In this document: in pieces, positions 1 to 30,218 of the stretch
Numbering within the stretch: position 1 is the stretch's first letter
Layout of the letters: each line of letters starts with the position of its first letter
Source: a virus
Virus record (IMG/VR): IMGVR_UViG_3300030116_001298
Location: 1-30,218 of that record
Direction: 5' to 3' (one strand)
DNA length: 30,218 nt
Made by a program: the position numbers and the translations under genes
Notes under the pieces: model-generated
What the model saw: the letters and a program-made list of their open reading frames with translations, nothing else
Databases searched by the model: none
Told to the model about the DNA's origin: nothing

Positions 1-29
1 AGGTTTTAGAAGATTTGAAAAACATATAG
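1..29 (+). CDS. 3' end of the wrap-around gene (copy of 29999-30148)
   Basis: These bases duplicate the last codons and the TAG stop of the small gene that starts at 29999. The first base here is the second base of a CAG codon. It is a fragment created by where the molecule was opened, not a separate gene. Confidence 0.85.
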
Positions 30-60
30 TTTGTAATATGTTTATAAATTAGTATCTTAG
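30..60 (+). promoter_or_regulatory. Host-type (Bacteroidota) promoter for the leftmost early operon
   Basis: TTTG at 30-33, a 19-nt spacer, then TATCTTAG at 53-60, one mismatch from the Bacteroidota -7 element TAnnTTTG. The first ATG of the exonuclease lies 13 nt downstream. The spacing equals that of the promoter-like sequence at 3276-3306. The element lies inside the terminal repeat, so it is present at both ends of the window. Confidence 0.6.
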
Positions 61-72
61 TGAAAAACAATT

Positions 73-837
73 ATGATTAAGTTACTAAACAATGAAACTT
101 GGGGTAAAGAAGAAATACTAGCTGAAATGGTTAGTGATACTTTTTACTATGAACATTTAGGTAAATATGCTTTAAGCAGTAGTGCATTAAGTAACCTTTT
201 AAAAAGTGCTAAGACCTATAGGCAAAGTTTAAATTTTGCAGGTGAAGAAACTACAGCACTAATGATAGGTAAGGTTTTCCATTGGCTGATACTAGAACCT
301 GAGAAAATGGACAATGTAAAAATACTAGATGTTACAAGCAGAAACACAAAAGCATATAAAGAAGCTAGGGAAAAACACCACCACATATTACTTAAAAAAG
401 AAGTATCAGAAGTAGAATATATAGCAGATGCAGTTCTACAAAATGAAATAGTAAAAGGTTACTTAAAAGGTTCACAGTTTGAAGTACCTGCAATAGAAAT
501 GATAGATGGGCTACCCTTCAGGGGTAAAGCAGATATTATAAAAGGTAAAACTATTATAGATTTAAAAACCACTTCTACCAACTTAAAAGACTTTGGATAT
601 TCAGCAGATAAATACAATTATGACATGCAGTGTTATTTGTACATGAAATTATTTAAAGCTACTGATTTTAAATTTATAGTAGTAAACAAGCAAACAAAAG
701 ATATTGGTGTATTTGAAACAAGTGAAGAATTTTATGAAAGAGGTGGTACAAAATTTAAACAAGCTGTAAGTGTGTACAGGCATTTTTTTGAACAAGAAAA
801 TAATTTAGATCAATATGTATTAAGGGGAATATTATGA
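73..837 (+). CDS. PD-(D/E)XK nuclease, RecB/exonuclease VIII-like (DUF3799/PDDEXK type)
   Basis: A 254-aa protein that resembles phage recombination exonucleases of the PDDEXK_1 superfamily. An N-terminal segment GKVFHWLILEP (about residues 67-77) is typical of the group. The core is GLPFRGKAD followed by IIDLKTT, giving Asp154, Asp163 and Lys165 as the likely metal-binding and catalytic residues; DMQCYLYM is the usual helix after the core. It probably resects double-stranded ends for recombination or concatemer formation. It starts at an ATG preceded by an A-rich leader without Shine-Dalgarno, and its ATGA stop overlaps the next gene. No RecT/Beta annealase is visible nearby; the DUF3127 protein at 26785-27144 could supply single-strand binding. 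Confidence 0.85.
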   Translation: MIKLLNNETWGKEEILAEMVSDTFYYEHLGKYALSSSALSNLLKSAKTYRQSLNFAGEETTALMIGKVFHWLILEPEKMDNVKILDVTSRNTKAYKEAREKHHHILLKKEVSEVEYIADAVLQNEIVKGYLKGSQFEVPAIEMIDGLPFRGKADIIKGKTIIDLKTTSTNLKDFGYSADKYNYDMQCYLYMKLFKATDFKFIVVNKQTKDIGVFETSEEFYERGGTKFKQAVSVYRHFFEQENNLDQYVLRGIL

Positions 838-1187
838 AACAATTACAAGAATTTGTAGAGAAAAGAATACAAGAAATAAAAGAAACAGAAGTGGTAAAAC
901 AACCTGAAGAAGAAAGAAAAACTTTACCTATATATTCAGGGGTGTTAAAATACTTTCCTGATGCTATAAAAGAAATAGCTAGGTGTAGTTACAAAGGTAA
1001 CCAACAACACAACCCCAATAAAAAACTGCATTGGGATAGAAGCAAAAGTGGTGATGAACTTGATGCACTTACAAGGCACTTACTACAAGCAGGTACAATA
1101 GACACAGATGGTGTAAGGCATAGTGTTAAGGTGGCATGGAGGGCTTTGGCTTACTTGCAAAAAGAACTAGAACAAGTTGAAACTTAA
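834..1187 (+). CDS. dATP/dGTP diphosphohydrolase-like protein (dGTP_diPhyd_N / DUF5664 type)
   Basis: A 117-aa protein with the pattern of this phage nucleotide hydrolase family: SGVLKYFPDAIKEIARCS, then GNQQHNP, LHWDRSKSGDELDALTRHL and DGVRHSVKVAWRALAYL. The conserved Asp, His and Glu residues would bind metal. Known members convert dATP/dGTP to the monophosphate, and in some phages this feeds 2-aminoadenine synthesis. No PurZ-like synthetase or matching DNA polymerase is present here, so a role in dNTP pool control is more likely. Charged helices at both ends flank the domain. It overlaps the exonuclease by 4 bp and is probably co-transcribed with it. Confidence 0.75.
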   Translation: MKQLQEFVEKRIQEIKETEVVKQPEEERKTLPIYSGVLKYFPDAIKEIARCSYKGNQQHNPNKKLHWDRSKSGDELDALTRHLLQAGTIDTDGVRHSVKVAWRALAYLQKELEQVET

Positions 1188-1350
1188 TACCATACATGAT
1201 TTTTACTTACTTACCTTACAAGATATAGATGATGGTGCAACCAAACAAGAATTACTAGAGATAGTAAGAATGTATGAGGAACAAGAAATGTATGAAGCAT
1301 GTGCAGGTATGATGAAAGCAATAAAAGAAAGTTATGATACAAAAAATTAA
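1177..1350 (+). CDS. Small hypothetical protein (57 aa, TTG start)
   Basis: An open frame of 57 codons fills the gap between the diphosphohydrolase and DnaA-like genes. It overlaps the former by 11 bp and the latter by 17 bp, the same tight coupling seen elsewhere. The likely start is TTG at 1177; ATG at 1270 is an alternative that would leave only 26 aa. The product looks soluble and helical, with an acidic middle (LQDIDDGATKQELLEIVRMY). No family recognised. Confidence 0.6.
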   Translation: MKLNTIHDFYLLTLQDIDDGATKQELLEIVRMYEEQEMYEACAGMMKAIKESYDTKN

Positions 1351-1807
1351 AGAATTAGTAGAAACAGAAACTGGTATACAGGATATAGGTATAAAGAAAA
1401 GAACACAGCAATATGTAGAAGCTAGGGTTTTATATTCTAACCTTGCCCTAAACCACACAAAATTATCTTTAGAAAGAGTGGGTAAAGAAATAAATATAAC
1501 ACATGCAAGTGTATTACATAATAAAAAAATATTTAAACAATGGTTAGAACAAAAAAAATTTTATTCTGAACACCTAAACAGATACAAAACACTAGAAAGT
1601 ATTGTAGAAGAAGATACTGGGGTAGATACAAATGCTATAGAATTATATAGAAAGTATAAAAAAGAAAATATTATACTACAAAAGCATAATAATAAGCTGA
1701 TAAAAAAGCTAGAAGAAAAAACACAGTTGTTTAAAGAAGCCAAAAGGGAAGCTAATTATTATCAAACTTACTATAAAAAGTACAAAAAAAGGTTAGAGCA
1801 ACTTTAA
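1334..1807 (+). CDS. DnaA domain IV-like DNA-binding protein
   Basis: A 157-aa protein. Residues about 22-70 resemble the DnaA C-terminal domain: an AR helix (QQYVEARVLYSNLAL), a T-x-x-S-L-x-x-V/I-G helix (KLSLERVGKEI), then HASVLHNKK, which matches the DnaA signature helix H-(S/A)-(T/S)-V-L-H. The rest (about 85-157) is a long, highly charged coiled coil. The ATPase domain of DnaA is absent. A role at the phage origin or in transcriptional control is an inference from the DNA-binding motif and from its place among replication genes. It is the last gene before the terminase promoter. Confidence 0.6.
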   Translation: MIQKIKELVETETGIQDIGIKKRTQQYVEARVLYSNLALNHTKLSLERVGKEINITHASVLHNKKIFKQWLEQKKFYSEHLNRYKTLESIVEEDTGVDTNAIELYRKYKKENIILQKHNNKLIKKLEEKTQLFKEAKREANYYQTYYKKYKKRLEQL

Positions 1808-1831
1808 CAAAACACTATTTTTTTTATTGTA
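1806..1831 (+). promoter_or_regulatory. Late-promoter motif copy 1 (terminase unit)
   Basis: AACAAAAC starts at 1806 and TATTGTA has its ATTG at 1826, exactly 20 nt apart as in the other late copies. Unlike the others, the ATG is not 11 nt after the ATTG; the terminase start is at 1859, giving a leader of about 22 nt. A perfect host-type -7 element (TATATTTG, 1830-1837) overlaps its 3' end, so the site may serve both host and phage polymerase forms. Confidence 0.6.
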
Positions 1832-1858
1832 TATTTGATTAATCAAGTTTTTTCAAGT

Positions 1859-2092
1859 ATGGCACATGGGGGTAAAAGACAAGGTTCAGGAAGAAAATCT
1901 AAAGCAGAAGAAATAGATTTAATAGAAAAACTAACACCTTTAGAACCTGAAGCATTTGCAGCTTTAACTAAGGGAATACAGAAAGGTGACTTTAAATTTG
2001 TACAATTATTTTATAATTACTGGGCAGGTAAACCAAAAGAAACAAAAGATATAACCATAAATGAAGATGTACCTTTGTGGTTAGAAGATTAG
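1859..2092 (+). CDS. Terminase small subunit
   Basis: A 77-aa protein beginning MAHGGKRQGSGRKSKAEE, the basic N-terminus typical of small terminase subunits in Bacteroidota phages and related elements. The C-terminus is acidic (EDVPLWLED). An upstream in-frame TTG at 1835 would add eight residues, but the ATG at 1859 gives the family-like N-terminus and is preferred. The large subunit starts directly after its stop codon. It would recognise viral DNA and hand it to the motor. Confidence 0.8.
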   Translation: MAHGGKRQGSGRKSKAEEIDLIEKLTPLEPEAFAALTKGIQKGDFKFVQLFYNYWAGKPKETKDITINEDVPLWLED

Positions 2093-3259
2093 ATGTTTAA
2101 AAAAACACAAGCATTATATAAATTACTGGAATTAAAGAACAGGGTAAGGATTGTATGTGGGGGTACTTCAGCAGGTAAAACTATTTGCATATTACTCATA
2201 CTAATACAAGATGCAATAAAAAATAAAGGTAGGGAAGTATCAGTAGTAGCTTCTACTGTACCTGCACTAAGAAGGGGTGTATTAAAAGATTTTTTAAAGA
2301 TTATGAAAACTACAAATAGATACAAAGAAGAAAGTTTTAATAAAACCACACTTAAATACACTTTTAGTAATGGCAGTTATTTAGAGTTTTTTAGTATAGA
2401 TCAACCTGACAAAATTAGAGGTAGTAGAAGAACAGATTTATTTATAAATGAGTGCAACACTATACCTAATGGTTTTGAAAGCTACCAACAGCTAGCTATA
2501 AGAACTTCAGGTAACATTTGGTTAGACTACAACCCCACCAGTTTGTTTTGGGTAGACAAAGAATTAAAAGGGCAAGCAGATACAGATTTTGTAAGATTAA
2601 CATACAAAGATAACAACACACTACCTGAAGGTATAATAAAAGAATTAGAAAAGGCAAGAGATAAAGCAAAGACAAGTAGCTACTGGGAAAACTGGACTAG
2701 GGTGTATTTAGATGGACTTACAGGGTCTTTACAAGGTGCTTGTATACCTGACTGGCAAGAAATAGATAAACTACCCTTAGAAGCTAAATTATTAGGTTAT
2801 GGTATGGACTTTGGTTATGTAGACCCTACTACAATAATTGCATTGTATAAATGGAATAATGCTTATATATTTGATGAAGTATTATACAAAAGTAATATGG
2901 TGTTAAGAGATGTGAGTTTGTTTTTAACACAAAACAATATAAAAGAAAACATAATAGCAGATCATGCTGAACCAAAAAGTATAGCTACCTTGTCAATGGA
3001 TGGTCACAAGATATACCCCTGCACTAAAGGTAGGGATAGTGTTACCTATGGTATAAACATGATAAACCAAAATGAAATATATGTAACAAGTAATAGTAAG
3101 AATTTAAAAAGAGAACTACAAGGTTATGTGTGGGCAAGAGATAAAGAAGGCAACACCATAGAAAAGCCAACAGGGGTGCATCCAGATTGCATTGATGCAT
3201 GCAGGTATATTTTAACAGACCATTTAAGTACACCAAAAGGGGAATATTATATTTATTAA
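2093..3259 (+). CDS. terL: Terminase large subunit
   Basis: A 388-aa protein with the motifs of a packaging motor. The Walker A is GGTSAGKT (residues 23-30) and the Walker B DLFINE (115-120). The C-terminal RNase H-like nuclease has Asp239 in GMDFGYVDPTT, Asp290 in IIADHAEPKS, and an acidic pair in HPDCIDACRY (365-368). The short length fits the PBSX/Terminase_6 group. It pumps DNA into the prohead and cuts the concatemer. It directly follows the small subunit and ends before a promoter-like sequence. Confidence 0.95.
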   Translation: MFKKTQALYKLLELKNRVRIVCGGTSAGKTICILLILIQDAIKNKGREVSVVASTVPALRRGVLKDFLKIMKTTNRYKEESFNKTTLKYTFSNGSYLEFFSIDQPDKIRGSRRTDLFINECNTIPNGFESYQQLAIRTSGNIWLDYNPTSLFWVDKELKGQADTDFVRLTYKDNNTLPEGIIKELEKARDKAKTSSYWENWTRVYLDGLTGSLQGACIPDWQEIDKLPLEAKLLGYGMDFGYVDPTTIIALYKWNNAYIFDEVLYKSNMVLRDVSLFLTQNNIKENIIADHAEPKSIATLSMDGHKIYPCTKGRDSVTYGINMINQNEIYVTSNSKNLKRELQGYVWARDKEGNTIEKPTGVHPDCIDACRYILTDHLSTPKGEYYIY

Positions 3260-3275
3260 AAAAAATAGTTAATAA

Positions 3276-3306
3276 TTTGTTTATAATTAAAACTTTTGTA
3301 TATTTA
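3276..3306 (+). promoter_or_regulatory. Host-type promoter for the small accessory genes
   Basis: TTTG at 3276-3279, a 19-nt spacer, then TATATTTA at 3299-3306, one mismatch from TAnnTTTG. The next start codon is at 3335 and an intrinsic terminator follows that gene, so this is a short transcription unit between terminase and tail genes. Confidence 0.6.
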
Positions 3307-3334
3307 CATCATAAACATTAAAACAATAAATAAA

Positions 3335-3607
3335 ATGGAAATTAAAAAATTTACAGTTGCAGAATTTAACAAATTAAAAAAAGATATTATAGACAAAAAA
3401 ATTACAAAGTTAGAAGATGCAAAAAAACAATTAAAGAAAAGGTATGCTATTGGACACCATATTATAGCTGCAAATCTTGGTAAAGATTCTGAACCTTATA
3501 AAGCAATAGTTTTTTGGGGTGAAAGAATAAAATCTTTAAAACAAGAGATAGAAGGTCATAAATTAAGTTCTTGGGATCATTTACCAAAAGCAATGAAAAC
3601 TATATAA
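3335..3607 (+). CDS. Small hypothetical protein (90 aa)
   Basis: A soluble, Lys-rich helical protein beginning MEIKKFTVAEFNKLKKDI. The frame is open upstream to 3296, but the ATG at 3335 lies downstream of the promoter and is preferred. A terminator follows immediately after the stop. The promoter-gene-terminator layout suggests expression independent of the structural genes, perhaps early and against the host. No family recognised. Confidence 0.7.
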   Translation: MEIKKFTVAEFNKLKKDIIDKKITKLEDAKKQLKKRYAIGHHIIAANLGKDSEPYKAIVFWGERIKSLKQEIEGHKLSSWDHLPKAMKTI

Positions 3608-3610
3608 AAA

Positions 3611-3639
3611 AAATAAGGGGGTAGCAATACCCCTTTTTT
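3611..3639 (+). terminator. Intrinsic terminator after the 3335 gene
   Basis: Stem GGGGTA (3618-3623) with TACCCC (3628-3633), tetraloop GCAA (a GNRA loop), flanked by A's upstream and a T run at 3634-3639. The next gene starts at 3661 with no room for a promoter, so some readthrough is expected. Confidence 0.9.
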
Positions 3640-3660
3640 ATTAACTTTAAAAAAACAATT

Positions 3661-3921
3661 ATGAATTTAGATAGAAACTTTAGTCAAACAATTATTAAAT
3701 TAAATAAAAAAATAAATGAGTTAAGACAATCTGTACATGATAGAGAACAAGATATAATAAATAGAGATGAGAAAATAAAAGAGAAAGATGAAGAAATAAA
3801 AAAATTAAAAGAAAAAATAAATAAAAGAATAGCTGATAATAATGCTATGGATGAACAATTAAAAAATTTAGAAAAACAGATTATAAACACAAACTTTGAA
3901 ACATGGAAGAATATAGATTAA
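3661..3921 (+). CDS. Coiled-coil protein (86 aa)
   Basis: Nearly the whole protein is a highly charged heptad-rich helix (SVHDREQDIINRDEKIKEKD and onward), which predicts a long coiled coil. It starts at an ATG preceded by AAAAACAATT, the same 10 nt found before the exonuclease start at 73. The gene sits just after a terminator and overlaps the next small gene by 19 bp. Function unknown; low-complexity Lys/Glu composition makes remote matches unreliable. Confidence 0.7.
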   Translation: MNLDRNFSQTIIKLNKKINELRQSVHDREQDIINRDEKIKEKDEEIKKLKEKINKRIADNNAMDEQLKNLEKQIINTNFETWKNID

Positions 3922-4064
3922 TTAAAATGGTAATAAATGATAAAGAAAACAGGAAAACAATGTACAAGGTAATAGCTTATGGCTTTATATCTTTTGTAAG
4001 TTTTTTTAGTTTCTTTTATGGTACAATGTATTTAATTTTATGGATGGCAAACATGAAATTGTAA
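3903..4064 (+). CDS. Small single-pass membrane protein (53 aa)
   Basis: This 53-aa frame fills the space between two genes and overlaps both (19 bp upstream, 25 bp downstream). A charged N-terminus is followed by a hydrophobic stretch, VIAYGFISFVSFFSFFYGTM then YLILWM, that could span the membrane once or form a hairpin. It might be a superinfection-exclusion or holin-like factor, but nothing specific supports either. Confidence 0.55.
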   Translation: MEEYRLIKMVINDKENRKTMYKVIAYGFISFVSFFSFFYGTMYLILWMANMKL

Positions 4065-4258
4065 GTGCTTGTTGGGGTGCTGATTGCTATGTATATTACA
4101 AACCAGTAGAACAAGGAAATAATAGAATGGTAAAACTAGAAATGAATTTACAGGGTAATGTAGTAACAGGCAAAGAACTTTACAAGCAAAACAGTAAAGA
4201 GATAATAAAAAAAATTGAAGAATTATATGAATATATTTATAAAAATTATGTAACTTAA
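4040..4258 (+). CDS. Small hypothetical protein (72 aa)
   Basis: A 72-aa soluble protein beginning MDGKHEIVSACWGADCYVYY. Two Cys lie close together near the N-terminus, a mixed beta region follows, and the C-terminal helix is Lys/Glu-rich. It is the last gene before a strong terminator. No family recognised. Confidence 0.65.
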   Translation: MDGKHEIVSACWGADCYVYYKPVEQGNNRMVKLEMNLQGNVVTGKELYKQNSKEIIKKIEELYEYIYKNYVT

Positions 4259-4292
4259 AGTAATTTTCATTTTAATTTGGTTTGTTAATAAT

Positions 4293-4320
4293 AAGGCAGG
4301 TAGAAATACCTGCTTTTTTT
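4293..4320 (+). terminator. Intrinsic terminator before the tail module
   Basis: Stem GCAGGTA (4296-4302) with TACCTGC (4307-4313), GAAA tetraloop, followed by seven T's. It ends the small-gene unit and is followed at once by a late-promoter motif. Confidence 0.92.
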
Positions 4321-4326
4321 ATGTTA

Positions 4327-4352
4327 TACACTTTAGGTATAATTTTATTGTA
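4327..4352 (+). promoter_or_regulatory. Late-promoter motif copy 2 (tail module)
   Basis: TATTGTA with its ATTG at 4347 lies 11 nt before the ATG at 4358, as in five other copies. The upstream box is the weakest of the set (TACACTTT at 4327 instead of AACAAA). A terminator directly upstream supports initiation here. Confidence 0.6.
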
Positions 4353-4357
4353 TAAGT

Positions 4358-5017
4358 ATGAAAGTAGAAATAAATGTACCTAGCAGTTTATCAGAAATTA
4401 CACTAGAACAATACCAAAAGTTTGTAAAGGTTAATACTGAAGAAAACAAAGATACCAGTTTTTTAATGCACAAAACAGTAGAAATATTTTGTAATATGGA
4501 TTTAAAAGATATTGCAAAAATAAAAATGACAAGTGTAAAAGAAATATTAGACCATCTTAATCAGGTTTTTGAGGTACAGAATGATCTAATACCTAGATTT
4601 ACATTAGGGGGTGTTGAATATGGTTTTATAACACAGCTTGATGAAATGACTTTAGGGGAGTATATAGACTTAGATGAAAATATGAGTGACTGGGAAACTA
4701 TGCACAAAGCTATGGGGGTTTTATTTAGACCTGTAATACACCAAAAGGGTGACAGGTACAAGATAAAAGAGTATGATGGTACAGAAGATAGTAATAAATT
4801 AAAACTAATGCCTTTAAAAGTTGTAATGGGTTCAATGGTTTTTTTTTGGAATTTAAAAAAGGAATTGCTACAAACTACCCTGAACTATTTGAAGAAGGAA
4901 ACAATGAACAACAATATGGAAGCACACAGGGTTTTGCAAGAAAATGGGGATGGTATCAAAGCATCTATGGACTTTCTAAAGGGGATGTTTCCAAATATGA
5001 CATTGTCACTAAATTAA
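4358..5017 (+). CDS. Tail assembly chaperone, short (G-type) product
   Basis: A 219-aa protein at the head of the tail genes. Order and frame structure match tail assembly chaperones (lambda gpG/gpGT, by position and frameshift rather than sequence). The N-terminus, MKVEINVPSSLSEITLEQYQ, resembles a protein common in Bacteroidota phages. A -1 frameshift site near codons 161-168 would move a minority of ribosomes into the frame ending at 5103, making a fusion of about 248 aa. These proteins coat the tape measure during tail assembly. The late-promoter motif directly precedes the ATG. Confidence 0.75.
   Translation: MKVEINVPSSLSEITLEQYQKFVKVNTEENKDTSFLMHKTVEIFCNMDLKDIAKIKMTSVKEILDHLNQVFEVQNDLIPRFTLGGVEYGFITQLDEMTLGEYIDLDENMSDWETMHKAMGVLFRPVIHQKGDRYKIKEYDGTEDSNKLKLMPLKVVMGSMVFFWNLKKELLQTTLNYLKKETMNNNMEAHRVLQENGDGIKASMDFLKGMFPNMTLSLN
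4839..4861 (+). promoter_or_regulatory. Programmed -1 frameshift region with two slippery heptamers
   Basis: Nine T's (4839-4847) give T TTT TTT in phase (4840-4846); nine bases later A AAA AAG lies in phase (4855-4861). Both fit X XXY YYZ for the zero frame that starts at 4358. A -1 slip at either joins the chaperone to the frame that ends at 5103. Confidence 0.8.
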
Positions 5018-5103
5018 ATATACACCAATGCCTAATGTTCTTAGCTTTTGAAAAAGAAAAAACACAAATTGAGATACAAAGAATAAAAAGTAAACAAAGA
5101 TGA
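4846..5103 (+). CDS. Tail assembly chaperone T-domain, expressed by -1 frameshift
   Basis: About 85 codons in the -1 frame of the chaperone. It has no convincing start of its own: TTG at 4846 lies inside the T run. The protein contains RKWGWYQSIYGLSKGDVSKY and then a helical, charged tail; W-G-W-Y followed by a short helical turn is characteristic of the downstream domain of tail chaperones. It ends 4 bp inside the next gene. I read it as the C-terminal part of the fusion, not as a separate gene. Confidence 0.8.
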   Translation: MEFKKGIATNYPELFEEGNNEQQYGSTQGFARKWGWYQSIYGLSKGDVSKYDIVTKLNIHQCLMFLAFEKEKTQIEIQRIKSKQR

Positions 5104-5555
5104 CAAAGTTTTATGATGTACTAGACAAAATAAAAACTAAACTGTTAGCAGAACCATTTTGTAATACAGTAAGTCATGGTAGTTTAGATGATGTAGATTT
5201 AAACAAACAAAACATTTTCCCTTTGTCACACATTATAGTAAATAACTGTAATGTATCTACAAACACTTTAACATTTAATGTAAGTGTACTTGCTATGGAT
5301 ATTGTAGATGAAAGTAAAAAAGAAACTACAGATATATTTGTAGGAAATGATAATGAACAAGATGTATTAAACACCCAACTATCTATACTAAATAGACTAA
5401 TAGCACTATTACAAAGAGGTGACCTATACACAGATGGTTACCAAGTAGAAGGGCAGGTAGGATGTGAACCATTTGTAGATAGATTTGAAAGCAAATTAGC
5501 AGGATGGGTAGCCACATTAGATATAATTGTACAAAATGATATGACAGTATGCTAA
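5100..5555 (+). CDS. Probable tail terminator/completion protein
   Basis: A 151-aa protein beginning MTKFYDVLDKIKTKLLAEPF. The predicted pattern is an N-terminal helix, beta strands (HIIVNNCNVSTNTLTFNVSV), then a helix and a final strand (LAGWVATLDIIVQND), similar in layout to tail terminators. It is flanked by the chaperone and a gp10-like protein, where a tail terminator is often found. The call rests on position and fold pattern, not on a clear motif. Confidence 0.5.
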   Translation: MTKFYDVLDKIKTKLLAEPFCNTVSHGSLDDVDLNKQNIFPLSHIIVNNCNVSTNTLTFNVSVLAMDIVDESKKETTDIFVGNDNEQDVLNTQLSILNRLIALLQRGDLYTDGYQVEGQVGCEPFVDRFESKLAGWVATLDIIVQNDMTVC

Positions 5556-6094
5556 CAAAGGGGGGTAAATTACAGACTGTATTAGACAGATTTAGAAAGC
5601 AGGTTATTGATGGTAGTAAAAAGCAGCTTAAAACACAAAAGAAAAATGTGGGGGGTAAGCTGTCTAACAGTTTAAAATCAGAATTAAAAGTATTTCCTAA
5701 TAGCTTTAGTTTATCTTTCTTAATGGAAGAATATGGATACTATCAAGACAGGGGTGTAAAAGGTAAAACAAGTAGCTACCCTGAAATATCAAGGTATGGT
5801 ACACTAGCAAAATTTGGTAGTGGTAAAGGCAAAAAAGGTGGACTTACAGAAGGTATAAAAAAGTGGGTCAAAGCTAAAAGGTTTCAATTTCAAGATAAAG
5901 AAACAAAAAGGTTTTTAAGTTATAATTCTACAGCATTTCTTATTACTAGATCAATATGGAATAAAGGACTAAAACCCAGTTTGTTTTTTACAAAACCTTT
6001 TGAAAAAGCATTTAAGCAGTTACCTGATGATGTAATTAATGCTTATGCACTAGAAGTAGAAGAATTTTTAAAATTTAGTTTTCAAGAAAAATGA
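5549..6094 (+). CDS. Probable HK97 gp10-like tail/neck protein
   Basis: A 181-aa basic protein. The layout, MEEYGYYQDRGVKGK in the middle and FFTKPFEKAFKQLPDDVI near the end, fits the HK97 gp10/minor tail family, which often has E/D-Y-x-x-x-x-x-x-x-G-T and a C-terminal F-x-K-A helix. It would act at the neck or head-tail junction. It overlaps both neighbours by a few bases. Confidence 0.5.
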   Translation: MLTKGGKLQTVLDRFRKQVIDGSKKQLKTQKKNVGGKLSNSLKSELKVFPNSFSLSFLMEEYGYYQDRGVKGKTSSYPEISRYGTLAKFGSGKGKKGGLTEGIKKWVKAKRFQFQDKETKRFLSYNSTAFLITRSIWNKGLKPSLFFTKPFEKAFKQLPDDVINAYALEVEEFLKFSFQEK

Positions 6095-7779
6095 GTACAA
6101 AAATAAATTCAAGAAGTCCATTTTATTTTACAGCTACTGAACCAACAACAACAGCTACATTTACTTGTACTACAGCAAACTTACAGGGGTTTTCAGTTTC
6201 TAGTAATGGTAATATAACTGAACCAGTACCACAGTTTGGTACAATTATAGCAAGGTCACATACTGTTTTTACCCCTGCTTTAAATGTAGGTGATAGTAAT
6301 GTTTCAAGAACTGTTACTTACACCATAAGAATACCTGATGGTTTTAGTAATTCAGGGCAAACAATAGACTGTGATGTAACAACTACACAAATAGCACCAA
6401 CAACTTGTGATGCTTCAACAAATAATAACATGCTAGTATTTACTGGCACTATACCTGACCAAACAAATGTATCATCAGGCAGCACTATAAACTTGGGTTC
6501 ATTTTTTACTTTAGGTAGTTCAGGTGCAACCTTTAAAAGATATGTTATAAAAAGAGTAGGTACAAATTCTTTTGGGGTTTCTCTATCAGATACAACAAGA
6601 ACTGCTACAGTAACATTTTCTACTTCTAATACTTGTGTTAGTGGTACTTTTTATGTTAGGGCTTTTAATAATACAGATGCTTGTTTTACAGATAGCAATA
6701 CTTTTACAGTAAGTTCAGTTTGTACTGCTGCATTTGATTGTACTGTAGCAAATTTAAGAAATGGTATACTTGACCCTACTGGTGCTTTAGTATTACCTGA
6801 TAGAGATGGTGGTGAATTACAAGATATAATAATAAAATCTATTGATGGTTCTACAGCAAGTCCTGCAGGTCAAAGTGTACTTACTAGAGCAGACCAAATA
6901 ACACACCTAGCTTATACAAGTGGTGCAGATAGAACAGTAGTTTTGACTTTTAAATTTCATGTACCAAGAGGTTACAGTAACTATGGTTCAGGTACTACAG
7001 ATGTAGACTGTGACCACACATTTGTGCAAAGGGCTAGTAATTTATTTAATTTAGCTTGTGGTGTAGTAAATGAGGGTGACCCCTTCATAGCTTTTAGAAA
7101 TTTTAGAATAGGTAAAAATGGGGTAATACAATATGAACAAGATAGTGTTGTATTAAATGACTTATCAAGTACAGTTATTAGTTATAGAGAAACTGTTTTA
7201 GAAATTAAATCTGTTACTACTAATATATCAGATGGTGCAGGTGGATTTGAACCCATATTCCCTTTACTAACACAAGCACAAGCAAATGTAAGTGGTAGTG
7301 GTAGAGAAATAAGAGTAACATTTAAAGTACCTGAAGCAAGTGACTTTAGTTCAGACCCTAGAACATTTAGTAATGCAGGGCAAGATTTAACCTGTGTAAT
7401 AGTTAGAAGGCAGGATATAAGTGATAACCCATGTACAGATAGTGGTTTTTTTACATTCTATCTTACACCTCAAGGTTTTGCTTTTCCTGCTGATTTTTGT
7501 GATAATGAAGCAACACATTTTACAAATTTCCCTGTAAAGATAAAAGCTAATGGACCAGAAATATCTGATATTACAGGTGGCAGTCAAGTATGTACATTTC
7601 AAAGTGTAGCACAAAATAGACAAGTGGTTAATGGTACTTCAGGTTCAGGTTCACCTTTGTTTTGGGCTGTATCAAGATTTTTTGACCAAATAGGTTTGTC
7701 AGGTAGCCCATTTTTTGTTATAAAAATAAGTGAAAATGGTACTATTGAATCAGACCCTATAAGAGTAGATTGTGGGTAA
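6091..7779 (+). CDS. Ig-like repeat structural protein, Cys-containing
   Basis: A 562-aa, Thr/Ser-rich, all-beta protein, likely a tail or virion-surface component. At least three modules of about 100 aa end in related motifs: FSNSGQTIDCD (about 85-95), YSNYGSGTTDVDCD (about 297-310) and FSNAGQDLTC (about 429-438). Each is preceded by a C-x-x-A/V-N-L or C-G-V-V strand, so each module has a likely paired cysteine. A different Ig-like module sits between the first two. The position between neck and large tail proteins suggests a tail decoration or receptor-contact protein. Confidence 0.6.
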   Translation: MSTKINSRSPFYFTATEPTTTATFTCTTANLQGFSVSSNGNITEPVPQFGTIIARSHTVFTPALNVGDSNVSRTVTYTIRIPDGFSNSGQTIDCDVTTTQIAPTTCDASTNNNMLVFTGTIPDQTNVSSGSTINLGSFFTLGSSGATFKRYVIKRVGTNSFGVSLSDTTRTATVTFSTSNTCVSGTFYVRAFNNTDACFTDSNTFTVSSVCTAAFDCTVANLRNGILDPTGALVLPDRDGGELQDIIIKSIDGSTASPAGQSVLTRADQITHLAYTSGADRTVVLTFKFHVPRGYSNYGSGTTDVDCDHTFVQRASNLFNLACGVVNEGDPFIAFRNFRIGKNGVIQYEQDSVVLNDLSSTVISYRETVLEIKSVTTNISDGAGGFEPIFPLLTQAQANVSGSGREIRVTFKVPEASDFSSDPRTFSNAGQDLTCVIVRRQDISDNPCTDSGFFTFYLTPQGFAFPADFCDNEATHFTNFPVKIKANGPEISDITGGSQVCTFQSVAQNRQVVNGTSGSGSPLFWAVSRFFDQIGLSGSPFFVIKISENGTIESDPIRVDCG

Positions 7780-7793
7780 ATTAAATTAAAAAT

Positions 7794-8795
7794 ATGGCTT
7801 TAAAAAGTGCAACAATAGAAATTTATATATATGAAGGTACAGCAGGTAGTTATACCTCTAGTGATCTAAAATATACTTTAAGTAAAGAAAGAATTTCAAC
7901 TAGAAGTAATATAATTTTTGAAATAGGTAATTTAGTTAGAGATTATATTACACATTCTTTTAATGATGATTATGCAAGTGTTACTAAATGGGTAACTGTT
8001 GTTGCAACTTTAATAGATAGTACAACAGATGTACAGTTTGTAAATGGTGGTCAAACCACTACACACCACATAGCACTAGATGGGTTTGGTGATTTTGAAG
8101 ATGAGATAAACCCCCAACTATCAAGGCATTGTTTTGTATCAGCAGACAATATATATTTACCTGAAAATACAGCAGGTAGATTTCCAATATTTGCAGAAGG
8201 TGTAGGGAAAGTTATAATAGATGGTGTAACAACACAAATAACAGATAGTGGTAATACTAACCAAAAAATACAATACATAACCATACCTGCTAATACTAGC
8301 ACAATACAGGTTTATGATACAGATGATACTACACTAAAAAAGACTTTGACAGTAAACAATGTGTGTGAACCAAAATACACACCATATAAAGTTACCTTTG
8401 TAAATAAATTTGGTGCTTATGAAGATTTTTATTTTTTCAAAAAGACTACAGAAACTTTTACAGTAAATGATGAAAGTTATAAAGCTAACACCATAAATGT
8501 TTCTAATGTCACATACCCAACTTATGAAGGTCAAAGGGTTAGGTATAATGTAAATGCTAGAACTTCTTTACAAATGAATACAGGTTTTATTAAAGAAGAT
8601 GCTAGTAGAACTATTGAAGAATTATTTTTAAGTGAAAATGTCTACATAAGATTTACAGAGAGTGGCACTACAAGAACTTTACCCATTATACCAAAAAGTA
8701 AATCATTTATACAAAAGACAGTATTAAATGATAAATTAATTAATTATACTGTAGATTTTGAATTTGCATTTAACCTTATTAATAATGTTAGATAA
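7794..8795 (+). CDS. Tail structural protein, unknown role (333 aa)
   Basis: A 333-aa, beta-rich protein beginning MALKSATIEIYIYEGTAGSY. It shares an overall beta-strand pattern with its neighbours, and its C-terminus (YTVDFEFAFNLINNVR) overlaps the next gene by one base. It lies between the Ig-like protein and the large tail protein in a co-oriented block upstream of the tape measure. A distal tail protein is possible, but I see no defining motif. Confidence 0.5.
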   Translation: MALKSATIEIYIYEGTAGSYTSSDLKYTLSKERISTRSNIIFEIGNLVRDYITHSFNDDYASVTKWVTVVATLIDSTTDVQFVNGGQTTTHHIALDGFGDFEDEINPQLSRHCFVSADNIYLPENTAGRFPIFAEGVGKVIIDGVTTQITDSGNTNQKIQYITIPANTSTIQVYDTDDTTLKKTLTVNNVCEPKYTPYKVTFVNKFGAYEDFYFFKKTTETFTVNDESYKANTINVSNVTYPTYEGQRVRYNVNARTSLQMNTGFIKEDASRTIEELFLSENVYIRFTESGTTRTLPIIPKSKSFIQKTVLNDKLINYTVDFEFAFNLINNVR

Positions 8796-11041
8796 TGCAA
8801 AAATTACTTTTACAACTTTATATAGAAGGTGAGTTAGTAGAACTACATGATAATGAAAGTGTTACACTTACACAGTCATTACAAGATATTTTAGATTTAC
8901 AAAAAGTTTTTACAGATTTTACAAGAACTTTTAATGTACCTGCAACTAAAACCAATAACAAAATATTTAAACACTTTTACAACCCTGACATAGATGTAAT
9001 TGATTTTAGACCTAAAGAAAAAAAAGAAGCAGTATTACAGCTAAACTATAAAGATTTTAAAAAAGGTTTTGTTAAGTATGAAAGTGTACAAATGACAAAT
9101 AATGAACCTGAAAACTACAGAATAACTTTTTATGGACAGACAATAACAATTAAAGATTTATTCAAAGATGATAAGTTACATGACTTAGAAGATTTTAATT
9201 TTTACCAGTTGTATGAAGGTTCTAATATAATTACTAAAATGCAAAATGGGGATAGTTTAGAAGTGGATGGTGAAACAATTTCAGATTCTATTATATACCC
9301 CCTAATAACACACACAGATAGATTAATATATGATAGTGGTGATGATACAGCAGGCACAAAAAACTTATATGTAGGTAGTAATTCACATGGTTTAGTATTT
9401 GACCAGTTAAAACCTGCCATAAGAATTTACACTTTAATTAGAGCAATAGAAACTAAATACAATATAAAATTCAGTACAGATTTTTTTAGTACAACAAACC
9501 CCACATTTTACAACTTGTATTTGTGGATGCACAGGGAAAAAGGTAGTGTGTTAAGTGATGATGCACCCCCTGCTGATGCACTAATACCATCTACCAGTTT
9601 CCACCAATGGGCTAGAATATCCTCTACCTATGATAGTACAAACCAAAGAAAAGCAATAAGGTTAAAAGGTGAAAGAAAGCAAGGGCATGGTTCTACTGGT
9701 TTTTTTAAATCAGGTAGAAGTTATATAAACCTAGACAATTACAAAGGTGATAGGTTTATGGTTTTAACTGTAGAAACTTCAGCAGGTGTAGAATATAACA
9801 TAAGAGTACAGCAAGCTGCTGTAGGTAACAGGTCTATTTTCCATGAAAGTAACCAAACAAGTGCAGGTACAGATAATATAATAACTTTAGCAGATAGTAA
9901 AAAACTGTTAAAAGGTAGCAGTTACCATGTTTCTATAACTTCATCTGTAAGTGCAACTTTTGAAGTAACTATGACTATACTAGAAGGTGATAGTACAGGT
10001 GCTAATAAGGCAACTGCAACTAATACATTTACTACAAATTCACAAAGAAATATATACTTAAAAGACCAAATGCCTGATATTAAGGTAATAGATTTTCTAG
10101 CAGGATTATACAAAACATTTAATCTTACAAGTTTTTTAGAAAATGACATTATTAAAGTACAGCCATTAGATGATTTTTATGCAGCAAGCACAATAAGTTA
10201 TGATGTTACTGATTTTATTGACAAAACAAAGAGTGAAATTTCTTTACCTATACCTTATGACAATTTACAGTTCAGGTATGCAGGTAATGAAACCTTTTTA
10301 ACTGCTTTTCATAACCAATTCAATAACATTAAATGGGGTCATTTAGAATATGCACTTGTACAAGAAAACATGAACAAACCCTACAAAGTTGAACTGCCAT
10401 TTGAACACATGAAATTTGAAAGGTTAAGAAATGTAACTGGGGGTGCTTTTGTAGATGTACAATGGGGATGGAGTGTAAACCAAGATCAAGAACCCTTACT
10501 TACAAAACCTTTAATTTTTTATGCACATAAAATAACAAGTGGTACAAATATAGGTGTAATGGCTAGTGCAGGGGGTGCTGTTACTTCAATAAGTGATTAT
10601 TATATACCAAGTAATATAGTAGACCCCACAATAACAGGTAATACTACTTCACAAACTATACATTGGGGTGTAGAAAAAAATGAATATACAGCAGGGTCAG
10701 CAAATTCATCTTTATTTGAAACATTTTACAGAAACTATATTACAGAAGTTTTTGATGGTAGTAGAAGAATATTCAAATTTAAAGCATTTATACCTGAAAG
10801 GATTTTATTGAATTTACAACTAAATGATAGATTTATTATTTTTAATACACTATATAAAATAAATAAAATAGTAACAAATTTTGAAACAGGTATAAGTGAT
10901 TTAGAATTACTAAATGAGTTAGATAATTTTGAAGTAGGTACTGATATAATATTAAAAGATACTGTTAAAACAGTAGATGCTGCTTATGTAACAGCAGATA
11001 CTACAAAAATAAGGGCAGATGCAGAATTAGTGAGAATATGA
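8795..11041 (+). CDS. Large tail tip/baseplate-type protein (748 aa)
   Basis: A 748-aa protein, the largest in the genome. The N-terminus is beta-rich with DFTRTFNVPATKTNNKIFKH at about 42-61, a pattern I associate with tail proteins of Bacteroidota phages. Beta-sandwich-like stretches follow (about 310-420), and an IFKFKAFIPERILLNLQLND region lies near the C-terminus (about 653-672). Size and place beside the tape measure suggest a tail-associated (Tal/gp27-like) hub. Assignment is by context. Confidence 0.5.
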   Translation: MQKLLLQLYIEGELVELHDNESVTLTQSLQDILDLQKVFTDFTRTFNVPATKTNNKIFKHFYNPDIDVIDFRPKEKKEAVLQLNYKDFKKGFVKYESVQMTNNEPENYRITFYGQTITIKDLFKDDKLHDLEDFNFYQLYEGSNIITKMQNGDSLEVDGETISDSIIYPLITHTDRLIYDSGDDTAGTKNLYVGSNSHGLVFDQLKPAIRIYTLIRAIETKYNIKFSTDFFSTTNPTFYNLYLWMHREKGSVLSDDAPPADALIPSTSFHQWARISSTYDSTNQRKAIRLKGERKQGHGSTGFFKSGRSYINLDNYKGDRFMVLTVETSAGVEYNIRVQQAAVGNRSIFHESNQTSAGTDNIITLADSKKLLKGSSYHVSITSSVSATFEVTMTILEGDSTGANKATATNTFTTNSQRNIYLKDQMPDIKVIDFLAGLYKTFNLTSFLENDIIKVQPLDDFYAASTISYDVTDFIDKTKSEISLPIPYDNLQFRYAGNETFLTAFHNQFNNIKWGHLEYALVQENMNKPYKVELPFEHMKFERLRNVTGGAFVDVQWGWSVNQDQEPLLTKPLIFYAHKITSGTNIGVMASAGGAVTSISDYYIPSNIVDPTITGNTTSQTIHWGVEKNEYTAGSANSSLFETFYRNYITEVFDGSRRIFKFKAFIPERILLNLQLNDRFIIFNTLYKINKIVTNFETGISDLELLNELDNFEVGTDIILKDTVKTVDAAYVTADTTKIRADAELVRI

Positions 11042-11196
11042 TAGAATATATACTAGATATGCTAGAAATAGCAAAGAAAGAAAAACAAATAGGTGCATAT
11101 ACATATATAGCACTAGGTAAAAACCATTTACCAACAACAATAAAGGAAGGATATAAACAAGTAAAATTAAACATATGTCTGTCAAGAAAACAATAG
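11038..11196 (+). CDS. Small hypothetical protein (52 aa) before the tape measure
   Basis: This frame overlaps the large tail gene's stop (ATGA) and the tape-measure start by 22 bp, filling an otherwise empty 133-bp gap. The product is soluble and helical with an Ile/Tyr-rich middle (GAYTYIALGKNHLPTTIKEG). The coupled overlaps support a real gene; no family recognised. Confidence 0.55.
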   Translation: MIEYILDMLEIAKKEKQIGAYTYIALGKNHLPTTIKEGYKQVKLNICLSRKQ

Positions 11197-12908
11197 AAAT
11201 AGAAGCTATTGCAAAAGATGCAGTAAAGAAAATAGAAGAATTAACTGGGCAAGTAGAAAACCTAGAAGCACAGCTTAAAGATACCAACAAAACAAGTAAA
11301 GAAGTAGCAAAAGGTGTAGGTGCTATAGGTACTACACTAAAAGCAGCAGGTATTGGTTTAATTGTAGCAGCATTTGCAAAGCTAACAGAAGTGTTTAATG
11401 AAAACCAAAAGGTAACAAACATATTTAACACAGCTTTTGAAGCACTTTCTTTAGCATTTAATGATTTTTTCAATTTTCTAGATAATAATGTAGGTACAGT
11501 TATAGGTTATTTTGAAGGTATATTTAGTAACCCCCAACAAGCATTAAGTGATTTTGGTACTTCTATAAAAAATAATCTTATAGAAAGGTTTAATAGTTTT
11601 TTAGATACACTTGGCTTTCTAGCTAGTGCAGTAAAAAAAGTATTTAGTGGTGATTTTGCAGGTGCATTAGATGATGTAAAAAGTGCAGGTAAAGAAAGTT
11701 TAGATGTACTTACAGGTGTAGATAACACATTTGATAAATCTGTAGAAACTGTTAAAAATGCAACTAATGCTATTGTAGATTATAGTAAAGAAACCATAAA
11801 AACAGCAGCAAATACAGTAGAATTAAATAGAAAGGCAGATGTAAGTATAGCTAAAAACAGGATTATATTAGAACAAAAAGATAGGGAAGCAGAAAAACTA
11901 AGACAGGTCAGAGATGATGAAAGCAAAACCATAGAAGAAAGGATTGAAGCCAATAATAAACTAGCACTTGTTTTAGATGAGCAAGAAAAATTAATGTTAA
12001 AAAATGCAGATGCAGTTTTAGCAGCAGCACAAGCACAATTTGATAAAAATGGTAATGATGAAAACCAAATAGCATTACTTGAAGCACAAGCAGAAAGGGA
12101 AGGTATACTAGCACAGGTAGAAGGTTTTAGGTCAGAGCAGTTAATAAATGTAAATTCTTTACTTAGAGAACAAGAAGATTTAAAAAAGGAAGCACAAGAA
12201 AAAGATTTAGAAAGAGAAGAATTTTTAAAAGAGTTTCAAGATCAAAAAGCACTTACTGAAAAAGAAAAGAAGGAACTAGAGTTACAAGAAAAAGAAGCAG
12301 AAGCATTAAAAGAATTAGAATTACTTGAAGGTACTGAAGCACAAAAACAACAAGTAAGGGAATACTTTGATGGTGAGCAAGAAAAACTAGAGCAAGAAGA
12401 ATTAAAAAGAAAAGATGCACTAGAAAAACAAAAGTTAGCAATAACAGCCAACACACTAGGTTCACTTGCAGACTTACTAGGTAGAAATAGTGCAGCAGGT
12501 AAGGCAGCAGCTATAGCACAAGCCATTATAAATTCTTATTTAGGTTTTACAGAAGTATTATCTAGTGAAAGTGTAATACCTGAACCTTTTGGTAGTGTGC
12601 AAAAAGCAATAAGTGCAGCTTCTATTCTTGCAAGTGGTTTACAAACTGTAAAACAAATAACAAGTGTACAAACACCTAATCTTGGTGGGGGTGGTATGAT
12701 GTCAGGGGGTGCTAGAGGTTCTACAGCAGCACCAACACCTGCTGCACCACCTGCATTTAATGTAGTAGGTGCTTCAGATACTAACCAACTTGCAGAAGCA
12801 ATAAGTGGTAAAGAACAAAAACCAGTAAAAGCATTTGTAGTTAGTAGTGATGTAAGTAATGCACAAAGTTTAGATAGGAATATAATAGAAACAGCTAGTA
12901 TTGGGTAA
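11175..12908 (+). CDS. Tape measure protein
   Basis: A 577-aa Lys/Glu/Ala-rich protein with long coiled coils (about 1-45 and 215-420). A hydrophobic segment, LKAAGIGLIVAAFAKLTEV (about 55-73), could insert in the membrane during DNA ejection. The C-terminus is Ala/Gly/Pro-rich (LGGGGMMSGG, APTPAAPPAF). With about 1.5 angstroms of tail per residue, the length suggests a tail near 85 nm. It is the last gene of the tail block, followed by a late-promoter motif. Confidence 0.85.
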   Translation: MSVKKTIEIEAIAKDAVKKIEELTGQVENLEAQLKDTNKTSKEVAKGVGAIGTTLKAAGIGLIVAAFAKLTEVFNENQKVTNIFNTAFEALSLAFNDFFNFLDNNVGTVIGYFEGIFSNPQQALSDFGTSIKNNLIERFNSFLDTLGFLASAVKKVFSGDFAGALDDVKSAGKESLDVLTGVDNTFDKSVETVKNATNAIVDYSKETIKTAANTVELNRKADVSIAKNRIILEQKDREAEKLRQVRDDESKTIEERIEANNKLALVLDEQEKLMLKNADAVLAAAQAQFDKNGNDENQIALLEAQAEREGILAQVEGFRSEQLINVNSLLREQEDLKKEAQEKDLEREEFLKEFQDQKALTEKEKKELELQEKEAEALKELELLEGTEAQKQQVREYFDGEQEKLEQEELKRKDALEKQKLAITANTLGSLADLLGRNSAAGKAAAIAQAIINSYLGFTEVLSSESVIPEPFGSVQKAISAASILASGLQTVKQITSVQTPNLGGGGMMSGGARGSTAAPTPAAPPAFNVVGASDTNQLAEAISGKEQKPVKAFVVSSDVSNAQSLDRNIIETASIG

Positions 12909-12932
12909 CAAAACACATAAATAATTATTGTT
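12907..12932 (+). promoter_or_regulatory. Late-promoter motif copy 3 (head module)
   Basis: AACAAAAC starts at 12907, ATTGTT at 12927 and ATG at 12938, giving the 20-nt and 11-nt spacings of the set. The upstream box overlaps the tape measure's stop codon. Confidence 0.75.
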
Positions 12933-12937
12933 ATAGT

Positions 12938-14272
12938 ATGGACATAATAGAACTTTTTATAGATGAAGAAGATGAAGTAAGTGGTATTGATGCAGTAAGT
13001 TTAGTAGAAAACCCTGCAATAGAAGAAGATTTTATAGCACTTAAATCATTAGAATATAAATTTGCAGAAGTAGACAAAGAAAAAAGGATAATAATGGGTG
13101 CAGCACTTGTACCTAACAAACCTATTTTAAGAACTAAAAATGATGAACCTTACTATATATATTTTAGTAGGGAAACAGTAAGAAAAGCAAGTGAATTATT
13201 TTTTATAAGGGGTAATGCTAGTAAATCTACACTAGAACATGCACAGCCACTACAGGGTTTAACAGCAGTTGAAACTTGGATAGTAGAAGATTTAAAGAAA
13301 GACAAAAGTAGATTGTACAATATGGAAGTACCACTTGGTACATGGATGTTATCAATGAAGGTTTTGAATGATGATATTTGGAATAACTATGTAAAAACTG
13401 GTAAGGTAAAAGGATTTAGTATAGAAGGGTACTTTGCAGACAAATTAGAAAGACCAAATGAACCAAACAAATTACAAGAAATACAAGAAGAAGAAGCAGA
13501 TTACCTACTAAACCACCTAAAAGACATACTAGAAGATAAACAAGTAGAACTAGAAAGCTATAGTGACTACCCTGATGCAGTAAAAAACAATGCACAAAGG
13601 GGTATTGATCTAAATGAAAAAGTAAATAATAAGTGTGCAACCCAAGTAGGGAAAGTTAGGGCTTCACAATTAGCACAAGGCAAACCAATAACAGCAGAAA
13701 CTATAAAAAGAATGTACAGCTACCTATCTAGGGCAGGTGAATACTATGATGAAGGTAACACAGAAGCATGTGGTACTATTAGTTATTTACTTTGGGGTGG
13801 TAAAGCAGGTTTAAGGTGGAGTGAAAGCAAACTAAAAGAACTTGAAATGTTGGCTGAAGTTGGTAAAAGGGGTGGTATAAAGAAAAGCCCAAAAGCACCA
13901 AAGTCAGATACACCAAACCCCAACCCAAAAGGCAAGGGTACAGCAAAAGGTGATGCTTCTACAAGTAGGGGTGCAAAGGTATCTAAACAAGATGAAGCTA
14001 CACTAAAGAAAAAAGCAGAAGAATTTAATGAAAGGTACAAGAAAAAACTAGGGTATGGTGCTAATGTAGGTACACTTAAAGCTGTATTTCAAAGAGGTTT
14101 AGGTGCATTTAATGTTTCACATAGCCCAAGAGTTAAAAGTGCTTCACAATGGTCATTTGCTAGGGTAAATGCTTTTTTATATTTACTAAAAAATGGTAGA
14201 CCACAAAACCCAAAGTATACTGGTGACTATGATTTACTACCTGCTAAACACCCAAAGAGTAGTAAAAAATGA
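12938..14272 (+). CDS. XkdF-type prohead protease with two fused C-terminal domains
   Basis: A 444-aa protein. Residues 1-170 match the XkdF putative serine protease pattern: GIDAVSLVENPAIEEDFIAL, then His101 in STLEHA and Ser161 in KGFSIEGYF as the likely catalytic pair. A middle domain (about 205-305) contains CATQVGKVRASQLAQGKPI and YLLWGGKAGLRWSESKL, as in small basic domains of other phage proteins. After a Pro/Lys/Gly linker, residues about 370-444 carry FQRGLGAFNVSHSPRVKS and ARVNAFLYLLKNGRPQNPKY, a DUF5824-like module. It should cut scaffold and capsid precursors; the extra domains are probably released or stay in the capsid. Confidence 0.75.
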   Translation: MDIIELFIDEEDEVSGIDAVSLVENPAIEEDFIALKSLEYKFAEVDKEKRIIMGAALVPNKPILRTKNDEPYYIYFSRETVRKASELFFIRGNASKSTLEHAQPLQGLTAVETWIVEDLKKDKSRLYNMEVPLGTWMLSMKVLNDDIWNNYVKTGKVKGFSIEGYFADKLERPNEPNKLQEIQEEEADYLLNHLKDILEDKQVELESYSDYPDAVKNNAQRGIDLNEKVNNKCATQVGKVRASQLAQGKPITAETIKRMYSYLSRAGEYYDEGNTEACGTISYLLWGGKAGLRWSESKLKELEMLAEVGKRGGIKKSPKAPKSDTPNPNPKGKGTAKGDASTSRGAKVSKQDEATLKKKAEEFNERYKKKLGYGANVGTLKAVFQRGLGAFNVSHSPRVKSASQWSFARVNAFLYLLKNGRPQNPKYTGDYDLLPAKHPKSSKK

Positions 14273-14418
14273 AAACATTATACATAAAAGAGTACAAACC
14301 TTGTAACACAGATGGTAAAAGGGCTTGTTTATGTCCTGATGGTAAAACTTATTCAAGAAAATGCTGTGATGGCAGTTTTCAGGCACAAGGTATTGGTTCA
14401 GTAACAGGCACAAGTTAA
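14269..14418 (+). CDS. Cys-rich miniprotein (49 aa)
   Basis: A 49-aa frame starting with an ATGA overlap at the protease stop. Five Cys lie in a compact pattern: C-N-T-D-G-K-R-A-C-L-C-P-D-G-K, then KCCDGSFQAQGIG. The CPDGK...KCCDGSFQAQGIG core resembles small uncharacterised proteins I associate with structural regions of Bacteroidota phages. A zinc site or disulfide knot is plausible. The short length and strong pattern support a real gene. Confidence 0.7.
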   Translation: MKTLYIKEYKPCNTDGKRACLCPDGKTYSRKCCDGSFQAQGIGSVTGTS

Positions 14419-14424
14419 AAACAT

Positions 14425-14450
14425 AACAAATAATAAAAAAACATATTGTA
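14425..14450 (+). promoter_or_regulatory. Late-promoter motif copy 4 (paralogue array)
   Basis: AACAAA starts at 14425, TATTGTA has its ATTG at 14445, and the ATG is at 14456. Spacings are 20 and 11 nt. Confidence 0.75.
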
Positions 14451-14455
14451 ATAAC

Positions 14456-14881
14456 ATGGATACTATAGAAAAAAGGATACAAGCATACTTAAAAAAAGTA
14501 GGTCAAACAAACAAAGTAAACCTAGAAAAAGTACAGTTAAGTATGGTAAGCAGGTTAGATAAAAAGGCAGATGAATTAGCAGCAGCACAAAAGGCATTAA
14601 AAAAATTTGAAAGTGACATAGAAGCAGGTGCAGTAAAAAAAATTAGGGCAGATGAAGAACTAGCTGACATAGCACAAAAAGCAAGGCAAGAAATCAAAGA
14701 TTCTAGATTTGAAATAAAAGAAGGAAAAGATTTTTTAAGAGAAGCTAAAGCTATGGCAAAAGAGTTAGGTGTAGACCCTAATAAAATAGAAAAATATGAC
14801 CTGTTAGAAATTGAAGTAGAAGATACTGAAACACAAATAGGTGAAGTACAAGCTATGCTTAAAACCTTTAATGTAAAATAA
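14456..14881 (+). CDS. IEKRIQAYL paralogue 1 (141 aa)
   Basis: The first of three tandem genes whose products share the N-terminus MD/NxIEKRIQAYLxK. Here it is MDTIEKRIQAYLKKVGQTNK. The rest is a Lys/Glu/Ala-rich helix (coiled coil, about 20-120) that shows little similarity to the other two. It lies between the protease and scaffold genes and behind its own late-promoter motif. A capsid-directed internal protein or assembly factor is an inference from position and the shared leader. Confidence 0.75.
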   Translation: MDTIEKRIQAYLKKVGQTNKVNLEKVQLSMVSRLDKKADELAAAQKALKKFESDIEAGAVKKIRADEELADIAQKARQEIKDSRFEIKEGKDFLREAKAMAKELGVDPNKIEKYDLLEIEVEDTETQIGEVQAMLKTFNVK

Positions 14882-14882
14882 T

Positions 14883-15239
14883 ATGGATAGTATAGAAAAA
14901 AGAATACAGGCATACCTTAGTAAATTACCCAAACAAAAAGTTAAATTATCTAAAATAAATGATATACAGCAAAGAATAAATGATGGTTTTGCTTTAGAAG
15001 ATGTTATTAGAGATAAAATAGAAAAAGCACAGAAATTTATGACACAAGCAAGGGATATTTTAGGATTTAATTTTAGAGATGCTTATTTAGATGCAGATGA
15101 ATTATTGGAAGAATTAGAGAATGAAGTTAAAGAACTAGGTATAGCAGAGCCACCAAAAGTAAAAGTTTTAAAATCAGAGTTAAACAAACTAAAAAGTTTA
15201 GAAACTAAACTAGAAATGGAAATAAAACAAGTAGGGTAA
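14883..15239 (+). CDS. IEKRIQAYL paralogue 2 (118 aa)
   Basis: Shares MDSIEKRIQAYLSKLPKQKV with paralogue 3 and, over the first dozen residues, with paralogue 1. The remainder is helical, with an acidic stretch (DADELLEELENEVKELG) and a Lys-rich C-terminal coiled coil. It starts one base after the preceding stop and ends one base before the next gene, so the three are a translationally coupled block. Confidence 0.75.
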   Translation: MDSIEKRIQAYLSKLPKQKVKLSKINDIQQRINDGFALEDVIRDKIEKAQKFMTQARDILGFNFRDAYLDADELLEELENEVKELGIAEPPKVKVLKSELNKLKSLETKLEMEIKQVG

Positions 15240-15240
15240 G

Positions 15241-15618
15241 ATGAACACAATAGAAAAGAGAATACAAGCATACTTAAGTAAAATACCAAAACAAAAAGTA
15301 GAATTATCTGATCTACAAGAATTTTTAAAGTATTACATAGGAGTTGAAACATTTGGTAAAAACATTGATATAGATGAAAAAGAAATATCTAAACATTTAG
15401 AAAAAACTGAAACCTTAAAAAGAAGTTTAAGAGTTGATTTAGAGGATATGCAAGAAGATATGGAAAGGGTAGCTGTAGGGATTAAAAGAGCAGAAACAGC
15501 AGCTAAATCATTAGGTGTAAACCCAAAAGAAATACCTAATTACAACAAAGCAGTAAATGCCATGAAATATGGTACAAAACAAGTAGCAAAAGGTAAACAA
15601 CTTTTAAAGAGTATTTAA
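15241..15618 (+). CDS. IEKRIQAYL paralogue 3 (125 aa)
   Basis: N-terminus MNTIEKRIQAYLSKIPKQKV is nearly the same as paralogue 2; the body differs (KHLEKTETLKRSLRVDLEDM and a basic C-terminus). Predicted all-helical. It ends before the late-promoter motif of the scaffold gene. The conserved IPKQKVE/LPKQKVK junction might be a maturation site for the nearby XkdF-type protease, which is untested. Confidence 0.75.
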   Translation: MNTIEKRIQAYLSKIPKQKVELSDLQEFLKYYIGVETFGKNIDIDEKEISKHLEKTETLKRSLRVDLEDMQEDMERVAVGIKRAETAAKSLGVNPKEIPNYNKAVNAMKYGTKQVAKGKQLLKSI

Positions 15619-15624
15619 AAACAC

Positions 15625-15650
15625 AACAAACTAAACCAATAATTATTGTA
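15625..15650 (+). promoter_or_regulatory. Late-promoter motif copy 5 (scaffold-capsid)
   Basis: AACAAA starts at 15625, TATTGTA has its ATTG at 15645, and the ATG is at 15656. Spacings are 20 and 11 nt. Confidence 0.75.
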
Positions 15651-15655
15651 CTACT

Positions 15656-16300
15656 ATGAAGGCAGATAATATGTTAGGAAAAATCAAAGAATTGTTAAGT
15701 ATTGATACTGAAACAAAAGAAGTAAAACTAGAACAAGCTACACTTGAAAATGGTACTGTAATAGAAAGTGAAAACTTTGAAGCAGGTAGTGAAGTGTTTA
15801 TAGTAACACAAGATGAATTAGAACAAAAAATACCTTTACCAGTTGGTGATTATACTTTAGAAGATGGTGAAAAATTAATAGTAAAAGAAGAAGGCATTAT
15901 AGCTTCTATTGGTGCAGAAGAAGAAAAAGAAGAAGAACCTAAAGAAGAAGCTAGTGAAGAAAATTTAAATACTGATAATATGGATAATAAAGAAGTTGTA
16001 CAAGAAGTACAAGAAAATCTTGAAGAAGATAAGAAAGAAGAAATGCAGTATGCAACTAAGGAAGAACTAGCTTCACTTCAAGATGAAATAAAAGAGATCA
16101 AAGGAATGATTGAAAAAATGGGCAAAAAAGAAGAAGAAATGAGTGCTGAAAATACACCCATTGAAGAAAAAGAAGAACTTTCAGCAGTTGAAAAGGTAAA
16201 ACATAACCCTGAAGAAGAAGTAAAAACTGAACCTGTATTTATGAGCAGAAGAGGTGAAACAACTTTTGATAGAGTTATGAGAAGAATAAATAATATATAA
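15656..16300 (+). CDS. Probable capsid scaffold protein
   Basis: A 214-aa, extremely acidic protein (long Glu-rich tracts at about 87-200, such as EEEKEEEPKEEASEEN) with a short helical coiled coil (KEELASLQDEIKEIKGMIEK). It ends in a basic helix, TTFDRVMRRINNI, which is the kind of C-terminal capsid-binding segment seen in scaffolds of other phages. It lies immediately upstream of the major capsid gene and downstream of the protease. No sequence family was recognised, so the call is from composition and position. Confidence 0.7.
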   Translation: MKADNMLGKIKELLSIDTETKEVKLEQATLENGTVIESENFEAGSEVFIVTQDELEQKIPLPVGDYTLEDGEKLIVKEEGIIASIGAEEEKEEEPKEEASEENLNTDNMDNKEVVQEVQENLEEDKKEEMQYATKEELASLQDEIKEIKGMIEKMGKKEEEMSAENTPIEEKEELSAVEKVKHNPEEEVKTEPVFMSRRGETTFDRVMRRINNI

Positions 16301-16311
16301 TAATTTAAAAA

Positions 16312-17232
16312 ATGGCAACAAGTATTACAACCAGTTATGCAGGTGAATTTGCAGGAAAATATATTCAAGCAGCCCTGTTAAGTGGTAAAACTTTAGGTGA
16401 AGAAACAATAACAATTTTACCTAATATAGTGCATAAGCAAGTTATGCAAAAAGTAAGCAGTAATGACATTGTAAAAAATGGTGCATGTGATTATTCAGAT
16501 AGTTCAACATTAACATTATCTGAAAGAACACTAACACTAGAAGATTTTATGGTAAATGTTACTGTATGTAAAAAAGATTTCTTAAACACATGGCAAGCAG
16601 CAGAAGTTGGGCTAGGTGGTTTAGGTAGAGAAATACCAAAAAGCTTTGCAGATTTTGTTATAGGGCATTTCTCAGCTAAAGTGGCTCAAAGAATGGAAAC
16701 TAATATATGGGCAGGAACAAATGCTACAGCAGGTCAATTTGATGGATTTGGTACACTTCTTGCTGCTGATAGTGATGTAAATGATGTTACTGGTACAACT
16801 GTAACTTCCTCTAATGTTATTACAGAATTAGGTAAAGTTGCAGATGCAATTCCTAGTGCTGTTTATGGGCAGGAAGATACAACTATATGGGTTTCAACAA
16901 ATGTTTACAGAAGCTATATTAGAGCATTAGGTGGTTTTGGTGCTTCAGGATTAGGTGCAGCAGGTTATGAGGATAGAGGAAATAACCAAGCTATTACACC
17001 TGCATTTTTTGATGGTATTAAAATTTCACATGCACAAGGTTTAGGTTCAGATGAAATGGTAGCAGGACAAAAAAGTAACTTTTTCTTTGGTACTTCTTTA
17101 CTGAATGACTTGAATGAAATTAAGGTAATTGACATGAGTGACATTGATGGTTCACAAAATGTTAGATTCATAATGAGATTTCAAGCAGGTGTTCAGTTTG
17201 GTGTTGGTGGTGACTGTGTCCTATACACCTAG
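16312..17232 (+). CDS. Major capsid protein
   Basis: A 306-aa protein with the length and mixed alpha/beta pattern of an HK97-fold capsid protein. The N-terminus is MATSITTSYAGEFAGKYIQA; QRMETNIWAG (about 127-136) is the usual long-helix region and PSAVYGQEDTTIWVSTNVYR (about 182-201) the A-domain strand region. The C-terminus, RFIMRFQAGVQFGVGGDCVLY, is a typical late beta strand. It follows the scaffold by 11 bp, and a terminator follows at 17253. Confidence 0.85.
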   Translation: MATSITTSYAGEFAGKYIQAALLSGKTLGEETITILPNIVHKQVMQKVSSNDIVKNGACDYSDSSTLTLSERTLTLEDFMVNVTVCKKDFLNTWQAAEVGLGGLGREIPKSFADFVIGHFSAKVAQRMETNIWAGTNATAGQFDGFGTLLAADSDVNDVTGTTVTSSNVITELGKVADAIPSAVYGQEDTTIWVSTNVYRSYIRALGGFGASGLGAAGYEDRGNNQAITPAFFDGIKISHAQGLGSDEMVAGQKSNFFFGTSLLNDLNEIKVIDMSDIDGSQNVRFIMRFQAGVQFGVGGDCVLYT

Positions 17233-17252
17233 AATACTAATTAATTAACTAT

Positions 17253-17292
17253 AAAAGGGTAGGTAGGGTTTATATCTATCTACCTTTTTTTT
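17253..17292 (+). terminator. Intrinsic terminator after the capsid gene
   Basis: Stem GGTAGGTAG (17258-17266) with CTATCTACC (17276-17284), one G-T wobble, then eight T's. The tail-tube gene starts at 17307 with no promoter between, so this probably attenuates rather than stops transcription. Confidence 0.85.
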
Positions 17293-17306
17293 AAAAATAT
17301 AATAAT

Positions 17307-17855
17307 ATGGCATGTTTAGCAAGTAGAGGTAGAAGGGAACCATGTAAGGATGTAGTAGGTGGTTTAAATGCAGTATACTTTGTAGATTTTGGTAATTTAG
17401 GTACAGTTACAGAAAGTAATGATGAAATTACAGATGTATCAGGCACATTTAATGCCTACAGATATTTTCTAAAAGGCACAAGTAGTTTTGAACAAACTAT
17501 AAATGCTAGTAGAGAAAATGGTACTGTCTTTGTAGAACAAACTCTAAACCTCACATTAAAGAAAATGACAAAAGAAGACCACAAAGAATTAAAATTATTG
17601 TCTTATGGTAGACCTCATATAGTGGTAGAAGATAGAAATGGTAATGCCTTTGTTATGGGATTAGATCATGGTTCAGATGTTTCAGGTGGTACAATAGTAA
17701 CAGGTAGTGCTTTTGGTGATTTAAGTGGTTATACACTTACATTTTCAGCACAAGAAAAAAGACCTGCTAACTTTCTAGAAGCACCAACAGCAGCTAACCC
17801 ATTTGCAGGGTGTTCATCAGCAACAGTAACAGTAACAGATGGTACTGACTTTTAG
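17307..17855 (+). CDS. Probable major tail tube protein
   Basis: A 182-aa, beta-rich protein. The N-terminus MACLASRGRREPCKDVVGG and the segment GTSSFEQTINASRENGTVFV resemble tail tube proteins of Bacteroidota phages, which have a Cys-containing N-terminal arm and a strand-rich core. It should polymerise around the tape measure. It sits between the capsid gene and the portal block rather than next to the tape measure, which is unusual. A strong terminator follows. Confidence 0.75.
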   Translation: MACLASRGRREPCKDVVGGLNAVYFVDFGNLGTVTESNDEITDVSGTFNAYRYFLKGTSSFEQTINASRENGTVFVEQTLNLTLKKMTKEDHKELKLLSYGRPHIVVEDRNGNAFVMGLDHGSDVSGGTIVTGSAFGDLSGYTLTFSAQEKRPANFLEAPTAANPFAGCSSATVTVTDGTDF

Positions 17856-17875
17856 AATTTGATTTTTGTTTTATA

Positions 17876-17903
17876 GAAGGGTAGCAGTAGCTGCCCTTTT
17901 TTT
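17876..17903 (+). terminator. Intrinsic terminator after the tail tube gene
   Basis: Stem GGGTAGC (17879-17885) with GCTGCCC (17890-17896), one T-G wobble, AGTA loop, then seven T's. The next late-promoter motif starts five bases later. Confidence 0.9.
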
Positions 17904-17907
17904 ATTT

Positions 17908-17933
17908 AACAAAATAGAACTACTTTTATTGTA
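17908..17933 (+). promoter_or_regulatory. Late-promoter motif copy 6 (portal unit)
   Basis: AACAAA starts at 17908, TATTGTA has its ATTG at 17928, and the ATG is at 17939. Spacings are 20 and 11 nt. The preceding terminator makes a separate start here likely. Confidence 0.8.
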
Positions 17934-17938
17934 TATAT

Positions 17939-18280
17939 ATGATAGTTTTACAAAGTTCAGGTAGTAGCCAAACATTTAGTTTTATTCCTAGATCATACAC
18001 TTCAGGAAACACCTATACAGTTAAGGTAAACAATGAAAGCACAAACAAAGAAGTTTTTAGTGCAACAACTACTAGCTTTTCAGCAGTAGATTACTATTAC
18101 CAGTACAGTAACACTTTTACTTTAGTAGAAGATACTTTTTATACTTTAGAAATTACAGAAGGTAGTACACTAATTTTTAGAGATAAAATATTTTGCACTA
18201 ATCAAACAGTATCAGATTTTACAGTAAACCAAAATCAGTACACTACCAACTCAACAACTAATGAATTTGTATTTATATAA
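17939..18280 (+). CDS. Beta-rich structural protein (113 aa)
   Basis: A 113-aa Ser/Thr-rich protein beginning MIVLQSSGSSQTFSFIPRSY, with alternating strands (YTVKVNNE, FTLVEDTFYTLEIT). One Cys. It starts a unit that ends with portal, connector and fibre genes. I believe similar proteins accompany portal genes in other flavobacterial phages, but I cannot name a family. A virion structural role is inferred from its place. Confidence 0.6.
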   Translation: MIVLQSSGSSQTFSFIPRSYTSGNTYTVKVNNESTNKEVFSATTTSFSAVDYYYQYSNTFTLVEDTFYTLEITEGSTLIFRDKIFCTNQTVSDFTVNQNQYTTNSTTNEFVFI

Positions 18281-18282
18281 AC

Positions 18283-20292
18283 ATGGATAACATACACATA
18301 GTAAATTTATCTACCTACAATAAGCCCAAAGTAGTAGAAGATAAAAGAAAAGAATGGGTAGCTTATGGTGATGATAACAATTACTACCAGTACCTTATAG
18401 ACCTTTTTACAAGTTCTACAACTAACAATGCAGTAATAAATGGTATTAGTAATATGATTTATGGTAAGGGCTTAGATGCACTAGATAGTAGTACAAAGAC
18501 AGATGAATATGCAGCACTAAGAAGTATTTTTAGTAATGAGTGTTTAAAAAAAATAGCACTAGATTTAAAACTACTTGGTGAAGCATGTTTCCAAGTTTTA
18601 TACCAAAATGGCAAGGTAATAAAAGCAGAGCATTTTCCAAGACAAACACTAAGACCTGAAAAGATGAATGAGGAAGGTGATATAGAAGCATACTATTATG
18701 CACCTGACTGGGAAAAAGTAAAACAAAATACCAAACTAAAAAGAATTGCAAACTTTGGTTATGGTAATGGTAAAGAACCTGAAATAAAAGTAGTAAAAAA
18801 ATATGTGTCAGGTTATGACTATATCTGTCCTGTAGATTATCAGGGTGCATTGGCTTACTGTGAACTAGAAAGTGAAATTTCTGACTTCCTTATAAATGAT
18901 GTACAATGTAATTTTAGTGGTACTAAAGTAGTAAACTTTAACAATGGTGTACCTGATAGAGAAAAACAGCTACAAATTAAAAGTGAGGTCATGAATAAAC
19001 TTACAGGTAGCAGAGGTGAAAAGGTAATTGTAGCCTTTAATAACAATGCAGAAAGTAAAACTACTGTTGATGATATACCACTAGATGATGCACCTGCACA
19101 TTATGAGTATTTAGCTAATGAATGTATTAGAAAAATAATTATGGGTCATAGGGTAACAAGCCCACTACTATTAGGTGTAAGGGATGGCAATAGTGGTTTA
19201 GGTAACAATGCAGATGAAATTAAAACTGCTAGTTTATTGTTTAATAACATAACTATAAAACCTTACCAAGATCAAATAATAGAGTGTATAAACCAAATTT
19301 TAGCAGTTAATGAAATAAGTTTAAAACTATATTTTAGAACCCTGCAACCTTTAGAATTTATTGATACAGATAATGCAGTAACACAAGAAGCTAAAGAAGA
19401 AGAAACTGGTGTAAAGTTAGCCAGTCAGGTAGTAAATAAAGATTTTGCTATTATAGATGATAGGTTAGCATATAGCACACCTGAAAAAGCTGAAGAAATG
19501 GCAAAGAATATAGGGTGTGAAGGTATCCATGTACATGAATATGAAGGGCAAGAATGGTACATGCCTTGTGAATTTCATAATAAAGAAGATTTAAAAAAAT
19601 ACAAATGCCCTAAAGGGTACAAGAAAAACTACAAAACACACAGATGTGAAAAGATGCAAGAAGAAGAACTTGCAAAAGATGAAAGACCTTTTTTAAGTGA
19701 TGATGATGGTGATGAATTATTTACATTAATAGACCAGTTAGGTGAAATAGAAGATTTAGAAAATTATGAGTTACTAGATACAGATACTACAGAAGATGAA
19801 CCTGAAGATTTTGATGTAGAAAATTATTTAAATGGTTTAAAGTTATCAGCAAAACAAGATTCTAGCCAAGATAATGATTTATTTAAGGTTAGATACAAGT
19901 ATGTAAAAGGCACAAAAAGACAAGCAAAAGGTGAAACTAGACCTTTCTGTAGAAGAATGCTAAGTACAGGTAAGCTATATAGAAAAGAAGATATTGCACA
20001 AATGAGTTTTAGGGGTGTAAACAAGCAGCATGGTCATAAGGGTCAAAACTACTCTTTATTTAAGTGGCAAGGTGGGGTAAATTGTCACCACATTTGGGAA
20101 AGAAGAATATATAAAAAGAAATTAAAAAAGGATGGCACACCCTATAAAGGTAATGCACTTGCAAATACAAAGTTTGTAAATGTAAATCAAGCTGTAAAAC
20201 AAGGTTTTAAACTACCCAAAAACCCCAAAGAAGTAGCACAAGCAAATATAACTAGAGGTGACAAAGGACACCACCCAAACTATAAAGGATAA
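18283..20292 (+). CDS. Portal protein with long C-terminal extension
   Basis: A 669-aa protein. The first ~400 residues have the portal layout: YLIDLFTSSTTNNAVINGIS near the start, then LGEACFQVLYQNGK (about 102-115) and AEHFPRQTLRPEKM. Portals are usually 400-500 aa; here the rest is extra. It contains CEGIHVHEYEGQEWYMPCEF (from about 412) and KCPKGYKKNYKTHRCEKM, which may form a metal site, then an acidic stretch. The last ~120 residues carry FCRRMLSTGKLYRKEDI and NCHHIWERRIYKKK. The extension could be a Mu F-like or minor-head domain fused to the portal. The portal forms the dodecameric DNA gate. Confidence 0.8.
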   Translation: MDNIHIVNLSTYNKPKVVEDKRKEWVAYGDDNNYYQYLIDLFTSSTTNNAVINGISNMIYGKGLDALDSSTKTDEYAALRSIFSNECLKKIALDLKLLGEACFQVLYQNGKVIKAEHFPRQTLRPEKMNEEGDIEAYYYAPDWEKVKQNTKLKRIANFGYGNGKEPEIKVVKKYVSGYDYICPVDYQGALAYCELESEISDFLINDVQCNFSGTKVVNFNNGVPDREKQLQIKSEVMNKLTGSRGEKVIVAFNNNAESKTTVDDIPLDDAPAHYEYLANECIRKIIMGHRVTSPLLLGVRDGNSGLGNNADEIKTASLLFNNITIKPYQDQIIECINQILAVNEISLKLYFRTLQPLEFIDTDNAVTQEAKEEETGVKLASQVVNKDFAIIDDRLAYSTPEKAEEMAKNIGCEGIHVHEYEGQEWYMPCEFHNKEDLKKYKCPKGYKKNYKTHRCEKMQEEELAKDERPFLSDDDGDELFTLIDQLGEIEDLENYELLDTDTTEDEPEDFDVENYLNGLKLSAKQDSSQDNDLFKVRYKYVKGTKRQAKGETRPFCRRMLSTGKLYRKEDIAQMSFRGVNKQHGHKGQNYSLFKWQGGVNCHHIWERRIYKKKLKKDGTPYKGNALANTKFVNVNQAVKQGFKLPKNPKEVAQANITRGDKGHHPNYKG

Positions 20293-20795
20293 TGGCAGAA
20301 GCACTATTGATAACAAGGAAAGATGTAGTAAAATTTACTTCAGTATCAGGTAATCTTGATACAGATACTTTTATAATGAGAGTAAAGATTGCACAAGATA
20401 AACACATAGAAAATTATTTAGGTACAGATTTACTTGAAAGCATACAAGCAAAAATTGTAGCAGGTACACTTACTGGTGATTACCAAACATTAGTAAATGA
20501 TTATGTAAAACCCTGCTTAATACATTGGACAATGGTAGAAATGTTACCATTTAGTGCTTATACTATAGCAAATAAAGGTGTATTTAAACACAATAGTGAA
20601 AATGCAGAAAATGCTAGTAAAGAAGAAATAGATTATTTGCTAGAAAAAGAAAGAAATACAGCACAGTATTATACAAACAGGTTAATAGATTATTTAAGTT
20701 TTAATGCACCTAGTAAATTCCCTGAATATTATACTTCAACAAATGAAGATGTACACCCTGATAGAGATGCAAGTTTTGAAGGATGGGTCTTATGA
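20292..20795 (+). CDS. Head-tail connector/adaptor protein
   Basis: A 167-aa protein, mostly helical, starting with a TAATG overlap at the portal stop. The N-terminal segment ITRKDVVKFTSVSGNLDTDT and the central NDYVKPCLIHWTMVEMLPFS resemble head-tail adaptors encoded after portal genes in Bacteroidota phages. It would seat under the portal and receive the tail. The call rests largely on position. Confidence 0.65.
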   Translation: MAEALLITRKDVVKFTSVSGNLDTDTFIMRVKIAQDKHIENYLGTDLLESIQAKIVAGTLTGDYQTLVNDYVKPCLIHWTMVEMLPFSAYTIANKGVFKHNSENAENASKEEIDYLLEKERNTAQYYTNRLIDYLSFNAPSKFPEYYTSTNEDVHPDRDASFEGWVL

Positions 20796-20914
20796 AGTAT
20801 AAAGCCAAAGAAAATAACATAAAAAAACTTACAGAATACTTAAACAAAAAAGTATATAACAAAAACAAACAAAATTTATTGTATAAATATGGCAAACACA
20901 ATAAACTGGGGTAA
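20792..20914 (+). CDS. Small basic peptide (40 aa)
   Basis: This 40-aa frame begins with an ATGA overlap at the connector stop and overlaps the next gene by 26 bp. It is very Lys/Asn/Tyr-rich. Such composition arises easily in AT-rich DNA, and the frame runs through the late-promoter motif of the next unit. The coupled start is the main support. Confidence 0.4.
   Translation: MKYKAKENNIKKLTEYLNKKVYNKNKQNLLYKYGKHNKLG
20858..20883 (+). promoter_or_regulatory. Late-promoter motif copy 7 (fibre unit)
   Basis: AACAAAAAC starts at 20858, TATTGTA has its ATTG at 20878, and the ATG is at 20889. Spacings are 20 and 11 nt. Confidence 0.75.
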
Positions 20915-21098
20915 AATATATTGTTTTACAGAATGGGGTGAAGAAGACCATACTATAGTAGAAAGTATACCTGCTTTTTCAGCACCTAGTTGTTTTACAA
21001 CACCAACAGCAGGTGTGATAGATTCACTTGTGTTTACAGCAGATAGAAGTAGTTTTGCAGATGCTACAGATGTAACAGCAGATCAAACAGTAATATAA
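20889..21098 (+). CDS. Small structural protein upstream of the fibre (69 aa)
   Basis: A 69-aa protein beginning MANTINWGKIYCFTEWGEED. The N-I-N-W-G-K/Q-I-Y opening is familiar from small proteins encoded next to fibre genes in marine phages. The C-terminus is Thr/Asp-rich. It starts at the late-promoter motif and precedes the fibre by 19 bp, so a fibre-associated role is likely. Confidence 0.6.
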   Translation: MANTINWGKIYCFTEWGEEDHTIVESIPAFSAPSCFTTPTAGVIDSLVFTADRSSFADATDVTADQTVI

Positions 21099-21117
21099 AA
21101 AATATAAAAAAAATAAT

Positions 21118-22530
21118 ATGGGTAAAAGTAGTGTAAATATTGGTTCAGCACCTGATGACAATACAGGTGACCCAATAAGAAGTGCATTTAATAAATTAAA
21201 CTTAAACCATGATGAACTTTATGCACTATTAGGTAATGGTACTACACTTTCAATAAGTGGTGATGCCACCATGAGTGCAGGGGCAGTAACTATAGCTAAT
21301 GATTCAGTAGATAATAACAAACTAGCAAACATTACAAGGGGTTCAGTAAAAGTGGGTGGTGCTTCAAATGCACCTACAGATTTAGATGCAAAAGGTGATG
21401 GTAAAATTTTAATTGGTGATGGTACAGACATAAATAGTGTATCAGTTACAGGTGATGTAACAATAAGTAATTCAGGTGCTACAACAATAGCTACAAGTGC
21501 AGTAGACACAGCTATGATAGCAGATGACCAAGTAACACCTGCAAAAATAAATATACTACAAGATGATACAGCAGCAACAGATGCACACATTTTAGTAGCA
21601 GATGGTACTGACTTTGCAAATGTTGCAGTAAGTGGGGATATAGCTATAACAAATACAGGTGTTACCACCATACAACCTAATGCAGTTGAAACAGGTATGA
21701 TAAATGGGGATGCTGTAAATGGTGATAAAATAGCAGATGATTCTATAAACTCTGAGCATTATGTAGATGGTTCAATAGATACAGCACATATTGGTGATGA
21801 CCAAGTGACTGCTGCAAAGATTGATATTTTAGATGATTCTTTAGCAGCCACAGATGGACACATTATGGTAGGTGATGGTACTGATTTTAGTAATGTAGCT
21901 GTTAGTGGTGATATTGCAATAACTAATACTGGTGCAGTAACAATACAAGCTGATTCAGTAGAAGGTTCAATGTTAAATGATAACACTATAAGTGGACAAA
22001 CAGAAATGACTGGTGATGTAGCAGATGCAGATGAATTAATGGTAAGTGATGGTGGTACACTAAAAAGGGCTGATTTTTCTGTAGTAAGAGATGCTGTATT
22101 TAATGATGTTTCAGGTGATGCTACAGTAGCAGCAGGTGGTGCTTTGACAATAGCAAATGATTCTGTAGAGCATGTTATGCTAGAAGACAGATATACAGCA
22201 GTAGGCACAATTTCAAATACTTCAGGTGCAACTTCAGTAGACTGGTCAGCAGCAGCAGTATATAAAATGAATAGTGCTTTGACAGGTGGTATTGAATTTG
22301 ACTTTACAGGTTATAAAGCAGGTCAAGTTTTAACAATATATAATATAGAGGGTTCACAAACAATAACACTAGATAGTGATGCAGGTAATAGTGAAGACTT
22401 TTTAAAAGTAGGTGGTGTAGACTATGATGGTTCAGCCACAAGTATACTACAGGTAGAATGTTTAGCAGATGGTGCAGATGCAGTATTTGCTTATTCAGTT
22501 GCACAGTATGGTAGTGACCAAACACCATAA
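21118..22530 (+). CDS. Tail fibre protein with internal repeats
   Basis: A 470-aa protein. The N-terminus NIGSAPDDNTGDPIRSAFNK matches a common attachment segment of marine phage fibres. The middle holds repeated ~38-90-residue units with DGTDFxNVAVSGDIAITNTG and the AxxxxxMIxDDQVTxAKI spacer, predicted to form a trimeric beta-helical shaft. The C-terminal part (about 360-470) lacks the repeat and has GIEFDFTGYKAGQVLTIYNI. It lies directly before a glycine-rich adhesin, so shaft and tip appear to be separate genes. Confidence 0.8.
   Translation: MGKSSVNIGSAPDDNTGDPIRSAFNKLNLNHDELYALLGNGTTLSISGDATMSAGAVTIANDSVDNNKLANITRGSVKVGGASNAPTDLDAKGDGKILIGDGTDINSVSVTGDVTISNSGATTIATSAVDTAMIADDQVTPAKINILQDDTAATDAHILVADGTDFANVAVSGDIAITNTGVTTIQPNAVETGMINGDAVNGDKIADDSINSEHYVDGSIDTAHIGDDQVTAAKIDILDDSLAATDGHIMVGDGTDFSNVAVSGDIAITNTGAVTIQADSVEGSMLNDNTISGQTEMTGDVADADELMVSDGGTLKRADFSVVRDAVFNDVSGDATVAAGGALTIANDSVEHVMLEDRYTAVGTISNTSGATSVDWSAAAVYKMNSALTGGIEFDFTGYKAGQVLTIYNIEGSQTITLDSDAGNSEDFLKVGGVDYDGSATSILQVECLADGADAVFAYSVAQYGSDQTP
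21400..21948 (+). repeat. In-frame fibre shaft repeats
   Basis: Two closely matching protein repeats lie at 21562-21675 (38 codons) and 21832-21948 (39 codons), with a weaker copy from about 21400 and degenerate ones downstream. DNA has diverged at many third positions, so the duplication is not recent. Confidence 0.75.
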
Positions 22531-22532
22531 TT

Positions 22533-23477
22533 ATGACATTAGGAAGAAGATTTTTACACAATAGCTTAAAAGCTGCAACCTCAACTTATGATATTGATTA
22601 TTTGATACAAGCAGGTGGTGGTGGTGGTGGTGCTAGAAGGGGTGCAGGTGCAGGTGCAGGTGGTTTAAAAAGTTCATTTGGTTCATCAGGTGGGGGTGCT
22701 TCAGCTCTTTCTGATTTAACATTAACTACTGGTACAGTATACACTATAAGTGTTGGTGGTGGTGGTAGTGGTGCAGCAGCAGGTACTTCTACACATGGTG
22801 CAAAAGGCACAAATTCTTTTATAAGTGGATCAGATATTACTACTATAACCTCAACTGGTGGGGGTGGTGCTCCATCTACTGCTACTTCATTAGCAGATAT
22901 AACAGCTTCAGGTGGTATTTGGAATGGTGGCTGTGGTGCAGGTGGTGGTGGTTATCATGTTTGTAGCACAAATGGAATAGGTGAAACTGTCACACAAAAT
23001 CATGGTAATGGTACAGCAGGTCAAGGTTTTGATGGTGGACAAGGTGTAAAGCAGCACAATGGTGGTGGTGGTGGTGGAGGAGGGGGTGGTGGTACTTCCT
23101 CAGCAGGTACTGACAACTCAGGATGTACAAATAATTATTATGGTGGTAGCACAAGGGCAGGTGGTAGTGGTACTTCAATCTCAATTACTGGAAGTAGTGT
23201 AACTTATGGTGCAGGTGGTGAAGCTAAAAATGGTATTAGTGGAAACAATAATGGTGGTGGTTCACAAGCAGCAAATACAGGAAATGGTGGTAGAGGTAAT
23301 GCAGAAACAGCAGGTGTAAATTATGGTGGTGAAGGTGGTGGAAGTGGTGTAGTTGTTTTAAGAATACCAAATGCTAATTTTTCAGATACATTTACTGGCA
23401 GTCCTAATAAAGACACTACAAGTGTAAGTGGTTTTACTATTTTAAAATTTACAGGAACAGGAACATATACAGGTTAA
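22533..23477 (+). CDS. Glycine-rich tail tip adhesin
   Basis: A 314-aa protein. The N-terminus (MTLGRRFLHNSLKAATSTYD) is followed by YLIQAGGGGGG and repeated polyglycine motifs up to about residue 280. This pattern is known from T4-like gp38/S16 adhesins, where polyglycine type II helices form the receptor-binding tip with variable loops between them. Most Gly codons are GGT, producing long GGT tracts. It follows the fibre gene by two bases and precedes a fibre-associated protein. It probably determines host receptor choice. Confidence 0.75.
   Translation: MTLGRRFLHNSLKAATSTYDIDYLIQAGGGGGGARRGAGAGAGGLKSSFGSSGGGASALSDLTLTTGTVYTISVGGGGSGAAAGTSTHGAKGTNSFISGSDITTITSTGGGGAPSTATSLADITASGGIWNGGCGAGGGGYHVCSTNGIGETVTQNHGNGTAGQGFDGGQGVKQHNGGGGGGGGGGGTSSAGTDNSGCTNNYYGGSTRAGGSGTSISITGSSVTYGAGGEAKNGISGNNNGGGSQAANTGNGGRGNAETAGVNYGGEGGGSGVVVLRIPNANFSDTFTGSPNKDTTSVSGFTILKFTGTGTYTG
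22614..22632 (+). repeat. GGT trinucleotide tract in the adhesin gene
   Basis: Uninterrupted GGT codons encode the first polyglycine run. A longer tract of mostly GGT lies at about 23059-23092. Slippage here would change the length by whole codons. Confidence 0.7.
23059..23092 (+). repeat. Second GGT/GGA/GGG polyglycine tract
   Basis: Eleven consecutive Gly codons, mostly GGT, with two or three GGA/GGG/AGG-like interruptions. In frame with the adhesin. Confidence 0.7.
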
Positions 23478-23480
23478 ATT

Positions 23481-23885
23481 ATGGCACATTTTGCAGAATT
23501 AGATGAAAACAACAAAGTTATTAATGTAATAAAAATACATAATGATGTACTGTTAAAAGCAGATGGTACAGAAAGTGAATATAAAGGAAAACAATTTTTA
23601 AAATCTATATATGGTCATAGTAACTGGAAACAAACAAGTATAAATACTTGGATGGGTGAACACAAATTAGGTGGTACACCTTTTAGAAAAAATTATGCAG
23701 GGTATTGGTATGACTGGAATGAAGATATACAAGGATTTACACCACCAAAACTTTATGATTCTTGGATATTAAATGAAGATAAAGGTGTATATGAAGCACC
23801 CATACCAATGCCTTCTAATAAACTTTGTAGGTGGGATGAAGAAAATGGTGAATGGACAGAATGTGAAGATATACCAACAGAATGA
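23481..23885 (+). CDS. Fibre-associated protein of marine phages (134 aa)
   Basis: A 134-aa protein with the familiar pattern MAHFAELDENNKVINVIKI, YGHSNWKQTSINTWMGEH, RKNYAGYWYDWNEDIQGFTP, PKLYDSWILNE and YEAPIPMPSN. This family is common beside fibre genes in marine phages; whether it is a structural or chaperone protein is not established. Aromatic residues dominate the core. It follows the adhesin by three bases and overlaps the next gene through ATGA. Confidence 0.75.
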   Translation: MAHFAELDENNKVINVIKIHNDVLLKADGTESEYKGKQFLKSIYGHSNWKQTSINTWMGEHKLGGTPFRKNYAGYWYDWNEDIQGFTPPKLYDSWILNEDKGVYEAPIPMPSNKLCRWDEENGEWTECEDIPTE

Positions 23886-24028
23886 TTACAGATTTAAGAA
23901 CATATGGGTTTTCAGCATTTGCACTTATATTTAGTTCCATGCCACAAGTAAATGTTTATTTACAAACAACAGTTTTAATTCTTACAATAGTTTTAGTAGT
24001 AATACAGATATACCAAAAAACAAAATGA
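23882..24028 (+). CDS. Holin-like small membrane protein (48 aa)
   Basis: This 48-aa frame is joined to both neighbours by ATGA overlaps. Two hydrophobic stretches ([13 protein letters not shown] and [18 protein letters not shown]) separated by a short polar turn give the size and shape of a class II holin. The next gene also encodes a membrane protein, and the endolysin follows, so this is the start of the lysis cassette. Which protein is the true holin is uncertain. Confidence 0.65.
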
Positions 24029-24411
24029 TACCAAAAAATGGCACTTTTAGATTCTTATTACACTTTTCAGGTGCATTACTTGTATTTTTTTTAATTGTAG
24101 GTATACTTGTATACTTAACAGAATACACAATACCTGAAGAAAATGCTTCAATAGTAAACACACTTATAGGTATGATAGCTGCAAGTGTAGCTATGATTAT
24201 TTCAACAATTACAGGTAGAAACCCTGATGAGTTAGAAAGTGCAAAGAAAAAAATAAGTTCACTAGAAATGAAAGTGGACATGCTAGTAAGTCAAAAAGAT
24301 AGTCTAGAAAACCTAGTAATAGAAATGCAAAAGGACAGTATTGAAAAACTATCTTTAATGAGTACAGTATGGATTGATGATTTAAGAAAAAATGACACTA
24401 AAAAACTTTAA
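24025..24411 (+). CDS. Two-TM protein with coiled-coil tail, lysis region
   Basis: A 128-aa protein. Two membrane segments, [20 protein letters not shown] (about 11-30) and [18 protein letters not shown] (about 45-62), are followed by a charged coiled coil (about 70-115). This fits a holin or holin-accessory protein. It overlaps the upstream 48-aa protein by ATGA and the endolysin by 20 bp. The pair might work as holin and antiholin, an inference. Confidence 0.65.
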
Positions 24412-24769
24412 ACTTGAAGAATTTGACAGCCCTGACTTTAAAGGTTCAGGTAAAAATATGGATGCTGATTTTATGCAGTTACTTGACAGGGCAAGAACAG
24501 AAGCAGGCATACCCTTTAAAATCAATAGTGGATATAGAACAGAAAGCCACAATAGAAAAGTGGGTGGAAAACCCAAAACAGCTTCTAGTAAGGGAAGCAG
24601 TCATATGTATGGACTTGCAGCAGATATTGGCTGTACAGATAGTAATACAAGATCAAAGGTTATTGCAGCACTTATTACAGTTGGATTTAGAAGAATTGGA
24701 ATTGCCAACACATTTTTGCATGTGGACATGGATAATGATAAACCAAATGCCATTTGGCTATACAGCTAG
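24392..24769 (+). CDS. Peptidase M15-family endolysin
   Basis: A 125-aa protein matching peptidase M15_3: [19 protein letters not shown] (about 42-60), [12 protein letters not shown] with His71 and Asp78, and FLHVDMD with His110. These three residues should bind zinc. It cleaves peptide bonds in the cell-wall crosslinks. No signal peptide or binding domain is present, so it needs a holin for release. It starts at ATG 24392, inside the preceding gene's end. Confidence 0.88.
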
Positions 24770-24818
24770 AAGTGGTTTAGTAGGTAACACTTTAGATAAT
24801 TATATGTATCTTTGAAAG

Positions 24819-25421
24819 ATGATACAAAACATATTCCCAGTACAAATATTTACAGACCAAATTGATATAACAGATAAAAAAAACAATAAAATTTTATCTT
24901 ACATACAAAAAACAGAATACATAAAAACTTTAAGTGGTAATAATTCATCATGTAGTAAAAACCAAAACATACTAGATGAAAAAATATTTGATGAACTAAG
25001 GCATTTAATACTTAAAAAAGCAAAAACCTATTTAAATAATTTAGGGCATGTGTTTGAAGGTTTACAGTTTTGTAATTCTTGGGCTACCAAAACAATGCCT
25101 GATGGGTTTTCACAGTTTCATGAACACAAGAATAGTTATATTTCAGGCACATACTATATGAAAAAAAGCAGTTGTATATCTTTTAAGAACCCAATGATAG
25201 ATAAATGGTTTTTTGATGCTGAAATAAATTTTGATGAAAACAACATTTTTACTTATGAAAATCTAAACTTTGAACCTAAAGAAAAAAGTATAGTTTTATT
25301 CCCTTCATTTTTAAAACATATGGTAAGTACAAATGAAACTAAAAACAACAGGCACAGTATAGCATTCAATATAATACCTAAAGGTGAATTTGGTAAGATA
25401 ACTTCAAAATTAAAATTATGA
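24819..25421 (+). CDS. 2OG-Fe(II) oxygenase
   Basis: A 200-aa protein of the double-stranded beta-helix type often found in marine phages (2OG-FeII_Oxy_5 / TIGR02466-like). H101 and H103 (FHEHKNSYISGTYYM), H167 (FPSFLKHMV) and R178 (NRHSIAFN) fit the iron and 2-oxoglutarate sites. The exact substrate is unknown; protein or nucleic acid hydroxylation are both possible. It lies between the endolysin and another holin-like gene, an unexpected place for an oxygenase. Confidence 0.82.
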   Translation: MIQNIFPVQIFTDQIDITDKKNNKILSYIQKTEYIKTLSGNNSSCSKNQNILDEKIFDELRHLILKKAKTYLNNLGHVFEGLQFCNSWATKTMPDGFSQFHEHKNSYISGTYYMKKSSCISFKNPMIDKWFFDAEINFDENNIFTYENLNFEPKEKSIVLFPSFLKHMVSTNETKNNRHSIAFNIIPKGEFGKITSKLKL

Positions 25422-25744
25422 GTAAAAGAAAACCTTTTAAAGAAACAGGGGTAGGTAAATTTTTATTGCAAAAGATACCCAATATAGTAGGAACATTAGC
25501 AGAAGGTACACCTGCAAGTGGTATAGTAAAAGCATTAATAGGTGGTAGTGATATGACTACAGAAGATAAAGAACTAGCACTAAAAAAACTTGAACAAGAA
25601 ATACATGAATTTGATGGTATAACAAAAAGGTGGGTAGCAGATTCACAAAGTAGTAGTTGGTTAGCACAAAATGTTAGACCACTTACCTTAGCATTTCTTA
25701 CAATAGCTTTTGTAATAGGGTGGTACATGCAGATCAAAGGGTAA
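25418..25744 (+). CDS. Holin of 3TM-type family (HTMC/gp157-like)
   Basis: A 108-aa protein. The core, ITKRWVADSQSSSWLAQNVR then PLTLAFLTIAFVIGWYM, matches the family's conserved R-W-x-A-D-x-x-x-x-x-W-L-x-x-N-x-R-P-L-T-L signature. Only one strong membrane segment is visible here, at the C-terminus; a second (about 17-40) is weaker. It is the third candidate membrane protein in the lysis region. Confidence 0.7.
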   Translation: MSKRKPFKETGVGKFLLQKIPNIVGTLAEGTPASGIVKALIGGSDMTTEDKELALKKLEQEIHEFDGITKRWVADSQSSSWLAQNVRPLTLAFLTIAFVIGWYMQIKG

Positions 25745-25756
25745 AAGGCAGAGCAA

Positions 25757-25891
25757 ATGGCTAGACAGCAAATAAGCACTTATAAGGCAAGAAAAAAAGT
25801 TAAAAGACCAAATGTACATGCCAAGACTAAAACCTCAAAAATAAAGGGTTCTAAGAACTACAGAAAGCTGTATAGGGGTCAGGGTAGGTGA
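25757..25891 (+). CDS. Small basic protein (44 aa)
   Basis: A 44-aa, Lys/Arg-rich protein, MARQQISTYKARKKVKRPNV then HAKTKTSKIKGSKNYRKLYR and GQGR. The VHAKTKTSK...NY-x-K-x-YRGQG motif recurs in short uncharacterised ORFs of aquatic phages. Strongly cationic, so nucleic acid binding is likely. Below usual gene-calling limits, but the motif supports it. Confidence 0.65.
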   Translation: MARQQISTYKARKKVKRPNVHAKTKTSKIKGSKNYRKLYRGQGR

Positions 25892-25896
25892 CAAAC

Positions 25897-25927
25897 TTGA
25901 CTTTGTAAAAAAAAACAGCTAACTTTG
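25897..25927 (+). promoter_or_regulatory. Host-type promoter for the NinG-like gene
   Basis: TTG at 25897-25899, a 20-nt spacer, then TAACTTTG at 25920-25927, an exact TAnnTTTG. A second TTTG at 25902 is too close. The ATG of the NinG-like gene is 19 nt downstream. Confidence 0.65.
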
Positions 25928-25945
25928 GTGGGCTAGTGGGAATAT

Positions 25946-26332
25946 ATGCCTAAAAAAAAACTAAGTAAAAGTAAGTTAATAAAAAAACTTGACAGGGTTT
26001 TTAGTTTATATATAAGGTTAAGTAATGCAGATAAAAATGGGAATTGTAAATGTATTACTTGTGGTAAACAACAACACTATAAACAACTACATGCAGGACA
26101 TTTTATAAGTAGAAGGCACTTATGTACAAGGTGGGATGAAAGAAATGTGAAACCTCAATGTGTTTACTGCAACACTTACCAACAGGGTAGACAATATGAA
26201 TTTAGTTTACAACTTGGTAAAAAGTTATCAAAAGATTTATTGAAAAAAAGTAAAGAAGTTTGTAAGTTTGCACCAAGTGATATTATTGAATTAATTAACC
26301 ACTATACTACAAAGGTTAAAGATATTACTTAA
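25946..26332 (+). CDS. NinG/Rap-like HNH protein
   Basis: A 128-aa protein with the NinG pattern: LDRVFSLYIRLSNADKNGNC, CKCITCGKQQH, AGHFISRRHLCTRWDERNVK and PQCVYCNTYQQGRQYEF. Cys34/36/39 and Cys72/75 probably form a zinc ribbon, while His52 and His58 with Asn67 fit the HNH site. NinG/Rap helps process recombination junctions in lambdoid phages. The gene is framed by its own promoter and terminator, and the group overlaps homing-type HNH nucleases in sequence space. Confidence 0.82.
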   Translation: MPKKKLSKSKLIKKLDRVFSLYIRLSNADKNGNCKCITCGKQQHYKQLHAGHFISRRHLCTRWDERNVKPQCVYCNTYQQGRQYEFSLQLGKKLSKDLLKKSKEVCKFAPSDIIELINHYTTKVKDIT

Positions 26333-26355
26333 TGTTTCTTATAATTGTTTAAATG

Positions 26356-26382
26356 TTGGGGGTATGAAAATACCCCTTTTTT
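26356..26382 (+). terminator. Intrinsic terminator after the NinG-like gene
   Basis: Stem GGGGTAT (26359-26365) with ATACCCC (26370-26376), GAAA tetraloop, then six T's. Its shape almost copies the terminators at 3611 and 4293. Confidence 0.92.
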
Positions 26383-26395
26383 AATTCACTATTTT

Positions 26396-26426
26396 TTTGT
26401 AACTTAGTTGTAAATATTTAAATAAT
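26396..26426 (+). promoter_or_regulatory. Possible host-type promoter for the replication operon
   Basis: TTTG at 26396-26399 and TAAATAAT at 26419-26426 give the usual 19-nt spacing, but the -7 box is poor. A promoter is expected here since a terminator lies directly upstream. The ATG at 26432 is just downstream. Confidence 0.35.
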
Positions 26427-26431
26427 TTATT

Positions 26432-26779
26432 ATGGATAAAACACAAATGTATATTATAAAACAAAGTTCAATTAAAACAGCAGCAGATTTTTTTGCTAGA
26501 TGTAGTAATAGTGGATGCAAACATAGTGATGCTAATTTAGAAGATGTATTTAAGTTTGCAGACAGGATAGTAGACTGGGTAATAAGTGAAGGTGTAAAAA
26601 CTACTAACTTGGTAGATGATCTACCCAAAATACCTGATAGTGACAAAAAATGGTTAAACAGGGGTACACCTGAATACAGTAGTATGATTGAGTATAGAAA
26701 AAAAGGTGGTAGTGTACAGCAAATTAGAAACCAGTTTAAAGTAAGTAAAGAAATTGAAGCAGAATTATCAAAAATTTAA
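26432..26779 (+). CDS. Hypothetical early protein (115 aa)
   Basis: A 115-aa protein beginning MDKTQMYIIKQSSIKTAADF, with AANLEDVFKFADRIVDWV-like helix content (ANLEDVFKFADRIVDWV) in the middle and a C-terminal segment (GGSVQQIRNQFKVSKEIEAE) that resembles a small helix-turn-helix. Two Cys (CSNSGC) are close together. It is the first gene of a unit with the single-strand binding protein; no family recognised with confidence. Confidence 0.65.
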   Translation: MDKTQMYIIKQSSIKTAADFFARCSNSGCKHSDANLEDVFKFADRIVDWVISEGVKTTNLVDDLPKIPDSDKKWLNRGTPEYSSMIEYRKKGGSVQQIRNQFKVSKEIEAELSKI

Positions 26780-26784
26780 AAGTA

Positions 26785-27144
26785 ATGCACAGAATAGAAG
26801 GAGTAGTAAAAGAAATTCAACCTTTGGAAGAATTGGAAGGGTATGGAAAAAAAAGGAATATCTTGATAGAGAAAGAACAGAAAGTAAATATTGATGGTGT
26901 AGTAAAAACATTTAAAGATATTTTATTTTTTACTTTTTGGAAAGATAGAACTGATAAACTTGCAGAGATAAAAGTAGGTGATGAAGTACAAGTATCATTT
27001 GCTTTAAAAGGTAAGGTTAATGAATGGAAGGGAAAAACTTTTTACAACTATAGTTTGAAGGGTATTAACATAATACATGATAATGAAGTTTTAAATAAAG
27101 AGCAAAACCCTGACAGGGAAATAGAAGTAGATTTACCATTTTAA
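26785..27144 (+). CDS. DUF3127 single-strand DNA binding protein
   Basis: A 119-aa OB-fold-type protein. The pattern MHRIEGVVKEIQPLEELEGY, then KRNILIEKEQ, FFTFWKDRTDKLAEIKVGDE and VQVSFALKGKVNEWKGKTFY matches DUF3127, a Bacteroidota SSB-like family. The acidic C-terminal tip ends in DLPF, as in bacterial SSB proteins, where it recruits partner proteins. It should coat single-stranded phage DNA and interact with the helicase encoded next. Confidence 0.82.
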   Translation: MHRIEGVVKEIQPLEELEGYGKKRNILIEKEQKVNIDGVVKTFKDILFFTFWKDRTDKLAEIKVGDEVQVSFALKGKVNEWKGKTFYNYSLKGINIIHDNEVLNKEQNPDREIEVDLPF

Positions 27145-27147
27145 TTA

Positions 27148-27172
27148 CAGGGGGTTTTTACCCCCTTTTTTT
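27148..27172 (+). terminator. Intrinsic terminator between SSB and helicase
   Basis: Stem GGGGG (27150-27154) with CCCCC (27161-27165), a six-base loop, then seven T's. The T run ends one base before the helicase ATG, leaving no space for a promoter, so readthrough must supply the helicase. Confidence 0.88.
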
Positions 27173-28087
27173 ATGATAATAAGGGCAACTGAAATAAAAA
27201 ACAAACTACTTGATATAAAGTTTGGTAGGGTTAAGGAAGGTTTAAAAATAGGTATACCTGAAATGGATGAATACATAAGGTTAAAACTAAATGGTAATAC
27301 TACACTATTAATTGGTCATGCTAATGTTGGTAAAACAAGTGTAGCAATTTATTTACTAACTGTGTGGGCTGTTATACATAAAACAAAAACACTTATTTGG
27401 AGTAGTGAAAATACAGTAGATTCTATAGTAAGAAAGATCATAGAATTTAAAATGGGTAAACCTATAAGCATGGCAAGTGAAGTAGAAATACAAAATGCAC
27501 TAGGGTGGTGTGATGATTATTTTAAAATTATAGATGTAGAAGATTTGTATACTTATAAAGATTTACTTGCAGAAGCAAATGCAATTAAAGATGCATGGGA
27601 TTACAATTTATTTTTAATAGACCCATATAATAGTTTAGCTAAAGAACCCCAAGATATAAAAAGTTTAGGTGGTCATGAATATGATTATAAAGTGCTAACT
27701 GAACTTAGATTATTTGCAAAAAAAAGAGGTGTTAGTTTATTTTTAAATTGTCATGGTAATAGTGAAGCACTAAGAAGAACACACCCAAAAGGTCATGAAT
27801 ATGAAAATTTACCTGTACCTTTAGGTATGGCAAGTATAGAAGGTGGGGGTAAGTTTGGAAATAGATTTAATGACTGCTACTGTATACATAGATATACTGG
27901 TAGCCCTAGTCAATGGATGTACACACACCTGCATGTACTCAAGGTAAAGGAAACAGAAACAGGTGGAAGGTGTACACCATTTGAACAACCAGTAAAAATT
28001 AGAATGAAAATAAACAATGTAGGTTTTGAGTTTGCAGGACAAGATATACTACATAACAAAAAGAATATAAAACAAGTAGCATTTTGA
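27173..28087 (+). CDS. RecA/DnaB-fold replicative helicase (ATPase domain only)
   Basis: A 304-aa protein. The Walker A is GHANVGKTS (48-56) and the Walker B is LFLIDP (about 147-152), followed by LRLFAKKRGVSLFLNCHGNS and ASIEGGGKFGNRFNDCYCIH, a pattern of phage DnaB/twinkle-type helicases. No primase domain is fused. It should unwind DNA at the phage fork. Its start touches the terminator's T run, and its stop overlaps a small membrane gene. Confidence 0.85.
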   Translation: MIIRATEIKNKLLDIKFGRVKEGLKIGIPEMDEYIRLKLNGNTTLLIGHANVGKTSVAIYLLTVWAVIHKTKTLIWSSENTVDSIVRKIIEFKMGKPISMASEVEIQNALGWCDDYFKIIDVEDLYTYKDLLAEANAIKDAWDYNLFLIDPYNSLAKEPQDIKSLGGHEYDYKVLTELRLFAKKRGVSLFLNCHGNSEALRRTHPKGHEYENLPVPLGMASIEGGGKFGNRFNDCYCIHRYTGSPSQWMYTHLHVLKVKETETGGRCTPFEQPVKIRMKINNVGFEFAGQDILHNKKNIKQVAF

Positions 28088-28308
28088 TACATATAATAAT
28101 AGCACTTTTAATATTAACAACAGCAGCTATGTACTGGAGTAATTTAGTAGATGGTAGTGTAAGTATTGCACCAATTATAGGTTTAATGTTTGGCTGTTTA
28201 TATTCTTACCAACAATTAGAAAAAGAAACTGAATACACTTTACAATTTTGTTTATTTATAGTAAGTATTACAGTAGAATGGAAAAGTACAAATGGATTGA
28301 AAAGGTAG
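28084..28308 (+). CDS. Small membrane protein (74 aa, TTG start)
   Basis: This 74-aa frame starts with TTG inside the helicase stop and contains two or three hydrophobic segments, IHIIIALLILTTAAMYW, IAPIIGLMFGCLYSY and LQFCLFIVSITVEW. It overlaps the sigma-like gene by 31 bp. No function can be assigned; a membrane role in superinfection or replication attachment is possible. Confidence 0.55.
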   Translation: MIHIIIALLILTTAAMYWSNLVDGSVSIAPIIGLMFGCLYSYQQLEKETEYTLQFCLFIVSITVEWKSTNGLKR

Positions 28309-28826
28309 CAAAGTATCATAATGACTGGGTAAAAATAGTCAATAGTTTTGGTGAATATAACTATGCAGAAGATATAGTACAACTTTCTTATTTAGCACTT
28401 ATGAGGTATGCAAGTGAAAACAAAGTAATAAAAAATGGTAAGGTAAGCAGGGGTTATATGTACTTTACACTTAGATCTCTTTTTTACCAGTATTATAACA
28501 AAAAGAAAAAAGTAAAAAAATACAGTATTGATAATGGTGAATATGATATACAAATACCATATATGGATAATGTAGAAGAAAATGAAGCATACCATAAAAT
28601 TTGTAACTTAGTAGATAATGTTACTGATACATGGCATTGGTATGATAAAAAATTATGGAAGCTATACAGCCAAACAGACATGAGTATAAGAAAACTTGCA
28701 AGTGAAACTAAAATAAGTTGGGTGAGTATATTTAACAGTTTAAAACATTTAAAAAAAGACCTAAAACAAAAACTATCTGAAGACTGGGAAGATTTTAAGA
28801 ATAATGATTATGATAAAATTAAATAG
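28278..28826 (+). CDS. Sigma factor-like protein, candidate late sigma
   Basis: A 182-aa protein. Residues about 28-72 (NYAEDIVQLSYLALMRYASE ... RGYMYFTLRSLFYQYYNKKK) look like sigma region 2, and about 123-166 (KKLWKLYSQTDMSIRKLASE then TKISWVSIFNSLKHLKKDL) like region 4 with a helix-turn-helix. Similar sigma-like proteins occur in flavobacterial phages. The ATG at 28278 is preferred over the upstream TTG at 28248, as it gives a conventional N-terminus. It is the obvious partner for the seven late-promoter motifs, an inference not shown by the sequence. Confidence 0.7.
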   Translation: MEKYKWIEKVAKYHNDWVKIVNSFGEYNYAEDIVQLSYLALMRYASENKVIKNGKVSRGYMYFTLRSLFYQYYNKKKKVKKYSIDNGEYDIQIPYMDNVEENEAYHKICNLVDNVTDTWHWYDKKLWKLYSQTDMSIRKLASETKISWVSIFNSLKHLKKDLKQKLSEDWEDFKNNDYDKIK

Positions 28827-28828
28827 AT

Positions 28829-29227
28829 ATGGCAAAGAAAAATTACAAAAACTTTAAAAAAAAGTATGACAAAAAAAGTAAAGGTGTGGGTGACACAGTA
28901 GAAAAAATTACTACAGCTACAGGAATAAAAAAAATAACCAAGTGGTTAGCAGGTGAAGACTGTGGATGTGAAGAAAGAAAACAGAAACTAAATTATTTGT
29001 TTCCTTATAACCAACCTTTATGTTTTACAGAAGATGAATATAATTATGTTACAGAAAAAATAGATAATAAAACAATAACACCTGAAGAACAAATACAAAT
29101 ACTAACAATTTACAATAGGGTGTTTAAAGAAAATGTTTCAACTACTTCATGCAGTTCTTGTTTTGTGAATAATGTATGGAATAAGCTAAAAAGAATTTAT
29201 AAAGAATACCAAGATGATGAGGTATAG
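28829..29227 (+). CDS. Conserved phage protein with Cys pairs (132 aa)
   Basis: A 132-aa protein starting two bases after the sigma-like gene. A basic N-terminus is followed by GVGDTVEKITTATGIKKITK and a C-x-C (Cys45, Cys47 in GEDCGCEERKQKL), Cys65, and a second pair (Cys108, Cys111). The pattern suggests a zinc site. I believe related proteins occur in other Bacteroidota phages, without known function. Confidence 0.65.
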   Translation: MAKKNYKNFKKKYDKKSKGVGDTVEKITTATGIKKITKWLAGEDCGCEERKQKLNYLFPYNQPLCFTEDEYNYVTEKIDNKTITPEEQIQILTIYNRVFKENVSTTSCSSCFVNNVWNKLKRIYKEYQDDEV

Positions 29228-29663
29228 GAATATGCTAATAGGCATAGAAACAGAAAAAAAATTTGAGCAAATAATGATTGAAAGGGGTAATACTCTAATT
29301 AGGTCAAGTTCAAGTGAAGACATGAATGACCACATAGATTATTTTGTAAATGATTATAGTGTAGATGTAAAAGGCAATAGGGATAAAAACAAAATATGGT
29401 TAGAACTTGTAAATGTCACAGGTAAGAAAGGGTGGCTTTATGGTAAAGCAGACTTTATAGCTTTTGATATGACAGACTTGGGCTGTTTCTGTTTTTTCAA
29501 AACCTTTGATTTATTACAAGTTGTAAAAGATGTAAAAGAAATTGCAAAGAATGGTACAGAATTTTTTAAATTGTATACTAGGAAAACTTTAAAAGATAAA
29601 ATAGTAAAAGTAAAATACAAAGACATTAAACACTTAGAAAAACAAAAAGTATGTTATGGATGA
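29214..29663 (+). CDS. PD-(D/E)XK-like nuclease, possible Holliday junction resolvase
   Basis: A 149-aa protein. The pattern E-x-x-F-E (ETEKKFEQIM), DHIDYFVNDYSVDVKG and IWLELVNVTGKKGWLYGKAD fits the small PD-(D/E)XK fold: Glu, Asp of VDVKG, then E-x-V-N. A resolvase or repair nuclease is likely. The start may be 29214 or, without overlapping the upstream gene, ATG 29232. It overlaps the next gene by 8 bp. Confidence 0.6.
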   Translation: MMRYRNMLIGIETEKKFEQIMIERGNTLIRSSSSEDMNDHIDYFVNDYSVDVKGNRDKNKIWLELVNVTGKKGWLYGKADFIAFDMTDLGCFCFFKTFDLLQVVKDVKEIAKNGTEFFKLYTRKTLKDKIVKVKYKDIKHLEKQKVCYG

Positions 29664-29922
29664 AACTATAAGTAAAAAACTAGAAAATTTAGATGATCTA
29701 AGAATAGATACTGCATTACTTACCATGTATGATATTTTAAAAGTATGGTTAGAAGCAAAACCTGACCATAAAGAATTAAATACACTTAACAATGCACTTA
29801 CAGAACTGGGTTTACTAATTGCAAAAAAGAAAGTAGAAGAAGGTAATTTAAGAACTGCTTTAAGTCAGTATAGGTTAAAGATGCTCAAGGCAGAAGGCAT
29901 GATAAATGAAATGGCAGAATGA
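29656..29922 (+). CDS. Hypothetical helical protein (88 aa)
   Basis: An all-helical 88-aa protein, MDETISKKLENLDDLRIDTA then LLTMYDILKVWLEAKPDHKE, joined to its neighbours by short overlaps. It starts a chain of three ever smaller ORFs at the right end. No family recognised. Confidence 0.65.
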   Translation: MDETISKKLENLDDLRIDTALLTMYDILKVWLEAKPDHKELNTLNNALTELGLLIAKKKVEEGNLRTALSQYRLKMLKAEGMINEMAE

Positions 29923-30002
29923 TAGACTGGCAGCAGTTTGTTACTGGTTATATAGTGTTAAGAATGTTAGAATATTTAATAGTATATTTTTATAGATTAT
30001 GA
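29919..30002 (+). CDS. Micro-ORF, hydrophobic peptide (27 aa)
   Basis: A 27-codon frame joined by ATGA on both sides (29919-29922 and 29999-30002). The peptide MIDWQQFVTGYIVLRMLEYL then IVYFYRL is hydrophobic and could cross the membrane once. The precise coupling at both ends is the support; chance is possible at this length. Confidence 0.45.
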   Translation: MIDWQQFVTGYIVLRMLEYLIVYFYRL

Positions 30003-30148
30003 AAAAAGTAGTAGATGAAATGACTGGGTTAGTGTATGTACAAAATACAACTTCAGAAGAAAAGGTACAATACATTAAAATAAAAAGTCAAATAAAAAAA
30101 ATGATAAGTAAACTTGAACAGGTTTTAGAAGATTTGAAAAACATATAG
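29999..30148 (+). CDS. Wrap-around small protein (49 aa)
   Basis: A 49-aa, Lys/Glu-rich helical protein that begins before and ends inside the right terminal repeat. Its last 29 bases are repeated at 1-29. Its continuity across the repeat shows that the window's ends join. No family recognised. Confidence 0.6.
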   Translation: MKKVVDEMTGLVYVQNTTSEEKVQYIKIKSQIKKMISKLEQVLEDLKNI

Positions 30149-30217
30149 TTTGTAATATGTTTATAAATTAGTATCTTAGTGAAAAACAATTATGATTAAG
30201 TTACTAAACAATGAAAC
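30120..30217. repeat. Right copy of 98-bp terminal direct repeat
   Basis: Identical to 1-98; base 30218 (a) differs from base 99 (t). It contains the end of the wrap-around gene, the host-type promoter and the first codons of the exonuclease. Confidence 0.95.
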
Positions 30218-30218
30218 A
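30192..30218 (+). CDS. First nine codons of the exonuclease (copy of 73)
   Basis: The exonuclease ATG is repeated at 30192 and is cut by the window end. The last base differs from the left copy. Confidence 0.8.

What the first reader, a model, noticed from the sequence alone, without database searches (positions are those of the whole stretch)
14456..15618. Three tandem paralogues with a shared N-terminus beside the prohead protease
The first 12-20 residues (MDxIEKRIQAYLxK) are nearly identical, but the bodies diverge. This resembles capsid targeting sequences of T4 internal proteins, which the prohead protease removes. Here the genes lie between an XkdF-type protease and the scaffold and have their own late-promoter motif. 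They may be proteins packed in the head and injected into the host.
Basis: inference. Interest (0 to 1): 0.8.

Follow-up and report, generated by a model that had tools for sequence, protein, structure and literature searches.

The report
Phage head-cargo proteins with scaffold-mimic leaders
Next to its capsid genes this Bacteroidota-type phage carries three small helical proteins whose shared start looks like a loading tag copied from the tail end of the phage's own scaffold protein, followed by a probable cut site, so they are probably cargo packed into the phage head and may act in the next host.

Summary
The three genes exist where stated. They share 9 consecutive residues (IEKRIQAYL) plus KVxLS, and a KxLGxxP turn near the C-terminus. 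They belong to a large unnamed family: 171 genes in 108 of 396 related virus loci, one to four per phage, nearly all beside the scaffold and major capsid genes. Leaders are short amphipathic helices followed by KV[E]L[SAG]. Bodies are hypervariable: 34 unrelated groups among phages with capsid proteins at least 90% identical. Leaders and bodies recombine at the KVEL junction.

New: leaders resemble the scaffold's C-terminal helix (TTLDRVLxKIxN), far above helical controls. They match their own phage's scaffold tail better than other phages' (p about 4e-4); no other tested segment stays significant after correction. Best reading: the leader mimics the scaffold's coat-binding tail, loads the protein into the prohead, and the XkdF-type protease cuts at KVxL[SAG], leaving the body as head cargo. 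This works like T4 internal proteins, with no detected homology.

Packaging is well supported by comparison, cleavage moderately, injection or counter-defence only by analogy. The window's own leader-tail match is weak; its case rests on family membership. The cassette is absent from its closest relatives, so it is dispensable.

The parts
14425..14449 (+). promoter-like element AACAAA-N13-TATTGT, ending 6 nt before the first cassette gene
   Evidence: 6 copies in the window with identical spacing versus 0.74 expected; 5 of 6 lie directly before an ATG (protease, p1, scaffold, 17939, 20889)
14456..14881 (+). p1, accessory (cargo) protein 1, 141 aa
   Evidence: ORF; leader, site and KELGV motif shared with the family
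14456..14497 (+). p1 leader helix MDTIEKRIQAYLKK
   Evidence: AF2 of the paralogue p3 predicts a separate N-terminal helix
14528..14542 (+). p1 KVQLS, putative prohead-protease site / leader-body junction
   Evidence: motif discovery in the family; recombination junction in relatives
14756..14779 (+). p1 AKELGVDP turn of the helical hairpin body
14883..15239 (+). p2, accessory (cargo) protein 2, 118 aa
   Evidence: ORF; body 89% identical to L001 gene 1 and 74% to L083 gene 1
14883..14924 (+). p2 leader helix MDSIEKRIQAYLSK
14937..14951 (+). p2 KVKLS, putative site
15129..15152 (+). p2 KELGIAEP turn
15241..15618 (+). p3, accessory (cargo) protein 3, 125 aa
   Evidence: ORF; AF2 mean pLDDT 90.9: helix 3-14, loop 15-21, helix 22-91, helix 101-124
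15241..15282 (+). p3 leader helix MNTIEKRIQAYLSK
15295..15309 (+). p3 KVELS, putative site, in the linker where the long helix begins
15505..15525 (+). p3 KSLGVNP turn
12938..14272 (+). XkdF-type prohead protease with C-terminal additions (DUF5824-like), candidate protease for the sites
   Evidence: PF14550 E 1.3e-11 above its cut-off; DUF5824 weak
15656..16300 (+). scaffold-like protein, 214 aa
   Evidence: homologous to the C-terminal half of the P12024L protease-scaffold fusion (phrog_24921); AF2: N-helix, beta domain, long helix, low-confidence linker, terminal helix
16175..16183 (+). scaffold ELS, possible counterpart site in the conserved ELSxPAAxPIKHNPE region of scaffolds (window: EELSAVEKVKHNPE)
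   Evidence: alignment A6; V.L[SAG] enriched in scaffolds, 35 versus 7.9 in shuffles
16259..16297 (+). scaffold C-terminal helix TTFDRVMRRINNI, putative coat-binding tail that the leaders mimic
16312..17232 (+). major capsid protein, the presumed docking partner
   Evidence: phrog_11320 E 1.1e-48, weak hit to a virion structural protein family; used to find relatives

Best explanation
p1-p3 are head-cargo proteins made of two modules. Module 1 is an N-terminal amphipathic helix that imitates the C-terminal, coat-binding helix of the phage's own scaffold protein, so the protein is loaded into the growing prohead as scaffold is. Module 2 is a polymorphic helical-hairpin body. The modules join at K-V-x-L-[S/A/G], where the XkdF-type protease probably cuts during maturation, as it probably also cuts the scaffold between its body and tail (ELSxPAA). 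The body then stays in the head with the DNA and probably enters the next host, where its diversity suggests a role against host factors. Shown by sequence: family, leader conservation, body hypervariability, modular exchange at the junction, resemblance of leader to scaffold tail, dispensability. Inferred: docking on the inner capsid surface, cleavage, injection, counter-defence. My likelihoods: loading into the prohead through the leader 0.8; cleavage at KVxL[SAG] 0.65; injected effector or counter-defence role 0.4.
For: Family: 171 leader-bearing genes in 108 of 396 loci, 106 non-redundant, 85 between protease and scaffold, 61 between scaffold and MCP, 15 after MCP. The junction motif [TS]QKVEL[SAG] was found by unsupervised EM (log-likelihood 293 versus 134-147 for shuffles); of 119 ORFs picked by leader alone, 109 carry it. 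Tail mimicry: a profile of scaffold C-termini scores leaders at median +1.0 versus -11 to -15 for accessory bodies, tape-measure windows, other N-termini and shuffled leaders (Mann-Whitney 3e-10 or less against these; 7 of 11 leader classes in the top 10% of controls, p 2e-5). Leaders match their own phage's tail better than others' (15.6 versus 12.3, p 3.5e-4, 19 distinct tails); the nine other scaffold, protease and MCP segments give p 0.047-0.93. Examples: L068 tail NILEQVYKFK / leader SILEQVYGVE; L164 tail TTKDRVYNKI / leader ETRKRIYNKL; L081 tail TTQDIVMAKLF / leader STEKIVMNSLF. Modularity: 21 pairs with the same body under different leaders, up to 100% over 122 aa, DNA identity starting at the junction. 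L063 has an accessory-like body fused to the protease through STEKVDLA. MCPs of L116 and L133 carry the extra residues SNHKVDL just before the usual ATT... start. Hypervariability: 81 genes, 34 body groups in 51 phages with MCP at least 90% identical to that of L142. Dispensable: absent in relatives L002-L004, L006, L007 with about 92% identical MCP. AF2 puts the site in a linker between leader helix and body. In P22, removing the last 11 scaffold residues abolishes coat binding (PMC9965877).
Against: No virion proteomics or cleavage data were found for any member, and no record in the phage collection encodes a detectable relative of p2 or of the L120 member. In the window itself the leader-tail match is weak (own tail ranks 5th of 19), so its case rests on family membership. 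Without the two best examples the own-tail signal falls to p 0.024, and profile-profile comparison alone is weak (E 0.004 over 13 columns). KVxL[SAG] sits at the start of a long helix and is followed by a frequent DD, so it could be a helix-capping motif. V.L[SAG] in portal and protease lies largely at positions shared by homology, so those counts are not independent evidence. No function of any body is known.
Confidence: 0.6

Rival explanations
1. They are auxiliary scaffold or prohead-core proteins, like T4 gp67/gp68 or a size-determining accessory scaffold. They bind the coat through the leader and help assembly, then are degraded or leave; nothing is injected.
For: Same neighbourhood, same tail-like helix, coiled-coil bodies; 1-4 copies beside the scaffold.
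Against: Absent in close relatives with about 92% identical MCP and not found in 212 of 299 loci that hold protease and MCP. Bodies vary without detectable similarity between phages with at least 90% identical MCP, which is unexpected for a structural role in the same shell.
Confidence: 0.17
2. Leader-dependent packaging is right but KVxL[SAG] is not a protease site: it is the N-cap of the body helix and a homology stretch at which modules recombine. The proteins stay whole in the head.
For: AF2 starts the long helix at the motif; Asp is frequent 3-4 residues later; recombination junctions fall there.
Against: The motif is often doubled (KVELAEQKVELS); V.L[SAG] is enriched in scaffolds in other contexts; it joins protease to accessory body in L063 and precedes the usual MCP start in L116/L133; a protease is encoded alongside.
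Confidence: 0.14
3. Outer capsid decoration proteins, or genes with no role in the head that share a leader because of recent duplication.
For: Other genes inserted at the same place look like beta-rich decoration proteins.
Against: Those genes lack leader and motif. Leader codons differ synonymously. A tail-mimicking leader would place the protein inside the shell, where scaffold binds.
Confidence: 0.05

Closest known systems
T4 internal proteins (IPI, IPII, IPIII) with capsid targeting sequence and gp21 cleavage
   Same: A short conserved N-terminal leader on otherwise highly diverse small proteins; core/scaffold-directed loading; a prohead protease in the same gene set; polymorphic (T4 facts: PMC3012670, PMC5694885).
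   Different: No sequence homology detected. The motif is KVxL[SAG] with near-invariant Leu, not a motif ending in Glu. Leaders resemble the scaffold's own C-terminal tail. Different phage type (30-kb contig, XkdF-type protease). IPI* is a beta/alpha fold; these are helical hairpins.
SPN3US gp53/gp54 and phiKZ gp93 (giant-phage internal head proteins)
   Same: Paralogues with an identical N-terminal 15 residues that contain protease motifs (PMC5694885).
   Different: Proteins of jumbo myophages, AxE/SxE motifs; no scaffold-tail resemblance reported in the passages read.
P1 DarB N-terminal capsid targeting signal
   Same: An N-terminal signal directs an anti-restriction protein, and a foreign reporter, into the capsid (PMC9024508).
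   Different: A 250-kDa protein of a phage thought to lack a separate scaffold; signal not reported in the passages read to be related to a coat-binding tail.
P22 scaffold C-terminal coat-binding helices (and engineered P22 cargo loading)
   Same: A C-terminal helical element anchors scaffold to the inner coat surface (PMC9965877); P22 capsids are used to encapsulate engineered cargo (PMC9962691 listed; loading by scaffold fusion is own knowledge).
   Different: Engineered cargo there; here a natural tag with the helix moved to the N-terminus, followed by a putative cleavage site.
Herpesvirus scaffold/protease M-site (own knowledge)
   Same: A protease site separates scaffold body from its C-terminal capsid-binding tail.
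   Different: Different family; no separate polymorphic cargo proteins using a copy of the tail.

Membership tests
T4-type internal proteins with capsid targeting sequence | short conserved N-terminal leader shared by dissimilar small proteins | tested here: met
T4-type internal proteins with capsid targeting sequence | encoded with a prohead protease and scaffold | tested here: met
   PF14550 protease and scaffold-like gene flank the cassette
T4-type internal proteins with capsid targeting sequence | dispensable and polymorphic among close relatives | tested here: met
T4-type internal proteins with capsid targeting sequence | leader ends in a protease motif with Glu at P1, as in T4, phiKZ and SPN3US | tested here: not met
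   near-invariant residue is Leu; the Glu position is Gln in p1 and Lys in p2
T4-type internal proteins with capsid targeting sequence | sequence homology to T4 internal proteins | tested here: not met
   no significant PHROG or Pfam match for p1-p3; weak scattered PHROG hits only across 33 members
T4-type internal proteins with capsid targeting sequence | leader removed by the protease in the prohead | not testable with these tools
   needs N-terminal proteomics
T4-type internal proteins with capsid targeting sequence | present in the virion and injected | not testable with these tools
   no isolate and no proteomics found
Scaffold-tail mimic (proposed) | leader resembles scaffold C-terminal helix more than helical controls | tested here: met
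Scaffold-tail mimic (proposed) | leader matches own phage's tail better than other phages' tails | tested here: met
   across the family p 3.5e-4; weak for the window itself (rank 5 of 19)
Scaffold-tail mimic (proposed) | leader and tail bind the same MCP site | not testable with these tools
   needs binding data or a complex model
Capsid decoration proteins | beta-rich fold like the other genes inserted at this place | tested here: not met
   AF2 gives an all-helical hairpin for p3

The most novel reading that the evidence does not exclude
A natural cargo-loading system widespread in Bacteroidota siphophages: the coat-binding tail of the scaffold has been copied to the N-terminus of a hypervariable set of small proteins, joined through a protease site at which leaders and cargo bodies recombine, so that each phage carries one to four interchangeable head-delivered effectors, probably against host defences.
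Probability: 0.4. Interest if true: 0.85.

Novelty: new variant of a known kind. Interest (0 to 1): 0.7.

Why it matters
How internal head proteins are selected for packaging is known mainly for T4, P1 and giant phages. Here sequence alone suggests a simple rule, that the leader copies the scaffold's coat-binding tail, which one binding or packaging experiment can test. If true, it gives a way to find head-delivered proteins in many uncultured marine and freshwater Bacteroidota phages, a large collection of candidate counter-defence proteins (34 unrelated bodies in one close clade), and a small natural tag for loading protein into phage capsids.

Tried and rejected
Single-protein Pfam and PHROG scans of p1-p3 gave only chance-level hits. 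PADLOC hits for 33 members are scattered coiled-coil matches (best 2.9e-5, one member), not taken as function. PDB sequence hits are mostly designed helical bundles, and Foldseek against PDB gave nothing below E 0.001. BFVD gave two 124-125-aa unnamed viral proteins at prob 1.00 but E above 0.001, probably family members. Searching the window's own record for more copies found only the three. Idea dropped: leader equals the scaffold N-terminal helix; the own-versus-other test is negative (p 0.68), although some lineages have tail-like scaffold N-termini. Idea dropped: cysteine depletion as a sign of ejection; scaffold, tape measure and other helical proteins are equally depleted. V.L[SAG] in portals and proteases was set aside because it sits mainly at homologous positions. 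Near-identity of L068 leader and tail DNA (17/20) was reached by shuffled sequence too. The family alignment was too divergent for a direct collection scan, so relatives were gathered through the MCP.

Full report
What is there. The window is a 30.2-kb virus record (GC 31%) with a late head module: tape measure 11175-12908, XkdF-type protease 12938-14272, a 49-aa Cys-rich protein 14269-14418, the three finding genes p1 14456-14881, p2 14883-15239 and p3 15241-15618, a scaffold-like gene 15656-16300, MCP 16312-17232 and portal 18283-20292. The three proteins share IEKRIQAYL and K14 exactly, then KV.LS, then K.LG..P. Codon comparison shows synonymous differences in the leader (3 synonymous, 2 non-synonymous in 12 codons for each pair of window genes), so this is not simply a fresh DNA repeat. 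The promoter claim is right: AACAAA-N13-TATTGT occurs six times against 0.74 expected, before the protease, p1, scaffold and two other genes, and not before p2 or p3.

Relatives. Scans with MCPs from the window and relatives, together with other scans, gave 396 usable loci, mostly uncultured viruses, plus four bacterial or archaeal MAG contigs (two titled Bacteroidia or Bacteroidota, one Psychroflexus, one Woesearchaeota bin) and the isolate Nonlabens phage P12024L. A Bacteroidota host is therefore likely (inference). The five closest relatives by MCP (about 92%) whose sequence covers the site pass directly from the 49-aa gene to the scaffold, without the cassette (L002-L004, L006, L007). In L001 and L083 three or two related genes are present.

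A family. Small extra genes beside the scaffold are mainly of two sorts: beta-type proteins without leader (MADKKISEL..., MSTTITTSNSV...), and helical proteins with an N-terminal amphipathic helix, KV[E]L[SAG], a long helix and a KELGV turn. In the enlarged set there are 171 such genes in 108 loci, 106 non-redundant at 60% identity; 65 loci have one, 26 two, 14 three, 3 four. They lie between protease and scaffold (85), scaffold and MCP (61), or after the MCP (15). Unsupervised motif discovery in the first 60 residues returns [TS]QKVEL[SAG], log-likelihood 293 against 134-147 for shuffled sequences. Because the enlarged set was selected by this motif, I also selected ORFs by leader alone: 109 of 119 have it, and most of the rest have KVEFS, KVELR or KVELT.

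Modularity and variability. Among 51 loci whose MCPs are at least 90% identical to that of L142, 81 accessory genes fall into 34 body groups with no BLAST similarity. 21 pairs have the same body under different leaders; in L223/L236 bodies are 100% identical over 122 residues and the upstream DNA is also the same, while the leader differs, and DNA identity begins at the codons of the KVEL junction. L063 carries an accessory-like body fused to the C-terminus of the protease through STEKVDLA. Leader and body are thus separable modules joined at the motif.

The leader imitates the scaffold tail. Scaffolds of this group end in a helix, consensus [ST]TLDRV[LFM].K[IL][NSF]; AF2 of the window scaffold predicts a terminal helix 203-213 behind a low-confidence linker that holds ELS. 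A profile of these tails scores the accessory leaders at median +1.0, against -11.3 for the helical accessory bodies, -11.5 for tape-measure windows, -12.5 for other N-termini and -12 for shuffled leaders. Counted by leader class, 7 of 11 lie in the top 10% of controls. Leaders match the tail of their own phage better than tails of other phages: first set p 5e-5 over 20 loci, larger set 15.6 versus 12.3, p 3.5e-4 over 19 distinct tails; nine other segments of scaffold, protease and MCP give p between 0.047 and 0.93, none significant after correction. Two cases carry much of this: L068, whose unusual tail NILEQVYKFK is met by the leader SILEQVYGVE, and L164 (TTKDRVYNKI / ETRKRIYNKL); without them p is 0.024. 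For the window the match is modest (TTFDRVMRRINNI / NTIEKRIQAYLSK, own tail rank 5 of 19). In P22 the last 11 residues of the scaffold are needed for coat binding and its C-terminal helices sit on the inner coat surface (PMC9965877), which is why I read the tail as coat-binding; that is an analogy, not a test.

Cleavage. The motif V.L[SAG] is enriched in scaffolds (35 versus 7.9 in composition-preserving shuffles) and not in MCP, tape measure or the 49-aa protein; it is slightly above shuffles in other proteins (z 2.2). The enrichment in portal and protease is mostly at homologous positions and is not counted. Two related MCPs begin MSNHKVDLATTVNITTTYAG where others begin MATT..IT; removing the residues up to the Leu would restore the usual start, which would place the cut after Leu. 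AF2 of p3 (pLDDT 90.9) shows leader helix 3-14, a loop, and a long helix from residue 22, so the site lies in a linker at the helix start. The position and the Asp residues after it would also fit a helix cap, so cleavage stays an inference (0.65).

Comparison with the known. [quoted passage not shown] P1 DarB has an N-terminal capsid signal (PMC9024508). SPN3US gp53/gp54 share an identical N-terminal 15 residues with protease motifs (PMC5694885). The present family works like these but is not shown to be a member of any: no homology detected, and the Glu-type motif is not met. What seems new is the leader as a likeness of the scaffold tail, the size and variability of the family, and its modular exchange. 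I found no paper on it in nine searches of the open library, which does not hold most subscription journals.

Verdict. Observation confirmed. Interpretation partly supported: prohead loading likely, cleavage probable, injection and counter-defence plausible by analogy only.

Noticed in passing
window 14269-14418: A 49-aa Cys-rich protein (CLCPDGKTYSRKCCDGS) overlaps the protease stop; homologues follow the protease in most relatives. Function unknown, no PHROG or Pfam match.
   Followed up: partly
window 1806, 12907, 14425, 15625, 17908, 20858 (+ strand): Invariantly spaced AACAAA-N13-TATTGT element; in 5 of 6 cases TATTGT starts about 12 nt before an ATG, which would make nearly leaderless late transcripts.
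   Followed up: partly
L063:5124-6122: Protease gene with an accessory-type helical body at its C-terminus behind STEKVDLA: a natural protease-cargo fusion.
   Followed up: partly
L085:179-1228 (P12024L gp01), L097, L099, L102, L103: Protease and scaffold fused in one ORF; in most a helix and a VKL[AG]-like motif lie near the junction (QVKLA, SVKLA, EVKLG).
   Followed up: partly
L116:1437 and L133: MCPs with a short N-terminal extension MSNHKVDL before the usual ATTVNITTTYAG.
   Followed up: partly
L064, L077, L010, L014 and others, between protease and scaffold: Alternative inserted genes with beta-rich, fibre- or decoration-like sequence (MADKKISEL...WFVIQ; MSTTITTSNSVLRARS...) at the same place.
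   Followed up: no
L137, L144, L155, L131, L040 scaffold N-termini: In some lineages the scaffold N-terminal helix (SILNRILAELA, TILNEILQKLS) also matches the C-terminal tail profile, as if the scaffold had the motif at both ends.
   Followed up: no
L090 (CP070803.1, Woesearchaeota MAG): A phage head module of this group lies in a contig binned as an archaeon, probably a binning or host-assignment curiosity.
   Followed up: no
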